This document shows positions 1-64,000 of a stretch of DNA of 64,000 nucleotides, piece after piece. Origin of the DNA: Lentisphaera profundi (GTDB lineage Bacteria; Verrucomicrobiota; Lentisphaeria; Lentisphaerales; Lentisphaeraceae); the NCBI RefSeq assembly GCF_028728065.1, contig NZ_CP117812.1, positions 2,356,001-2,420,000 on the forward strand. Direction: 5' to 3'. The translations under genes and the position numbers were made by a program. Below the pieces are notes generated by a model that worked only from the letters and a program-made list of their open reading frames with translations, did no database searches and had not been told where the DNA came from. Numbering within the stretch: the first letter of the stretch is position 1; the number at the start of each line of letters is the position of its first letter.

Positions 1-278
1 AAATCCGCATCAATTTTGGGCTCCGGAATATTAGTCACATCAAGTGAAACAATATCTCCCGCTTTGAGGATATAATGATGATCGTCAATGGCTTTGCCAT
101 TGATTTGAGAGCTTCCATCCTGTAAGGACTCAATCCAAACTTCTCGGGATCGATAGGTGAATTTGGTACACAAAAAATCTAAGACTTCATGGCCTTCCGT
201 TTCTCGAGTAATTTTTTTACGGACAAGTCGAAGCATTTCTTCAATTTCTTCAGCCGTCTTGGGTACTTTACTCGACAT
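1..278 (-). CDS. S4-domain protein, probable RluA-type pseudouridine synthase (partial)
   Basis: The first 92 residues are visible; the gene runs off the left edge. The start is ATG at 278-276, overlapping the 3' end of yicC by 11 bp. After a charged N-terminal stretch, residues about 35-85 look like an S4 RNA-binding domain: a basic helix (RSREVWIESLQDG), then INGK and LKAGDIVSL, the usual S4 end. Such an S4 domain commonly precedes the catalytic domain in RluA-family pseudouridine synthases, which would fit an RNA-modification role. The catalytic domain is outside the window, so the family is an inference. It continues the minus-strand ruvA-ruvB-yicC operon. Confidence 0.55.
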   Translation of the reverse strand, partial: MSSKVPKTAEEIEEMLRLVRKKITRETEGHEVLDFLCTKFTYRSREVWIESLQDGSSQINGKAIDDHHYILKAGDIVSLDVTNIPEPKIDAD

Positions 279-1140
279 TAGCCATCTGCTCACGACACTT
301 TTCTAATTCTGCTTTAAAGCGAACTACGAGTGCTGACAAACTTGCGTGACTCGATTTTGATCCCGTCGTATTAACTTCTCTGCCCATTTCTTGCATGAGG
401 AAATCCATTTCACGGCCCACCGGCTCAGTCTTATCAATAAGTTTTTTAAATTGCTTTAAATGAGCCTGTAAACGAACCACTTCTTCAGTAATATCGCTTC
501 TATCGCTATAAATAATCAGTTCTTGAGCAATGCGATTTTCATCGATATCTACATCGAGTGCCGCTTCTTTGATTCTTTCACTTAGACGTTCGCGATATTC
601 TTCTAAGGCCTGAGGATAAGTGGATTCAATTTCTTGCTGTAAGTCATGCATGAGTTCATAGCGCTTCACCAAATCGACTTTCATTTCCGCACCTTCTCTG
701 GTGCGATTTTCAAGTAATTGAATTAAGGCTTTATCTAAAGCTTCACTCGCACATACAATGAGCTTTGCTTCATCAAAAGACTTACCACTATCTTCCAATA
801 CTCCAGGGATGCTCATTAAGCGCACTGTATCCGGAGTGAAGTCCATTCCAATTTCTTGATGGATTTCTTTGAGTTGATCAATATACGAAAGTATCAATTC
901 TTTATTGATTTTAGCTTTTGATGCGCCGGAATTTAATGAAATACTGAGGCTGCCAGTCACCATTCCACGCGCTAATACTGCACCAATTTTCTTCCGGATA
1001 ATGCCTTCTAAAGCTAGATATTCACGTGGGTAATTCACCCGCATATCTAAGCCTTTACGATTCACTGTAGATAACTCTACAATAATACTAAAATCTTCTA
1101 TGCTGGCTTCGCCGCGGCCATAACCCGTCATACTTTTCAT
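268..1140 (-). CDS. yicC: YicC-family endoribonuclease-like protein
   Basis: A 290-aa protein with the family's typical N-terminus (MKSMTGYGRGEA) and the conserved C-terminal block (MDFLMQEMGREVNT, then SVRFKAELEKCREQ-type ending, here VVRFKAELEKCREQ). E. coli YicC is about the same length and is described as an endoribonuclease affecting small-RNA turnover; its role here is inferred from family only. The ATG at 1140 shares a 4-nt ATGA overlap with the ruvB stop codon, so the two genes are probably translationally coupled. Position between ruvB and an S4-domain gene suggests one operon. The family assignment is firm, the cellular substrate unknown. Confidence 0.9.
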   Translation of the reverse strand: MKSMTGYGRGEASIEDFSIIVELSTVNRKGLDMRVNYPREYLALEGIIRKKIGAVLARGMVTGSLSISLNSGASKAKINKELILSYIDQLKEIHQEIGMDFTPDTVRLMSIPGVLEDSGKSFDEAKLIVCASEALDKALIQLLENRTREGAEMKVDLVKRYELMHDLQQEIESTYPQALEEYRERLSERIKEAALDVDIDENRIAQELIIYSDRSDITEEVVRLQAHLKQFKKLIDKTEPVGREMDFLMQEMGREVNTTGSKSSHASLSALVVRFKAELEKCREQMANVE

Positions 1141-2162
1141 AATTTTGGTAAATCCTGTTCATTGCTTTGGTTTTCTTGAACGCCAAGCATTTGTTTAGTT
1201 TTTCGTGAAATAACTCGTCCTGTTTGTGTCCGCACTAAATATCCTTCTTGAATCAAGTAGGGCTCATAGACTTCTTCTAATGTCCCGACTTCTTCGCCTA
1301 CGCTTACAGCAATATTTTTTATGCCTACGGGGCCACATTCGAAATTGAAAGCAATTGTTTTCAAAATTTTCTTATCCATTTCATCCAAGCCATTGCTATC
1401 AATATTCAACATATTCAAGGCTTTATTCGCCAGCTCCAAAGTCACAAAGCCATCTGCTTTCACTTGTGCATAATCACGCACCCAATGTAAGAGGTTGTTG
1501 GCAATACGCGGTGTTCCACGACTGCGGCCGGCCACTTCATCACTCGCTTGATGATCCATTTCGCATTTAATGAGTTCAGATGAACGTTTCACGATGCGAC
1601 CTAATTCTTCTGGACTATAATACTCCAAGCGATGAACATGCTGACACCTAGATCTAAGTGGGGCCGAACATAAGCCTAAGCGCGTTGTGGCTCCCACTAA
1701 AGTGAATTTAGGAATATTGAGTCGTACTGACCTCGCCCCCACACCTTGATCAATCATGATGTCGATAAAAAAATCTTCCATTGCCGAGTACAGGTATTCT
1801 TCAATGGCAATTGGGAGGCGATGAATTTCATCGATAAATAAAATATCTCCATCAGTCAAACTCGTGAGTAAGCCAGCTAGATCGCCTGGTTTTTCTAGGA
1901 CTGGGCCGGAAGAAGTTTTAATTCCTTTGCCACGTTCATTAGCCACTATGTAGGCTAAAGTCGTCTTACCTAAGCCAGGAGGACCACTCAAAATAAAGTG
2001 CCCCATGGCTTCATCGCGCATCTTGGCCGCTTCCACAAAAATCGACAAGCGTTCTTTTACTTGATCTTGCCCGGGGAAATCCACAAAGTACTTGGGACGC
2101 AAAATATTTTCGCTTTCGCCACTCTCTTTTTTAAGAGTTGATTCAAAAAAGTTTTCAGACAT
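1137..2162 (-). CDS. ruvB: Holliday junction branch migration helicase RuvB
   Basis: A 341-aa AAA+ ATPase. It has the RuvB order of motifs: the N-terminal DFPGQDQVKERL block, Walker A GPPGLGKTT (about residue 60), Walker B DILFIDEIHRL (about 105), the sensor region GATTRLG, and a C-terminal winged-helix domain with VGEEVGTLEEVYEPYLIQ and the GRVIS end. RuvB forms hexamers that drive branch migration of RuvA-bound Holliday junctions during recombinational repair. The gene lies 6 nt downstream of ruvA and overlaps yicC by 4 nt. No ruvC is seen nearby. Length and motifs are normal. Confidence 0.98.
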   Translation of the reverse strand: MSENFFESTLKKESGESENILRPKYFVDFPGQDQVKERLSIFVEAAKMRDEAMGHFILSGPPGLGKTTLAYIVANERGKGIKTSSGPVLEKPGDLAGLLTSLTDGDILFIDEIHRLPIAIEEYLYSAMEDFFIDIMIDQGVGARSVRLNIPKFTLVGATTRLGLCSAPLRSRCQHVHRLEYYSPEELGRIVKRSSELIKCEMDHQASDEVAGRSRGTPRIANNLLHWVRDYAQVKADGFVTLELANKALNMLNIDSNGLDEMDKKILKTIAFNFECGPVGIKNIAVSVGEEVGTLEEVYEPYLIQEGYLVRTQTGRVISRKTKQMLGVQENQSNEQDLPKL

Positions 2163-2168
2163 ATTGAC

Positions 2169-2789
2169 CTAGCTATTCAATGCAGACAGAGCTGCTTTAA
2201 TTATATTTTCTGAATTGCGTTGCTCCACAGTCAGTGAATCAAAGATACTCTTGACCGTTTTCCTAATCATATCTGGACGGTAACCCAAAGCTTCTAAAGC
2301 CATAATGGCATCATTGAATGCTTCTTTATCTTGTGCAGACATATCGTCATCTGCTATCCTTGCGACCATCGCAGAAGTGAGGCCTAAAGCACTTACTTTA
2401 TCTCGCAATTCAACGACCATGCGCTCTGCCATTCTTTTCCCGACACCTGAAACCTTACTCAAGATTTTTACATTGCCTTCCTGAATCGCTTCACAAAATG
2501 TTTCAATCGGAAAGGCTGATAGCGCGGCTAAGGCCAATTTTGGACCAATGCCACTCACTGATGTAATCATCTTAAAAAAACTTCTTTCGTCATCTGTCGC
2601 AAAACCATAAAGACTCATGGCGTCTTCTCGTACCACCATATGAATCCGCAACGCCACCGGTGAGCCTACTTTTGGCAGGCGATCATAAGTGCTCATGGGT
2701 ATATCTACATAGTACCCGACTCCACCTACATCGATCACTGCACTGCTCAATTCGAGCTCAACTAACTGCCCTTTTAAATGCGCTATCAT
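2169..2789 (-). CDS. ruvA: Holliday junction DNA-binding protein RuvA
   Basis: A 206-aa protein with the RuvA N-terminal OB fold (MIAHLKGQLVEL, then VGYYVDIP), two helix-hairpin-helix motifs (VSGIGPKLALAALSA and VSGVGKRMAERMVVEL) and a C-terminal three-helix domain that contacts RuvB (EALGYRPDMIRKTV). RuvA tetramers bind the four-way junction and load RuvB. It is the first gene of the minus-strand ruvA-ruvB-yicC operon. The 125-bp gap to the divergent gene at 2915 should hold its promoter. Length is typical. Confidence 0.98.
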   Translation of the reverse strand: MIAHLKGQLVELELSSAVIDVGGVGYYVDIPMSTYDRLPKVGSPVALRIHMVVREDAMSLYGFATDDERSFFKMITSVSGIGPKLALAALSAFPIETFCEAIQEGNVKILSKVSGVGKRMAERMVVELRDKVSALGLTSAMVARIADDDMSAQDKEAFNDAIMALEALGYRPDMIRKTVKSIFDSLTVEQRNSENIIKAALSALNS

Positions 2790-2914
2790 TATAGTGACCT
2801 TAATTAATTTAAAAATATCAATGAATATAGGTTAAACTGTCTTCATTTCCCGACAATTTCAGATAAAGCTGCTTAAAAACTTTGATTGCCAATTCTCAAA
2901 GCATACCTTATAAA

Positions 2915-3589
2915 ATGATAAAGAAGATGGAAATAATTTTTAATAATGAAGCTGATGGTGAACCCATTAGTTGGGGCTTTGATTATACCCATACCAAAAG
3001 TATAAATATCCAGCAAGATGGCAATGACTCAAAGGCTGATTGGTTGAAGCTAGATAATCATAAATGTGCCAACTGTACCCTTGCACAAGGCGATTACCCT
3101 ACTTGTCCTGCAGCACGAGCACTGAATTCTTATGCCAAAAATATCATCAATAAAAAGTCTATTGATAAAGCCACTGTGAAAGTATGGGAGAGCTCTGGTC
3201 GCTATATAGAATTTAAAGATCGACCACTGCAAGATATTACTGGTGAACTTGTACGAATTGCCGTTTTTCAATCTGCCTGCCCCGTTGGCCGCCAAGCAAG
3301 AAAAATCATCGATTTCATCCCCCCTTTTCCCACAAAAGAAGAAGTCATTCATGCTTTTACTTTATTTTTTGCGGTACAAAAACTTCAGAATGAGAATCGT
3401 GACGACAAAAAGGATGCTGATTACCTCAACATCCTCAATGATTTATTTACTAACCTAAGTCATCGCGTTCAAGACTTTGCCAAAGGTGACGCTGGTATCA
3501 ATGGCGTACTTATTTATCACTCATTAACAGTGCTGATGTCACTCTCTATCACCAAGCAGTTAGAACATAAACTCAAATCATTCGATTAA
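2915..3589 (+). CDS. Conserved-looking hypothetical protein with Cys motifs
   Basis: I do not recognise this family. The protein is about 225 aa, soluble, with no signal peptide or membrane segment. It contains a cysteine cluster CANC, then CP 11 residues further on, and an ACPVGRQARK segment later, so a metal site is possible but unproven. The C-terminal third is helical. The start is uncertain: ATG codons at 2915 and 2927 and a TTG at 2882 are in frame, and none has a convincing Shine-Dalgarno sequence. It is divergent from ruvA and upstream of mscS in the same direction, with 72 bp between. Confidence 0.65.
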   Translation: MIKKMEIIFNNEADGEPISWGFDYTHTKSINIQQDGNDSKADWLKLDNHKCANCTLAQGDYPTCPAARALNSYAKNIINKKSIDKATVKVWESSGRYIEFKDRPLQDITGELVRIAVFQSACPVGRQARKIIDFIPPFPTKEEVIHAFTLFFAVQKLQNENRDDKKDADYLNILNDLFTNLSHRVQDFAKGDAGINGVLIYHSLTVLMSLSITKQLEHKLKSFD

Positions 3590-3661
3590 ATCATTACTAA
3601 ATTTGGTGTTTTTTATTCTATCCACTATTTTGTTTCACATAACAAAAAATAGGATAGAATT

Positions 3662-4570
3662 ATGAACTCATTTTTATTTGCTGCCGCTGATGCTGTAGCT
3701 CCAACTGAAGCAGATGCCATCATAGGCAGTGAACCAATGTCTGAATCAACTTTTCCCCTCATGGAAAAAGGTTTCGAATTTTTACAAGTGTATGGTCTCC
3801 CCATTATCCATGCCATCATCATTTACTTTATTGGTGTCAAAGTTGTTCGCTATGCAACGAAATATATTTGCCACTTAATGAAAAAAAGTAAAACTGATGA
3901 AACATTAGTGAAATTTGCTAGCCACCTCATCAATGCAACAGGAGTCGTCTTTGTCATCATTGGTGCATTAACTAAGCTTGGCATGCCAACCACTTCCATG
4001 GTCGCAGTTGTCGGTGCCGCAGGCCTTGCGATTGGCCTCTCTTTACAAGGAGCACTTTCAAATTTTGCTGCGGGTATTTTAATTATTATGTTCAAACCTT
4101 TCAAGGTCGGTGATCTTATTGATGCCGGCGGAACCGTCGGCACTGTACGTGAAATAGAACTTTTCACCTCTAAACTCATTACTCCTGATAATAAAACTGC
4201 CGTCATTCCTAATTCATTACTCACTGCAGACAAAATTATCAACTTTACCGAAACAGAAGACATCCGTGTTGACTTAACTTTCGGCTGTAGCTATGGCGAT
4301 GATAATGACAAAGTTAAAAGTGTACTAATGAATATCTTGACCTCTGACCCTAGAGTTCTAACAGAACCTGCACCAATGGTTTCTATTTCAGGTCATGGTG
4401 ATAGCAGTATTAACTACGCAGTTCGCCCTTGGTGTAAAGCTGTAAATTACTGGGATGTATATTTCGATATGCATGAAAAAGTCAAAAAAGAATTTGATGC
4501 TCAAGGTATATCTATACCATTCCCACAAAGAGATCTACACATCGTTTCAGGCACAGGTAAAATTTCTTAA
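3662..4570 (+). CDS. mscS: Small-conductance mechanosensitive channel MscS
   Basis: A 302-aa MscS-type channel that opens under membrane tension to release solutes during hypo-osmotic shock. Residues about 1-45 form an N-terminal region before the membrane part. Transmembrane helices are at about 46-65 and 85-105. The pore helix TM3 has the Gly/Ala pattern VGAAGLAIGLSLQGALSNFA, followed by the beta-domain signature FKPFKVGDLIDAGGTVGTV. The cytoplasmic domain ends with SIPFPQRDLHIV, as usual for the family. The E. coli protein is 286 aa, so length is normal. A Rho-independent terminator follows at 4599. Confidence 0.95.
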   Translation: MNSFLFAAADAVAPTEADAIIGSEPMSESTFPLMEKGFEFLQVYGLPIIHAIIIYFIGVKVVRYATKYICHLMKKSKTDETLVKFASHLINATGVVFVIIGALTKLGMPTTSMVAVVGAAGLAIGLSLQGALSNFAAGILIIMFKPFKVGDLIDAGGTVGTVREIELFTSKLITPDNKTAVIPNSLLTADKIINFTETEDIRVDLTFGCSYGDDNDKVKSVLMNILTSDPRVLTEPAPMVSISGHGDSSINYAVRPWCKAVNYWDVYFDMHEKVKKEFDAQGISIPFPQRDLHIVSGTGKIS

Positions 4571-4598
4571 TTCATTAGTTAGTTAAGAAATATCGACT

Positions 4599-4629
4599 AA
4601 AAGAGCTGCTTTCTTAGGCAGCTCTTTTT
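4599..4629. terminator. Bidirectional terminator between mscS and dgt
   Basis: The inverted repeat AAAGAGCTGC/GCAGCTCTTT with an 8-nt loop is followed by a T run on the plus strand and mirrored by an A run on the other side. It sits between the converging 3' ends of mscS and the dGTPase gene and can serve both. Confidence 0.8.
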
Positions 4630-6076
4630 ATTGCTTTCTCTTGAGTAAATCTTCGTAGGTTGTGACTGCATAAGTATCGGTCATACCCGATAACATATCG
4701 GTCATTAACTGCATACGACAATAAGCTTCTGGAAACTCCCCTTGCTGAACGGCATGGTGAAAAACGCGACGATAGTTTTCTGAAATTCGTTCAAAGACAT
4801 ACTTTGAATAAGGACTCGCTAGCTCACCCTTGTCTTCACAATCATTAATTGCCTCCCAAAATATATCGAGTAGACCGGTAATTGTATTAAAGCCTTGAAG
4901 CTCTAGCCCTAGGACATCACGATTGCGGTATATGTGGCGATAGCAAAATTTCTTTAATAATGCTGACAAACGCTTCGCTCCACAAACTACAAGTAAGTCC
5001 TGCTTAAACTCACCCTTCAAAATCGCCATATAATTATCTGTAAATGCCTGGCGAGCACTCTGCATTAAAGTATTAATTGCATAGACTCGAAATTTGACCA
5101 TGGCGATATCATTAAGTTCATGATAAGATAAATCATCAATATCGGAGTAATTCCCATAATCTCTGGACGTACGATTAATGACTTCCGATACATGCTCATC
5201 GGGATCCTCTTCATTAGCAGATTTTAGAAATGAAATAATATCTGCATAAGAAATAACACCTTTTTTTACGGCATCTTCGATATCTAAAACTGAGTAAGCA
5301 ATATCATCGCAGGCTTCCATAATATAAGTTAATGGATTTCTTTGTTCATGTAAACCCGTGTACGATTCTATCTCATCTATGACAGCTTTTTCAGATGCAA
5401 AATAGCCAAACTTGCCCTTAGCTAAGTCTTGCTTTTTATTCACCTTATGAGAAGGAACTATATACTTTAGTAAAGCAGATAAAGTCCCAAGCGTTAAATT
5501 TAAGCCATACAGATCATTAAGCACCTGAAGATGAGTCACAATCCTTACTGTTTGAGCATTTCCTTCAAACTTCAAAAAATCTTGTTGCTGTTGCTCAGTA
5601 AAACCCTTAAATAAGCCCGGCTCTGCTTCAAGCCTGCGCCTAAACCAATACTGAATCGCACTTTCCCCTTCATGACCAAAAGGAGGGTTACCCATATCGT
5701 GTACTAAGCCAATAGTGGCTAAAACTACGGGTATATTTCTTTGTGGTAAAATCGCATCCGGAAAAAGCTCCGGTGAATTAAATACCAAATCATTCCCAAA
5801 ACTTCTCGCTAGACTACTCACCTCGTAACTATGAGTTAAACGACGACGAATAGTATCGTATTTTTTCTCTAGCGGAAAAACCTGAGTTTTATCTATCAAG
5901 CGACGAAAAGGCGTAGAGAATAAAATACGATCATGATCGGATTCAAATGCTGTACGTGCTCCCGAATAAGCATTCGGCAAGGGCTCACGTTTATGTGCAA
6001 TATCTTTCATACGTACTGGACACATAAGCTTTGGCCAGAATGATTTTATTAGGTCCTGATCATAAACGTTCGGCAT
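4628..6076 (-). CDS. dgt: dGTPase-family deoxynucleoside triphosphate triphosphohydrolase
   Basis: A 482-aa HD-superfamily protein. The metal-binding HD motif is clear: THSYEVSSLARS supplies the first His, LVHDMGNPPFGHEGE the HD pair and further ligands. The conserved N-terminal SDHDRILFSTPFRRL matches dGTPases, which cleave dGTP to deoxyguanosine and triphosphate and so set dNTP pools. Length fits the long E. coli-like class. The ATG overlaps the stop of the upstream HAD phosphatase gene by one base (TAATG), implying translational coupling with it. It is the last gene of a minus-strand operon. Confidence 0.92.
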   Translation of the reverse strand: MPNVYDQDLIKSFWPKLMCPVRMKDIAHKREPLPNAYSGARTAFESDHDRILFSTPFRRLIDKTQVFPLEKKYDTIRRRLTHSYEVSSLARSFGNDLVFNSPELFPDAILPQRNIPVVLATIGLVHDMGNPPFGHEGESAIQYWFRRRLEAEPGLFKGFTEQQQQDFLKFEGNAQTVRIVTHLQVLNDLYGLNLTLGTLSALLKYIVPSHKVNKKQDLAKGKFGYFASEKAVIDEIESYTGLHEQRNPLTYIMEACDDIAYSVLDIEDAVKKGVISYADIISFLKSANEEDPDEHVSEVINRTSRDYGNYSDIDDLSYHELNDIAMVKFRVYAINTLMQSARQAFTDNYMAILKGEFKQDLLVVCGAKRLSALLKKFCYRHIYRNRDVLGLELQGFNTITGLLDIFWEAINDCEDKGELASPYSKYVFERISENYRRVFHHAVQQGEFPEAYCRMQLMTDMLSGMTDTYAVTTYEDLLKRKQ

Positions 6077-6792
6077 TAGAGCTCTGACTCCAAAATTTTA
6101 TCAATATCTAAAATGGTATTAGACACGTAATCACTTTCTTTATTACCTTCTGAAAAACTAGTAAATTTCGGTAGAATCCAAAATGTTTTGATTCCAGCTG
6201 CCTTCGCACCCTTTATGTCTGAGTTTAATGAATCCCCTGAATGAATAGCTTCATTTGGCAAACAATTGGCTACGCTACAAGCTTTATCAAAAATGCTTTT
6301 AGCTGGCTTTTGCTCGGGCTCGAGGCCGCCAATAATAATATGGTCACAATAATCTTTCATCTTTACTTGCTCAACTTTTGGGATTTGTGAGTACGCTGGA
6401 CCATTAGTAATAAGAATGATTTTGTACTGACTACGCAAAGTCTTTAACATTGCGGTTACACCTAAATAAAAATCATAGTATTCAATGCGTTTTTTATCAA
6501 ATAAGGATACATAAGACATCAGATCATCAGTGGCTTTGATCTCATGTTTCTTTAAAAAATAATCAAAAACAAAATGACGATAATCGGATTCATCATCAAT
6601 GACTGAAGTCAATTGCTTAAGCTCTTCATCAAGCTCACGGTAAATAGCCGCTAAGTACTGACTCACAAAAGTCTCATGATCAAAATGATCATGAGATGAA
6701 AGCTCATTAATTAGCCAATTGACGGCTTTTAGATTGGCACCCTGTGTATCACAGAGTGTATCATCCATATCAAAAAATAAAGCCTTGAACAA
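6076..6792 (-). CDS. HAD-superfamily phosphatase, nucleotidase-like
   Basis: A 238-aa haloacid dehalogenase-type hydrolase. Motif I is FFDMDDTLCDT (nucleophile and acid Asp), motif II is ILITNG, motif III includes a Lys near KPAKSIFDKA, and motif IV is GDSLNSDIKGAKAAG. A helical cap lies between motifs I and II (subclass IA), as in the YjjG nucleotidase and N-acylneuraminate phosphatase groups. The direct translational coupling to a dGTPase favours a (deoxy)nucleotide substrate, but that is inference; HAD substrates cannot be read from sequence. It starts 4 nt after the upstream propeller gene ends. Confidence 0.85.
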   Translation of the reverse strand: MFKALFFDMDDTLCDTQGANLKAVNWLINELSSHDHFDHETFVSQYLAAIYRELDEELKQLTSVIDDESDYRHFVFDYFLKKHEIKATDDLMSYVSLFDKKRIEYYDFYLGVTAMLKTLRSQYKIILITNGPAYSQIPKVEQVKMKDYCDHIIIGGLEPEQKPAKSIFDKACSVANCLPNEAIHSGDSLNSDIKGAKAAGIKTFWILPKFTSFSEGNKESDYVSNTILDIDKILESEL

Positions 6793-6796
6793 GTGC

Positions 6797-8500
6797 TTAT
6801 TTTCCTACTGCACGCATGCTTGTCTTGCCGTCTTTTAAGGCCACTGTATAAACTTCACGCCCACTAAGGTAATCAAATAAATGGATACGACCATTTTCAT
6901 TTAAACCTGCAACATTATTTCCGTCAATAACAACTTTATAAAGTGCTCCCGATTCAATTAATAATGATTTTGAATCGTTCACCACCCATTTATTACCATT
7001 GTATTCTGTTGTCAAAATTGCCTTACCACCTGCAATCACTAAGGAATCATCTGAAACAAATAATAAGGATTTAGCCGCAGTTACTTTTCTGGATAAAGAC
7101 GAAAATCTCGACGATTTCAGATTATAAACCAAGACCTCTGTACTCGCGTCGGCATCTACATATGAGATCGCACAATGCGCGGAACCAGGACTTAGAACTA
7201 CATTGATCTGACTTTCGCTATTGAGCGTCACAGGCAAATCAAAGTTCTTTACAGACTTCTTGCTTATATAGTTATAAATATATACTTTGTTAGAAGCGAC
7301 AAAGGCAATATCACCATTTGCAGAAATGTCTGCCGCAAGAGCGAAACCACCCGTACCAAACAAAGGGCGACCGACAAATGCTTTTTGGCGATAATCATAG
7401 AGTCTCCCCGACGCATCAACACCATAGCGACCATCACTACTCTGTCCCACTAAACCTTGAAAACGCCCTGTAGCAAATGACTTAGAAGCCACTTTACTCA
7501 CGCTCTTTGTTTCGATATTGATCTCATAGCTTTTATCCAGTTCATTGACGCGTAATACATCACCTGTGAATTTAGCTGTGCTAAATAATTGATAAGGGGC
7601 TTTAACATCCATTACTTTATTTGAACGCTTAATTAAGGATCCCACTGAGTAAGCACTTGAATCTGCGCTCATATTCATCTTCCCTACAGGGAATTTCCTA
7701 CTCACCTCTGATCGACCTGTGTCTAAATTGAGATTGCCACCATTAAAATAAGCTTTTGATAATTTATCATCACACTCAATTTCATTAATCGCAGAAGTCA
7801 ACATATAACTTTGTATCAAATCTCCAGTATTCGCATTATGCAAAGAGACACCACGGCCATTCTGGTGTAAAACCATAACTTTGCTACCATCTTCAGCTAT
7901 ACGTACTTTTCTGATTTTTCCTGTCACCTTCACAAAACTTTTCGCAGGCTTAAAAATCCATGTTTTTGGAGATTTCAAAATGATGAATCTTCTATCGTTA
8001 ACAAATATGTACTTACCATCTTTACTGATATCATACGCGTTGATAAATGTAGAATCTGGGAAAGGCAACTCTGCGCGTTTCACAATTTTACCATCGCGAT
8101 ATTCATAAAAATATATTTGTTTATTTGAGGATAAAGCTATCGTGCTATCATAACCCGTAACGTGTAATTCTACACTAGAAGAAATAGCATAATTGAGTCG
8201 TAGACTTGCTTTCTCTACTCCATTTTTATCCAAAACTTTTAACTGCTTTGTTTGGCCTTCTAAAGCCACAATATAACTATCATCACTACTAAATTTGGCT
8301 GTGGTTATTGTATAGCCATTACGATTCAAAAGTTTCTTTTCAGTGCCATTCTTGTCAAGTAAAACAAAGTCACGCCCCGCAACGAGGTATTCTTCGCCTG
8401 ATTTATCGAAGGAAACTTCTCCATTTCGATTCCCATGCTCATCAGCCGCAACGATAAAGCTTGAACAGAAAAAAGTACCCCATATTAGTTTCTTGTACAT
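6797..8500 (-). CDS. Secreted beta-propeller-like protein of unknown function
   Basis: A 567-aa protein that starts with a signal peptide (MYKKLIWGTFFCSSFIVAA, cleavage near residue 19). The rest is mostly beta strand with repeated units of 40-50 residues of the form D-x-S-x-D-x-S-Y-I-V-A / V-x-V-L-D-K-N-G, as in WD40/YVTN-type propellers. No catalytic residues can be identified. It most likely acts in the periplasm or at the outer membrane, possibly in binding. It lies between a symporter gene (14 bp upstream) and the HAD gene (4 bp downstream), probably cotranscribed. I do not recognise a specific family. Confidence 0.7.
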   Translation of the reverse strand: MYKKLIWGTFFCSSFIVAADEHGNRNGEVSFDKSGEEYLVAGRDFVLLDKNGTEKKLLNRNGYTITTAKFSSDDSYIVALEGQTKQLKVLDKNGVEKASLRLNYAISSSVELHVTGYDSTIALSSNKQIYFYEYRDGKIVKRAELPFPDSTFINAYDISKDGKYIFVNDRRFIILKSPKTWIFKPAKSFVKVTGKIRKVRIAEDGSKVMVLHQNGRGVSLHNANTGDLIQSYMLTSAINEIECDDKLSKAYFNGGNLNLDTGRSEVSRKFPVGKMNMSADSSAYSVGSLIKRSNKVMDVKAPYQLFSTAKFTGDVLRVNELDKSYEINIETKSVSKVASKSFATGRFQGLVGQSSDGRYGVDASGRLYDYRQKAFVGRPLFGTGGFALAADISANGDIAFVASNKVYIYNYISKKSVKNFDLPVTLNSESQINVVLSPGSAHCAISYVDADASTEVLVYNLKSSRFSSLSRKVTAAKSLLFVSDDSLVIAGGKAILTTEYNGNKWVVNDSKSLLIESGALYKVVIDGNNVAGLNENGRIHLFDYLSGREVYTVALKDGKTSMRAVGK

Positions 8501-8514
8501 ATCACACTCTCCAA

Positions 8515-10299
8515 TTACTTAGTTGGGGCAATTTCGCCCGATTTTAATTTATTAACATAATCCTTAGCCCAGCCGCGTACTTTACCCGACAAAATGACCA
8601 TCCCTATAATATTTGGCAATGCCATCCCGAGGATCATCGCATCCGAAAAGTCCAATACCGATCCAGGCTCTACCACAAATCCAACAAGTACGCAAAGAAC
8701 AAATATCACCCTGAAGCATACAAGTGTACTCACTCCTGCTCCGTTTTTATAAAAGCGATCGACTAAGTAAATCCATCCTCGTTCACCATAATAACACCAA
8801 GATACCATCGTCGAAAAGGCAAAAAGAACTATACATACTGTCAGAATCTGAGGCATAACTCCGCCTAGTGTACCCCAAGCTGCTGAAGTTAACTGAGAGC
8901 CATCAAACTCCGGGTGTATATTACAAACATCTGTAATGACGATAACTAAGCCCGTCATACTACATACTATAATTGTATCAATAAAGGGCCCGATCATTGC
9001 CACCACACCTTCCATTACTGGCTCTTCATTTTTTGCTGCCGCATGGGCAATTGACGCAGAGCCAAGACCCGCTTCATTAGAAAAAGCAGCCCTCTGAACA
9101 CCCATAATTAAGACACCAATAAACCCACCAAACATAGCTTCATTACTAAACGCCATTGAGATAATGCTACTTACTGCAGGAAAAATCTCCTTTGGATTAG
9201 AGCCAATTATCACTAATGAGACAATGACGTAAAGAGCGCACATCCCAGGAACTATAAACTCAGTGGCCGTACCAATACGTTTAATACCACCCAAAATCAC
9301 CAATGCTACTAGGGCTGCCATAGCCACGCCTATGCCCCACTGCATATTAGTACTGATTTCATTGTTAAAAAAATCTTTACTAATGGCGGCTAATGTTTGA
9401 CTGCCTTGGAACATATTGCCTCCTCCAAGCGCACCCCCCATAATCATCAACGCATAAAGAACTGCTAAAGCACTGCCAAAGTTTTTCAAAAATACGCCTT
9501 TATCTTTAAGAGCCAATTCTAAGTAATACATTGGCCCCCCAGAAAATGTCCCATCAGGATTAACAATGCGATATTTTTGAGCAAGAGTACAAGAAGAAAA
9601 TTTTGATGCCATACCAAAAAAAGCTGCTAGAATCATCCAAAAAATGGCTCCTGGCCCTCCTGCTTTAACCGCGATTGCCACCATTGCAATATTACCCAGC
9701 CCAACTGTTGCACTAAGCGCAGAAGTTAGAGCCTTAAAATGATTAACATCACCCGCTTCATTTGGACGATCAAACTTACCTCGTACCACGGCTATCGCAT
9801 GTTTGAACAATCGTAAATTGATAAAACTGTAACGGATAGTGAAAAATATCCCGCCCAACATTAGCGTAGCTACAATAAGAGGGATACCAGAACTTTTCTT
9901 AGGAAGCTTTTGTTCTACACCGCTAATCATTTTAGTTTCATAAATAGGATCCCCGTCTTTATCAGTAAGCTCCACCTTAGCTAAACCAAAAGAAAGGTCA
10001 TAAAACAAAACGTCAAATATTGTTGCTGTAACTGCTTCGATAAAGCCATCCACTTTGGCTGATACCTGTTTTAATGCACCAGGCTTAGGACTTTCTGTCG
10101 AAAGTTTCCCCACAGCCAAAACATCTGTTTTTTGTGGAACTTCAGACTTGGATGAATTTGCGCTAGTCGAATCTTGCGTTTTGCCAGCTTGGCTCTCTTC
10201 AACATTTGCCTCTAGAGTATATTCTACTGTAGGCGTCTCTTGGGAGAAAAGGGTAAAGGACAAACAAAGCGTCGTTATTAAAAAAAGAACTTGTTTCAT
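8515..10299 (-). CDS. Sodium:alanine symporter family (AGCS) transporter with secreted N-terminal extension
   Basis: A 594-aa protein. From about residue 140 it follows the AGCS family (Na+-coupled alanine/glycine uptake): SALSATVGLGNIAMVAIA, then GMASKFSSCTLAQKYR, GGPMYYLE, RAAFSNEAGLGSASIAHAA and about ten membrane helices. Before this is a cleavable-looking signal peptide (residues 1-20) and about 110 residues of Ser/Thr/Lys-rich sequence, probably periplasmic, which short AGCS proteins lack. Substrate is inferred as a small neutral amino acid. It is followed within 14 bp by the propeller-like gene and preceded within 17 bp by a zinc-ribbon membrane protein gene. Confidence 0.9.
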   Translation of the reverse strand: MKQVLFLITTLCLSFTLFSQETPTVEYTLEANVEESQAGKTQDSTSANSSKSEVPQKTDVLAVGKLSTESPKPGALKQVSAKVDGFIEAVTATIFDVLFYDLSFGLAKVELTDKDGDPIYETKMISGVEQKLPKKSSGIPLIVATLMLGGIFFTIRYSFINLRLFKHAIAVVRGKFDRPNEAGDVNHFKALTSALSATVGLGNIAMVAIAVKAGGPGAIFWMILAAFFGMASKFSSCTLAQKYRIVNPDGTFSGGPMYYLELALKDKGVFLKNFGSALAVLYALMIMGGALGGGNMFQGSQTLAAISKDFFNNEISTNMQWGIGVAMAALVALVILGGIKRIGTATEFIVPGMCALYVIVSLVIIGSNPKEIFPAVSSIISMAFSNEAMFGGFIGVLIMGVQRAAFSNEAGLGSASIAHAAAKNEEPVMEGVVAMIGPFIDTIIVCSMTGLVIVITDVCNIHPEFDGSQLTSAAWGTLGGVMPQILTVCIVLFAFSTMVSWCYYGERGWIYLVDRFYKNGAGVSTLVCFRVIFVLCVLVGFVVEPGSVLDFSDAMILGMALPNIIGMVILSGKVRGWAKDYVNKLKSGEIAPTK

Positions 10300-10315
10300 A
10301 AAATCAGTGTCGCAA

Positions 10316-11089
10316 CTACTTCTTTTTCTTCGGTGGCTCTACGAAATTAATCACAATTAAGCCTTCTTCAGGATCTAATTCAATACTTGCAATTTGTTTA
10401 ACCATCTCTTCTGGTTTATCTGATTCCGCTAACATGCTTTTAAAGTTTGCTTGGATTGTCATACTCGCAACAGTGGGCACTGGCACCCAACCTTGACTTG
10501 TTCCATCGAGAACAAACTCAGCTGTACCAGCTTCTTCATCATTAACGATTTTATAAGTGACCGATGAATAAAGATCTGTTTCAAATCCTTTATTGAGTTT
10601 CACTCTCAAAATAAATTTAAGTCTCTCTGAATCTAAAATCTTTACATAAAACTCTTGAGGAACGACAATGGCATCCACTGCCGCTGCCTTGCCTTCATCT
10701 GATTCCCAGCGACTTTTTAAATCATAATTCACCACTGCGGCCGCTTCTGCCTCGGTAAGGCTCAGTTTCTTCAAACGCATATATTTACTCACCTTATTTA
10801 GACGATTAAATAAGTACTTCTGCTTTTTCACTACTACGTCTTTTTTTAGCTCATCTTCATAGCTAGGCACATCCTGCTTCAGAAAAGCTCCAACGCCAAT
10901 GAGTGCTATAAGAATAAAAACGATTAGAGAAATCAGTTGCCTTAGTACAAAAGAACTCATTTTACTTTTAGTTGCTGAATTGCTAACCTTTGGATTCAAT
11001 TCTTTCATTTCAAGCTTTTCACCACATGTTCTGCAGAAAATTGCACCTAGGGGATTCTGGTTGCCACACTTATCGCACTGAATTTCCAT
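10316..11089 (-). CDS. Zinc-ribbon membrane protein of unknown function
   Basis: A 257-aa protein. The N-terminus is a zinc ribbon (CDKCGNQNP and FCRTCGEKL, four Cys), followed by a linker and one transmembrane helix at about residues 45-68. The rest (about 190 residues) is probably extracytoplasmic, mixed alpha/beta, without known motifs. The ATG at 11089 is preferred over an in-frame TTG at 11098 because an AGGA lies 10 nt before the ATG. It is the first gene of the probable operon running to the dGTPase gene. Zinc-ribbon plus single-helix proteins are common and of varied role, so no function is assigned. Confidence 0.75.
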   Translation of the reverse strand: MEIQCDKCGNQNPLGAIFCRTCGEKLEMKELNPKVSNSATKSKMSSFVLRQLISLIVFILIALIGVGAFLKQDVPSYEDELKKDVVVKKQKYLFNRLNKVSKYMRLKKLSLTEAEAAAVVNYDLKSRWESDEGKAAAVDAIVVPQEFYVKILDSERLKFILRVKLNKGFETDLYSSVTYKIVNDEEAGTAEFVLDGTSQGWVPVPTVASMTIQANFKSMLAESDKPEEMVKQIASIELDPEEGLIVINFVEPPKKKK

Positions 11090-11325
11090 AATATTCAAAT
11101 CCTATTGATTGATTCTATTTACACTTAGCACAATATCTTATCTTGATTAGCCATCTACAAGCTCAAAAACTAGTCATAAGTCAAAATGCATTTCGAATTC
11201 GCCAGCATTCATCTCTAGAGAAGCTAACAAGCAGTCTTTTTGGATTTTTTAGGCACTTATTCAAAAAAAACTTGTTACGAGTGGAAAAAAACACTTATTA
11301 CTTCATTTTTACAGTTCGTGATTTT

Positions 11326-11353
11326 TTGCCGGATCTAATACGAAAAATAATAA
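11326..11353 (+). promoter_or_regulatory. Candidate sigma70-type promoter upstream of tig
   Basis: Within the 316-bp stretch between 11089 and 11406, which holds no convincing gene, TTGCCG (11326) and TAATAA (11348) are 16 bp apart and lie about 50 bp before the trigger-factor start. A GGAA sits 9 nt before that start codon. Apart from this I see only A/T-rich sequence and short chance reading frames. Confidence 0.35.
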
Positions 11354-11405
11354 GCGGCAGAAATAAGCCCATACTTTTTAAATAAATAAAATTAGGAAAT
11401 ATATA

Positions 11406-12746
11406 ATGAGCCAAGCACTCACTTACTCTATCAGTGAAGTTTCTCCTTGCCGTAAAGCAATCGCCGCTACTAGCCCAGCAAAAGACGTTACTAAACTTTT
11501 CAACAACGCCTGTAAGCAAATTGGACAACAAGCAAAACTCCCAGGCTTCCGCGATGGCAAAGCTCCTCGTACACTCATTCTACAAAAATACGGTGAGCAA
11601 ATCACTAAAGAAATTCGTGAAAAGCTCGTTTCTCAAGTCGTAGACAAAGCGCGCGAAAACGAAAAATTCGAAATCGCTGGTTACCTCGACGTAGCAGAAT
11701 TCACTCCTAAAGCCAACGAAGACTGCGCTTTTACTATCACGATTGATATCTATCCAGAAATCACTCTTCCTGATTATAAGTCCATCAAAGTTGAACTAGA
11801 AGAATACGTTGAAGACGAAGCTAAAATCAAAGAAGCTCTCACGGAAATGACTGCACGCTTCTCTACAATGGAAGTTGTTGATCGCCCTGCAGAAAAAGAA
11901 GACTTTGTTAAATCAAACTTCTCTACTGACCTCGAAGCTACTGAAGCCACTAAAGATGTTCTCTGCGGTGAAGATCGCTGGATCCCACTCACAGAAAACG
12001 GTTTCATCCCTGGTGCTACTGAAGCTCTCACAGGAAAAAGCAAAGGCGACAAAGTTACTTGGACTGCAAACTTCCCAGCCGACTTCCATAAAGACGACTT
12101 AGCAGGCAAAGCTGTTGAATACACTGCGGACATCATCGAAGTTCATGGACGCAACACTCCTGAACTCAGCGACGAAATCGCTGTTCAAGCTGGCGCAACT
12201 GACGTAGCTGACCTTGAAGGAAAAATCAAAGAATCAATCAAATCACAATTTGAGAACAAGCAACGCAGCGAGCAGCGCGATATCATTGTCGATCAACTCC
12301 TCGAAGGTTTTGATTGTGACTTACCTCAATCACTATTGGATCAAGAAGCACACAGACAAGTACACACAATCATGTCTGAAGAAGGACTTGACCACCACCA
12401 CGACTGTGGCGATGATCATGATCACGTACACAACGATGACTGTGGACATAGCGATGAAGACAAGACCGCAGAAGCTGCTACACAAGAAAAAGCTCTTGTA
12501 CGCGCTACTAAAGATCTTAAAACTCGCATGATTCTAAGAGAAGTTGCAAAGGCTGAAAAAGTTGAACTCAATCAATACGAAGTACAAATGCAACTTTACT
12601 CCATGGCTCAGCACTATGGCATGAGTGTAGAAGACCTCACTAAGCAACTTCAACAAACAAATTCTCTTCACGAGTTTACTGATCACGTCCTCATGGACAA
12701 GACTTTAGACAAAATTGTTGACATCGCTTCAGGTAAAAACGCTTAA
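11406..12746 (+). CDS. tig: Trigger factor with a His/Asp/Cys-rich insert
   Basis: A 446-aa ribosome-associated chaperone and peptidyl-prolyl isomerase. The N-terminal ribosome-binding domain has the signature [17 protein letters not shown] (E. coli GFRKGKVP). A PPIase domain spans about residues 165-250 ([17 protein letters not shown]). The C-terminal helical chaperone arms follow. Residues about 329-353 form an unusual insert with seven His, two Cys and many Asp (for example [20 protein letters not shown]), a likely metal-binding stretch that standard trigger factors lack. The gene heads a tig-clpP-clpX cluster, a common arrangement, with 26 bp to clpP. Confidence 0.96.
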
Positions 12747-12772
12747 TTCATTATAATTCGGAGAATCTCAGT

Positions 12773-13372
12773 ATGAATCCACAAAACAGTCATTACGTAC
12801 CAATGGTCGTTGAACAGAGCGCTAACGGCGAACGCGGTTACGATATTTACTCACGACTACTAAAAGACCGAATTGTCATGCTGAGTACTCCAGTTGATGA
12901 TCACGTTGCCTCTTTATTAGTTGCACAATTCCTTTTTCTTCAGGCGGAAGATCCTAAGAAAGATATTCAATTCTTTATCAATAGTCCTGGTGGCTCAGTC
13001 ACTGCCGGTCTCATGATTTATGATACAATGCAAATCTTATCTTGTGACATTCAAACTGTATGCATCGGCCAAGCGGCGAGCATGGGTGCGGTTTTACTTG
13101 CTGCAGGTACTACAGGAAAACGCTACTGCTTACCACACTCACGTGTGATGATTCACCAACCTTCGGGTGGTGCTGGTGGTACTGCGGCAGACATCACTAT
13201 TCAGGCTGCTGAAATCAAGCGCTTGAAAAAAGAGCTCTATGACATCCTAAGTCTCCACACAGGAAAAGATTACAACGCTATTGAAACAGACTCCGACAGA
13301 GACTATTTCATGAGTGGTGAAGAAGCCAAAACCTACGGCCTTGTCGATCACATAATGACAAAGAAAGCTTAA
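12773..13372 (+). CDS. clpP: ATP-dependent Clp protease proteolytic subunit
   Basis: A 199-aa serine protease subunit. The catalytic Ser lies in [14 protein letters not shown], the His in [12 protein letters not shown], and the Asp in the SDRDYFMS segment, the normal triad order. ClpP forms two stacked heptamers and degrades substrates unfolded by ClpX or ClpA. An AUG with a good GGAG site upstream starts the gene. The gap to clpX is a single base, so the two are co-translated. Length is typical. Confidence 0.98.
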
Positions 13373-13373
13373 T

Positions 13374-14663
13374 ATGTCTTCAAAAAAAGCACCTACTTGC
13401 TCATTCTGCTCTCGCGATAAAGAGGAAACTGGAGAACTCATTTCCAGTCCTACAGGAAGTTACATCTGTAGTGATTGCGTAGAAATATGCTCTGACATCC
13501 TATTTCCTCAACAAAGCATGGCCGATGTAGCAGAAGAAGAAAAGGTAGCGGACGCACCGAAATCTCCCTTTAATCTTCTGGCTCCAAAGAAAATTAAATC
13601 TGTCCTTGACGACTTTGTTATCGGCCAGGACTATGCCAAACGCACTTTATCTGTAGCTGTTTATAATCACTATAAACGTGTACAAAATAACCTCTTCCAT
13701 CCAGAAGGCAGAGGCGATTTAGAGATGGAAAAAAGTAATGTCTTATTACTTGGCCCTAGTGGCTGTGGTAAAACTCTTTTAGCGAAAACTCTAGCGAAAA
13801 CTCTCGATGTTCCCTTTACGATTTTTGATGCTACTACCGTTACTGAAGCTGGCTACGTAGGTGAAGATGTTGAAAATATCATCCTCAGACTGATCCAAGC
13901 TGCAGATGGCGATATCGAAAAAGCTCAATACGGAATTATTTACGTCGATGAAATTGACAAAAAAGCCAAAAAAGGCGAAAACATGTCAATCACTCGTGAT
14001 GTATCAGGCGAAGGCGTTCAACAGTCTCTCCTGAAAATCATTGAAGGCACACACTGCAACGTTCCTCCTAAGGGTGGTCGCAAGCATCCTAACCAAGACT
14101 ACATCCAAATCGACACCAGTAATATTCTCTTCATTTGCGCCGGCGCATTCGTAGGACTTGAAGATGTAATTCGCGGTCGCCTAGGACGTCGCGTTATTGG
14201 CTTTGGCGAACAAGGCAAAGGAACTAGATCTGACGCAGATATCGAAGAAATCATGCGCGAAGTTGAACCCGGCGACCTAGTCAAGTACGGGCTTATCCCC
14301 GAGCTAATAGGGCGCTTACCAGTGATATCTGTTCTTAATCCACTCAAAGAAGATGATTTGGTTCATATTCTAACCAACGTCAAAAACTCCATCATCAAAC
14401 AGTATCAATATATCTTACTGAGTGATGGCATAAAACTTAACTTTACTGATGACGCCTTAAAAGAAATGGCGCATTTAGCCATTGACAAAGGTACTGGTGC
14501 TCGTGGATTGCGCTCTATCCTAGAGAAATCAATGCTCGAACTCATGTTTGAACTTCCTAGTCGTACAGACGTAAAAGAAGTCATCATCAATAAAGAATTT
14601 GTTGCAAACGGCTCAGAACCTGAGTACATACTCAAAAAAACTAAGAGTAAAAAAAGCTCTTAA
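13374..14663 (+). CDS. clpX: Clp protease ATP-binding subunit ClpX
   Basis: A 429-aa AAA+ unfoldase. The N-terminal zinc-binding domain has four Cys (CSFC and CSDCVEIC). Walker A is LLGPSGCGKTLLAKTLA, Walker B IIYVDEIDK, and the pore loop GYVGEDVE and the RKHPNQD segment are present. The sensor-2 region GTGARGLR is near the C-terminus. ClpX recognises and unfolds substrates and feeds them to ClpP through the IGF-type loop, here seen as VIGFGEQ. A strong terminator follows at 14688, closing the tig-clpP-clpX unit. Confidence 0.98.
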   Translation: MSSKKAPTCSFCSRDKEETGELISSPTGSYICSDCVEICSDILFPQQSMADVAEEEKVADAPKSPFNLLAPKKIKSVLDDFVIGQDYAKRTLSVAVYNHYKRVQNNLFHPEGRGDLEMEKSNVLLLGPSGCGKTLLAKTLAKTLDVPFTIFDATTVTEAGYVGEDVENIILRLIQAADGDIEKAQYGIIYVDEIDKKAKKGENMSITRDVSGEGVQQSLLKIIEGTHCNVPPKGGRKHPNQDYIQIDTSNILFICAGAFVGLEDVIRGRLGRRVIGFGEQGKGTRSDADIEEIMREVEPGDLVKYGLIPELIGRLPVISVLNPLKEDDLVHILTNVKNSIIKQYQYILLSDGIKLNFTDDALKEMAHLAIDKGTGARGLRSILEKSMLELMFELPSRTDVKEVIINKEFVANGSEPEYILKKTKSKKSS

Positions 14664-14687
14664 AGCAAACTTCATATCCCCTTTAGA

Positions 14688-14717
14688 GGCCTCTTTGTTC
14701 ACAAAGAGGCCTTTTTT
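14688..14717 (+). terminator. Rho-independent terminator after clpX
   Basis: A perfect 10-bp stem GGCCTCTTTG/CAAAGAGGCC with a TTCA loop is followed by six T. It lies 24 bp after the clpX stop codon. Confidence 0.92.
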
Positions 14718-14837
14718 ATTCTACCTTCACTATTTTAACTTCCTCAATTGCCTTAGCTTTGAATCACAAAATTGATTGGCATAAAATCAAATAAAAAGCA
14801 TATTAGCGAACTTTTAAATTTATCAGCGAGCTAAAGC

Positions 14838-17800
14838 ATGGAAAACGAGAATCAACACGAGAATTTTTCTTTTGTCGAGAGCGAAAAAAAGATTTTAGAT
14901 TTTTGGACCGAAAAAGAGATTTTTAAAAAATCTCTTGAGCAAACAAAAGACTGCCCACCGTACATTTTTTATGATGGTCCTCCCTTCGCAACGGGCTTAC
15001 CTCACCATGGCCATTTAGTCGCTTCGACTCTTAAAGATATCATCCCACGTTATTTCACCATGAAAGGACGCTATGTTGAGCGCCGCTTTGGATGGGACTG
15101 CCATGGCTTACCTATTGAACATGAGATAGATAAAAAACTCGGTATGAGTGCGCAAGATGCCGTTGAAAAAATCGGCGTCAAAGCTTATAACCAAGAATGC
15201 CGTGGCATCGTACAACGATTCACTTCCGAATGGGAAAAAACTATTTCACGCATTGGTCGCTGGGTTGACTTTGAGAACGACTACAAGACCATGGATACAG
15301 ACTTCATGGAATCTGTGTGGTGGATCTTTGGCCAACTTTGGGAAAAAGGGCTCATCTACCAAGGAACAAAAGTCGTGCCTTTTTCGACTGCACTTGGCAC
15401 CGTCCTCTCTAACTTCGAAGCCGGATCAAATTACCAAGATGTCCAAGACCCCGCCGTTACCATTTTCTTCAAACTACAAGACGAAGACGCCTACTTAGCT
15501 GCTTGGACAACTACACCTTGGACTCTACCCTCCAACTTATGTCTTTGTACAAACGCAGCAATCAGCTACGTAAAAGTTCGTGATGAAGAAAGTCAAAAAG
15601 TTTTTTACATGGCCGAAGCTCGTCTCGAACACTACAGAAAAAAGAACTCACTCGAAATACTCGAAACCGTTACTGGCGCCGATCTAAAAGGCCGTAAATA
15701 CGAACCCTTATTTCCCTATTTTGCGGAGCTCGCAGAAGAAAATTGCTTTCAAATCCTCAATGATGATTACGTCACCACAGAAAGCGGTACCGGCATTGTC
15801 CACCTAGCGCCAGGCTTTGGTGAAGACGATAATCGCGTCATGCAAGAAGCTGATATAAAAGCTACTGTATGCCCCGTTGACGACGCCGGAAAATTCACTT
15901 CAAAAGTCACTGACTATGCTGCCGTATACGTAAAAGATGCCGACAAAGAAATTATCAAAGACTTAAAAGAACGTGGCCGTCTTTACGAAAGAAGCTCCTA
16001 CCTTCACTCCTACCCATTCTGCCCGAGATCCAAGACTCCACTCATCTACAAATCCATTCCTTCTTGGTATGTAAATGTCGAAGCGGTTAAAGACAAAATG
16101 ATTGCTGCCAACAAACAGATTCACTGGGTTCCAGAGCACATCAAAGAAGGACGTTTTGGTAAATGGCTCGAAGGCGCGAGGGATTGGGCCATATCCAGAA
16201 ACCGTGTCTGGGGCACACCTATGCCGATCTGGATCAATGATACAACAGATAATAGAATCTGCATCTCTTCCATCGAACAACTCAAAGAGCTCTCTGGCAT
16301 TGAGTTAAGTGATCTCCACCGAGAGCACACTGACGAAGTCCATTTCACTATCCCTGGAGAAGAAGGGACCTACAAACGCATCACCGAAGTTTTTGATTGC
16401 TGGTTTGAATCAGGCTCAATGCCTTATGCTCAACTGCATTACCCTTTTGAAAATAAAGAAGTTTTTGATGCCGGTTTTCCCGCAGAGTTCATTGCCGAAG
16501 GTCTTGATCAAACTCGTGGTTGGTTTTACACACTCACGGTTTTATCAGCTGCTATTTTTGATAAGCCTGCATTTAAAAACGTCATCGTCAATGGACTCGT
16601 ACTTGCGAAAGATGGCCGTAAGATGTCTAAGTCTGAACGCAATTTCACCGCGCCTGACAGCCTCATGGAAGACTTTGGTGCCGATGCACTTAGACTTTAT
16701 CTTATCACTTCTGGACTCGTAAGAGGCGAAGAGCAAAAATTTGATGATAAGGGCGTAAAGGATATGGTTCGCACCGCCCTCCTTCCTTGGTTCAATTCTT
16801 TCAAATTCTTCAAAACTTATGCCGACCTCGATGGCTGGGATCCCGCCAAACACTATGTTGAAGGTGACAATATCACCGACAACTGGCTCATTTCGAATCT
16901 TCAAACTCTCAAGAAAAATATTTCTACAGAGATGGATGCCTACCAACTCTATAATGTTGTGCCTGCACTATTTACATTTATTGAAGACCTCACAAATACT
17001 TATATCCGTCTCAACCGCGGTCGCTTTTGGGCTGAAGGCCTAGAAGAGGATAAGTGCGCAGCTTATTCAACACTCTACACTGCCCTCAATGAACTCAGTA
17101 TTAGCATGGCTCCTTTTGCGCCATTCTTCTCTGAATTCATCTTCCAAGAACTTAAGAGTATGGACTCAAATAGCTCTGCTCCTGAGTCTGTTCACCTCTG
17201 TGATTACCCCACCGCTGACGAAAGTAAAATTAATAGTATACTTGAAGACGCCGTCGATCGCATGAATCAAATCATTCTTCTGGGCAGACAGAAACGAAAC
17301 CAAGTGAAGATCAAAGTTAAGACACCTTTGCAATGCCTTACCGTGATCCATAAAGACAAAGATTTGCTTCAAGAGATCTCTCGTCTTGAAAACTACCTCA
17401 AAACTGAACTCAATATCAAATCAGTTGCATATGATCAAGACGAAGCCAAGTACATTAACTTTTTCACTAAACCAAATTTCCCTGCATTAGGAAAACGACT
17501 TGGTAAACAAATGGGGAAATTTACTGGCATGATTAAAAAACTTAGTGAAGCTGACATTGCCAATTTTGAACGCGATGGTTCAATCGAACTAGGTGGAGAG
17601 GTTTTTACTCAAGGTGACATTGATATCTTTCGCGAAGCTCGCGAAGGCCATGATGCGCTCTCCAATAGCTTAATTTCTATTGAACTCGATTGCAATTTAA
17701 GTCCTGAACTGCTTCGTGAAGGCCTTGCTCGTGAAGTCGTAAATCGCATCCAGCGCTCAAGAAAAGAAGCGGGCTTCAATGTCGGCGACAGAATTGCTCT

Positions 17801-17966
17801 AAACGTTAAAAGTGATCCTAACCTTCAATTAGCCATAGAAGAACATCTTGAATATATCTGCGGAGAAACGCTTACCGATTCGATATCTTTCGTAATAGTT
17901 GAATCCTATGACTTTGAATTTAAAATTGAAGACTATGCTCTCGAGATAGGCTTACTTAAAGCCTAA
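14838..17966 (+). CDS. ileS: Isoleucyl-tRNA synthetase, eukaryote-like (type 2)
   Basis: A 1042-aa class I synthetase that charges tRNA-Ile. The HIGH-type motif is PPFATGLPHHGHL (the bacterial type 1 enzyme usually has PPYANG-IHIGH), the CP1 editing domain includes AAWTTTPWTLPSNLCL, and the KMSKS loop is GRKMSKSERNF. Length, the PPFATG motif and lack of a C-terminal Cys-rich zinc finger match the eukaryote-like type 2 IleRS. Members of that type in bacteria are known for mupirocin insensitivity; whether this holds here is inference. No T-box-like leader is seen in the 174 bp upstream. A terminator follows at 17989. Confidence 0.96.
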   Translation: MENENQHENFSFVESEKKILDFWTEKEIFKKSLEQTKDCPPYIFYDGPPFATGLPHHGHLVASTLKDIIPRYFTMKGRYVERRFGWDCHGLPIEHEIDKKLGMSAQDAVEKIGVKAYNQECRGIVQRFTSEWEKTISRIGRWVDFENDYKTMDTDFMESVWWIFGQLWEKGLIYQGTKVVPFSTALGTVLSNFEAGSNYQDVQDPAVTIFFKLQDEDAYLAAWTTTPWTLPSNLCLCTNAAISYVKVRDEESQKVFYMAEARLEHYRKKNSLEILETVTGADLKGRKYEPLFPYFAELAEENCFQILNDDYVTTESGTGIVHLAPGFGEDDNRVMQEADIKATVCPVDDAGKFTSKVTDYAAVYVKDADKEIIKDLKERGRLYERSSYLHSYPFCPRSKTPLIYKSIPSWYVNVEAVKDKMIAANKQIHWVPEHIKEGRFGKWLEGARDWAISRNRVWGTPMPIWINDTTDNRICISSIEQLKELSGIELSDLHREHTDEVHFTIPGEEGTYKRITEVFDCWFESGSMPYAQLHYPFENKEVFDAGFPAEFIAEGLDQTRGWFYTLTVLSAAIFDKPAFKNVIVNGLVLAKDGRKMSKSERNFTAPDSLMEDFGADALRLYLITSGLVRGEEQKFDDKGVKDMVRTALLPWFNSFKFFKTYADLDGWDPAKHYVEGDNITDNWLISNLQTLKKNISTEMDAYQLYNVVPALFTFIEDLTNTYIRLNRGRFWAEGLEEDKCAAYSTLYTALNELSISMAPFAPFFSEFIFQELKSMDSNSSAPESVHLCDYPTADESKINSILEDAVDRMNQIILLGRQKRNQVKIKVKTPLQCLTVIHKDKDLLQEISRLENYLKTELNIKSVAYDQDEAKYINFFTKPNFPALGKRLGKQMGKFTGMIKKLSEADIANFERDGSIELGGEVFTQGDIDIFREAREGHDALSNSLISIELDCNLSPELLREGLAREVVNRIQRSRKEAGFNVGDRIALNVKSDPNLQLAIEEHLEYICGETLTDSISFVIVESYDFEFKIEDYALEIGLLKA

Positions 17967-17988
17967 GCTAACTTTTCTATCACAATTC

Positions 17989-18029
17989 AACCCCGTACAC
18001 AAAGCTAAGCTTTGTGATTCGGGGTTTTT
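17989..18029 (+). terminator. Rho-independent terminator after ileS
   Basis: A long interrupted stem, AACCCCG..CACAAAGC / GCTTTGTG..CGGGGTT with a TAA loop, is followed by a T run. It lies 22 bp after the ileS stop codon. Confidence 0.88.
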
Positions 18030-18070
18030 CGTTTATTTTATCTGATTCATTTTTAAGCTTAGGAGTTGTA

Positions 18071-20599
18071 ATGTCTGACCAAGCAAGCAAAGCATCCTTA
18101 CCTGAAGGAAGCAAAATTTTCTGTCCCGCATGTAATGCCAAACTCGACGTATCTGGTCTTGTCATTCACTCCAAGTTTTTTTGTCCTGGATGCAATGCGA
18201 AGATCCAAGTTCCAGAAGAAAATTTAACACTCCAAAGCAAGCCTGTTGCAGAGCCTAAAAATCAGAAGACAGAAACTAGTTCTGTCAGCACATCGGATAT
18301 CGATCGCCTCAAGAACTTAGCTAAAAAAGCAATACTAACCGACATCAATCTCCCCGGCTCAAAATCTACGAATAAGCCCCCTGAGAAAGTAGATAGTAGC
18401 TCTAACACCAAAGAAAAAGACGAAACAACGGATGCCATGGAAAAAGTGGCGACCGCCAAGCAGACTGCGCTCGATGAAACTATGAAAGATCAGGTGGAAG
18501 TCACGAACGCCACCACCATTCAAGATAAAACTCCTGAGACTGTACAAGTGCCAGTAGTCGAAACTACTGCCAAAAAAGAACCCGCACCTGCTCCCAAAGA
18601 AGAGCACATCGATCCCAATGGACTCAATAAAGTTAAATGCCATTCCTGCGGTAAGTTAAACGATTTTTCTAAAGAAAAAGCTTTTGATAAAATACCGTGC
18701 TCCCATTGTTCCGAAAAAATAATCGTACCAAAGCGTTTTCAACACTTCCTTTTAGAAGATGAGCTCTCTGACAATCAATTTGCTAAAGTTTACCGAGCGC
18801 TCGATTTGTCTCTGAATAGGGAAGTTTGTATTAAAATTTTCAACAAAGACATATCTGCCAATGAAGTCCTTGTAAAAGCGCTCATTGAAAAACTTAGTCT
18901 CAGTGCCACTCTTACGCAACAAAATATCGTCCCCATCTATACGTCTGGAACTTTTGAAGAACAGTTTTTCATGGTAAGTCAATACATGAATCAACAATCA
19001 TTAGAAGCCTTTATCACCAAGGCCAAGGGTGAGCTCCCCATTAATGCCTGCCTAAAAACTTTACACGAAGTCAGCAAAGGCTTACTCGAATACAGCCGTC
19101 ACAAACAATATCACCATCATTTAAGTCCTCGTAATATCTTGATTAATTCTGATGGTCAAATCAAAGTCACCGATTTCAATATCTTCTACACGATAATGCT
19201 CGACCAAAAAGACAAAAGTCTTTATGGCACTGATTTTGTCTCTCCAGAGCTTATCCACAAAGGCAAAGATACCGACTCCACCGTAGATGTATTTCATTTA
19301 GGTTTAATCGCTCAACAACTTATTACAGGTAAGATCCCTTATGAGGCTTCTAATCAAGAAGACTTAATGGATCTCCACCTGGAAAAGACTCCTGAAAAAC
19401 TTTCAGATCTAAGGAGTGACACTCCCCAGGAGCTCTGTGATTTTGTACAAAAAATGCTTTCGGTTCGTCCTAGTGACCGCCCTTCTCTCAGTGAAACTGA
19501 AAAAGAATTAGATAAACTGCGGAATCCTCAAAAAGCTAATCTTGCTGCCACTCGCATGAAAACACCTGTCTCTAAGCCACCATTAGAAAAAGACGAAGAT
19601 AAATTCAAACATGCGAAACTCCAAGATACCGATCTTGCCCATGAAGATTTATTGATTCAACTCAATGACAAGGAGAAAAAAAGCCCCATTGCCATTATTG
19701 CTATCATCTTAGTTCTTATTTGTGTTATAGGCTTTTTCCTCAGTCAAAATAACAGCTCGGAAGACAAAGCGTCTGAGGTAGATGCTAAGCCCGTAGAAGT
19801 TCCTAAAGATCCTCAGGATATTGCTGTTGCTCTCCCCGATGATCCTATGCCAAATGATATAATTCCAGAAGACATGACTAGCGACACGAAGACGGTAGAA
19901 CCCTCAATTGAAGTTGTAGAAATCCCCACTCCGACTCCTATAATTGAAGAGCCCGTTACCGTACCTTTAGCTGTGGATGTTCCAATAGAGGAAACTGAGA
20001 CCCCTAATCAATTCGAAGAAGAGTTTACTGACTTCGCACCTGTTATGGCTAATAAAGAAAAACGCCCTTTCCCTAACAATCTCGATTTCAGCCCCACTAT
20101 TTCAGAATTCATCGATTATCTGAATTCTCAGCCCGACTCTCAACGCAAAGCTATTGAGCATGAGCGCTTGCGCCTCTTAAACCGCATACGTTTCTACCTC
20201 ATTAAAGTTCTTTCAAATACTCCTTATGAAGGCAAAGTTTTTTCCCGTGAATTCGAAGATAGCATCGATGGCTTTTTAGAAGTCAAAAATGATCAATTGC
20301 TTATGGGTCGTAAAGGTGCTGATTTCACACTCGAAGTTGACGTCACCCAATTAGAGGATATCCAATTTGCAAAAGTTTTGGAATTTTTTGCTAAATCCAA
20401 ACTCGATCAAGTTCTCGATAGCCCCGAAGCGATTGCGAAAGAACTGAAAGAATCTGCTGCAGAAGATTATTTTAAAGCGGCATTACTCATGGACTGGTTT
20501 AAAAATGAGAAAATGGCTCAAGCTTATCTAAATCTGGCCACTCAGTTAAACCCTAATTTAACAAATCATTACAAGGTTTTCTTTGATGGGCAAGAATAA
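18071..20599 (+). CDS. Zinc-ribbon, pseudokinase, single-pass membrane protein
   Basis: An 842-aa protein. Two zinc-ribbon-like units come first: Cys 18/21/38/41, and a second beginning at Cys 190/193, separated by a Ser/Thr/Lys-rich linker. A Ser/Thr protein kinase fold follows (about 225-490). The ATP-binding Lys (VCIKIF) is kept, but the glycine loop is poor, the HRDLKPEN motif reads HHHLSPRN (catalytic Asp replaced by His-350, Lys by Ser-352), and DFG reads DFN. It is therefore probably a pseudokinase. One membrane helix is at about 539-561, then a Pro/Glu-rich stretch and a helical C-terminal domain. The ATG at 18071 has TAGGAG 7 nt upstream and is preferred over the longer frame from 18014. 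It overlaps the next gene by 14 bp. Confidence 0.85.
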   Translation: MSDQASKASLPEGSKIFCPACNAKLDVSGLVIHSKFFCPGCNAKIQVPEENLTLQSKPVAEPKNQKTETSSVSTSDIDRLKNLAKKAILTDINLPGSKSTNKPPEKVDSSSNTKEKDETTDAMEKVATAKQTALDETMKDQVEVTNATTIQDKTPETVQVPVVETTAKKEPAPAPKEEHIDPNGLNKVKCHSCGKLNDFSKEKAFDKIPCSHCSEKIIVPKRFQHFLLEDELSDNQFAKVYRALDLSLNREVCIKIFNKDISANEVLVKALIEKLSLSATLTQQNIVPIYTSGTFEEQFFMVSQYMNQQSLEAFITKAKGELPINACLKTLHEVSKGLLEYSRHKQYHHHLSPRNILINSDGQIKVTDFNIFYTIMLDQKDKSLYGTDFVSPELIHKGKDTDSTVDVFHLGLIAQQLITGKIPYEASNQEDLMDLHLEKTPEKLSDLRSDTPQELCDFVQKMLSVRPSDRPSLSETEKELDKLRNPQKANLAATRMKTPVSKPPLEKDEDKFKHAKLQDTDLAHEDLLIQLNDKEKKSPIAIIAIILVLICVIGFFLSQNNSSEDKASEVDAKPVEVPKDPQDIAVALPDDPMPNDIIPEDMTSDTKTVEPSIEVVEIPTPTPIIEEPVTVPLAVDVPIEETETPNQFEEEFTDFAPVMANKEKRPFPNNLDFSPTISEFIDYLNSQPDSQRKAIEHERLRLLNRIRFYLIKVLSNTPYEGKVFSREFEDSIDGFLEVKNDQLLMGRKGADFTLEVDVTQLEDIQFAKVLEFFAKSKLDQVLDSPEAIAKELKESAAEDYFKAALLMDWFKNEKMAQAYLNLATQLNPNLTNHYKVFFDGQE

Positions 20600-20954
20600 A
20601 AAACCACTTAAGTCAAAAGGCTTTTCAGTCAACCCCTTCGCCGACTTAAAAGTCGACTGTATCGCTAAAGATATTGAAGGAAGTGCAAAAGCAAAAAATA
20701 AAATAGCCCATACCACTTGCCGTATACGCTTAGAGAAAAAAGGTCGCGCGGGCAAGAAAGTCACTGTCATTTATGGCTTTGAACCCGTGCTTGAATTAGT
20801 GGAAATGATGAACCTTCTCAGCGATTTAAAAAAATCGATCGGCAGTGGCGGAACAGTAAAAGAAGACACTTTAGAACTCCAAGGGGATAAGCGACCACAA
20901 GTTGCTGATTTCCTCAAACAAAAACACTTTCGCACCAAAGGCGAACTCAATTAA
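20586..20954 (+). CDS. SUI1/eIF1-like translation factor (YciH family)
   Basis: A 122-aa protein. The second half has the SUI1 fold pattern: IRLEKKGRAGKKVTVIYGFE, then LKKSIGSGGTVKED and LQGDKRPQVADFL, the last block being highly typical of eIF1/YciH proteins. Bacterial YciH is thought to affect start-codon fidelity, but the role is not settled. The start at ATG 20586 lies inside the end of the upstream gene. It is 14 bp before prfB, so an initiation-type factor and a termination factor are probably expressed together. Confidence 0.9.
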   Translation: MGKNKKPLKSKGFSVNPFADLKVDCIAKDIEGSAKAKNKIAHTTCRIRLEKKGRAGKKVTVIYGFEPVLELVEMMNLLSDLKKSIGSGGTVKEDTLELQGDKRPQVADFLKQKHFRTKGELN

Positions 20955-20968
20955 CTTTTAGGATCATT

Positions 20969-22088
20969 ATGAATTTAGATGCATTACAAAAACAGGTGAA
21001 AGCGATACAAGATCGTTTTGAACATCTGGGGAGGTACCTTTGACGTACCTACTAAAACTCAGGAACTCAATCAACTAGAACTCGAAATGAGCAGTGCTAC
21101 TTTTTGGGAGAATACGAATACCGCAAAAATCACTGTCGATCGAGTATCTGTTTTAAAAAATGTAGTCACCCCCTATGCAGAACTAGGATCCAGTGTTGAT
21201 GACTTCCTCACTCTTGCTGAACTTATCGAAGAAGAAGGTGCTGAATCAGAATTAATGGCCGATGCGGACGGTGAGTGGGCTGAACTCACAAAAGCTCTAG
21301 ATGATCTCGAACTTTTAAGTTTCCTGTCAGGAAAATACGATAGCGGCGACTGCTTTTTATCCATTAATGCTGGTGCAGGTGGAACTGAGTCTTGTGATTG
21401 GGCCGACATGCTCTTCCGCATGTATCGCCGTTGGGCCGAATCAAAAAAATTCAAAATTTCTATTGTCTCAATCCAAGAAGGAGACGAAGCAGGTATCAAA
21501 AACTGCACACTCATGATTCAAGGGCCTATGGCTTTTGGCTACTTAAAAGCCGAACGTGGCGTTCACCGCTTAGTGCGTATATCCCCCTTTGATTCCAATA
21601 AACGAAGACATACTTCCTTTACCTCTATTGATGTCGTTCCCGATATCGGTGATGAAGCCGAAGTCGATATAGATGATAAAGATTTACGAGTCGATACTTT
21701 TCGTGCCTCAGGTGCTGGTGGTCAGCATGTTAACACAACTGATTCAGCTGTGCGCATAACTCATATTCCTACAGGAATTGTTGTAGCCTGCCAAATGGAA
21801 CGCTCTCAACACAAAAACCGTGCAACCGCAATGAAAATGCTAGGTGCTAAACTTGAAGAATTGCGTCAAGCTGAGCATGCAGCGGAAATCGACGCCAATT
21901 CAAGTGTGAAAACTGACATTGGCTGGGGTCATCAAATACGCTCTTATGTTTTACATCCCTACAAGATGATTAAAGATTTAAGAACCACATACGAGACAAG
22001 TAACACCAACAATGTTTTAGATGGTGATTTAGATCCTTTTATTCAAGCCTACCTAAGAAGTGGACTCAACAAAGAAGACAATGACTAA
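20969..22088 (+). CDS. prfB: Peptide chain release factor 2, with programmed +1 frameshift
   Basis: The product is 372 aa if the frameshift is read. The first 24 codons from ATG 20969 end at an in-frame TGA (21041). A +1 shift at CTT-TGA-C then continues in the long frame to 22088. RF2 signatures are SPFDSNKRRHTSF (stop-codon recognition) and GAGGQHVNTTDSAVRI (the GGQ that triggers peptide release). The factor reads UAA and UGA. The internal UGA is the classical autoregulation device: scarce RF2 favours frameshifting. The gene follows SUI1 by 14 bp and overlaps the next gene by 8 bp. Confidence 0.97.
21028..21044 (+). promoter_or_regulatory. prfB programmed +1 frameshift signal
   Basis: GGGGAGG (21028-21034) acts as an internal Shine-Dalgarno-like element 3 nt before the slippery CTT TGA C (21038-21044). 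Spacing and sequence match the E. coli prfB site. Confidence 0.95.
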
Positions 22089-22671
22089 CAAAGCCATCAT
22101 TGCTTTACTTACTTGCCTTTGTGCAATTATTTTTTCTACTCTCCTCTTATTAAAGAAAGATGTGAAACTTAGTAATGTTAGCAAAAGGCAACAAATACCC
22201 TTTGAGGTCCAAAGTGCTACTGCACAGGGTCTTATCTTGGGTGGGAAGTATGAGTTTGCCAATAAAATCTTTGCAAACTCATACCAACACTTCAAAGACA
22301 ACCCTGCTTATATCCAAAGCTATGCAAATAGTTTACTTGCCTCTGAGCAAGCTCAAAAAGCTCAAAACATCTGCTTAGACGCGATCAACATTTATCCACT
22401 AAATAAAAACCTTAGACTTACACTCGCAAAATGTATGTTAAGCAATAAGCAAAGTGACTCCGCCTATCGTTTACTTAACGAGCTCCCTCTCTTTTCTCAA
22501 AAAGAAGCTGACTACCTCAGTCTCATTATAATGACGACTCCCAATAAGAGTGGTCTCGAATCTTTAATGAGTAAAATGAAAAACTTTACCAACTATCAAA
22601 AGCTCTTCCCGAAGAACTTGATCGAAAAATCACCTAATTCTGAATTCATTATAAAGAACTTGAGTAATTAA
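22081..22671 (+). CDS. Membrane-anchored TPR-like protein
   Basis: A 196-aa protein. Residues about 4-24 form an N-terminal membrane anchor (IIALLTCLCAIIFSTLLLL). The rest is helical with tetratricopeptide-like units (for example YIQSYANSLLASEQAQKAQN, then IYPLNKNLRLTLAKCML). The ATG at 22081 gives an 8-bp overlap with the prfB stop, and the stop directly abuts the mutL start codon. The protein probably sits on the periplasmic face and binds other proteins, but nothing more specific can be said. It may be a partner of the kinase-like proteins in this region, which is only a guess. Confidence 0.75.
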   Translation: MTNKAIIALLTCLCAIIFSTLLLLKKDVKLSNVSKRQQIPFEVQSATAQGLILGGKYEFANKIFANSYQHFKDNPAYIQSYANSLLASEQAQKAQNICLDAINIYPLNKNLRLTLAKCMLSNKQSDSAYRLLNELPLFSQKEADYLSLIIMTTPNKSGLESLMSKMKNFTNYQKLFPKNLIEKSPNSEFIIKNLSN

Positions 22672-24354
22672 ATGGCTGATGTAAAAGTCCTCAGTGCTGA
22701 AATTGCTAACCGTATTGCCGCAGGTGAAGTTGTAGAACGTCCTTCATCTGTACTAAAAGAATTGGTTGATAATGCCATAGATGCGGGTGCCACTCGCATT
22801 ATTATTCGTACGGAAAATGCAGGAAACTCGCTAATTGAGGTCTCCGATAATGGCTCTGGCATGAATCAAAATAATGCCTTACTTTGTCTCGAACAACATG
22901 CCACTTCAAAAATAAGTGATGCCAGTGATCTTGATTCAATCAGTAGTTACGGCTTTCGCGGGGAAGCTATTCCAAGTATTGCCTCGGTTTCTCGCTTCAC
23001 TATTTTAACTCGCTTACACAATGAGCTTGAAGGTAACATGATCCAAGTCAATGGTGGAGAAATCTCGACCGTCGAAAAAATTGGCTGTGCACCAGGAACA
23101 TGCATGCGTGTCGCCAAGTTATTTTATAATGTTCCAGCCAGAAAGAAATTCTTGAAATCTCAGCGTACGGAAGAATTCCATATACAAGAGACTTTTATCC
23201 AAATGGCACTCTCTAGGCCTGATATACACATGGAACTCCATTGCGATAAACGCAAAGTGTATAATATCCCCCCTAGTTCTGATATGAGAACACGATTGAG
23301 TTCCTTTGTTAATCGTGAAACTGCCAAGGATATGCTTGACGTCGATTATCAAGAAGCTGGTATCTCGGTTAAAGGCTTATGCTCACGCCCAGGATTAGCC
23401 CGTGGCAATTCACGCGAACAACGTTTTTTCATCAACCAGCGCCCTATTGTTGCTCCAGAAATTAACCGCGCTATAAGAAATGCTTATGAAGGCATTATCA
23501 ATAAAGGACAATTCGCTCCCTGTGTGCTCTATATTAATATTGATCCTTCGAGAGTTGACATCAATGTTCATCCTGCAAAACGAGAGGTTCGTTTTCGTGA
23601 ACCCCAACTTCTTTGCCAGGTTATTAGCCACGCACTTGAGCTCGCACTACGCCAATTAAGTGGTTCTCAACACAAGCTACTTGCCCCGTCTTTCCTTCAG
23701 CCAAATGTACATGTAGAAACGAGTCGAGTCAGTCTTACGCTCAATCAAGACAATCCTTTACAGGAAAAAATCGCGCCTTCTTTTGAAGCCCCTCGCACAA
23801 ATGAGAATAACACTGGACCTCTTAGCCAGAACACGCCTGACATCCAGCCAGCTATTACTCAACTCGATCCTCACGAGACAAATCATACACATGCGCTAAA
23901 CACTAATGACAAAGTCATCCAAAATCCCGTCATCGAAAGCCACACTCATGAGCACCAATCAGAATTGAGTAATGACACAGGCCCGCCCATCGATAATTCG
24001 GCCGAAAGTGCTGAAAAAGAAACTTTTAGCCATGGCTTAAATAAATTAAATATCATTTCATTTTACAACAAAGAATACTTGCTTTGTCATGGTGAGAATG
24101 GATTAATCATTCTGTGCTTAAAAGCCGCCCGCGAAAGAGTAATTTTTGAGCAAATGTTGAATAACTATCGTCTCAACACAGAATACACACAAGCTTTATT
24201 AATCCCGATTAGTCTCGAACTTAATCACAGTGATTCCCATTTAATCGAAAAATACTCTACGCAACTCAATGAACTCGGCTTAGGACTGAGGCATTTTGGT
24301 GCTCATAGCTGGATGCACTCCGACAGATCATTCTCAAGTGCTATTAAAAAATAG
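22672..24354 (+). pseudogene. mutL: mutL, 5' part, interrupted by an insertion sequence
   Basis: MutL is the mismatch-repair ATPase that links MutS to strand removal. The N-terminal GHKL ATPase is intact: RIAAGEVVERPSSVLKELVD, DNGSGM, ATSKI and GFRGEAIPSIA. A poorly conserved linker follows from about residue 335. The true mutL sequence ends at 24311, where the IS begins; the last residues up to the stop at 24354 are IS-encoded. The other 98 codons of the gene lie at 25912-26206. Removing the IS and one 6-bp duplication restores a 644-codon frame. The endonuclease motif DQHAxxE reads CLKAARE, so metal ligands were already absent. The truncated product lacks the end of the dimerisation domain and is probably inactive in repair. 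Confidence 0.93.
24306..24311. repeat. Target-site duplication of IS copy 1 (left)
   Basis: TAGCTG here is repeated at 25906-25911 directly after the IS. It marks a 6-bp staggered insertion into mutL. Confidence 0.9.
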
Positions 24355-24381
24355 CTTAAAGTTATAATTTCCAATAAAAAA

Positions 24382-24437
24382 TCCCACTTAATCGCCTATA
24401 TTGTAGTAGCTTACACCGACAATAACAGCAAGTGGGA
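24382..24437 (+). repeat. Inverted repeat around the transposase translation start (copy 1)
   Basis: TCCCACTT (24382-24389) is complementary to AAGTGGGA (24430-24437), which covers the GTGGGA ribosome-binding region 6-7 nt before the ATG at 24444. In a transcript read in from mutL the two arms could pair and hide the start site. The same arms are in copy 2 at 37307-37362. Confidence 0.55.
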
Positions 24438-24443
24438 CTTTCA

Positions 24444-25889
24444 ATGTACGATACTCTTTTTCCCGAATATTTCATCGAGGAATTACGGCAAACTATAGGA
24501 ATTTTATGCGGACCATTGAAGATTGCGGGGCAAATCATACTTCGTCCTGAATTTCAAGAGATCAAAAAGGCAATTGAAGATGATCAACTTCAGTTGAGTA
24601 AAGATAGAGCCGCCACTAGAAACCGCGAGTTTAAAAACAGCTCTACCCAAAAACACCCCCCAGCTGAATTGGTGGTGGCGTTGTTCATAGCCCGTCACTT
24701 TTATGATAATTGTTACGGTGAACGAGGCTATAGTATGCTATGTGAGAATAGTTCCTTGCAGCAGTTTATTGGGCGCTTGGGCATAGGAAGCTTCCCTTCA
24801 CGCAATACGATTCATGAACAAGTCTCTGCTCTTTCTGAGAAGACCCTTAATCTTTTTCATCAAGCTATTTTGAACTGCGTTAAGGAGTGTGGCCTGGATG
24901 ATTTTTCAGCAGTGATTATTGATTCTACAGCCATTAAGGCCGATTCAGCGTGGCCTGTCGATAGTCAATTACTAAAGAACCTTAGTTGTAAAATGATGAA
25001 AAATATCAGTGACGTTCATGATCAGCTTCCCTGTGTTGAGCGCAGAAAGATCCCTCTCAAACGCCTGCAAAATTACTGTGATTATATGAGTAAACTGGAT
25101 TTCGAGATCTCTATGCTTAAAGGAAAAAAAGGAGCAAGAAAAATGAGGCAAAAGTTTTATACGCAAGAACTTTTACCGAGGTGCCGAAAATTTATTATTC
25201 GCCTGGAGAAGACTCTTCCTCAAATTAAACAACACTGTGAAAGTGCCAAAGTTCTGATGATTGACGAATGTCTATCTCGCTTCATAGATAAAGTTTTGAT
25301 GGTTGAACATCGCTTCAACATGGCTCCTAAGGACTACGATACGAAGACGGCACGGAAAATTTACAGCATGAGTGATAATGATGCAGCATTTATTAAAAAG
25401 GGTGGTCGAGAAACCGTATTTGGCTACCGACCAAATTTCGCCTTTAGTGCCAATGGTTTTCTGACATCATTCACCCTAGAATCTGGAAATACTAGTGACA
25501 GCAAGGCCTTCAGTAATTGCCTTGATGAAAATAAAAAGATGACGGGCGAGACCGCAATGATGATCAGTGTGGATGACGGATATAGCTCTGCCGCCAATTT
25601 AGATGATGCCATCGAAAAAGGGGCGACATTAGTCAGTGTTAGTGGCTCAAAGGGAAAGAAGCTCTTAGGAGAAGATATTTATGAGAGTGAAAACTACCAA
25701 CTTGCGAGAAATATCCGATCAATTTCCGAAGCAGGTATTTCAAAGCTGAAGAACTATCACAACCTTGAGCGATTTACCGTTTGTGGCTTAAAGAGGGTTC
25801 GTCAAGAAACTCTCATAAGCGCCATAGGATTCAACTTGGAAAGGATCTGCCAGTTATTATGTCAAATAGAGGTTGAGGTCGCCGCATAG
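24444..25889 (+). CDS. DDE-type transposase (IS copy 1)
   Basis: A 481-aa transposase from ATG 24444; a GTG at 24432 would add four residues, but GTGGGA before the ATG looks like the ribosome-binding site. Candidate catalytic acids are the Asp in VIIDSTAIKADSAW, the Asp in ISVDDGYSS, and a Glu near the C-terminus in LKNYHNLERFTVCGLKRVR, in the order expected for an RNase H-fold DDE enzyme. A helical insert separates the first two. The stop lies only 16 bp before the IS right end. The enzyme cuts and joins the IS ends in its own mobilisation. The protein is full length and probably active. Confidence 0.92.
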   Translation: MYDTLFPEYFIEELRQTIGILCGPLKIAGQIILRPEFQEIKKAIEDDQLQLSKDRAATRNREFKNSSTQKHPPAELVVALFIARHFYDNCYGERGYSMLCENSSLQQFIGRLGIGSFPSRNTIHEQVSALSEKTLNLFHQAILNCVKECGLDDFSAVIIDSTAIKADSAWPVDSQLLKNLSCKMMKNISDVHDQLPCVERRKIPLKRLQNYCDYMSKLDFEISMLKGKKGARKMRQKFYTQELLPRCRKFIIRLEKTLPQIKQHCESAKVLMIDECLSRFIDKVLMVEHRFNMAPKDYDTKTARKIYSMSDNDAAFIKKGGRETVFGYRPNFAFSANGFLTSFTLESGNTSDSKAFSNCLDENKKMTGETAMMISVDDGYSSAANLDDAIEKGATLVSVSGSKGKKLLGEDIYESENYQLARNIRSISEAGISKLKNYHNLERFTVCGLKRVRQETLISAIGFNLERICQLLCQIEVEVAA

Positions 25890-25911
25890 AATGTCGGAGT
25901 GCATCTAGCTG

Positions 25912-26206
25912 GCTGCTGGATACCACCCCTTTAAATTTCCCTGAAGATAATATCATGGGACTTATAAAAGAGATAATTGATATCCTCCACAAAAATCCCA
26001 ATAGCTTGAAACGCGACATCCATATCAATCTTGCAAAAACAATTTCGGCGGCGACTTGCCGACGCGTGAAATTCAATGAGACGGGGAGTCGCAAGATACT
26101 CGAAGACTTAGATGCCTGCGAGACACCTTACTCTTGTCCTCAAGGGCGCCCAGTATTCATCAATATCTCTGATAATGAGTTAAAGAAACGCTTTGGTCGC
26201 AACTAA
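25912..26206 (+). pseudogene. mutL: mutL, 3' part cut off by the insertion sequence
   Basis: Joined to 22672-24311 the frame continues without a break, starting at the second base of a Trp codon. The 98 residues encode the end of the MutL C-terminal dimerisation domain, including CPQGRPVFI (the conserved CPHGRP motif) and an Arg-rich tail, LKKRFGRN. An internal ATG at 25955 could start a short peptide, but no ribosome-binding site is evident. Without the N-terminal part it cannot act in mismatch repair. Confidence 0.9.
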
Positions 26207-26263
26207 ATAAAAACGATTAAGTTTTATCCTTATCGGATATTTTTCAGACGAAGCCGACTTCTA

Positions 26264-27376
26264 CTAAGTCAGTAATTCTCTTAGTTTTCTAGCTAATTCT
26301 ACCATGCGGTAAGGCTTCCTTAAAAAGGCCGCCGCACCCGCTTCAATCAGATCACCAGCTTCATTCTCAGCCATAAACCCAGAAGAGATCAAAACCTTGA
26401 CTTCGTCATCTAGTTTCTTTAATTCATAAAAAGCCTCACGACCATTCATTTCCGGCATCACCATATCCAAAATCACCAAGTCAATTTGACCAGGATTTTC
26501 ACGATAAATCTCAACCGCGTCTAAACCATTCTCTGCCAACAAGACGATATAGCCTAAGTTTTGTAAGTTCTCAATCAGAACATCCCAAATCATATCTTCA
26601 TCATCAACCACTAAAATAGTTTCAGTACCTTTTAATGAGTCTGCATTGAGGTCATCATCCAATTGCCCACCTACTGCGTGGAAATCCATCGAAGGAAGAA
26701 GTAACTGTAGGGAAATCTGCTCATCATTCTCATTGCAATAAAGTGCTCCAGAAAAACGCTTCAAGGCACCTAAGACAAAAAGCATTTCACGGCGATCAGA
26801 TTCCTCAAAAACAGCCGCATCATAATTAACAGGTACGTAGTCATTGATACTATCAGAACTTTTAAGCTCGATCGAGTAATAAATCCCATCATTGAGAGCC
26901 TCTTGCTCAGACATATTCACTTTTTCAACCGATAAAGTATACGTTTTATCTTTTGCGAGCAATGAATGCATGAACATAAATACTGATGATAAATGACTCA
27001 TATTGGCCTGAATAATCAGTTCTTCTTGTTCATTAACTAAATTCACATCATCGAGGTCTCGTAACTTTCTTGTACGCTTAAAAAAGGCCGTGAGCAAAGC
27101 ACTTAAATTCACTTTCTCTTGCTCCTCTACTGTGGTCTCTAAGTCTTGGGAAATTGTTGAGTAGATGATTTTAATTTGCTCAATATCATGACGTAATTTC
27201 TCGAGGTAACGTTCTCCTGATGCTGAATCCTCAAGTTCATCTTCCAAAAAATCACTGTAGACAACAATGTTTTTAAGTAGCTTATTCATTACCAAGGAAA
27301 GCCCTTTGAGCTCTGCATCACACCGCTCTAAACGCTCTTGAAGAGAAATTTCATTCAAATCATGATATTTCTGCAT
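26264..27376 (-). CDS. Degenerate hybrid histidine kinase with C-terminal receiver domain
   Basis: A 370-aa protein. Residues about 250-370 are a good receiver domain: VVDDED acidic pocket, phospho-acceptor Asp in LVILDMVMPEMNG, and FLRKPYR with the conserved Lys. The N-terminal part lines up with a histidine kinase dimerisation helix (LSLVMNKLLKNIVVYSDFL), but the His-Asp of the usual HDFNN is Leu-Val. The ATP-binding domain lacks the N box and the DxGxG motif. It is probably a phospho-accepting protein that no longer phosphorylates itself. The gene stands alone, convergent with the mutL remnant. Confidence 0.8.
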   Translation of the reverse strand: MQKYHDLNEISLQERLERCDAELKGLSLVMNKLLKNIVVYSDFLEDELEDSASGERYLEKLRHDIEQIKIIYSTISQDLETTVEEQEKVNLSALLTAFFKRTRKLRDLDDVNLVNEQEELIIQANMSHLSSVFMFMHSLLAKDKTYTLSVEKVNMSEQEALNDGIYYSIELKSSDSINDYVPVNYDAAVFEESDRREMLFVLGALKRFSGALYCNENDEQISLQLLLPSMDFHAVGGQLDDDLNADSLKGTETILVVDDEDMIWDVLIENLQNLGYIVLLAENGLDAVEIYRENPGQIDLVILDMVMPEMNGREAFYELKKLDDEVKVLISSGFMAENEAGDLIEAGAAAFLRKPYRMVELARKLRELLT

Positions 27377-27487
27377 AATTAAACCTCATTTTGATATTTT
27401 ATACTGACACAATAACACTCATTGTTAGTTTTTCAGTGAAACCAAGGCTATATATAGAACCATAATTTATAAAAACAGAAGATATCA

Positions 27488-28369
27488 ATGACAGAATTTA
27501 TCCTCATGCCTGCGATCGGTGCTATAATTGGCGCCGTAACAAATGAGCTCGCAATCAAAATGCTCTTTAGACCTTACAATCCCGTATATGTCTTTGGCCT
27601 TAAACTCCCGATGACACCCGGTGTCATTCCTTCTCAACGAACGGTCATTGCCGGTAATATTGCCGAAACTTTCGAAAAGCACCTCTTATCTGGAAAAGAA
27701 ATCCATGATATGCTAACATCCCAAGATATGCATGATCAACTTGAAAAAGAAATTTTGAAAGGATTAAAAAAACAACTCCCCACGATTTTAGCCAATCCAG
27801 AACTCTTACAACAAACGAGTTCCATGGTCCATTCAGCACTTGTTGATACTGCGAAGGATAAATTTGTAAAAATCAGCATTGAAAAAGCACCCCTACTCGC
27901 AGAGAAAATGATTGATAATGCCTTAGAATCTCTAGGCTCAATGGTAGCAATGGTGGCCTCTCCTTTCAAAGGAAAAATCTGTGAAAAAGTCTTAGAAGGC
28001 ATTGAGCAACTCAGCCGTGAAACTCTAGCTTCATTTGCTACTGATGATACTCGCCTACTCATTCAAGAAAAAATTGAACAGCAATCTGGCCAACTCGACT
28101 ACACAAAAATCGCTGCATCCTTAGCCCCCGCAATGACAGAGCTCATTATCAATGGTCTCAGTAATGCGATTGAAGAAGCTCTTAGTAGTGGACACCTTGA
28201 TATTCGCAAGAAAATTGAAACTCGTATTAATGAACTTGAGATCCAACAGCTCGAAGAAATCATCCTCGGCTTTAGTCGTGAGCAGTTCAGGTATATAACC
28301 GCCTTTGGAGCACTTTTGGGAGCTATAATCGGCTTAGTACAGGCTTTTACTGTCGGCATGCTTAACTAA
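27488..28369 (+). CDS. DUF445 family membrane protein
   Basis: A 293-aa protein with the DUF445/YheB pattern: an N-terminal membrane helix with PAIGAIIGAVTNELAIKMLF, the motif RPYNPVYVFGLKLPMTPGVIP, a long helical middle, and a C-terminal helix with GALLGAIIGLVQAF. Both ends seem to be membrane-anchored, leaving the helical part on one side. In Bacillus, YheB and YtlA-type relatives have no settled function. AGAAG lies 6 nt before the ATG. It is one base before the next gene, so the two form an operon. Confidence 0.85.
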   Translation: MTEFILMPAIGAIIGAVTNELAIKMLFRPYNPVYVFGLKLPMTPGVIPSQRTVIAGNIAETFEKHLLSGKEIHDMLTSQDMHDQLEKEILKGLKKQLPTILANPELLQQTSSMVHSALVDTAKDKFVKISIEKAPLLAEKMIDNALESLGSMVAMVASPFKGKICEKVLEGIEQLSRETLASFATDDTRLLIQEKIEQQSGQLDYTKIAASLAPAMTELIINGLSNAIEEALSSGHLDIRKKIETRINELEIQQLEEIILGFSREQFRYITAFGALLGAIIGLVQAFTVGMLN

Positions 28370-28370
28370 A

Positions 28371-29081
28371 ATGCTTGAGACGCTGATCATTGGTAGCGGC
28401 TATCTAGGCTCATTCATCAAATCTAAATTTAAGAGTGTTCAATCAAGTTCATTAGAGAATACCGCTGACTTCTATTTTTCCCTAGAATTATCCCCTTTCG
28501 ATGAACTCCCTCCAGCGAAGACCCTCATCATTACTTGCTCAACTGAAATGATGGGGGACAGAGCTAAAGCCTTTGCGCAATTTTCTCAAGAGAATTTCAA
28601 TCAAATCATCCTCATTTCTACTGCTAGTTTATTTCAAGTCTCTCACGCAGATGAAGTAATTGATGAAAACGCCCCTTTGATCTCGTCACACCCACGAGTC
28701 ATTAGCGAAGGCTACTTTGAAAAATTTGCCACTATCCTCCATTGCGGCCTGCTCTGGGATGAAACTTTGCGCACTCCGCGAAAATGGTTAAATCGCATTA
28801 AAAATGGCCAAAAATATGTCAACTTTTGCAAGAGTGATCTTGTCGCAGAAGTCTGCTTTCATATCACTCATCTCGAAGGCTCCTTAAGAGGACATTTTCT
28901 TTGTGCTGATAATCACGCAAAACGCTGGAACGAAATCGCCAAATCCTACAGTATCAAACTTGATAACAAAGAAACAGGCACTGAAAGCAAGATTTTGAAT
29001 TCTAAAAAACTTCAACTTTCTCTAAAAAGTAAGATTGACTGGTCTTCATTCGTATATTGTATAAAAAAAGAGCCTTTGTGA
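28371..29081 (+). CDS. NAD(P)-binding Rossmann-fold protein, epimerase/YeeZ-like
   Basis: A 236-aa protein. The N-terminal nucleotide-binding loop is LIIGSGYLGSFI, typical of short extended SDR or YeeZ-type proteins. Later segments (LIITCS, ILISTASLF) fit the beta strands of that fold, but the YxxxK catalytic pair is not obvious. It may be a non-catalytic or atypical nucleotide-sugar-type protein; the substrate is unknown. It starts one base after DUF445. A 65-bp gap separates it from the kinase gene that follows. Confidence 0.7.
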   Translation: MLETLIIGSGYLGSFIKSKFKSVQSSSLENTADFYFSLELSPFDELPPAKTLIITCSTEMMGDRAKAFAQFSQENFNQIILISTASLFQVSHADEVIDENAPLISSHPRVISEGYFEKFATILHCGLLWDETLRTPRKWLNRIKNGQKYVNFCKSDLVAEVCFHITHLEGSLRGHFLCADNHAKRWNEIAKSYSIKLDNKETGTESKILNSKKLQLSLKSKIDWSSFVYCIKKEPL

Positions 29082-29161
29082 CTCAAAAGAAAGCTTTCTT
29101 AGATTGGATTTTACTTGAGCTCTTTTAACTTAGTGCGAATCAATAATCAACGAGGCTCAAA

Positions 29162-30961
29162 ATATTACCGCCAGGCACACTCATTAATGGCTTCTGTATC
29201 CTAGAAAAAATTGCTAGCGGCAATATGGGTACGGTATATTCAGCTACACAAGTAAACCTCAACAGAAAAGTTGCCATCAAAATTCTTTTTGAGCACACTA
29301 CTGAGGATCAGGACTTCCTGAGAGGTTTCTTTCGCGAAGCCCAGGCTGCTGCGGCTTTTACACATCAAAACATTGTCCAAGCATATGATGTCGGCCAAAC
29401 TGAAGATAAACTCTATTACTTCGCGATGGAACTTGTTGATGGCGGTGATGTCTTAGAATTAATTAAACAGCACGATTCTATTATCTACAAAGATGCATTG
29501 CCGCTAATAACCGGAATTGCCGAAGGTTTGCACTATGGCAATACAACCCGCCAACTTACTCATGGCGACCTCAAACCTGCTAATATACTTATTACCCGTC
29601 AAGGAGAAGCTAAATTAGCTGATTTAGGTTTAGCACGAATGGGTGGTGAAATCCAAGGCGAAAGCGATGGGATTATGCTCACACCCATGTATGCCGCACC
29701 AGAAATGATTCTCGATCAATGGAAGAATGGTGATCCTCGAGCCGATATTTATTCCTTTGGTGCTACCTTATATCATATGCTCGCAGGGCACCCACCTTTT
29801 GAACATGATTCCTATGAAGAAATTCTTCGTATGCAAATAGAAGAAACTCATATCTCTCTAAAAAAAGCGAAAGCAAAAATCCCTCAAGGGGTTTCCGACT
29901 TTGTCGATCACCTATTACAAAAAGACCTAAATGACCGTCCACAAACCTGGGCTGAAGTCATCCAAGCACTTCGCCAACTCCAAGTTAAAGCGAATTCATA
30001 CCAAATAGCGGGTGAAAAAAATCGTAAGTCGAAAATATACGACCGTGTCAAAGCCAATAATGACAAAAGTAAAAAAACTTTAATTGCGGCTATCGCCAGT
30101 TTTTTTATACTGGCTATCGTAGCTCTCTTTCTGATCAATATTGACCGAGGCGCCCCTCCCGTGAAAAAACTGGAAGAAAAAAAACTGATTACTCCTGACA
30201 ACACAGTCAGCAGTAATACTAATGCTACCGAAAATCTACTAACAAAAAATGCCTCTCCAATTAAAGCTCCTCAGACTTCACCTTCTGCTAAGAAAGCCAA
30301 AAAGTTAAAAAAACAAAAGCCAAAAGCCTTAAAAAAAACGAATAATGAACTAAAGACTCCGCCAAAAAAACTCAAAGAAAGTGAAAATTTGAACAAGGCT
30401 AAGGAAATTAAAAAGCTAGCGGAAAATAAAACCACCATTAAATCACCTCCACCAATTTCCTTGGCTCAAAAAGATAAACAGGATAAAAAAAATAAGCAGC
30501 TTGCCATCAATAAAAAATTAGCTCTTCATCTCGAAGCTCTTTCAAGTAATAAGCATGGTAACATTAGCCAACACATAAAAAAAATCTCTGTTCTTTTAGC
30601 GAATAATACTTATGCTCAAAACTTAAGTATCCATTTCTATGAAGCCCTAAAAAACTTAAGTGAAAACGAAACGAAAGAATACCGTATAAAATCCTTTGAC
30701 ATGCAAGACATCACTTTTGTTGCGCAGAAAATCTATGGTCCCGTTGAAGAAACTATTCCTTTGGATAGTAAAGAAGCTCATCTTGTGATTGCTAAGGCAA
30801 GTACCGAATTAATTGAAAACTTCAATTCTCCCGATAAGAATATCTTAATGTTATATACCCTAACTAACCCATCTAAGTCAGCTCTTATCAAAGCAAAGCT
30901 AAACAATAAAAGTGCTTTTAATGATTTCCTGAAAACTGTCCTCGAGTGTAATAAACAATGA
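29162..30961 (+). CDS. Membrane-anchored Ser/Thr protein kinase, start codon unusual
   Basis: Kinase motifs are PPGTLINGFCILEKIASGN then MGTVYSA (glycine loop), VAIKIL (ATP Lys), HGDLKPANILI (catalytic Asp about 136) and DLGLAR. The activity is probably intact. One membrane helix is at about 305-325, followed by a Lys/Pro-rich linker and a small C-terminal domain. The first ATG (29225) falls inside the glycine loop and would remove the first beta strand. The frame is open upstream to a stop at 29144, without any ATG, GTG or TTG. GAGG lies 5 nt before an ATA at 29162, which I take as the likely (or mutated) start. It ends in a 4-nt ATGA overlap with the next gene. Confidence 0.85.
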   Translation: MLPPGTLINGFCILEKIASGNMGTVYSATQVNLNRKVAIKILFEHTTEDQDFLRGFFREAQAAAAFTHQNIVQAYDVGQTEDKLYYFAMELVDGGDVLELIKQHDSIIYKDALPLITGIAEGLHYGNTTRQLTHGDLKPANILITRQGEAKLADLGLARMGGEIQGESDGIMLTPMYAAPEMILDQWKNGDPRADIYSFGATLYHMLAGHPPFEHDSYEEILRMQIEETHISLKKAKAKIPQGVSDFVDHLLQKDLNDRPQTWAEVIQALRQLQVKANSYQIAGEKNRKSKIYDRVKANNDKSKKTLIAAIASFFILAIVALFLINIDRGAPPVKKLEEKKLITPDNTVSSNTNATENLLTKNASPIKAPQTSPSAKKAKKLKKQKPKALKKTNNELKTPPKKLKESENLNKAKEIKKLAENKTTIKSPPPISLAQKDKQDKKNKQLAINKKLALHLEALSSNKHGNISQHIKKISVLLANNTYAQNLSIHFYEALKNLSENETKEYRIKSFDMQDITFVAQKIYGPVEETIPLDSKEAHLVIAKASTELIENFNSPDKNILMLYTLTNPSKSALIKAKLNNKSAFNDFLKTVLECNKQ

Positions 30962-32145
30962 GATTCTTGTACTTCATCTTCCTTAGTCTTGGGATCTTTG
31001 CCGAGGATTCATCACCTTTTTGGGAAGAAATCAGAGAAGGCTCTACTATCTACATAAATCAAAATTATATAGATACGGGCGAAACACCCGAAAACATCAG
31101 ATTAGCTATATATATAAACGAGCTCATCAAACTAAGCACAAAAAAAGCACTGCCTCTCGAAGCTCTTTTTGAGAACACGCCTACTGAGTATCATAAACGA
31201 TTACTCGATAACGGCCTCCAGCTTCAAGTAATTCTAACTGAAAAATACTATCAATTAGAGACTCCTGAATCACAGCAACTACGTTTTTTTATTGCCTTGC
31301 TCTGTGATAATATGCATTCAAGTAAGAGCCAGCTCCTAAAGGATTTCAACAATGATTTCATTGAAGTCGAATTAAATAAAATCTATACGGCTTCTAATAA
31401 AAAATACGGCTTAGACTTACAGCTCCCCAAATACGAAACCATTGCCGCTCTCAAAAACATCCAGTTCAAATCTCTCAATTTTAATACCGATCAATTTCTC
31501 TCCTTGGTGAATTACATTAATAATAAATGTAAAAATAGTGGCATTGCTATTCAACTTGACGACATTCCGTTCTGTACGAATCTACGAACGGTTGAAAATC
31601 TAAATGATGACCTAATCTATAACGGAACCATAAAGATACAGAACCCCCTTAGCTATAAGCTAGAAAATGGGAACCTCATGGATTTAATTAAGTTAATCGA
31701 TCTCAACTACAAAGTGAACATCACTTATCATCGTGATCGCATCATAATTGACGCCCCAAAAGAGTCTCACTGGAAAAATGATTACCTCTCGTACAGAAAA
31801 GCAAAGGCCTTAGCCTCCTCGATCTACTCTCCTGTTTTCCCAACACTCTTTGACAAAGAACATACCTTCCAAACTCTGGGCACTATAAATGAAATCCGCA
31901 AAAGTGAGCAGCTAGTATCTATATACTTCGATGGACTTTATATAAGCGTTCCTATATCAGAAAATGAAGAACTCGTAGACGAGCTTATCGACAATCTTGA
32001 AAAGGCCAAACTATCTAGCTCATCACGCTATTCTGACAAATTAGAACTCATTGTTCAAGGAGTATTTTTAGCGAACAAAAATACTCCTCAAGCATTAAAC
32101 GCTGTATATCTACTCGGCTTTAATAAATTTCTTCACTTACAGTAA
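30958..32145 (+). CDS. Secreted protein coupled to a kinase, unknown function
   Basis: A 395-aa protein with a short signal peptide (MRFLYFIFLSLGIFA). The middle (about residues 160-270) contains a segment that resembles the small secretin/TonB-receptor N-terminal fold: FKSLNFNTDQFLSLVNYIN, then IDLNYKVNITYHRDRIIID. This likeness is weak and by eye. No catalytic motifs are recognised. It overlaps the upstream kinase stop codon by 4 nt, so the kinase's extracytoplasmic domain and this exported protein may work as a pair. The downstream gene is convergent. Confidence 0.65.
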   Translation: MRFLYFIFLSLGIFAEDSSPFWEEIREGSTIYINQNYIDTGETPENIRLAIYINELIKLSTKKALPLEALFENTPTEYHKRLLDNGLQLQVILTEKYYQLETPESQQLRFFIALLCDNMHSSKSQLLKDFNNDFIEVELNKIYTASNKKYGLDLQLPKYETIAALKNIQFKSLNFNTDQFLSLVNYINNKCKNSGIAIQLDDIPFCTNLRTVENLNDDLIYNGTIKIQNPLSYKLENGNLMDLIKLIDLNYKVNITYHRDRIIIDAPKESHWKNDYLSYRKAKALASSIYSPVFPTLFDKEHTFQTLGTINEIRKSEQLVSIYFDGLYISVPISENEELVDELIDNLEKAKLSSSSRYSDKLELIVQGVFLANKNTPQALNAVYLLGFNKFLHLQ

Positions 32146-32221
32146 AGACCTCATCGACTCTAAGTGGTGCACTACACACCGCCTTACTGAGTTTCAGAGC
32201 TAAAACTAAGCTGATACAAAT

Positions 32222-32908
32222 TTAATCTTTGTATTGCTCTTTGCCATATTTATCCCACCACTTGAGCCAGTTGCTAGCGACGTCTTCTTTCTCTTGTGCA
32301 AAATCATTTTTTACACAGTAAAGAATGCCTGAACGATGTTTTATGAATTCAAAAGCATAAGGCTTTATATCCCCATTCGTTACTCGTTGCGCCATATAAG
32401 CCGCATAGATTCTCATTTCGGGTTTTTCATATATACTTTTTGATTCCATCCAGAGCGTGGTATCATCATCTTCCAGAACCACTTCTCTTTTATCTTTCAT
32501 CAAGCCGGCGTAAATACGAACAATATGATTAACATCGATCGGAGGCGTATCTAAGTCCCCCTCTTCTCTCTTTTTAATCACTCCTACATTATAATTATCC
32601 ATTGCCCGATGAAATAAAGCTTCTACTACAACCGTAGTCAACTGCGCATTTGACGTTTTTAAAATTTCTTCTAGTTCAGCAATACTCTTTTCTTCGTATT
32701 CTTTAATTCGCAAGTTATAAATAGTCATATCTTGCTCTTCTATTTGAGAGACTATTTTACCTTTGTCATCCTTAACTTCTACCGACACTAAAGGCGTTTC
32801 ATATTTTTTAATGTTAATCTTCTTTTTGACTACTTGATTTGATTCATTCGAACTTTGACTCGTACATGCAACCATGAAAGCCAAAGGGATTAGGCTGTAA
32901 AACTTCAT
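32222..32908 (-). CDS. Lipoprotein of unknown function
   Basis: A 228-aa protein. The signal peptide ends in the lipobox FMVAC, so Cys-15 is probably lipidated. The mature protein is charged and mostly helical; about residues 65-185 could be a TPR-like or all-alpha domain. No family is recognised. The gene is alone on the minus strand, divergent from the UbiA-type gene. An AGGAG lies just upstream of its ATG. Confidence 0.7.
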   Translation of the reverse strand: MKFYSLIPLAFMVACTSQSSNESNQVVKKKINIKKYETPLVSVEVKDDKGKIVSQIEEQDMTIYNLRIKEYEEKSIAELEEILKTSNAQLTTVVVEALFHRAMDNYNVGVIKKREEGDLDTPPIDVNHIVRIYAGLMKDKREVVLEDDDTTLWMESKSIYEKPEMRIYAAYMAQRVTNGDIKPYAFEFIKHRSGILYCVKNDFAQEKEDVASNWLKWWDKYGKEQYKD

Positions 32909-33020
32909 ATATTAATCTCCTGTGAAAATAGCTTACGAAATTAGCACAATATAGGTGACTTGCAACAAATTTGAAGCAAACTACATTCTCCTAAATCAAA
33001 ATAATTTCTTATAGGAAAAC

Positions 33021-33965
33021 ATGAAATACACCGAAAAAAATGAAGACTTGATCAACTGGATGAAAGTTATGCGTATGTCTCAGGGCTTTTTTTTCATCTC
33101 AGCAATGCCTGTCCTCCTAGGGACTCTCCTCATTTATCAGCATCATCAGATCTTTAATCCGCTGCTCACTATCCTAATCCTTATGGGTTGCTTACTATTT
33201 CACCTAGGAGCGGATATGATAAACGAATATCATGATCATATTTCAGGAAATGACGCCTTGGTCGAGATCCACACGCCTTTCAGTGGTGGAACTCGCGTCC
33301 TTGAGGAAGGTAAACTCGCACCCAAGAAAGTTCTCAAAATGTCATACTTATTTTTCGCTATTGCCTTGGCTGGATCATGTGTCATCGCCTACCTCAGTAA
33401 AGTTGAAGTCTTAATCTTTGCACTGCTCGGACTCATTTCGTGCTGGGGCTACTCTGCTCCTCCACTTAAATTCTCTCACCGAGGACTAGGAGAGCTCGTC
33501 ATTTTTTTAAATAATGGTTTATTCATTATGTGCGCCATGTATTACAGCATTGTGGGCGAACTTCATGCCGAAATTATTTTCCCCTCATTTTTCTTAGGTT
33601 TCCTGGGTTTTGCCATCATTTTGATGAATGAAATCCCCGATTATAGCGCAGATAAACAAGTCCAGAAAAATAACCTAATTGTACGCTTAGGAATCGAAAA
33701 TGGCTTCACTCTTCATCGAGTAGTTACCGCGCTCGCTTTCCTCTCTCTTTTGACTGCTGTTTACCTTGGAAACCTCCCTCCTCTATGTCAAATCTGCCTT
33801 GTCTATCCCGTAGTGCTTATGTACAAAGGTCATTATCGGACACCAAAACCCGCAGATTTGCAAAATTCTGCTAAATTAAGCTTATTATGTAAAGGGGCTA
33901 TCGAAACAAAATTCAAATCTTGGTGTTTATTGATGACGGGTTTTATCATCAATTTATATATTTAA
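33021..33965 (+). CDS. UbiA-superfamily prenyltransferase, MenA-like
   Basis: A 314-aa integral membrane protein with about eight helices. The first Asp-rich motif is NEYHDHISGND and the second is DYSADK, the two metal-diphosphate sites of UbiA-type enzymes. The overall layout resembles MenA (1,4-dihydroxy-2-naphthoate prenyltransferase), which makes menaquinone precursors, but other UbiA members prenylate different aromatic acceptors. No other quinone genes are nearby, so substrate is uncertain. A GGAAA site precedes the ATG. The next gene starts 21 bp downstream. Confidence 0.82.
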   Translation: MKYTEKNEDLINWMKVMRMSQGFFFISAMPVLLGTLLIYQHHQIFNPLLTILILMGCLLFHLGADMINEYHDHISGNDALVEIHTPFSGGTRVLEEGKLAPKKVLKMSYLFFAIALAGSCVIAYLSKVEVLIFALLGLISCWGYSAPPLKFSHRGLGELVIFLNNGLFIMCAMYYSIVGELHAEIIFPSFFLGFLGFAIILMNEIPDYSADKQVQKNNLIVRLGIENGFTLHRVVTALAFLSLLTAVYLGNLPPLCQICLVYPVVLMYKGHYRTPKPADLQNSAKLSLLCKGAIETKFKSWCLLMTGFIINLYI

Positions 33966-33986
33966 TATACATTTATAGGAGTATAC

Positions 33987-34259
33987 ATGAGTGAGAGTAA
34001 AAATAATGCTGCAGCGCATTATAAGGGAAGCCTAAAAATAGTAGGCTCAATATTGATAATATGGGCATTTATCAGCTTTGGTTGTGCTATTATATTCCGA
34101 ACTTGGATGGATGCAAATATGCCAAAAATAGGCAATGCGCCTTTTGGCTTTTGGATGGCTCAGCAAGGTGCTATTATTGGCTTCGTAATCCTATTACTTG
34201 TCTACACATATTTAATGAATAAACTAGATCATAAATATGGCTATGGAGAAGAAGACTAA
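33987..34259 (+). CDS. DUF4212 small subunit of a sodium:solute symporter
   Basis: A 90-aa protein with two membrane helices (about 19-38 and 56-76) and the DUF4212 features [18 protein letters not shown] and a charged C-terminus LDHKYG. Such small proteins are found directly before a VC_2705-type SSS transporter. Here the stop and the next start overlap (TAATG), supporting a two-subunit transporter. AGGAG precedes the start by 7 nt. Confidence 0.9.
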
Positions 34260-36028
34260 TGTCACAAGATATTTGGAACTTTATTTTTATTGGCATCACC
34301 TTCACTATTTATATCGGCATTGCACTTTGGGCTAAAGCTGGTTCAACAAAAGAATACTACACTGCTGGCGGAGACGTTTCTGCTTTTGCGAATGGCATGG
34401 CGACTGCTGCCGACTGGATGTCTGCAGCAACTTTTATTTCAATGGCGGGAATTGTAGCTGCATCTGGATATGATGCCTCACGCTTTCTCATGGGTTGGAC
34501 TGGTGGCTTTGTGCTACTCACAACACTCATGGTCCCCTACCTAAGAAAATTTGGTAAAGCGACTGTTCCTGATTTCATTGGAGATAGATTCTATTCTAAA
34601 ACTGCACGTGTGGTTGCCGTTATCTGTGCTCTTTTCATCTGCATGACCTATATCATGGGTCAAATGCGGGGTGTTGGCATCGTATTTTCACGTTTGTTTA
34701 GTATTGAAATATCTACTGGCGTCATCATCGGTGGCAGTATTGTTTTCTTCTATGCTGGACTAGGCGGCATGAAAGGTATTACATATACTCAAGTGGCACA
34801 GTACTGCGTAATGGTTTTCGCCTACACGATCCCTGTAGTTTTCATATCTCTCGCCTTAACTGGTAATGTAATTCCTCAAATGGGATTAATAGGCGACTTT
34901 ACTAAAGGTGGTGGCGAAGCTGTCCCTTTACTACAAAAGATGAATGATCTCTCAGTGGAACTTGGCGTCACTAAATATACTGATGGTTCCCTAAGTACAA
35001 TTGATATGTTTTGTATTACCGCTGCTCTTATGGCTGGTACCGCAGGTCTTCCACATGTTATCGTACGTTTCTTTACTGTAAAAAGTGTTAAAGCAGTCAG
35101 AAAATCTGCTTGCTGGACTTTATCATTTATTGCCATCATTTACCTCACCGCACCTGCGCTAGGTCTCTTTGCCCGCACCAACCTTGTTGATGAAATCAAT
35201 AACAAAACTTATCAAGAAGCGCCAAGCTGGTTCAAAAACTGGGAAAACCAAAGCATGATTGCTTGGGTCGATAAAAACAATGATGGAATCATTCAATATG
35301 GTCAAGGCACTGCTTTTGTAGGCAAACCTATCATGGATGGCGAGAAACGTGGTGAGCAGGGCCAAAGACTGGTATCTAATGAAATATCCGATGATGTTAA
35401 TGAAGTTTATTACGATAGAGATATTATTGTTTTAGCTAATCCTGAAATGGCGGGCTTACCCCCATGGTTAATTGCCCTAGTTATGGCAGGCTGTGTAGCT
35501 GCTGCGCTCTCTACTGCTGCAGGCCTTCTTTTAGTTCTCTCCACATCTATTTCTCACGATTTAATGAAGAAAATTATTAAGCCCGATATGTCTGACAAGC
35601 AAGAAATGGCCTATGCCAGGATAGCTTCCTTTGTGGCGCTCGTCATTGCCTCTTACTTTGGGATCAATCCTCCTTCGAGTTTTGTGGCTAAAACCGTCGC
35701 CTTTGCTTTTGGTTTAGCTGCCTCATCCTTTTTTCCCACTTTGCTTATGGGGATATTTTCAAAACGGATAAATCGCGAAGGAGCTATCGTCGGAATGATA
35801 AGTGGCATAAGTTTCACTTTCGCCTACATCTTTTACTTCCAATTCATCGCTGATCACAAAGACTACCTTTTTGGTATATCTCCCGAGGGCATTGGTTTTG
35901 TCGGCATGATTATCAATTTCATTGTCACTTTTGTCATCAGTTACTTCACTCCACCTCCTCCCCAAGAAGTACAGGACATGATTGAAAGTATCCGAATTCC
36001 AAGCGGCGCAGGCAAAGCCAGCCACTAA
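34259..36028 (+). CDS. Sodium:solute symporter, VC_2705/ActP-like
   Basis: A 589-aa SSS-family transporter with about 13 helices. Family markers are [35 protein letters not shown], and [15 protein letters not shown], the last one close to the ActP motif. Relatives move acetate or other small carboxylates with Na+. A hydrophilic loop at about residues 310-390 includes [13 protein letters not shown], which looks like a Ca2+-binding DxNxDG loop. The gene overlaps its small-subunit gene by one base and is followed by a terminator. Family is firm; substrate is inferred. Confidence 0.92.
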
Positions 36029-36052
36029 CAATTAGTATGAAATAAATTTATA

Positions 36053-36088
36053 AGAGCTTTGAGATTAAGAATTTCAAAGCTCTTTTTC
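36053..36088 (+). terminator. Rho-independent terminator after the symporter gene
   Basis: A 10-bp stem AGAGCTTTGA/TCAAAGCTCT with an 11-nt loop is followed by five T. It lies 24 bp after the stop codon. Confidence 0.88.
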
Positions 36089-36125
36089 TACCCTATAGTT
36101 ATGATTATCTATAAAGGAAAAGTAC

Positions 36126-37238
36126 ATGGATCCCCAAGACACTCTTAATATATATGAAAATATGCATGCTGGGCTTGGAGATCTCTTACAAAATGAGGAA
36201 CAGACTAGTCCTCAAATAAATCCGGAGTCATATTTAGATTTTTCTTCTACTGATTGTCGTTACCAAAATCCCGAAAATTTAAGTAGCGGGGGCATGAAAC
36301 ACATCTATAAAGTTCATGATCAACTTTGCGATAGATTAGTCGCCATGGCCATCCTTAAAAATATCCGTAGCCAACAAGACTTAGAGCAATTTACCCGCGA
36401 ATCGACCATTACCGCAAGGCTAGAACATCCTAATATTATGCCTATATATGATATCGGCCATGACGATAAGGGTGAACCCTTTTTCACGATGCCTCTATTA
36501 ACAGGGGAAAACTTAGCCGATTTCATCAGAAGAGAAAGCCAACAAAAAACTGACGCTCCAGCCATCGCACTGAAGAACAAAGTAAACATTTTTCTTAAAA
36601 TTTGTGATGCTATATCTTATGCTCATAGTCGAGACGTCATACATCTAGACTTAAAACCCGAAAATATTCAAACCGGCTCCTTTGGTGAACTTCTCGTTTG
36701 TGACTGGGGTTTAGCTTACCACCTAGATTCAAAACAAGAACTTAAAAAAAATCGCGTACTATGTGGAACCCCTGGCTTTATTGCGCCAGAACTTAAGGTC
36801 TCTAAGGTATTTGATCCTAGCCCTCGCTGTGATGTTTATTCTCTAGGCGTTTTATTAAAATGCCTGATTAGCTCTCGGGGGCCCTTAGATCCCGATTTCC
36901 AAAACGACCCTGAGCATGCCCCTAATGGATTATTATCTATCATCAGTAAATCCATGAGAGAAGACCCTGAACTTCGCTATCAATCAGTTCATTTGTTAAA
37001 AGAAGATCTCGAAGATTGGATGAATGGCTTTGCGCCTTCCTCTCAGGCCGCTAGCCAAGGAACTGTGTTTTTATTATTCTGTAAGCGAAACCTCAGAACC
37101 GTTCTCTCTTGTGCAGTTTTTGCCATTATCCTTTCCATGACGCTTCATTATAAAAACAAAAATTCAATACTAAGTAATAAACTCAATCATTCTTTGCCTA
37201 ATACTGAGGACTTCAAAAAAAATCACGATCTCGCCTGA
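36126..37238 (+). pseudogene. Ser/Thr protein kinase gene, 5' part, interrupted by IS copy 2
   Basis: The kinase domain (about residues 50-310) has a glycine-loop remnant SSGGMKHIYK, a Lys in VAMAILK, catalytic loop HLDLKPEN (Asp-175) and DWG in place of DFG, so it may be catalytically competent. A membrane helix at about 325-340 follows (TVLSCAVFAIILSMTL). The frame is cut at 37236, where the IS target duplication ends; the stop TGA at 37236-37238 uses IS bases. The missing C-terminal 208 codons are at 38837-39462. Together they would make a 578-aa protein. The remaining fragment keeps kinase and anchor but loses the TPR-like sensor end. AAGGA precedes the ATG. Confidence 0.88.
37231..37236. 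repeat. Target-site duplication of IS copy 2 (left)
   Basis: TCGCCT here is repeated at 38831-38836 just after the IS. It differs from the TAGCTG duplication of copy 1, so the two copies inserted independently. Confidence 0.9.
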
Positions 37239-38830
37239 TGCACTCCGACAGATCATTCTCAAGTGCTATTAAAAAATAGCTTAAAGTTATAATTTCCAAT
37301 AAAAAATCCCACTTAATCGCCTATATTGTAGTAGCTTACACCGACAATAACAGCAAGTGGGACTTTCAATGTACGATACTCTTTTTCCCGAATATTTCAT
37401 CGAGGAATTACGGCAAACTATAGGAATTTTATGCGGACCATTGAAGATTGCGGGGCAAATCATACTTCGTCCTGAATTTCAAGAGATCAAAAAGGCAATT
37501 GAAGATGATCAACTTCAGTTGAGTAAAGATAGAGCCGCCACTAGAAACCGCGAGTTTAAAAACAGCTCTACCCAAAAACACCCCCCAGCTGAATTGGTGG
37601 TGGCGTTGTTCATAGCCCGTCACTTTTATGATAATTGTTACGGTGAACGAGGCTATAGTATGCTATGTGAGAATAGTTCCTTGCAGCAGTTTATTGGGCG
37701 CTTGGGCATAGGAAGCTTCCCTTCACGCAATACGATTCATGAACAAGTCTCTGCTCTTTCTGAGAAGACCCTTAATCTTTTTCATCAAGCTATTTTGAAC
37801 TGCGTTAAGGAGTGTGGCCTGGATGATTTTTCAGCAGTGATTATTGATTCTACAGCCATTAAGGCCGATTCAGCGTGGCCTGTCGATAGTCAATTACTAA
37901 AGAACCTTAGTTGTAAAATGATGAAAAATATCAGTGACGTTCATGATCAGCTTCCCTGTGTTGAGCGCAGAAAGATCCCTCTCAAACGCCTGCAAAATTA
38001 CTGTGATTATATGAGTAAACTGGATTTCGAGATCTCTATGCTTAAAGGAAAAAAAGGAGCAAGAAAAATGAGGCAAAAGTTTTATACGCAAGAACTTTTA
38101 CCGAGGTGCCGAAAATTTATTATTCGCCTGGAGAAGACTCTTCCTCAAATTAAACAACACTGTGAAAGTGCCAAAGTTCTGATGATTGACGAATGTCTAT
38201 CTCGCTTCATAGATAAAGTTTTGATGGTTGAACATCGCTTCAACATGGCTCCTAAGGACTACGATACGAAGACGGCACGGAAAATTTACAGCATGAGTGA
38301 TAATGATGCAGCATTTATTAAAAAGGGTGGTCGAGAAACCGTATTTGGCTACCGACCAAATTTCGCCTTTAGTGCCAATGGTTTTCTGACATCATTCACC
38401 CTAGAATCTGGAAATACTAGTGACAGCAAGGCCTTCAGTAATTGCCTTGATGAAAATAAAAAGATGACGGGCGAGACCGCAATGATGATCAGTGTGGATG
38501 ACGGATATAGCTCTGCCGCCAATTTAGATGATGCCATCGAAAAAGGGGCGACATTAGTCAGTGTTAGTGGCTCAAAGGGAAAGAAGCTCTTAGGAGAAGA
38601 TATTTATGAGAGTGAAAACTACCAACTTGCGAGAAATATCCGATCAATTTCCGAAGCAGGTATTTCAAAGCTGAAGAACTATCACAACCTTGAGCGATTT
38701 ACCGTTTGTGGCTTAAAGAGGGTTCGTCAAGAAACTCTCATAAGCGCCATAGGATTCAACTTGGAAAGGATCTGCCAGTTATTATGTCAAATAGAGATTG
38801 AGGTCGCCGCATAGAATGTCGGAGTGCATC
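37237..38830 (+). mobile_element. Insertion sequence copy 2 (1594 bp) inside a kinase gene
   Basis: Same length, same orientation and same 14-bp terminal inverted repeats as copy 1 at 24312-25905. The only difference I can see is a G-to-A change near the transposase end (GTT to ATT codon). The copies are 12.9 kb apart in direct orientation, so recombination between them could delete the intervening segment. Confidence 0.95.
37369..38814 (+). CDS. DDE-type transposase (IS copy 2)
   Basis: A 481-aa protein identical to the copy 1 transposase except for one residue near the C-terminus (IEIEVAA here, IEVEVAA in copy 1). The candidate acidic residues (Asp in IIDSTAIK, Asp in SVDDGYSS, a C-terminal Glu) are all present and the frame is complete. 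An in-frame GTG at 37357 is the alternative start. Both copies are therefore potentially functional sources of transposase. Confidence 0.92.
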   Translation: MYDTLFPEYFIEELRQTIGILCGPLKIAGQIILRPEFQEIKKAIEDDQLQLSKDRAATRNREFKNSSTQKHPPAELVVALFIARHFYDNCYGERGYSMLCENSSLQQFIGRLGIGSFPSRNTIHEQVSALSEKTLNLFHQAILNCVKECGLDDFSAVIIDSTAIKADSAWPVDSQLLKNLSCKMMKNISDVHDQLPCVERRKIPLKRLQNYCDYMSKLDFEISMLKGKKGARKMRQKFYTQELLPRCRKFIIRLEKTLPQIKQHCESAKVLMIDECLSRFIDKVLMVEHRFNMAPKDYDTKTARKIYSMSDNDAAFIKKGGRETVFGYRPNFAFSANGFLTSFTLESGNTSDSKAFSNCLDENKKMTGETAMMISVDDGYSSAANLDDAIEKGATLVSVSGSKGKKLLGEDIYESENYQLARNIRSISEAGISKLKNYHNLERFTVCGLKRVRQETLISAIGFNLERICQLLCQIEIEVAA

Positions 38831-38836
38831 TCGCCT

Positions 38837-39462
38837 ATGTTCTCACAACACATAAGAAACTGCTTTATAACTTTAAAACCCAAGAAGCCGAAGCTTTACT
38901 TAATCAAGCGCTCGTTTATCACCCGAACAACAAAAGCCTCATTAGACTCGCTGCCATTAGTCATCTATCTAACTTAAACTACACGATGGCCGCATGGAAA
39001 CTCTCTGCACTTGATCCAACTTTTAAGCCCATCCACACCCTATCGCGCTCCATGGGCCGCGACTCGAAAACGGTGAATATCTCCAATTTGACTAAAGTTT
39101 ATTCTTTTTTAAATGAGCAGAATGCAGATCTCGCCATGGCCAACATGAGTTACCAGTTAAGAAATAAACTCAATACTGTCGATAAAGAAATTTTATTTAA
39201 TACACTAATGAAACAGTTAAATCATTATGTTAAAACTATTGATATCAAACAGGGTAAGCTCAGTATCAAAGGGAGTTCTCCCATCGTCGACTTCAGCCCT
39301 CTCCCTTTAATCATTTTCACTGAAATCGATATCAGTAAAATTGGTACTGATGATATCAACGAAGTGATTTTCTGCGCTCCTAAAGCGCTGAAGATAAATG
39401 TTTTAACCTATTCAAAATTTTCCGAAGACTTAAAAACTATAAAATATAGTATCGTAAAATAG
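38837..39462 (+). pseudogene. Ser/Thr protein kinase gene, 3' part cut off by IS copy 2
   Basis: Joined to 36126-37236 the reading frame is continuous. This part encodes the extracytoplasmic end: TPR-like helices (KTQEAEALLNQALVYHPNN, then AAISHLSNLNYTMAAWKLS), followed by a short beta-rich end that vaguely recalls degenerate leucine-rich repeats (LSIKGSSPIVDFSPLPL). In-frame translation is also possible from a GTG at 38824 in the IS end, but no ribosome-binding site is obvious. It is probably not functional on its own. Confidence 0.85.
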
Positions 39463-39717
39463 CGATTATAAATACAGTCATTTAAAGATATTAGCACTCG
39501 ATTTTTTGAAGATAGACACAAGTCATGCCTTAATTCAATGCTCAAAGTCAACAATAAATCCTACTTAAAAGTTTGATTAACTCACAAAAGGGGCCCTTTA
39601 AAACCATAATGAAAAGCACTTTTATTACGATTTCCTAGGATTTTCCTCCGATTTCTTTATTCTGAACTCAGAAAATGCTTTTTTTCCGTTCAAAAACAAG
39701 TAATTTTAATTGTCACC

Positions 39718-39723
39718 TATAAT
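39718..39723 (+). promoter_or_regulatory. Candidate -10 element before the 62-aa protein gene
   Basis: A consensus TATAAT lies 22 bp before the ATG at 39746. No good -35 hexamer is seen at the right spacing. The rest of the 283-bp gap (39463-39745) is A/T-rich with no gene I can support. Confidence 0.35.
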
Positions 39724-39745
39724 AAATATGCTGAGGAGCAAAAAC

Positions 39746-39934
39746 ATGGAAATTGAATTCTACAACGTAAAGAAAAAAGCTAAAGTTAAAATTAGTTCTG
39801 GTAGCGTAAGTAAAGTTACTTATGAAAAAGAAACTGCAAAAGGCCCTTCTATTCGCTATGCTTTCAAAGCTGTTGATGATGATGGTACGAAACTTACAAA
39901 ATTCTGCAGTAAAGTTGATTACGATAATCTCTAA
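39746..39934 (+). CDS. Small 62-aa protein of unknown function
   Basis: A short charged protein, Lys-rich and rich in beta-forming residues (IEFYNVKKKAKVKISSG, then IRYAFKAVDDDGTKLTKF). GAGGAG lies 7 nt before the ATG; the longer frame from 39710 has no such site. A strong terminator follows 23 bp after the stop, so it is a monocistronic unit with features of a well-expressed gene. Similar short proteins with a YNVK and DDDGTxLTKF pattern occur in other bacteria as far as I recall, but I cannot name a family or function. Confidence 0.75.
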   Translation: MEIEFYNVKKKAKVKISSGSVSKVTYEKETAKGPSIRYAFKAVDDDGTKLTKFCSKVDYDNL

Positions 39935-39957
39935 GAGATAAAGTACAACAATCTACA

Positions 39958-39986
39958 AAGCCGCTCAACTAGAGTGGCTTTTTTAT
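39958..39986 (+). terminator. Rho-independent terminator after the 62-aa protein gene
   Basis: A 9-bp stem AAGCCGCTC/GAGTGGCTT with an AACTA loop is followed by a T run. Confidence 0.88.
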
Positions 39987-40067
39987 TGCATAGATTTTCA
40001 GCCCTTTGATTTCGTAGCTACAATAATGTGCTAAGTTCATGCGATTATAAATAAGGACTAAAAAATC

Positions 40068-40988
40068 ATGAGAAATGAAACCAGTGCATTCTACTTTCGC
40101 GAATCTGAACTAACGGCATTAGCTAATGGTGCCTCGCTACTTAGTAGTGAGCAAAGAACATCTACAATCAAGTTCCTACAATCTTTTATCACTAAAGATT
40201 TATTCTACAATAGCAACTCTGAAGAACAACTGACTCTTGCATGGCATTGTTTTACCTGCCTAAAGGCCCTCGATGGCTTCGATAAATATGAAACTATATT
40301 ATTCAATAGCCTCAAACACGCACCTAATATCCAACATATGGATCTCCAAGACCTAGAAGCCTTTAGCTCTTGCTGGGCGCTCATAAAAAATCACTCTCCA
40401 GACAAATACCTCTTTAGTGATATTGCTGAACATTTAAATAACATACGCTGCTCAGACCAGGGCTGGAGTCACATCAAACGAGCTCCTCAATCAAGTATAT
40501 ACGGATCTTGGTTAGCCTTTTCAATTTTCCAAAGTATTGAAAAAGCTATTCCTGATGAACTTAAAGTCATCAAGTTACTGGATAGCATGAAAGCAAAAGA
40601 CGAAGCCTATGCACACCAACGATCCGCTGATCACGGTTCGGTTGCCTCTACATACTTTGCTATTTGTTTACTTAAATCTATTGAAGAAGAGCCTTCTCAT
40701 AAGTTGACTCATTGGTTAAATGAACAACAAGCCGATGACGGAGGCTTCGTAGCTACACATATAATGCCCTTTGGCGATATCAATAGTACCGCACTCGCCC
40801 TACAATCTCTCAAGCTCTTACAGGCTGACATCACCTTGCTTAAACCTGCTGCTTTAACCTATATTAGGGATCATTACCAACAAGATGGCGGATTCATCGC
40901 CCACTGTAGAGAAACGACTGCGGATCCATCATCTACGTATTATGCTTTAATGGCTTTAGGACATGTCGATGATTATTTACGTGCTTGA
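40068..40988 (+). CDS. Prenyltransferase/terpene-cyclase-like alpha/alpha-toroid protein
   Basis: A 306-aa protein of repeated helical hairpins. At least two repeats carry the QxxDGGF signature of prenyltransferase beta subunits and squalene/hopene cyclases: NEQQADDGGFVATHI and YQQDGGFIAHCRETTADPSSTYYALMAL. It is about the size of a geranylgeranyl transferase beta subunit. The DxDD cyclase motif is not seen, so catalytic activity is uncertain. AAGGA precedes the start. Its 3' end overlaps the convergent transglutaminase gene by 16 bp. Confidence 0.78.
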   Translation: MRNETSAFYFRESELTALANGASLLSSEQRTSTIKFLQSFITKDLFYNSNSEEQLTLAWHCFTCLKALDGFDKYETILFNSLKHAPNIQHMDLQDLEAFSSCWALIKNHSPDKYLFSDIAEHLNNIRCSDQGWSHIKRAPQSSIYGSWLAFSIFQSIEKAIPDELKVIKLLDSMKAKDEAYAHQRSADHGSVASTYFAICLLKSIEEEPSHKLTHWLNEQQADDGGFVATHIMPFGDINSTALALQSLKLLQADITLLKPAALTYIRDHYQQDGGFIAHCRETTADPSSTYYALMALGHVDDYLRA

Positions 40989-43174
40989 GCTTTAATCATC
41001 TTCGGTATTAATTTCAAATGGCTTTTTAATTCACTTAAATGTATTTTTGTATATGAGAGTGAACCAAATCGACACTTTTCATAAAGGCGAATCTCATCAA
41101 TAACAACAGCTAAAACACCTCGTTGCTCAAAGCCTCGACAAATCTCAGCTATATTCATATAGTCATGACTCCCCTGAGAGGGGCGCAACAAGTGTTTTTT
41201 TGCCACTGCAAGAATCATCATTTTAGCTTTAATTAATTCCTTACTCAGGGTTTTAATTTTAGCTTTATTTCTTTTACGCAAATATGAAATCCGCCAAATG
41301 ACGAGCACAATAATTAATAATAATGTTACCACTGCATTCAAAGGCACTTTCAAAAACTCTGATACCGGCTCATACACTGCAAAAAAGGCGGCTGCTAAGG
41401 CTACTGTAATTTCACCTTGTAATACATAACTAAATATTTTCTGAGCTTTAAAAGTCATATTCTCGATAAAAGCATTGAGTCCTGTTGGTCGATAATCTTT
41501 AAAGAAGCCTCCTCTTGAAGGGGTAGGATCTACGACAAACCATTTTTTGCTCTTATTATCCCACACCTCTACCCACGCATGTAAATCTTTTGCACGGGTA
41601 ATCATATAATCGCCATCGCTTGATTGCTCTGTAACGGTACTACCACAAGCATACCTAGCTTGAAAGCCTGCACTCCGTAATAAAAGAACTGTTGATGTAG
41701 CAAATAACTCACAATGCCCCGATTTAGAATCACTGGACAGAAAGTATTCAATAATATCTTTACTTATATATTCATCTTCATAAGCGTACATTTCTTCTTC
41801 ATAATAGGTATCAACAAAATTTAAGTCATAGGAATAATTATTATTGAAATATTGTACGATATTTTGAGCCGCTTCTTTAGGGTCATGCGTCACAGAACTC
41901 ATATCTTGCCAACGTACATTGAGGTATTTGCGTAAATTCTCTGGAACAAAAGAATAAGTTTTCTTATACTCCCTACTCATAATAGTGGGTTTAGAAATAG
42001 GCCTATCATTCTCCTTACCACTTCTCAATAGCCTAATACCCGTTGACTGTGATAGCCCTTTTGCTTCAAGGCTATTATCTGGATAGGCATCAATACTATC
42101 TAAGGAAACTGATACACCTACTGAGTCATACGATAATGGAATGATTTTATCACTTAAAAAGTTGGTCGGATAAATTGTCGTTTTACTCTGTACATCATCG
42201 TATTTCTCTTTATTTAAAATATAATTTTCAATAACTAGTAGTTCTACTTTTTCATCTTCATTATCCTCTTCTCGAACGGATGCTTTACTATCTAACTCTC
42301 GAGACCAAATCCCCCCTTCATAAGTATCATAAGCATAAAACCTTAGCAATCTTGGTGCTCTCTCACTGCTAACACGCATCACTATTGCGCCTAGATTTCT
42401 ACCAAATTTATTATGTATGGGTCGACTAATATTATTTTCATTCTCATAACGTTTCTGCATACGGTTTTGATAACGGCCCATAGTGCTCAGCTGTGACAAT
42501 AAATAATTTTCTACATGCCTTAAAACTGGCACGGATGATTTTTGTAAAACAGGTGAACAAATAAACACCATCACAAAAGCAACTAAGCAGATAATTCTGG
42601 CTTGCCATTTCTTAGTCCCTTGCTGATTTTTCTGGACAAACTTCGACATGCCATAAAGCTTGAAGATCGTGAAAAGAGCTACTAAACACAAGGCTAAGGA
42701 AATCAAATAACTCCACTTAAGCCCCAGAATATTTGTATTGTTAGTCGCCAATACACCACGGCCTGTATTTAGATCACCACCTATTAGGTAACATAAGAAA
42801 ATAAATGTTGAAAAGCCTGACAATATAATTCTTTTCTGCTCTAATAAGCATAAATGAGCCGCGCCCACAATACAAAAGGGGACTAAAAAATTCCCCGGTA
42901 GCATAAAAAAGACATTAGTTTGTTTAACGAATTGATAAGGAATGACAGATAACACCATCGCCGAAACCATCGTGTAAACGATAGAGCGAGTCCCTAATTT
43001 TAAATAAACTCCCCTAAATAAAATGGGGATATATACCACTAAACAAGTAAGCAAGGGAATTATAGATTTTGTTAAACTCCAATAAAAAAAACAGGATACC
43101 ATTACACAAAAAATTTGTAATCCCGTAATACTTCGACGTTTTTTCAAATCAAATTTTTCATCAAAAGTACGCAT
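40973..43174 (-). CDS. Transglutaminase-like membrane protein (TgpA-type)
   Basis: A 733-aa protein with about seven N-terminal membrane helices (residues 15-210), a large extracytoplasmic part, and a transglutaminase core with Cys in SGHCELFATS, His in DLHAWVEVWD and Asp in VVDPTPSRGG, in the normal triad order. One more membrane helix follows at about 610-630 and then a cytoplasmic tail. Such proteins are found with DUF58 and MoxR genes as here; their substrates are unknown. It overlaps DUF58 by one base. Confidence 0.88.
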   Translation of the reverse strand: MRTFDEKFDLKKRRSITGLQIFCVMVSCFFYWSLTKSIIPLLTCLVVYIPILFRGVYLKLGTRSIVYTMVSAMVLSVIPYQFVKQTNVFFMLPGNFLVPFCIVGAAHLCLLEQKRIILSGFSTFIFLCYLIGGDLNTGRGVLATNNTNILGLKWSYLISLALCLVALFTIFKLYGMSKFVQKNQQGTKKWQARIICLVAFVMVFICSPVLQKSSVPVLRHVENYLLSQLSTMGRYQNRMQKRYENENNISRPIHNKFGRNLGAIVMRVSSERAPRLLRFYAYDTYEGGIWSRELDSKASVREEDNEDEKVELLVIENYILNKEKYDDVQSKTTIYPTNFLSDKIIPLSYDSVGVSVSLDSIDAYPDNSLEAKGLSQSTGIRLLRSGKENDRPISKPTIMSREYKKTYSFVPENLRKYLNVRWQDMSSVTHDPKEAAQNIVQYFNNNYSYDLNFVDTYYEEEMYAYEDEYISKDIIEYFLSSDSKSGHCELFATSTVLLLRSAGFQARYACGSTVTEQSSDGDYMITRAKDLHAWVEVWDNKSKKWFVVDPTPSRGGFFKDYRPTGLNAFIENMTFKAQKIFSYVLQGEITVALAAAFFAVYEPVSEFLKVPLNAVVTLLLIIVLVIWRISYLRKRNKAKIKTLSKELIKAKMMILAVAKKHLLRPSQGSHDYMNIAEICRGFEQRGVLAVVIDEIRLYEKCRFGSLSYTKIHLSELKSHLKLIPKMIKAQARK

Positions 43175-44493
43175 TATATTGTCCTTAAATTATTACTAAG
43201 AACTTCGTCATGATCGATATATTGTAGGCCATTAATTTTTGGGATTCGAGAGTTAACAGTTAATATTTTACTGGATAAGCGATGCTTCTTAATAAAATCT
43301 TTACGTTCATCGTTAATATGATTCACGATTGCAAAACAAGCCGAACTATCTTCTGCAGTACAATATGTTTCCATCTCGGGGAAGGCCTTTGTAGACCTAT
43401 CTATATTATTCCGTATTTTCGCCAACAAACCCATGGCGTACTCTACCTGCTCTTCAATGGTCATATCATCTAGGTTATAGGTACGTCCATTTATAAAAAA
43501 ATAACTAATCCCTACTTTATTTCTACTCGCCCAATCGACTAATGAAGCCGCTAAACTTACCGAGGCCTCAAAAATAGGGTATGTCTTCATGTGTCTTTCT
43601 CTTAGAATAGACGGATTATAGACTTCATCTAAATAAATCGAAATTTTACGATGATTACTTTCATTAAAATCTTTCACGACAGGCCTTCCTAAGCGAGCCG
43701 TGGCTGCCCAATGAATCAAACGAACGGGGTCCCCCTCTCGGTACTCTCTGATTTTCATGAACTCCTGATTTCCGGTATCATTAGAATTCGAATGGCGATC
43801 TTCCTCTCCTTCACCCTCAAAACCGCCAAAACTCAAATCGACCTCATCTAAATCGCTCACTTGCGGAAGAACTAACACGGAAGAATCACCAGTCCCCATT
43901 GAGCCCCATGCAAACATCCCAAAAGGGAAAGAACTACAGGCATAGACTCGAGGTAACTTAACCAAACCACGAAATGGGAAGAGCACCATGGCATTCAAGG
44001 ATTGTTGCTCATGAGCACCCAAGCACTCACTTCCTGCATGCCCTTTGACAAACTCCGCATTGAGAAAGGGGAAACTATCTAAGCGTAAATCCCATAAAGT
44101 CATCGAAGATAAATTATTTATATGATAATCTACTTGCACTGGAGTTTGCGCCATACATCGAGCAGGTACGCGTCTATTTAACTTAATTCTCGGACGAAAA
44201 AAAAAGCCAATTATCATACTTATCACAAAGGCAGTTATAAAAAAATAAATGCCCTGCACCATCAGAATATTCTCAGGATCTTGTATTGAGTAGACCAAAA
44301 AGAAAAAACAGAAGGATAGTAATAAGCGAATATTCAAAGGTAGAAAACGCTGTGTATAAAAATTTAATATATAAAAAAAAGAATAGACGATTTGTCTATT
44401 TTTCATATACAAGGGAAATGGTATATCCCCTGTAGTCTCATTACCATAGAGAATATATTTTCGTAATTTATTTATGCGACCTTTAATAAGCAC
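43174..44493 (-). CDS. DUF58 (von Willebrand-like) protein
   Basis: A 439-aa protein. Two membrane helices lie near residues 55-100. The DUF58 signature is seen at FMKIREYREGDPVRLIHWAA, followed by RPVVKDFNES, and a C-terminal vWA-like domain with SIYLDEVYNPS. The start is a GTG at 44493, with AGG 7 nt upstream and 8 bp after the moxR stop. DUF58 proteins are partners of MoxR ATPases in assembly of protein complexes or metal centres; no direct role can be read here. Confidence 0.88.
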   Translation of the reverse strand: MLIKGRINKLRKYILYGNETTGDIPFPLYMKNRQIVYSFFYILNFYTQRFLPLNIRLLLSFCFFFLVYSIQDPENILMVQGIYFFITAFVISMIIGFFFRPRIKLNRRVPARCMAQTPVQVDYHINNLSSMTLWDLRLDSFPFLNAEFVKGHAGSECLGAHEQQSLNAMVLFPFRGLVKLPRVYACSSFPFGMFAWGSMGTGDSSVLVLPQVSDLDEVDLSFGGFEGEGEEDRHSNSNDTGNQEFMKIREYREGDPVRLIHWAATARLGRPVVKDFNESNHRKISIYLDEVYNPSILRERHMKTYPIFEASVSLAASLVDWASRNKVGISYFFINGRTYNLDDMTIEEQVEYAMGLLAKIRNNIDRSTKAFPEMETYCTAEDSSACFAIVNHINDERKDFIKKHRLSSKILTVNSRIPKINGLQYIDHDEVLSNNLRTI

Positions 44494-44501
44494 AGTGAAA
44501 C

Positions 44502-45443
44502 CTAATGAGGTGGCTTAACGCGGTCGAAGAATTCTCTAACTATCTCCTCATTGCTAATTCCGCTATTTTTAACTTGTTTCTTAACATGTAAACGATGGGA
44601 TAATACCGCAACACTGAGATGCTTAATATCGTCTGCTATTACATAATCACGGCCATTTAAATAAGCGTGTGCCTGTGCTGTTCTATACATCACCAAGCCA
44701 GTTCTAGGACTACAACCAGTCCTTAATTGATCCTGCTGGCGACTACTATTGAGGATTGCAACAATATAGCTAGCTATGCTCTCATCTACTTTCACTTTTC
44801 TAACTTGTTCCTGTATTTGCAAAACTTCCTCAGAGCTCAATTGAGCTTCGATTTTTGTCCCTGGGTCGCCATTATGTCGATCCAGTAAGATGGCTAATTC
44901 AGATTCAGCATCTGGATAACCCATAGAAAAAGATAAGGCAAAACGATCTAATTGTGCTTCTGGCAATGGGAAAGTACCGTGGTTATCAATACTATTTTGG
45001 GTAGCAATAACAATAAAAGGGGGTGGCAAGTCATAGCGCTCGCCACCAATAGTCACTTGATTTTCACCCATAGCTTCTAATAAAGCGGACTGTGTTCGAG
45101 GAGAGGCTCGATTAATTTCATCGGCCAAAAGTATATTGCAAAAAACTGGGCCTTTTTTAAAGAAAAACTCTTCTTGTTTCTGACTATAAATGGGGCCTCC
45201 AGTAATATCTGCAGGTAATAAATCTGGCGTGAACTGAACCCTTTGGAATTCACAACCCACCGACTTCGCCACGGCTTTCGCCAAAGATGTTTTACCTACT
45301 CCTGGAACATCTTCGATTAAACAGTGTCCTCCAGAAAATAAACCCGTCAATAGTAAATCGACAACGTTTTCTTTACCTCTAATGACTGTATTTAATACAG
45401 CCTTAACATCCGTAATTTTGCTGACTAAATCGTTTTGATCCAT
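44502..45443 (-). CDS. MoxR-family AAA+ ATPase
   Basis: A 313-aa AAA+ ATPase. Walker A is EDVPGVGKTSLAKAVA, Walker B ILLADEINRASPRTQSALLEAM, and sensor 1 VIATQNSIDNHGTFPLPEAQLDRF, all typical of MoxR. AGGGAAG is 7 nt before the ATG at 45443, so this start is preferred over the in-frame TTG at 45446. It is the first gene of the moxR-DUF58-transglutaminase operon. Such ATPases act as chaperone-like remodelers; the client here is not known. Confidence 0.95.
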   Translation of the reverse strand: MDQNDLVSKITDVKAVLNTVIRGKENVVDLLLTGLFSGGHCLIEDVPGVGKTSLAKAVAKSVGCEFQRVQFTPDLLPADITGGPIYSQKQEEFFFKKGPVFCNILLADEINRASPRTQSALLEAMGENQVTIGGERYDLPPPFIVIATQNSIDNHGTFPLPEAQLDRFALSFSMGYPDAESELAILLDRHNGDPGTKIEAQLSSEEVLQIQEQVRKVKVDESIASYIVAILNSSRQQDQLRTGCSPRTGLVMYRTAQAHAYLNGRDYVIADDIKHLSVAVLSHRLHVKKQVKNSGISNEEIVREFFDRVKPPH

Positions 45444-45558
45444 CAAACACTTCCCTAGTTATTAATTATACCTCAAATCTATGCTCCCCAGTCTCTACTT
45501 GCAAACCTACAAATTGATCCACTAAGAGTAATTCCCTACAAAAATTTATTATGTCTTG

Positions 45559-45593
45559 TACAAAAACGCTTTTTACTACAAAAGCTTTTTGTA
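45559..45593. repeat. A/T-rich inverted repeat between moxR and the zinc-ribbon gene
   Basis: TACAAAAACGCTTTT and AAAAGCTTTTTGTA are complementary apart from one bulged C, with a loop of about six bases. It lies between two divergent genes, so a terminator role is less likely; it might be an operator. Confidence 0.5.
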
Positions 45594-45649
45594 AAGAGCC
45601 CTTTAAAAGATAATTTCATTTGAGCCTAAAATTATAAGGGAAAATGTTA

Positions 45650-46348
45650 ATGGACTTGCTTAATACACTTTTAGAAATTCAAGATCTAGATTTACGTAAA
45701 TCAGAAATCGATAAACAATCTACTTCTATCCCCGCACAAAAAAAAGATATCATCTCTTCGCTTAAAAAGGATAAGCAAATCTACGAAGCCTTCAACGAAC
45801 AACAAAAAGAGGCCGAAAAAGCTTGTAAAGAGCTTACTTATGAAACTGATAAGTTACGTCAGCAAAAAGCTAAAATCATGATCCAATCAGGGGACACTAA
45901 AGATAACTCAACTTACACCAAGTTAGTTAAAGAAGCTGACTCTTATGATTCTAGAATAGATGACATGGAGAGCACTTTCTTGGAGCACCTTGATAAGGTC
46001 GCGGATATAAAAAGCAAAAAAAAGGTCATTGCAGAGCAGCTCAAAACAATGATAGGCAAAATTGAACAAGATATAAAAGATCTTGACCGCCGCCATAAAA
46101 ACTTAGTCGAGAGCTTGCCAGACACTATTGCTAAACGAAAAGAACTCGCTCAGACTGTCGATGAAGAAACTCTCATAGACTACGAGAGGATTTTCAAATC
46201 TAAAGGCTCATTTCGTGCAGTAATTGTTCCCATAACACATGATACAAGCTGTGGTTTTTGCCATATTAAACTTTCTAAAAAAGACACTTCATCTGCGGCT
46301 AAAGGCCTTGGCAAATGTCTCGAATGTGGAGCTTTCCTTTATAAGTAA
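45650..46348 (+). CDS. Coiled-coil zinc-ribbon protein, CdsZ/DUF164-like
   Basis: A 232-aa protein from ATG 45650 (AAGGG 9 nt upstream; an ATG at 45644 is also possible). Most of the length, about residues 10-160, is a long coiled coil. The C-terminal 45 residues form a C4-type zinc ribbon with CGFCHIKL and CLECGAFLY. The family includes chlamydial CdsZ and many proteins of unknown role, probably nucleic-acid or ribosome binding. It is 9 bp before truA, in the same operon. Confidence 0.85.
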   Translation: MDLLNTLLEIQDLDLRKSEIDKQSTSIPAQKKDIISSLKKDKQIYEAFNEQQKEAEKACKELTYETDKLRQQKAKIMIQSGDTKDNSTYTKLVKEADSYDSRIDDMESTFLEHLDKVADIKSKKKVIAEQLKTMIGKIEQDIKDLDRRHKNLVESLPDTIAKRKELAQTVDEETLIDYERIFKSKGSFRAVIVPITHDTSCGFCHIKLSKKDTSSAAKGLGKCLECGAFLYK

Positions 46349-46357
46349 GCTTGCCCT

Positions 46358-47188
46358 ATGAACTCCTATAAACTCGCAATTCAATTCGACGGGAAAAATT
46401 GGTTTGGTTGGCAAAGTCAAAATGATTTTGATGCCATTCAAGAGCAAATTGAGAAAGCCATCGCTAAACTCTACAATTATCCGAACATAAAAATTAGTGG
46501 CAGTGGCAGAACTGATGCAGGCGTCCATGCATTTGGCCTCTGCGCCAGCTTCACCGAACCCAAATCTTCCAAGTTCACCAGTGATACCCTAAGAAAAGGC
46601 ATCAATGCGCTACTCCCTGGGAGTATTCGTATTCGTTCGGTTCTTCCCTGTGAATCAGACTTCCATGCACGATTTTCATGTGTTGGAAAAACCTATATCT
46701 ATTTTGTTGATAACTCAACAACTGGAAGTCCTATACTGGCCCCCTATTCTTGGCACATGAGACGAAAGCTCAACATAGATAAAATGAGAGAATCACTAAA
46801 ACACCTCGAAGGTAAGCATGATTTCTCAGCCTTTACTGTCGAGAGAAAAAAATTAACTGGTCATGCCATTAGAACCGTCTTCAAGGCTGAGCTCGTTGAA
46901 ATAGGTCACCTCGTGGCCTTATTATTTACCGGAGATGGCTTTCTCTATAAGATGGTTCGGTCCATGGCTGGAGAAGTGGTCAATGTCGGCATGGAATTTC
47001 AAGAACCTGAGCATACACGCGTGGCTCTTGAATCCCAAGAACGATCCAAAGCAGTAGTAACTGCCCCTGCACAAGGTCTCTTTCTTGGCCAATGTTATTA
47101 TTCACAATTAGAAATGGAACAGGCATTAGATAAAGACACAAAAGACTTCTGCCTACAACTCTTATTTAATTTTAATGAGCAGTTATAA
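46358..47188 (+). CDS. truA: tRNA pseudouridine synthase TruA
   Basis: A 276-aa enzyme. The catalytic Asp lies in SGSGRTDAGVHAFG. Other family blocks are QFDGKNWFGWQSQ, HDFSAF and GDGFLYKMVRSMAG. TruA converts uridines 38-40 in the anticodon arm of many tRNAs to pseudouridine. The gene is followed after two bases by a lipoprotein gene. Confidence 0.97.
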   Translation: MNSYKLAIQFDGKNWFGWQSQNDFDAIQEQIEKAIAKLYNYPNIKISGSGRTDAGVHAFGLCASFTEPKSSKFTSDTLRKGINALLPGSIRIRSVLPCESDFHARFSCVGKTYIYFVDNSTTGSPILAPYSWHMRRKLNIDKMRESLKHLEGKHDFSAFTVERKKLTGHAIRTVFKAELVEIGHLVALLFTGDGFLYKMVRSMAGEVVNVGMEFQEPEHTRVALESQERSKAVVTAPAQGLFLGQCYYSQLEMEQALDKDTKDFCLQLLFNFNEQL

Positions 47189-47190
47189 TT

Positions 47191-47682
47191 TTGAAAAAAT
47201 TCATTCTTGTCTTAATTAGCTTATTCATTGCCACTTCTTGCAATCAAATTATGATAAAGGAATACCAGAGTCCTTTAGATCATGAGTTTTTTCGTTCTGC
47301 TGATTGCCAAGAAATAAAGTCCGGAGAATACCGTTATTCTCAAGGTGAAGATCACTACATACTGAACTCAAGGACTTTAAAAAAATTTCGGTCCAATGAA
47401 TTACTCTGGGAAAAGCCACGAGAAGAGATCCTCTACCCCTACGAGTATCTTGATTTAGCCGTTCCCTACATGCTTCGTGATGGCATGGATACACAGGAAA
47501 TACTTCATCTTCTTGGTAAAGTAGATCGATCAAGTAATCGCTTTAATTACTACAAACTCAGTAATGGTGCCGAGCTGATCCTCTTCAAAGGAACTCTCAA
47601 TATGCCGAAAGGAATGAAGAGTCTCACTATTCAAGGCCTCAGCTTTAGTGATGATTTTAAATTGTCTCCGCTTAAAAAATAG
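47191..47682 (+). CDS. Small lipoprotein of unknown function
   Basis: A 163-aa protein from a TTG start, chosen because it gives a complete signal peptide with lipobox (KKFILVLISLFIATSC). The mature part has no recognised domain; a helical segment with LDLAVPYMLRDGMDTQEIL is followed by a beta-rich end, which is like small SmpA/OmlA-type proteins, only by general shape. The gene starts two bases after truA and so is coexpressed. Confidence 0.65.
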   Translation: MKKFILVLISLFIATSCNQIMIKEYQSPLDHEFFRSADCQEIKSGEYRYSQGEDHYILNSRTLKKFRSNELLWEKPREEILYPYEYLDLAVPYMLRDGMDTQEILHLLGKVDRSSNRFNYYKLSNGAELILFKGTLNMPKGMKSLTIQGLSFSDDFKLSPLKK

Positions 47683-47938
47683 CGCCATGTATAAATTTAC
47701 TATCAAAAGTTTCGCTCTAGTACCTGGCCCACTCTTATCTATGAGCTATAACTTTATTATAGATCAAGTAATTCTAAATAATCGAAGACTTGCATGAAAG
47801 TAGGGATTTTTAGGCGGTCAAATATTGATCGATACCATTCTCTCTTTTCAGAAAAGATTAATATCTTCATTGAGCTCACCCTATTCACAGAGACAGCCAT
47901 CGTTTTTCGACAAAGAACTTTTCTTCTTTACAGGAAGC

Positions 47939-47968
47939 AAAAAGCCACAGTTTAAAAAACTGTGGCTT
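47939..47968 (-). terminator. Rho-independent terminator of the ribosomal protein/tRNA-Val unit
   Basis: On the minus strand, AAGCCACAG/CTGTGGCTT forms a 9-bp stem with a T/A-rich loop and ends in five T. It lies just after the 3' end of the last tRNA-Val gene and closes the unit that starts at rplV or upstream. Between 47683 and 47938 I see no gene. Confidence 0.88.
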
Positions 47969-47972
47969 AAAA

Positions 47973-48049
47973 TGGTGGGCGATGAGGGACTCGAACCCCC
48001 GACCTACTGGGTGTAAACCAGCCGCTCTAGCCAACTGAGCTAATCGCCC
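47973..48049 (-). tRNA. tRNA-Val(UAC), copy 5 in transcription order
   Basis: A 77-nt gene with encoded CCA. Read on the minus strand: acceptor GGGCGAT/ATCGCCC, anticodon loop TTTACAC (anticodon TAC), and T-loop TTCGAGT. It is identical to the four other copies. It is the last one, followed by a terminator. Confidence 0.97.
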
Positions 48050-48110
48050 GATAACTCGGGTGCTTTAGTCAGATCGCTCTGATAAGCCTTGCGCGAAACG
48101 CAATATAAAA

Positions 48111-48187
48111 TGGTGGGCGATGAGGGACTCGAACCCCCGACCTACTGGGTGTAAACCAGCCGCTCTAGCCAACTGAGCTAATCGCCC
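48111..48187 (-). tRNA. tRNA-Val(UAC), copy 4 in transcription order
   Basis: Identical in sequence to the other copies, with anticodon TAC and encoded CCA. A 61-nt spacer separates it from each neighbour. Confidence 0.97.
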
Positions 48188-48248
48188 GATAACTCGGGTG
48201 CTTTAGTCAGATTGCTCTGATAAGCCTTGCGCGAAACGCAATATAAAA

Positions 48249-48325
48249 TGGTGGGCGATGAGGGACTCGAACCCCCGACCTACTGGGTGTAAACCAGCCG
48301 CTCTAGCCAACTGAGCTAATCGCCC
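48249..48325 (-). tRNA. tRNA-Val(UAC), copy 3 in transcription order
   Basis: Identical to the other copies, 77 nt with CCA. The upstream spacer is 60 nt and the downstream spacer 61 nt. Confidence 0.97.
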
Positions 48326-48385
48326 GATAACTCGGGTGCTTTAGTCAGATCGCTCTGATAAGCCTTGCGCAAAGCGCAATATAAA

Positions 48386-48462
48386 TGGTGGGCGATGAGG
48401 GACTCGAACCCCCGACCTACTGGGTGTAAACCAGCCGCTCTAGCCAACTGAGCTAATCGCCC
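48386..48462 (-). tRNA. tRNA-Val(UAC), copy 2 in transcription order
   Basis: Identical to the other copies, 77 nt with CCA. Its upstream spacer (48463-48523) has the GAGA tetraloop variant. Confidence 0.97.
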
Positions 48463-48523
48463 GATAACTCGGGTGCTTTAGTCAGATCTCTCTGATAAGC
48501 CTTGCGCTAAGCGCAATATGAAA

Positions 48524-48600
48524 TGGTGGGCGATGAGGGACTCGAACCCCCGACCTACTGGGTGTAAACCAGCCGCTCTAGCCAACTGAGCTAATCGCCC
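48524..48600 (-). tRNA. tRNA-Val(UAC), copy 1 in transcription order
   Basis: Identical to the other copies. Its 5' end lies 9 nt after the secY stop codon, leaving no room for a separate promoter between them, so it is probably cut from the ribosomal-protein transcript or read from a promoter inside secY. Confidence 0.97.
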
Positions 48601-48609
48601 GGAAAATGT

Positions 48610-49971
48610 TTAACCTTTACGGCTTCTCAATCTTCCGCCGGTAATGAAACCGTCGTAATTGTTCTGGACTAACTGAACTTCAATTTGCTGCATAGTTTGA
48701 AGAACAACTCCAACCATAATTAACAAACTTGTTCCACCAAAGAACTGAGTAATGATAAAATCAGTTGAACCAGATCCCAATGCATTCATGAGAATGTAGG
48801 GAAGGAGCGCCAATATAACTAGGAATATCGCTCCTGCAACTGTAATTCGAGTCATTGTATCATTTAAAAATTTAGAAGTGGGTTCACCGGGTCTATGGCC
48901 TGGAACAAAAGCACCTGATCTATTCAAATCATCGGCAATTTGTATTGGATTGAATTGTGTTGCTACCCAAAAGAAAGTGAATACTAGAATGAGTAAACCT
49001 TGGATTATAAGATAAGCAGTACTACCGAAAGAGAACCAAGGAGCCACTGTCTGAGCAAAGCTTCCACCGATTTTATTTATAATCATTGGTGGGAACATCA
49101 TTAAGGCTGATGCAAAGATAATGGGCATTACACCGGCATGATTCACTTTAAGTGGCAGGTATGATGTTTTTTCAATCATAGCGTTTCTACTTGCAGCGTC
49201 ACGGGCATATTTCAAAGGAATTTTTCGCATACCCTGAACGAGGGCTACGGTTGCGGCTGTGACCATAAAGAGAATACCAACAACAACGAGAATTTGAACC
49301 AGGTTCCACTCACCTTCTTGGTATTTAGAATAAACAGCTGCGAAAGCTTGAGGCATAGAAGAGAGCACGTTAATAGTAATGATAATAGAAGCACCATTAC
49401 CTAAACCTTTATCAGTAATTTGTTCACCAAGCCACATAATAAGGATGGCTGCTGCTGTCACAATAATCGTAGTCTGTATAACAAAAGCAGTGCCCTTGTC
49501 TGTTACTAAGTTATCGAAACCAGCTACTCCTAAGAGTTTGGATGGTGTATGCATGGCGATAGCCATCATACAACTCTGTACTGCACAAATGACGATAGTC
49601 ATATAGCGCGTGTACTGATTGAGCTTCTGACGACCATGTGATCCGTCTTTTTGGAGTTTCTCCAAATTCGGGAACACAGGCGTCATTAGCTGCATGATAA
49701 TCGATGCCGTAATATACGGCATTATACCCAGTACACCAATGGCAAGCTTCTGTAATGCGCCACCTGAAAATACGTTGGCCATACCAACTAATTTGTTGGC
49801 ACTTTCGGATTGACTCTTAATCGACTCCATGATGTCACTAAGAACAGTGAGATCAATTCCCGGTATTGGAACATTCTTAAGTACACGTACTAAAACAATG
49901 ATCCAAACCGTATACAATAACTTCTTACGAAGGTCTTGTACTTTTAACATATTTCGAAAAGCTGAAAGCAT
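48610..49971 (-). CDS. secY: Protein translocase subunit SecY
   Basis: A 453-aa membrane channel subunit with ten helices. Family markers include VPIPGIDL near the N-terminus, the plug/TM2 region FSGGALQKLAIGVLGIMPYITASI, GLGNGASIIITINVLSSMP and the C-terminal ATQFNPIQIADDLNRSGAFVPGHRPG. SecY with SecE and SecG exports proteins across the inner membrane. It lies 16 bp after rplO and is the last protein gene of the ribosomal operon; the tRNA-Val array begins 9 nt after its stop. No adk, map, infA or rpmJ follows, unlike many other bacteria. Confidence 0.98.
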   Translation of the reverse strand: MLSAFRNMLKVQDLRKKLLYTVWIIVLVRVLKNVPIPGIDLTVLSDIMESIKSQSESANKLVGMANVFSGGALQKLAIGVLGIMPYITASIIMQLMTPVFPNLEKLQKDGSHGRQKLNQYTRYMTIVICAVQSCMMAIAMHTPSKLLGVAGFDNLVTDKGTAFVIQTTIIVTAAAILIMWLGEQITDKGLGNGASIIITINVLSSMPQAFAAVYSKYQEGEWNLVQILVVVGILFMVTAATVALVQGMRKIPLKYARDAASRNAMIEKTSYLPLKVNHAGVMPIIFASALMMFPPMIINKIGGSFAQTVAPWFSFGSTAYLIIQGLLILVFTFFWVATQFNPIQIADDLNRSGAFVPGHRPGEPTSKFLNDTMTRITVAGAIFLVILALLPYILMNALGSGSTDFIITQFFGGTSLLIMVGVVLQTMQQIEVQLVQNNYDGFITGGRLRSRKG

Positions 49972-49987
49972 TACAGAATCCTGTTGA

Positions 49988-50434
49988 CTAAACCGCTTCT
50001 ACAGATCCGCCGGCAGCGGCGATTTTGTCAGAAGCAGTTTTTGAAAATTTATTAGCTTTAACTGTTAAAGCTTTAGAAATTTCACCATTGGCGAGAACTT
50101 TTAAACCGGCACCTACAACAGCACTGATAAGCTTTTTCTCTATGAGAGCAGCTCCATCAACAGTGTCGCCAGCATTGAAGTGTTCTTCAATACTAGTAAG
50201 GTTTACGATTGTCCATTCCTTGTGATTACGCGCTTTGAAACCACGGTTATGTGGCAAACGACGGAAAAGTGGAATCTGACCACCCTCAAAGTGAGGACGT
50301 ATAGTACTACCTGAGCGTGACTTCTGCCCTTTTTCACCACGACCACCAGTACGGCCTAAACCGGAACCATCACCGCGGCAAATACGCTTACGGTTTTTGG
50401 CAGTAGCCTGCTTATTGAAAGTATTGAGCTTCAT
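49988..50434 (-). CDS. rplO: 50S ribosomal protein L15
   Basis: A 148-aa protein with the L15 signature RICRGDGSGLGRTGGRGEKGQKSRSG and the L15 mid-section GGQIPLFRRLPHNRGF. It is part of the large subunit and assembles late. Its ATG overlaps the rpsE stop by one base (TAATG). rpmD (L30), usually between rpsE and rplO, is missing. Confidence 0.97.
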   Translation of the reverse strand: MKLNTFNKQATAKNRKRICRGDGSGLGRTGGRGEKGQKSRSGSTIRPHFEGGQIPLFRRLPHNRGFKARNHKEWTIVNLTSIEEHFNAGDTVDGAALIEKKLISAVVGAGLKVLANGEISKALTVKANKFSKTASDKIAAAGGSVEAV

Positions 50435-50949
50435 TATGCGTTCTCCTTCTTGAGGCCACGCTTAGTGAGGATCTCATCACGACTTTCAAGCATTTTAATA
50501 GCTTTTACAGTAGCGTGAACAACATTCATTGGGTTGTTTGAACCAAGTGATTTTGCAAGTACATCTTTGTAACCAGCAAGCTCTAGTACAGCACGCATAC
50601 CGCCACCAGCGATAAGACCTGTACCCTCAGAAGCAGGGCGAATAATAATTTTTGCGCCAGAGTGCTTAGCAGTAGCTTCATGTGGAAGTGTCATCTTGTG
50701 GAGTGGCACTGAGAACATGTTATGCTTTGCAAGGTTTACACCCTTTTTGATAGCGTCTACAACTTCATTTGCTTTACCAAGTGCAACGCCAACGTTACCC
50801 TTGTGATCGCCTACAACTACGAGAGCTGAAAAACTGAAGTTACGACCACCTTTTACCACTTTTGAACAGCGGTTGATAGCTACGACTCTTTCGTCCAATT
50901 CCGGAGAATCGGAAGAGTTAGCATCTTTTTGATTTCTTTTATCGTTCAT
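50434..50949 (-). CDS. rpsE: 30S ribosomal protein S5
   Basis: A 171-aa protein with VKGGRNFSFSALVVVGDHKG and GLIAGGGMRAVLELAG, the standard S5 blocks. S5 lies at the mRNA entry and decoding region. The N-terminal 20 residues are an Asn/Asp/Ser-rich extension. It starts 9 bp after rplR ends and is coupled to rplO. Confidence 0.97.
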   Translation of the reverse strand: MNDKRNQKDANSSDSPELDERVVAINRCSKVVKGGRNFSFSALVVVGDHKGNVGVALGKANEVVDAIKKGVNLAKHNMFSVPLHKMTLPHEATAKHSGAKIIIRPASEGTGLIAGGGMRAVLELAGYKDVLAKSLGSNNPMNVVHATVKAIKMLESRDEILTKRGLKKENA

Positions 50950-50958
50950 GTTTATCCC

Positions 50959-51324
50959 CTAAAATTCCAAGCCAGCTTCACGCGCGGCGTCAGCTAACTC
51001 TTTTACGCGACCATGGAAACGGAAACCTGCACGGTCGAAAACGACTTTGCTAATTCCAGCAGCTTTTGCATTATCAGCAGCAATCTTGCCTACTAATACA
51101 GCGCCTTCCTTGTTTGCAGCTTGTATATTTGTTCCATCGAAAGCTTTATCTTTAGTAGAGGCTGAGGCAAGAGTCTTACCAGCTTCATCATCGATAAACT
51201 GAACGGATATGTGATTAAGAGAGCGTGATATTGCCATGCGTGGCTTCGCTGCTGTTCCAGCAACTTTCTTACGCACATGAAAATGCCTGCGCTTTCTTTG
51301 TTGTTTTGTAGTTTTTATACTCAT
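50959..51324 (-). CDS. rplR: 50S ribosomal protein L18
   Basis: A 121-aa protein. The 5S rRNA-binding family shows [18 protein letters not shown] and the C-terminal [20 protein letters not shown]. It is 21 bp after rplF. Length is normal. Confidence 0.96.
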
Positions 51325-51345
51325 AATTATCTCCGTGGGCAGCTG

Positions 51346-51891
51346 TTATTTACCAGCGCTCTTACCTTCTTTAAGTGCGATATGTTCATTCACATAACGA
51401 ACACCTTTACCTTTGTAGGCATCAGGTTTTCTGTAAAAACGAATGTTAGCGGATACTTGACCAACTAGTTGTTTATCAAATCCTTCAACAGTGATCTTTG
51501 TTGGATCAGGCATAGTAACCTTGATACCAGCAGGGATCTCGTAGTTGATTGGATGTGAGTAACCCAAGTTTAAGTTTAGAGTGTTGCCTTGTATAGCACC
51601 TCTGAAACCAGTACCGCGGATTTCTAGCTCTTTTTTCCAACCATCGCTTACGCCGACAATCATATTACAGATAAGACTGCGGTTAAGACCGTGCTCAGCT
51701 TTTGAAAAACGGCTATCGTCCTGACGTGTTACTTCAACTAATTTTGCTTCAGTATTTACGCTGGCTTCTACACGAGGAGTTAATGTGTGACTTAATTCAC
51801 CTTTAGGACCTTTGACAGTAACTTCTTTAGCAGAAATTTTAACTTCAACGCCTGAGGGAATGCTTATTGCTTTATTACCAATTCTTGACAT
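51346..51891 (-). CDS. rplF: 50S ribosomal protein L6
   Basis: A 181-aa protein. It has MSRIGNKAISIPSGVEV at the start, the internal repeat typical of L6, and the C-terminal block RFYRKPDAYKGKGVRY. L6 lies near the factor-binding site of the large subunit. It is 18 bp from rpsH. Confidence 0.97.
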   Translation of the reverse strand: MSRIGNKAISIPSGVEVKISAKEVTVKGPKGELSHTLTPRVEASVNTEAKLVEVTRQDDSRFSKAEHGLNRSLICNMIVGVSDGWKKELEIRGTGFRGAIQGNTLNLNLGYSHPINYEIPAGIKVTMPDPTKITVEGFDKQLVGQVSANIRFYRKPDAYKGKGVRYVNEHIALKEGKSAGK

Positions 51892-51909
51892 GATGAATTT
51901 CCTTAAAGA

Positions 51910-52302
51910 TTACCAAACAAGGGCAACAACTTCGCCGCCGATGTTTTCACTTTTAGCTTTCTGACCCGTCATCATACCTTTAGAAGTCGAAATAACAGCA
52001 ATACCTAGACCACCACGTACACGTGGAATCTTGTCAGCTTTCACAAAAATACGGCAGCTACCTTTAGAAACTCTTTTGAGTCCCTGAATAAGTGGCTGGC
52101 CTTTATGATACTTAAGCTGAACCTTGAGGTCCGCTTTGTTATTTTCTAATTCTACGACTTCGTAGTCTGCGATGTAACCTTCCTCTTTGAGGATGGAAGA
52201 GATAGACGCATTAACCTTTGAAGAAGGCATGTTCAGTTCGGCGAGATTCGCCATACCTGCGTTTCTTAAACGAGTAAGAAAGTCTGCGATTGTATCGTTC
52301 AT
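51910..52302 (-). CDS. rpsH: 30S ribosomal protein S8
   Basis: A 130-aa protein that starts with MNDTIADFLTRLRNAGMANL and ends with the conserved GLGIAVISTSKGMMT and GGEVVALVW. In E. coli S8 also represses the spc operon by binding its mRNA near rplE; whether this occurs here cannot be seen. Gap to rpsN is 21 bp. Confidence 0.97.
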   Translation of the reverse strand: MNDTIADFLTRLRNAGMANLAELNMPSSKVNASISSILKEEGYIADYEVVELENNKADLKVQLKYHKGQPLIQGLKRVSKGSCRIFVKADKIPRVRGGLGIAVISTSKGMMTGQKAKSENIGGEVVALVW

Positions 52303-52323
52303 TTTTTATAATTTCCTAATTGA

Positions 52324-52593
52324 TTACCAGCTAGCTCTTCTCATGCCAGGAACAAGACCCTGACTTGCGAGCTCACGGAGTGTAAGACGTGAAACACCGA
52401 ATTTGCGGTAGTAAGCACGCTTTCTGCCTGTGACTGAGCAGCGATTTACAACACGAGTAGGACTCGCGTTACGGGGGAGGTTACTAAGACCTGCATAGTC
52501 ACCAGCTTTTTTCAAAGCTGCACGACGTTCTGCATATTTAGCAACAACTTTTGCTTTCTTTTCGTTTCTTTGAATCCAAGATTTCTTAGCCAT
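52324..52593 (-). CDS. rpsN: 30S ribosomal protein S14, long zinc-free form
   Basis: An 89-aa protein. The core [20 protein letters not shown] and the end [10 protein letters not shown] are typical S14. Its length and absence of the two CxxC pairs show the zinc-independent form, not the 61-aa zinc form. It lies between rplE (11 bp) and rpsH. Confidence 0.97.
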
Positions 52594-52604
52594 GGTTCAA
52601 CTCC

Positions 52605-53141
52605 TTACTTAGAGAAAGGCATACCAAGAAGTGCGAGGAGTTCTCTACCTTCTTCGTCTGACTTTGCCGTTGTTACAACTGTTATATTCATACCAATTGC
52701 ATGTTTGATTTTGTCTAGGTCAATTTCAGTGAAGATCGACTGATCGTTGATCCCCATTGTGTAGTTACCTGAACCATCAAAACCAGTAGCTTTTACACCG
52801 CGAAAGTCACGTACACGTGGAAGTGCATTGTGAATCAAGCGCGTAAGGAATTCGTACATCATTTGACCACGTAGAGTCACTTTTGTACCAATTGCTTGGC
52901 CTTCGCGAAGTTTGAAATTCGCAATAGATTTCTTAGCTTTAGTTTCTACAGCTTTTTGACCTGTAATAGTCGTGAGAAGTTTTACAGCTTCACCAAGAAC
53001 TTCACGCTCTTGCTTAGTGCCGATACCGCAGTTAAGAATTACTTTTTCGAGTTTTGGTACCATGTTAATGTTACCATATTCGAATTTCTTAACCATAGCG
53101 GCTACAACTTCTGTCTTATATTTTTCTTTCATTGAAGTCAT
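52605..53141 (-). CDS. rplE: 50S ribosomal protein L5
   Basis: A 178-aa protein with [34 protein letters not shown] and the 3' end [20 protein letters not shown]. It binds 5S rRNA. Its ATG context includes two in-frame ATG codons (MTSM), the first of which I use. It is 10 bp after rplX. Confidence 0.97.
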
Positions 53142-53151
53142 CTGATACCAC

Positions 53152-53424
53152 CTATGCTTTCTTAGCTGAACGAGCTTCGTATTTGTCTTTCGTCATCACG
53201 TTAGAAACGTGAATCGGAGCTTCAAATTCGACAATTCCGCCTTCTGGATTTGCTTCACTTGGACGAACAGCTTTCTTACTGATGTTGAGACCTTCAACAG
53301 TAATAGTTTGTTTAAGGCGATTGATAGAAGTAACTTTACCAGATTTGACCTTGTCAGTACGTGACCTGTCTTTACCTGCAATAATTACAACTTCTTGCCC
53401 CATCTTTACTGGGAAATCATTCAT
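53152..53424 (-). CDS. rplX: 50S ribosomal protein L24
   Basis: A 90-aa KOW-motif protein ([21 protein letters not shown]), with the later [21 protein letters not shown]. It initiates assembly of the large subunit. Its start shares one base with the rplN stop (TAATG). Confidence 0.96.
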
Positions 53425-53789
53425 TAGAGAACCTCCGGTGCTAAAGAAACAATTTTCATAAATTTCTTTTCTCTGAGTTCACGAGCTACTGGGCCAAAGA
53501 TACGTGTACCACGTGGCTCATTATTCGCGTTGATAACTACAGCGGCGTTCTTGTCGAAGTTGAGGTACGAACCGTCTGCACGACGAATTCTTTTTCTTGT
53601 ACGAACAACAACGGCTTTGATGACGTCACCTTTCTTAACAACACCGTTAGGGCTGGCTTCTTTTACTGTAGCAGTAATAATATCACCAACACCAGCATAT
53701 TTTCTGCGCTGACCTAATACAGTGATAGCAACAATACGCTTAGCGCCTGTGTTGTCTGCCACTTCTAGGCTTGTCTGCATCTGGATCAT
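53424..53789 (-). CDS. rplN: 50S ribosomal protein L14
   Basis: A 121-aa protein, near invariant in length in bacteria. It starts [18 protein letters not shown] and carries [17 protein letters not shown] and [14 protein letters not shown]. It forms an intersubunit bridge. It is coupled to rplX and is 12 bp from rpsQ. Confidence 0.98.
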
Positions 53790-53801
53790 ATATAAATCTC
53801 C

Positions 53802-54074
53802 TTATTCAGCAGTAGATTGAATACTCATAAGTCTCCAGCACTTCTTCTTGCTGATAGGTCTCATTTCGCAGATAAGAACTTGGTCGCCAATTTTGGCTTC
53901 GTTCTTCTCATCATGTGCGTAGTATTTTTTACTGATGTTAATAACTTTCTTAAATTTAGCATGACGCGCTTTGCGGTTAACTGTTACAACGATGGTTTTA
54001 TCCATTTTGTCGCTGGTAACAACGCCTACACGCTGCTTGCGCTTGCCACGTTCTTGATTTTCGTTTTCACTCAT
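53802..54074 (-). CDS. rpsQ: 30S ribosomal protein S17
   Basis: A 90-aa OB-fold protein with [20 protein letters not shown] and [20 protein letters not shown], both typical of S17. A short polar N-terminal extension precedes the core. It is 12 bp from rpmC. Confidence 0.96.
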
Positions 54075-54086
54075 TGGATATAATCC

Positions 54087-54275
54087 CTATTTACAGCGGG
54101 CTGTTTGCTCGGTTTTAATTCTGGCAACAGTTTTGCGCGCCTCGCGAATACTTGAAGTATTCTCGATTTGACCTGTTTTTGCCTGGAGTCTGAGATTCAG
54201 AAGCTCCTTGTCGAGTTCACCAAGCTTTTCAATTAGCTCCGCGTCAGTCAATTTTTTTACGTCTGCAGCTTTCAT
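54087..54275 (-). CDS. rpmC: 50S ribosomal protein L29
   Basis: A 62-aa helical-hairpin protein (ELIEKLGELDKELLNLRLQA, then REARKTVARIKTEQ). It lies at the peptide exit tunnel, where trigger factor docks near L23 and L29. Its ATG overlaps the rplP stop by one base (TAATG). Confidence 0.95.
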   Translation of the reverse strand: MKAADVKKLTDAELIEKLGELDKELLNLRLQAKTGQIENTSSIREARKTVARIKTEQTARCK

Positions 54276-54694
54276 TAGATTTGATCCTCTTTAGCAAGGA
54301 AGCGAGTACGCATTCCAAGTTTGTTTGCTGCAAGTGCCATAGCTTCTTTAGCTGTGCTACGTGTTACACCACTCATTTCGAAAAGGATACGTCCTGGACG
54401 AACGCAAGCAACCCAATGATCTGGTCCTGGCTTACCTTTACCCATACGTACTTCTAGTGGCTTCTTAGAGATCGGCTTATCAGGGAAAACTCTGATCCAA
54501 ACCTTTGCTCTTCTTTTCGTGTGTCTAGTCATAGTCACACGACAGGCTTCGATCTGACGAGCTGTCATCCAACCGCGATCTAGTACCTGAAGGCCAAACT
54601 CACCGAAGTCGAGCTTGTTACAGTTTCCCGCATTACCTGCGAGACTGCCTCTTTGAACCTTTCTGTATTTTACCCTTTTTGGCATTAGTGCCAT
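54275..54694 (-). CDS. rplP: 50S ribosomal protein L16
   Basis: A 139-aa protein with the usual N-terminus [16 protein letters not shown], then [20 protein letters not shown] and MGKGKGxPDHW-type end (here [20 protein letters not shown]). The start at 54694 lies inside rpsC, giving a 62-bp overlap, which is unusually long for ribosomal genes; an internal ATG at 54685 would still overlap by 53 bp. Confidence 0.97.
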
Positions 54695-55331
54695 GATTTT
54701 GCTCCAAATTTTTAGGTTTACATATCCAAACTTTTATACCGATAATGCCGTAAGTCGTGTTCGCTTCTGCGAATCCATAATCAATATTCGCACTGATTGT
54801 TTGTAGGGGTACACGACCTTCACTATACATTTCGTTACGCGCTAAATCAGCACCGCCGAGACGACCACCGCATTTAACTTTGATACCTTCAGCACCCATG
54901 TCCATAGCGACTTGGATTGACTTCTTCATAGCACGACGGAAAGAAACACGTCTTTCCAACTGCTGAGCAATGCTTTCAGCTACCAAAACCGCGTCTACTT
55001 CAGGATTCCGTACTTCGACTACGTCGAGGAATACTTCTTTGCCTTTAGCAAGTTTGGCTAGTTGTAGTTTTACTTCTTCAATTTGAGCGCCTTTGCTACC
55101 GATCACAAGTCCTGGACGGGCTGTGTGGATGGCTACGCGAACGCGATTTGCGAAACGCTCAATATTGATGCGGGAAACCGCAAATTCTTTAAATCTACCT
55201 TTGATAAGCTTACGAATGTCAATATCTTCTGCGAGCTTACCAGCAAAATCTTTCTTGCTTGCAAACCAGCGTGAACGCCAATCTTTCGTATAACCTATTC
55301 TGAATCCAACTGGATTTACTTTTTGACCCAC
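54633..55331 (-). CDS. rpsC: 30S ribosomal protein S3
   Basis: A 232-aa protein with KH domain ([17 protein letters not shown]), N-terminal [12 protein letters not shown], and the C-terminal block [16 protein letters not shown]-type (here [19 protein letters not shown]). S3 lies at the mRNA entry tunnel. The fold ends near [13 protein letters not shown]; the last about 20 residues are a basic tail encoded in the overlap with rplP. Confidence 0.97.
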
Positions 55332-55343
55332 TGTAAACTCCTT

Positions 55344-55676
55344 TTATTTCTCATCGCTGAGGATGATTTTTACGTGGCTTGTACGTTTGTTAATTCTACC
55401 AGCCGAGCCTCTAGCCTTTGGCTTAAAACGTTTCATTGTGGGGCCTTCGCCTATCACACCGAGTTTAACATAAAGTGAGCTAATATTAGCGCCTTTGTTC
55501 TCAGCGTTAGCTTTTGCGGATTCAAGAGTCTTCTTGATGATACCCGCAGCTTTTTGATCCGCAAGTGTCACTAGTTCAATAGCTTCGTTGTAGTTTTTGC
55601 CATTTACATGACGCATAACTTGACGAGCTTTGAAAGGTGACATTCTCACGTATTTCGTAACTGCTGTTGCTTCCAT
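55344..55676 (-). CDS. rplV: 50S ribosomal protein L22
   Basis: A 110-aa protein with YVRMSPFKARQVMRHVNGK and the C-terminal KRFKPKARGSAGRINKRTSH. Its extended loop lines the exit tunnel. This is the first ribosomal gene here; rpsJ, rplC, rplD, rplW, rplB and rpsS, usually upstream, are not in this window. It starts 24 bp after a coiled-coil membrane protein gene in the same direction. Confidence 0.97.
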   Translation of the reverse strand: MEATAVTKYVRMSPFKARQVMRHVNGKNYNEAIELVTLADQKAAGIIKKTLESAKANAENKGANISSLYVKLGVIGEGPTMKRFKPKARGSAGRINKRTSHVKIILSDEK

Positions 55677-55700
55677 TTGTATCTCTTTTTTTCCAAAAAG

Positions 55701-56432
55701 TTATCTTTTACTTACTTTAGAAGAACCTGGCTTAATATCTTTGGCCGAGCCTTCTATTATTAAAGCTAGGCTACTATTCCGCCTTGCTTCTATTATTTTT
55801 ATGGTTGCGACCTTGCGATCATTAACCGTGACATTCCAATCCGAACCTTGAACTACGCCTTGTGCGTATCCTTGGCTCATCGCAAGAACATTTAGCTCAG
55901 CATCAAGCTTCAAAACATAAGCAGCACCTTCTTCTTTAACTGCAAAGACCGTGTTTTTCACAATCTTTAGCTCTTGATTTACCAGAGCTGCTTTGTTGTC
56001 ATACTCCTCAAGCAGAATTTTTTCTGCCTTCAGAGAACTTAATGCCTTACGTCCATATTCTCTAAATTCATCCTGCTTTCGTTCAAGAGCTACAATCGCA
56101 TTGCGACATAAACTCAATTCCTTAAGCAAAACTACATTAACATCTTCTGCTTTTACATCAGCGGATATCAATGCGAGATCTTGTTCAATGACTGCTAGCT
56201 GCTTCCCTTTATTCAAAAGGTCTTCTTGCATCTTAACTTTCACTGACTTCAATTCCTCCAACTCTTTCCTTAACTCAAAATTGCGAATTTTCAGATCCGC
56301 TAGCTTAAGTTCTTTATCAAAATCATCGTCTTGTCCGTTTAAAACGCCCAAAAACGATGGTTCTAGAGTTAGAGCCCCCAAAATAACGAGCAATACCCAT
56401 TTTTTCCAGTTGCTTTGATGTTTTTTTTCCAT
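55701..56432 (-). CDS. Membrane-anchored coiled-coil protein with small C-terminal beta domain
   Basis: A 243-aa protein from ATG 56432 (a longer frame from 56456 has no better ribosome-binding site). One membrane helix at about residues 13-30 (WVLLVILGALTLEPSFLGVL) is followed by a coiled coil of about 130 residues. The C-terminal 60 residues have a small beta domain (YAQGVVQGSDWNVTVNDRKVATIKI and a GSAKDIKPGSS end) that recalls OB-like modules of envelope proteins. No family is recognised. It is just upstream of rplV and may be cotranscribed with the ribosomal operon; the divergent surA-like gene begins 105 bp away. Confidence 0.72.
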   Translation of the reverse strand: MEKKHQSNWKKWVLLVILGALTLEPSFLGVLNGQDDDFDKELKLADLKIRNFELRKELEELKSVKVKMQEDLLNKGKQLAVIEQDLALISADVKAEDVNVVLLKELSLCRNAIVALERKQDEFREYGRKALSSLKAEKILLEEYDNKAALVNQELKIVKNTVFAVKEEGAAYVLKLDAELNVLAMSQGYAQGVVQGSDWNVTVNDRKVATIKIIEARRNSSLALIIEGSAKDIKPGSSKVSKR

Positions 56433-56537
56433 AAAAAAAGTAATTTTAAATATCATTTATTTTTGAGTCGGCTATTTTAGCACCCTAAGTAATTTTTTAC
56501 CAGCTTTGAACCTAACACATTATAAGTTATCCAGCAC

Positions 56538-57464
56538 ATGAAATATTTTACCCTACTCACACTTTTATGCCTTAGCACTTTTGGCGGTCGTATTTATAAA
56601 GATAGCATCATGGCCAAGGTTAATGGTCACATTATCACCAGCTATGACATTCAAGAACTCTCATATAGAGAAGAAGCCCGGATTCGTCAAATCTTCACTG
56701 GCCCAGAACTTCCCTCAAGAATCATTGCCCTCAGAAAAAAAGCTTTGGGCATCCTTATTGAAGAACAGCTCATACTAGATCACTTTAATGGCAATGAAGC
56801 TTTCCAGGTCCCTTCTTCTTTATTAGAAGAACGAATTGAAAAATCAATAGCTCGTCGCTTCGGAACGGATCGCGATAAATTCTATGACATGCTCCACCAA
56901 AAAAATATGACTGTGGACGAATACCGCAAAGAAATTGAACGAGGCATCATCCTCGAACTCATGCGCATGGAATTCATTAGAAAAAAAATAGTTGTCACTC
57001 CTAGTGATATCGCTCTTTATTATGCCAAACATAAAAGTGATTTTGCTACGCCCTCAAAAATGCATATCAAACTCATCATCATCAGCAAAGATAAAGACCA
57101 AGATGGGAAACGTGTAGCGGCTTTGAATAAAGCTTTAAATGACGGGGAAAACTTTGATGGCCTTATGTCTCAATCTGATTCCCAATTCAGTGGTGACCTT
57201 GGTTTTCTAAAAATATCCGATATCCGTCCTGACTTTATCGAAGCATTACAAGATAAAAAATCAGGAGATTTCATCACTATTGAAGAAACCAGCCAAACAC
57301 TTTTTGTCCAACTTAGCGAAATACGCAATTCAGAAGTCCCAAAACTTGAAACTATAAATGCTCAAATCAAACGTACGCTGCAATCAAACCAAGAAAAGCA
57401 CTACCGCACTGCGTTCATTAATGACTTGAAGAAAAGTGCTAAAATCGAAAAATACGTTAAGTAA
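56538..57464 (+). CDS. SurA-like periplasmic peptidyl-prolyl isomerase/chaperone
   Basis: A 308-aa protein with signal peptide (MKYFTLLTLLCLSTFGG). The N-terminal part has the SurA-type helical chaperone region (IMAKVNGHIITSYDIQ, then FGTDRDKFYDMLHQKNMTVDEYRKEI). About residues 170-270 form one parvulin-type rotamase domain (FATPSKMHIKLIII, DSQFSGDLGFLKISDI). E. coli SurA has two such domains and 428 aa, so this is a single-domain version. It would assist outer membrane protein folding. It is coupled by one base to rsmA. Confidence 0.85.
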   Translation: MKYFTLLTLLCLSTFGGRIYKDSIMAKVNGHIITSYDIQELSYREEARIRQIFTGPELPSRIIALRKKALGILIEEQLILDHFNGNEAFQVPSSLLEERIEKSIARRFGTDRDKFYDMLHQKNMTVDEYRKEIERGIILELMRMEFIRKKIVVTPSDIALYYAKHKSDFATPSKMHIKLIIISKDKDQDGKRVAALNKALNDGENFDGLMSQSDSQFSGDLGFLKISDIRPDFIEALQDKKSGDFITIEETSQTLFVQLSEIRNSEVPKLETINAQIKRTLQSNQEKHYRTAFINDLKKSAKIEKYVK

Positions 57465-58282
57465 TGAAAAAAGCTGAATTACTTACGACTCTAGAAAAAT
57501 ACGGTATTGCTCCTGCAAAAAGCCGTGGCCAAAACTTTTTGATTGATAGTAATCTCTTAGACGCCATGTGTCGCTCAATGAATATTCAAAAAGGCGAAAC
57601 CATCCTTGAAGTTGGACCTGGAGCAGGCGCACTCACACGGGAAATGCTTGAACTTGGAGGCATTGTACATGCTGTTGAATTCGACTTCGCGATCCAACGC
57701 TATTTGACTGAGAACCTTCAGCATCCTAATCTCACACTTCACAAAGGCGATGCCTGTAAAGTAGACTATAAAGAAATACTTAATCTCCCTCGAGATTTTC
57801 GTTGCCTTGCCAATCTTCCCTACGCTATTTCTAGCATATTCATCTCGATCATGTCTGAACTGGAAAGTCCGCCCTCGGAAATGTATTTCTTGCTTCAAAG
57901 AGAAATGGCCGAACGCTTAGCGGCCGACAACTCTACAAAAAACTATGGCTCACTCACTGTCCGTGTCCAAGCCCTCTATGACGTAAAGATTTTACGCATC
58001 GTACCACCGGAAGTCTTTTTTCCTCCTCCCAAAGTACAATCAGCTTTTGTGACTTTGAGAATCAGAAAGAACCCACCCTCAAAAAAAGTTTTAACTAAGC
58101 TTAATGCTATTGTTCGCGCCGCTTTTAGCCAAAGACGAAAAGTAGCTTTCAAACTTATGAAAGGAACTGCCGGGCCAAATCTTGCCCAGGCTTACGAAGA
58201 CCTTGATATAAATCCGAAAGCACGCGCTGAGCACATTACCGTTGATCAATACATTCAATTGGCTGAAGCTCTTATAAATTAA
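57464..58282 (+). CDS. rsmA: 16S rRNA dimethyladenosine transferase RsmA (KsgA)
   Basis: A 272-aa SAM-dependent methyltransferase. Motifs are SRGQNFLID, LEVGPGAGALTREML (SAM binding), and CLANLPYAISS with the catalytic NLPY. It dimethylates two adjacent adenines near the 3' end of 16S rRNA during 30S maturation. It overlaps its neighbours on both sides by one base (TAATG), giving the order surA-like-rsmA-DUF454. The surA-pdxA-rsmA neighbourhood is also common in other bacteria. Confidence 0.97.
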   Translation: MKKAELLTTLEKYGIAPAKSRGQNFLIDSNLLDAMCRSMNIQKGETILEVGPGAGALTREMLELGGIVHAVEFDFAIQRYLTENLQHPNLTLHKGDACKVDYKEILNLPRDFRCLANLPYAISSIFISIMSELESPPSEMYFLLQREMAERLAADNSTKNYGSLTVRVQALYDVKILRIVPPEVFFPPPKVQSAFVTLRIRKNPPSKKVLTKLNAIVRAAFSQRRKVAFKLMKGTAGPNLAQAYEDLDINPKARAEHITVDQYIQLAEALIN

Positions 58283-58659
58283 TGTCCACAGCACCAAAAA
58301 CTAGTAAACGTATCTTACTTTATATAGTAGGATGGCTAAACTTGATTATGGCTATTGCTGGCTTTCTCCTCCCCGTATTGCCTGGAACTGTTTTCTTTAT
58401 CATCTCACTTGCCTGCTTTACTAAGTGTTCGCCGAAATTTCGAGCCTATGTAATGAAATCCCCTCGCCTGGCTCACTTATTGGATAAATATGAAAATGGC
58501 GAAGCTTTCTCCAAAAAGTTAATCACCTTCACATTCATTTGTAGTAATGGCTCATCTCTTGCGGGTCTCTATTTTTTCCCTGCTTATCGGCTAGAGCTAT
58601 CCATGCTCATGATTTTCATGAACCTCGGACTCTATACAGTCTTCTTCACTAAGTTTTAA
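58282..58659 (+). CDS. DUF454 (YbaN-type) inner membrane protein
   Basis: A 125-aa protein with two or three helices. It matches the YbaN/DUF454 pattern: GFLLPVLPGTVFFIISLACFTKCSP, then the amphipathic RLAHLLDKYENGEAFSKK. The function of the family is unknown. It ends the surA-like-rsmA operon and is followed by a terminator. Confidence 0.88.
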   Translation: MSTAPKTSKRILLYIVGWLNLIMAIAGFLLPVLPGTVFFIISLACFTKCSPKFRAYVMKSPRLAHLLDKYENGEAFSKKLITFTFICSNGSSLAGLYFFPAYRLELSMLMIFMNLGLYTVFFTKF

Positions 58660-58677
58660 AATCCTACTTAAACTAAA

Positions 58678-58704
58678 AAAGCGGTGAATAAATTCACCGC
58701 TTTT
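58678..58704. terminator. Bidirectional terminator between DUF454 and trxB
   Basis: The stem AAAGCGGTGAA/TTCACCGCTTT with a TAAA loop has T-rich ends on both strands and lies between two converging genes. Confidence 0.88.
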
Positions 58705-58726
58705 AAAGATCTAAATGACTAAGTTT

Positions 58727-59674
58727 TTAAACTTCGCCTAACTCACCTAAGTATCTTTCAGCTGAAAGCGCGGCCATACAACCACTACCTGCTGCTGTAA
58801 TTGCTTGACGCCATTCATGGTCTTGAACATCGCCACAGGCAAAAATACCTTCAATTGAAGTCTTTGCTGTACCTGGCGCAGTCACAATGTAACCCGCGTC
58901 ATCAATATCGAGCTGACCATTTAAAAATTCTGTATTTGGCTTGTGACCGATAGCATAAAACAGACCACTTGCTGCAACGTCTTTTTCCGTGCCATCAACA
59001 TTGCTTTTAACTTTCACATGAGTAAGAACTTTGCCGTCACCTAATGCTTCTAAAGGTGAAGACTGCCAGAGAATTTCAATTTTCTCATTAGCAATCGTTC
59101 TCTCTTGCATAACTTTTGATGCACGCATTTCGTCACGACGAACGACTAAATAAACTTTAGAAGCAAATTTAGTCAAGAACATAGCTTCTTCACATGCAGA
59201 ATCGCCACCGCCAATCACAACCATCGGCTTATTACGAAAAATGGGTAAGGCACCATCACAGACAGCACATGCAGAGACGCCATTCTGCCAGTATTGCTCT
59301 TCTCCAGGAAGTCCTAAACGCTTTGCAGTTGCACCGGTAGCAATAATTACTGAAGCTGCCTCGTACTCAATACCATTCGCTTCTAACTTAAAAGGGCGAA
59401 CACTCAAGTCTATTTTATCAACTGTCTCAGTAAGAATCTCAGTACCATAACGAATTGATTGCTCACGCATATTCATCATTAAGGTAATACCGTCTACACC
59501 CTCGGGGAAACCCGGGAAATTTTCAACTTCAGTTGTTGTTGTTAGTTGGCCACCTGCTGCAACTCCACCTGCCATAAAGCCTTCAAGCATGAGAGGCTGC
59601 ATTTCGGCTCTAGCTGCATAAATTGCGGCTGTGTGTCCCGCAGGGCCTGAGCCTACGATAATCACTTTTTTCAT
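58727..59674 (-). CDS. trxB: Thioredoxin reductase
   Basis: A 315-aa flavoprotein. It has the N-terminal FAD-binding GSGPAGHTAAIYAARAE, the redox-active CAVCDG, the NADPH-binding GGGDSACEEAMFLTKF, and the C-terminal FACGDVQDHEWRQAITAAGSGC. It passes electrons from NADPH to thioredoxin. Length and all motifs are normal. It is separated from the Pol II-like gene by 73 bp. Confidence 0.97.
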   Translation of the reverse strand: MKKVIIVGSGPAGHTAAIYAARAEMQPLMLEGFMAGGVAAGGQLTTTTEVENFPGFPEGVDGITLMMNMREQSIRYGTEILTETVDKIDLSVRPFKLEANGIEYEAASVIIATGATAKRLGLPGEEQYWQNGVSACAVCDGALPIFRNKPMVVIGGGDSACEEAMFLTKFASKVYLVVRRDEMRASKVMQERTIANEKIEILWQSSPLEALGDGKVLTHVKVKSNVDGTEKDVAASGLFYAIGHKPNTEFLNGQLDIDDAGYIVTAPGTAKTSIEGIFACGDVQDHEWRQAITAAGSGCMAALSAERYLGELGEV

Positions 59675-59747
59675 TGTATTTCCTTTCTAATTTAGAATTA
59701 ACTTTTTTTAAAATGTCTGAAACTTAGATAAAAACAACTCTTCTTTG

Positions 59748-62027
59748 TTAAAATTCAAAAAGACTTAGTTGCTCAGCACGGAATAGCTCCTCAAAATTTT
59801 TGCCTACGAGCACCAGGTAGTTATTTGCTACTTTCGCAATTTGTGACTCTATGTAGTGCTCTATATCTGGAGATCGTGGATTCATGGCACTTGGAACAGG
59901 TCCATCATCTAATGTAACAATATATGAAATTACATTCACTGCTGCCGAAGGCTGAAAATGATCTAGAAATTTTTGTAGTGCTATTACTTGTGCTTGATCT
60001 TTCTTTTCGATTAGATCTTTTTGACGTACTTTCCGAAAGTAGGAAAGCTTATCTCGGTGCGTGCCTTCTCTAAATTCTTCTGTAAAACTACGAATCCAAG
60101 CCTGCCAATCAGTTCCCCCAAGTATTTGCTTCAATAACTCTTCTTGGAAAAAGTGTGCTAAAGGCGTCCAACGCGGTCCCGTATTATTCAAACCCACAAT
60201 TTTGAGTTCATCTTCACTCTCTTGATACGCATAGCGAAGGAAATTATCGTTATTTCTTTTTATGAATACAATATTTTCAAATGAATTAACTTTTTCACAA
60301 AAAGGAAATTGGGCTTCTAAACCTAAGTCTAAACAAGCATTTTGAACACATTGATTTAAATGTGCCTCTACATCCACATCAGGATTATCCATGCTCACGT
60401 ATAAATTTGTATCATTCCAAGCTACTAACTTTGCCGAAATCGCTGTCAGTCCTTGATTTAACTCTTCACTCAACCACGCACAAGCTTGGGTGATTGCCCC
60501 TTTATAAGCCGGAGTGAAAAATCTATTGGCAGACTTCAAACTTTCTTCCATGCATTGCTTAAGCGTATGATTTATGGCCCGATACTGCCAGTCGGCATCT
60601 TTAAGTTCCTCACGGTAGGTCAACAAGCTTGATAATTCTTTAGCTAAAAAAGCTTTTTCCTGACAGCGCTTTGCTCCCCAGGGAAGCTCTTCCTCGCCTT
60701 CGGCTTGTGCCAAAGAATAAGGATCAATATCAAATAAACTTGCGACCCAAGCCGTTATTTGCGGAACTCGCAATTGCACGACTTTATCGTGAACTCCTTG
60801 CTCCGAACCTAAATAACGATAGGCATCATTTCTTGAGGTTTTCTTTTCGCCATCACCAAGGGCGACATAGCCACCTTGATGTATTCTAGGAATGCATAAA
60901 TTTTCAAGAATCGTATTATTACTCTCTAGATGACTAAAAGTCACTCCTGACAAACTGCTGCGCGCCGCCATGAACTCTACGACGCCAATCTTCTCGAATA
61001 AGCGCGTTACCAATTCCACATCCTGTAAATTGTATTTCGCTAGATTCTCTTTTTCTTCTACAAACTGACGCTCAATCTCTGCTAATTTATCTTCTTCTCC
61101 GTGTATTAGCTTACCTTCACCTAAGAGCTCTACCGCTACAGTTTCTAAACGATTATTTTTAAAGACGTAGCCCATATCACGAATTGCAGACATGCCCTCG
61201 ATAACAACTCGGCCAGACATATAGGCAAAACTCACTCCCATCATTGGAGAAAAAATATCTGGTTCTTTACCCATTCGGTCTAGTTTAAAATCTAAGTAAT
61301 TACGTTCACAGTATTTCTGTAGTTGATCCAAATCATAACCAATGACATTCCAACCAATAATAATATCGGGATCTTCTGCCGCTATATAATCCATAAAAGC
61401 ATTGAGCAAGTCAGTTTCATTACTAAAACATGTGGTGAATTCATTCATTTCGTGGCGATATTCATCCAGCATGAAAACTTTTTTACGCTCTGGTCCACAT
61501 CCAGTGACATGAACCGCAATTGAAAAGAGGCTATCAATATTGACACCATTTTCTATATCTATTGAGGCTTTCCTAAAGTCTGTCTTGACCTCATAAGGCT
61601 TCATCCGTGGATTTTTAAATACCGCACGACCATCCTTAACTTTGGCGTCTCCCTCTAGCCAAATACCACCGCGTATTCCTAATTCCATCAAGAATCGCTC
61701 ATGGTGTTTAATCTGTGACTCATGAACCGCTTGCCCGGCTTCTTTACATGCATTAAGCAGTCCATTCTGAGCATTTCGTGTTTTAAAGGAGTACGCCTTT
61801 AAATCCTCGCCCTGTAAATTTTTCAGAGAAGTGGACTTCAATTCAAAATCCGGTAAGCCTTCATTGTTTTCTAAATCTGCCGAAAAGAACACTCCGGGAA
61901 CATCTGTAATCAGAATCTCGATCGGCCCCAGTTCTGGTGATCTACCAAAAAAACGAAACCCTAGGCGACCTGCACTTAAATCTGCAGTCTCACCAGTTAG
62001 AAGAAAAGCACTTGCTGCGTAAGTCAA
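59748..62027 (-). CDS. DNA polymerase II-like protein with intact exonuclease but inactivated polymerase
   Basis: A 759-aa B-family polymerase relative from a TTG start, which lines up with the E. coli Pol II N-terminus. The 3'-5' exonuclease is intact: Exo I SIDIE (Asp-157, Glu-159), Exo II PDIIIGWNVIGYD (Asp-232), Exo III YNLQDVELV (Tyr-332, Asp-336). Polymerase motif A, DYKSLYPS in E. coli, lines up with RVPQITAW (Asp to Arg-420); motif B keeps Lys-490 but lacks the NxxYG; motif C YGDTDS reads WNDTNL (second Asp to Asn-541). The C-terminus has a clamp-binding QLSLF. This suggests an exonuclease or structural role on the sliding clamp and not DNA synthesis. Alignment is by eye from memory of E. 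coli PolB. Confidence 0.9.
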   Translation of the reverse strand: MTYAASAFLLTGETADLSAGRLGFRFFGRSPELGPIEILITDVPGVFFSADLENNEGLPDFELKSTSLKNLQGEDLKAYSFKTRNAQNGLLNACKEAGQAVHESQIKHHERFLMELGIRGGIWLEGDAKVKDGRAVFKNPRMKPYEVKTDFRKASIDIENGVNIDSLFSIAVHVTGCGPERKKVFMLDEYRHEMNEFTTCFSNETDLLNAFMDYIAAEDPDIIIGWNVIGYDLDQLQKYCERNYLDFKLDRMGKEPDIFSPMMGVSFAYMSGRVVIEGMSAIRDMGYVFKNNRLETVAVELLGEGKLIHGEEDKLAEIERQFVEEKENLAKYNLQDVELVTRLFEKIGVVEFMAARSSLSGVTFSHLESNNTILENLCIPRIHQGGYVALGDGEKKTSRNDAYRYLGSEQGVHDKVVQLRVPQITAWVASLFDIDPYSLAQAEGEEELPWGAKRCQEKAFLAKELSSLLTYREELKDADWQYRAINHTLKQCMEESLKSANRFFTPAYKGAITQACAWLSEELNQGLTAISAKLVAWNDTNLYVSMDNPDVDVEAHLNQCVQNACLDLGLEAQFPFCEKVNSFENIVFIKRNNDNFLRYAYQESEDELKIVGLNNTGPRWTPLAHFFQEELLKQILGGTDWQAWIRSFTEEFREGTHRDKLSYFRKVRQKDLIEKKDQAQVIALQKFLDHFQPSAAVNVISYIVTLDDGPVPSAMNPRSPDIEHYIESQIAKVANNYLVLVGKNFEELFRAEQLSLFEF

Positions 62028-62167
62028 ATCATCATCCCAAATTTATTTTTTAACCTCGCCAATATGAACGCATTCCTTACATCTTACAACGCAAACCTTG
62101 ACAAGGTGAATAATTTGTTTTTTACTTGTTAGCAACCATATAACTTAATGATCAAGGAGTGTCTAAT

Positions 62168-62893
62168 ATGAGTCAAGATAATGATGAAAGTAAGGATTTA
62201 GAATTAATCCAAGCTATCAAAAAAAGAATAGATAAGATTGAACAATTAAAAAAGAGCCAAACTTCGTTTAGGAATTTTGCTCTCGTTATTATTGTAGTAC
62301 TCATCGCGCTATTATTTGCCCGACTCAATAGCATTGCCAATGAACTAAAAAACAATCAAGATGCCATTGTACAGGCAATAAAAAAAGACTCTGAAGCTCT
62401 ACTACAGAGTCGGCTAGCTGATTTAAAAAAGAAAGCAAAAAGCGAACTACTTCCAAGTATTAGCGCCAGCATAAAAAAAGAATATGCTAAAAACTCCGAA
62501 AAACTCGAAGGTCACATCAAGTCTCTTGAAACTGATCTCCGTAAAGTAACAGAAGACCGAATCCATAAGCTACTTACCAATGCTCTCGATACTGCATTTG
62601 ATAATATCGGTGAAACTTACACAGATGTTCAAATCAAAGAGTTAGAGACTAATATTGAAACTCTTGCAATCGCCATCACAGAGAAAGTAATGGCCACCAC
62701 TGCCGATAGTATCGTTGCACTAGAACCTGAGTTTGATGGTATTGCCGATCGCTTAAGTTCTATCAGCGTCGACGTTGTCAACATTGAAAAAATCGATCAT
62801 GGTCTAGCTGAAAGAAAACTTGTAGCAGCCTTACTCGACCTTTTAAAATACCAAATCGTACCGGAAGACGCTGTTCAACCGGTCGCACAATAG
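62168..62893 (+). CDS. Membrane-anchored coiled-coil protein (first of a pair)
   Basis: A 241-aa protein from ATG 62168, chosen because AGGAG lies 8 nt upstream; a GTG at 62159 is also in frame. One membrane helix lies at about residues 37-56 (NFALVIIVVLIALLFARL), after a short cytoplasmic coiled coil. The rest is helical and charged, with heptad patterns. No known family. It is 11 bp upstream of a gene of the same layout, so the two may form a complex. Confidence 0.75.
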   Translation: MSQDNDESKDLELIQAIKKRIDKIEQLKKSQTSFRNFALVIIVVLIALLFARLNSIANELKNNQDAIVQAIKKDSEALLQSRLADLKKKAKSELLPSISASIKKEYAKNSEKLEGHIKSLETDLRKVTEDRIHKLLTNALDTAFDNIGETYTDVQIKELETNIETLAIAITEKVMATTADSIVALEPEFDGIADRLSSISVDVVNIEKIDHGLAERKLVAALLDLLKYQIVPEDAVQPVAQ

Positions 62894-62904
62894 GAGGATA
62901 AAGC

Positions 62905-63627
62905 ATGAGCAAAACCCAAACAGAACTCGAAGTAATTTCGGCAAAAATCCAAGCCCTTGAAAGTTCGACATCCAAATCTCAAAATATAACTAAAATTGTT
63001 TATTCAATTTTAATCGTCGTAGCAGCTATTTACGCCTTCTACATCCCATCACAGTTGAAGCATATTACTCAACCTGAAGTGATCTCGACAATGGCGATGG
63101 ATCTCGTTGAAGACAAAATTCCTGAAAACGAGGTGATCCTTAAAGGCGTAGAAGATTTAGCGAATCGCGAAATATCTAATGCTTTTAATCAATTGGACAA
63201 AAAAATCCCTGAATTGAAACAGGAAATCATTACGGCTGTAGACACAAATTTTGGCCTTGCAACCGAAAGTATAAATGAACTCATTAGCAATGATATAGCT
63301 AAAATGTTTCGCGATGTTAAAGATAAACTCGATGAAAATAAATCATTAACTCAAGATAAGGATAACTTAGATCGTCTTGCCTCCACTCTTAGTGAAGGAG
63401 TTCAACTTCAACTCAATGCGATCATTGATTCTCACTTAAAGATTGATGTTCTAGATAGCATGCTCGCAAAATTACAATACAAGAAAAACCTTACTCAAGA
63501 AGAGTACACACAGAAACAAGTCATTGCCTACGCTTGGGTTCTAGCAAGTGATGAAGAGTATCGTGAAGAACTCAAGGGTAAAACTCTTGATCTTTTAGAC
63601 AAAGCGAATACGCCAATCGCTGAATAA
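62905..63627 (+). CDS. Membrane-anchored coiled-coil protein (second of a pair)
   Basis: A 240-aa protein with a membrane helix at about residues 30-48 (IVYSILIVVAAIYAFYIPS) and a long helical remainder, the same layout as the gene before it. Sequence similarity to the first is low except in layout, so they may be distant paralogues. GGAGGA lies 8 nt before the ATG. A terminator follows. Function unknown. Confidence 0.75.
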   Translation: MSKTQTELEVISAKIQALESSTSKSQNITKIVYSILIVVAAIYAFYIPSQLKHITQPEVISTMAMDLVEDKIPENEVILKGVEDLANREISNAFNQLDKKIPELKQEIITAVDTNFGLATESINELISNDIAKMFRDVKDKLDENKSLTQDKDNLDRLASTLSEGVQLQLNAIIDSHLKIDVLDSMLAKLQYKKNLTQEEYTQKQVIAYAWVLASDEEYREELKGKTLDLLDKANTPIAE

Positions 63628-63650
63628 TAAAGTTTAAAAACTCTTTACTT

Positions 63651-63690
63651 AAAGGCCCATTGAATTTATAGATTCAATTGGCCTTTTTTT
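63651..63690 (+). terminator. Rho-independent terminator after the coiled-coil pair
   Basis: The stem AAAGGCCCATTGAAT/ATTCAATTGGCCTTT with one mismatch and a 6-nt loop is followed by seven T. Confidence 0.92.
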
Positions 63691-63791
63691 AGTATACCTC
63701 AAATTCCTCAATCCTAGTTTTTAATAATAAACAACATTTTTCCCATCATTGCTTTTGTCTTTATCGTTTAAGATCATAAGTTCACAAAACC

Positions 63792-63807
63792 GACCGACCA
63801 GTCAGTC
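63792..63807. promoter_or_regulatory. Candidate TetR-type operator
   Basis: GACCGACCAGTCAGTC is an imperfect palindrome (12 of 16 positions symmetric) and resembles operators of AcrR/TetR-type repressors. It lies 15 bp before the start codon of a TetR-family gene, so autorepression is likely. Confidence 0.55.
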
Positions 63808-63822
63808 TTGGAGGGGATCAAA

Positions 63823-64000
63823 ATGAAGAAACGTGAATTAATACTAAATTCTGCTAGTAAAAAGTTTAAAGATAAAGGTTTTGCAAACACAACAATTTCT
63901 ACCATAGCTAAAGACGCAAACATTGGTAAAGGAACAATTTACGAATACTTCTCTTCAAAAGAAGACTTACTCATGCATTGTTGTATCGGCAATTGCCATG
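63823..64000 (+). CDS. TetR-family transcriptional regulator (partial)
   Basis: The first 59 residues are visible; the gene runs off the right edge. The DNA-binding domain is typical: ILNSASKKFKDKGFANTTIS, then the helix-turn-helix IAKDANIGKGTIYEYFSSKE. GGAGGGG lies 7 nt upstream. TetR proteins dimerise and are released from DNA by a small ligand bound by the C-terminal part, which is not visible. They often control neighbouring efflux genes, which would lie outside the window. Confidence 0.93.
   Translation, partial: MKKRELILNSASKKFKDKGFANTTISTIAKDANIGKGTIYEYFSSKEDLLMHCCIGNCH

Follow-up and report, generated by a model that had tools for sequence, protein, structure and literature searches.

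A Pol II homolog with an intact exonuclease site and a degenerate polymerase site

The window, a stretch of 64,000 nucleotides from the Lentisphaera profundi genome, carries on its reverse strand (59748..62027, TTG start) a DNA polymerase II (Pol II)-like gene whose 759-residue product is predicted to have kept the exonuclease and lost the polymerase activity (exo+/pol-). As the first-pass annotation of this DNA had claimed, the gene is full length: the reading frame is open and homology extends along the whole protein, with E. coli Pol II as the closest PDB sequence (1q8i, E=6.8e-63, residues 7-756 aligned). The NCBIfam model PRK05762.1-2 recovers it with E=2.8e-102 and 343 bits, under the cut-off of 570. 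The Pfam exonuclease domain PF03104 is detected at residues about 101-280 (61188..61727, reverse strand; E=5.5e-14), and phrog_403, a family of phage exonuclease subunits, matches the exonuclease region with E=5e-8; neither the polymerase profile PF00136 nor PF10108, the stand-alone PolB-related exonuclease, matches the protein up to E=1. The earlier claim that the fold is kept also holds, as the AlphaFold model (mean pLDDT 86.4) has the Pol II fold and its top structural matches in the PDB come from E. coli Pol II (TM 0.80 to 3maq).

All three exonuclease motifs are present on the reverse strand with their acidic residues at 157, 159, 232 and 336, just where they had been reported: Exo I as SIDIE (D157 and E159; residues 155-159, 61551..61565), Exo II as VIGYD (D232; residues 228-232, 61332..61346) and Exo III as YNLQD (Y332 and D336; residues 332-336, 61020..61034). 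Each is invariant in the ten exo+/pol- orthologs described below, and from this site we infer that the exonuclease of the window protein is active. The C-terminal QLSLF, likewise noted at the outset, occupies residues 753-757 (59757..59771, reverse strand), two residues from the end of the protein; it is a predicted sliding-clamp-binding motif, and all ten orthologs display it in the form Q[LMI]xLF.

The polymerase site is degenerate at each of its motifs, which again lie on the reverse strand. Motif A reads QLRVPQITAW (60747..60776), with R420 in place of the Asp and the predicted strand 411-420 retained; motif B reads HTLKQCMEESL (60537..60569), with the K, N, Y and G all gone; and motif C reads AWNDTN (60405..60422), with N538-D539-T540 at the DTD position. 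At columns invariant in canonical Pol IIs, the substitutions in E. coli numbering are D419R, S422Q, L423I, Y424T and P425A in motif A, K493N, N497K, Y500M and G501E in motif B, Y543A, G544W, D545N, T546D and D547T in motif C, and additionally K615L. The loss of the motif A Asp to R420 thus stands as first described, but the count of two lost motifs out of three does not, because motif B is lost too. The reading of motif C as a change from DTD to DTN was one residue out of register. In the AlphaFold model of the window protein the motif C hairpin comprises strand 532-537, turn 538-540 and strand 541-546, and in the model of the second Pol II of this genome (see below) strand 514-518, turn 519-521 (D519-T520-D521) and strand 522-526. 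As both the ungapped alignment and these hairpins put N538, D539 and T540 at DTD, both catalytic Asp of motif C have been replaced. These observations strongly support the prediction that the polymerase of the window protein is dead.

Compared with the features of DNA polymerase II (bacterial PolB group G1), the window protein thus has the full-length homology and fold, intact DEDDy exonuclease residues and, in its sequence, the predicted C-terminal beta-clamp motif QLSLF; the feature it lacks is an intact set of polymerase motifs (A, B and C). Judged from its sequence, it shares the descent of Pol II but would not function as a DNA polymerase II.

Distribution and conservation of the exo+/pol- proteins

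The ten exo+/pol- orthologs come from all six Lentisphaeraceae genomes searched, Lentisphaera marina included, and from four Acanthopleuribacteraceae of the phylum Acidobacteriota, which are four of the 93 genomes of the class of Acanthopleuribacter pedis. In a scan of 84,980 genomes, from which the best 80 loci were retained, the exo+/pol- pattern occurred among those 80 only in Lentisphaeraceae and A. pedis, and the remaining loci with sequence covering the motifs were canonical. Because all 46 canonical Pol IIs sampled for comparison have a complete set of catalytic residues at the two sites, and ten orthologs in two phyla share the loss, the loss goes beyond chance. A search of relatives for the same losses had been proposed with the first-pass annotation, and the close relatives indeed lack the normal motifs; the orthologs in six of six family genomes and in four Acanthopleuribacteraceae rule out a strain-specific lesion.

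Elsewhere in the Acidobacteriota, Pol II-like matches were found in 30 of 396 sampled genomes; the readable ones besides A. pedis have the polymerase motifs, one match has a changed Exo III Asp and two are interrupted by gaps. An acidobacterial Pol II that is canonical in other respects (L182, G737) has Ala in place of the Exo III Asp (HYDFTAARL), possibly an independent loss of proofreading. An apparent second split Pol II in the acidobacterial genome G779 is an assembly artifact: the canonical enzyme lies there in two parts (L209, L210) 3 Mb apart, whose ends are X runs at masked stretches and scaffold gaps, probably through a scaffolding error. Loci L006-L010, with MDTDGIYF as motif C, fall in a different bacterial PolB group. 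A phage origin was rejected, as the viral scan returned six distant loci only, and the sites of the five longer ones are intact. Genome G086 (L060), whose record title is Lentisphaera araneosa HTCC2155 isolate LE-02apr19-111, is placed in another genus of Lentisphaeraceae, and its exo+/pol- protein is very divergent (35% identity to the window protein).

The exonuclease residues D156, E158, D229, Y331 and D335 are present in all ten exo+/pol- proteins, which have no polymerase motif residue in common. At the canonical-invariant columns these proteins retain 96% of cells in the exonuclease domain, and 46%, 36% and 17% in palm1, fingers and palm2. The Acanthopleuribacteraceae proteins retain the motif A Asp, and that of A. 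pedis has the catalytic Asp of motif A and both of those in motif C (ADRDL), with motif B and the remainder of motif A lost; decay has therefore gone to differing depths in different branches.

These retained Asp residues could be taken to mean that the proteins are still polymerases with a remodeled active site. There is a precedent in PolB2 (Dpo2, group G2), a B-family polymerase of archaea and bacteria whose active site is likewise degraded and whose archaeal form was once called inactive and later shown to be active (PMC8764526, PMC11791011). However, PolB2 typically lacks one motif C Asp only, whereas in the window protein the Asp of motif A, the two Asp of motif C, the K, N, Y and G of motif B, and K615 are all missing. 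PolB2 combines a dead exonuclease with an active TLS polymerase (PMC11791011, PMC8764526), the reverse of the pattern seen here. The first-pass annotation had named other acidic residues in the palm site as what would speak against polymerase loss; the palm motifs of the ten orthologs share no such substitute set of acidic residues. We accordingly consider a remodeled polymerase very improbable, though Dpo2, predicted dead and then found active (PMC11791011), remains a caution even with far more of the site lost in the window protein.

Variation of the polymerase motifs between genomes would also be consistent with drift of the palm in a gene on its way to loss. Against this, all ten orthologs, in two phyla, are open and full length, in line with the earlier claim that there is no decay by frameshift. 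No part of the protein is better conserved within Lentisphaera than the exonuclease domain (90% vs 73% in palm2), and dN rises from 0.06 in that domain to 0.155 in the polymerase half. At 80% protein identity the synonymous sites have reached saturation, which rules out a formal dN/dS within the genus and means that the dead polymerase half is constrained as well. For the pair A. pedis/G390 each half of the gene gives an omega of about 0.06, indicating purifying selection in the polymerase half too. By these measures the predicted exo+/pol- protein is maintained rather than decaying, and a gene on its way to loss is a scarcely credible reading, close to refuted.

A second Pol II with the reciprocal defect

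Genome-wide questions on the window organism were answered through family searches, and these uncovered a second full-length Pol II of 752 residues in L. profundi (G000:C2:204629-206884; L002 889-3147). In this protein the polymerase motifs DFKSLYPSI, KILMNSFFGVLG and YGDTDS are intact and Exo I, II and III are destroyed. Pfam gives it a polymerase match to PF00136, a weaker one to PF03175 and none to an exonuclease domain, as against both PF03104 and PF00136 in canonical Pol II; its model (pLDDT 85.3) is a Pol II, with TM 0.89 to 3k59. It is more like PolB2 in its working but groups with Pol II.

Such exo-/pol+ proteins are encoded by five of the six Lentisphaeraceae genomes, each time accompanied by an exo+/pol- gene; none was found in G086, a 92% complete genome of this family. 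D156, D229 and D335 are each missing from all five, and the polymerase residues are present in five of five, with Phe for Y500. They retain 38% of cells at the canonical-invariant columns of the exonuclease domain, and 97%, 73% and 100% in palm1, fingers and palm2. At the C-terminus they end in QQxLF, a weaker match to the clamp motif. On the evidence of these residues, each of two full-length proteins in one genome appears to have kept one of the two jobs of Pol II.

Evolutionary history

The exo+/pol- proteins of the two phyla group in a single clade (SH-aLRT 100 for the whole protein, 90 for the exonuclease domain alone) near the Pol IIs of Calditrichota and Ignavibacteria, a placement that points to transfer of the gene between phyla. 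The exo-/pol+ proteins form a separate clade beside L031, a canonical Pol II from another member of the class. AU tests rejected the grouping of the two kinds of protein (p 1.25e-5) and of the Lentisphaera exo+/pol- proteins with the exo-/pol+ proteins (p 1e-34), subject to the same limitation as the trees, which came from quick searches and contain some long branches (L060, L030). Separate clades and rejected joint groupings lead us to reject recent duplication and subfunctionalization, and indicate that two Pol IIs with distinct ancestors were each reduced, one at its polymerase site and the other at its exonuclease site.

These relationships bear on the idea that the two proteins form a stable complex in Lentisphaeraceae, a split Pol II acting as a heterodimer or as an obligate pair on the clamp. 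The losses are reciprocal, both genes occur in five of the six family genomes with no exo- gene lacking its pol- counterpart, both proteins are full length with C-terminal clamp motifs, and the exo- proteins hold nearly all polymerase-domain residues. Yet the genes are non-adjacent and of separate ancestry rather than a duplicated pair, and the exo+/pol- gene occurs without the other in Acanthopleuribacteraceae and apparently in G086, so that we regard such a complex as unlikely. A looser arrangement, in which proteins of separate ancestry became a mutually dependent two-gene Pol II on one clamp in Lentisphaeraceae, through a complex or by hand-over, is a somewhat better prospect, though still a tentative one.

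Functional implications

We favor, as the probable role of the window protein, that of a clamp-tethered 3'-5' exonuclease trimming 3' ends in trans for polymerases that do not proofread. The intact 3'-5' exonuclease would be carried on the DNA-binding chassis of Pol II, consisting of the N-terminal domain, palm and thumb, and the C-terminal QLSLF would tether it to the sliding clamp, where its substrates may be primers, mismatched or stalled, that other polymerases on the clamp have left behind for want of proofreading. In Lentisphaeraceae the client would be the second Pol II, exonuclease-dead and polymerase-intact, with its QxxLF-like clamp motif; as the clamp is a dimer, the two proteins could share one ring. 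Both clamp binding and the identity of the client are what we infer from motifs and co-occurrence. The exo-/pol+ gene elsewhere in the genome changes the most likely role from that given by a first reading of the window alone. The original proposal of an exonuclease-only Pol II on the clamp is nonetheless supported, at the level of prediction, by the catalytic columns, the conservation by domain, the Pfam matches, the predicted fold and the orthologs. It is established that eukaryotic Pol delta proofreads in trans for Pol alpha (PMC6153641), a precedent that makes the mechanism plausible.

In the four Acanthopleuribacteraceae genomes we found no polymerase-competent B-family enzyme, with positive search controls; given that these genomes lack an exo- Pol II and that none was found in G086, retention of the exonuclease is independent of that partner. 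The same four genomes encode a second, DnaE2-like DnaE with an adjoining Y-family gene, as in ImuB-DnaE2, but DnaE2 is widespread and its co-occurrence is therefore weak evidence. Y-family polymerases are found in all ten genomes with an exo+/pol- gene. So are DnaQ-like DEDD exonucleases, which means that the window protein is not the sole proofreader and gives no support to replacement of a missing epsilon subunit.

The ImuB protein of the DnaE2 mutasome resembles the window protein as a dead polymerase on the clamp that serves an active non-proofreading polymerase, but differs in being a Y-family protein without an exonuclease. ImuB docks on the sliding clamp. Inactive polymerases with structural roles are known, and one has been proposed in archaea (PMC2527604); by analogy, the dead polymerase body might hold other proteins on the clamp, with the exonuclease incidental. 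Retention of the clamp motif and whole fold would fit such a structural or regulatory pseudoenzyme, but invariant catalytic residues in the most conserved domain of the protein are unexpected for an incidental activity, and we think it improbable. The full-length B-family fold likewise outlasts the polymerase site in the C-terminal half of eukaryotic Pol epsilon, in inactivated archaeal PolBs and in poxvirus F12. In these both activities are reported to be lost or probably lost (PMC2669801, PMC2527604, PMC4304020), unlike the exo+/pol- proteins with their exonuclease site invariant in ten of ten.

Separate proofreading or PolB-related exonucleases occur as E. coli Pol III epsilon (DnaQ), PF10108 and phrog_403, but these are small stand-alone nucleases without a polymerase body. 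Bacterial PolX, with an inactive polymerase and an active PHP exonuclease, follows the same logic of an exonuclease outliving the polymerase (PMC12926913), in an unrelated family and nuclease fold. The window protein shares length, fold, exonuclease site and C-terminal clamp motif with E. coli DNA polymerase II (G1; 1q8i/3k57-3maq) but has none of its three polymerase motifs. A 2026 survey of bacterial DNA polymerases found both sites conserved in group G1 and, PolX aside, the exonuclease site generally less conserved than the polymerase (PMC12926913). The proteins of Lentisphaeraceae and Acanthopleuribacteraceae are an exception to the G1 rule with the opposite bias, in two phyla and, in Lentisphaeraceae, beside their mirror image; in the literature searched we found no earlier description of an exonuclease-only Pol II. 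The pair offers a natural separation-of-function system for asking about proofreading in trans on the clamp. The exo+/pol- family also calls for caution, because automatic annotation labels its members DNA polymerase II: that of A. pedis (L063 6001-8295) scores 631 bits, over the 570-bit NCBI equivalog cut-off, and would therefore be annotated as a working polymerase.

Genomic context

The two genes lie in separate stretches with different neighbors, and by eye no operator or regulatory site shared by their upstream regions was seen. Directly downstream of the exo-/pol+ gene in the L. profundi genome, a small gene pair resembling a YefM/YoeB-type toxin-antitoxin system was noticed by eye (L142 8974-9580). 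The downstream neighbor of the window gene is a thioredoxin reductase-like gene (58727..59674, reverse strand), identified by eye and found close to the exo+/pol- gene in three further genomes. On the other side of the window gene are two divergently transcribed forward-strand genes (62159-62893 and 62905-63627, together 62159..63627), whose products each have one apparent membrane helix and a long coiled coil and match no Pfam family above cut-off. Similar pairs of coiled-coil membrane proteins flank the exo+/pol- gene in L. marina and G086 (L148 1139-2798). About 60 bases upstream of the window gene, within 62061-62129, are strongly conserved among three Lentisphaera species and, as a pattern in the DNA, might be a promoter or operator; the perfect 6-1-6 palindrome ACCTTGTCAAGGT in the same stretch is particular to the window.
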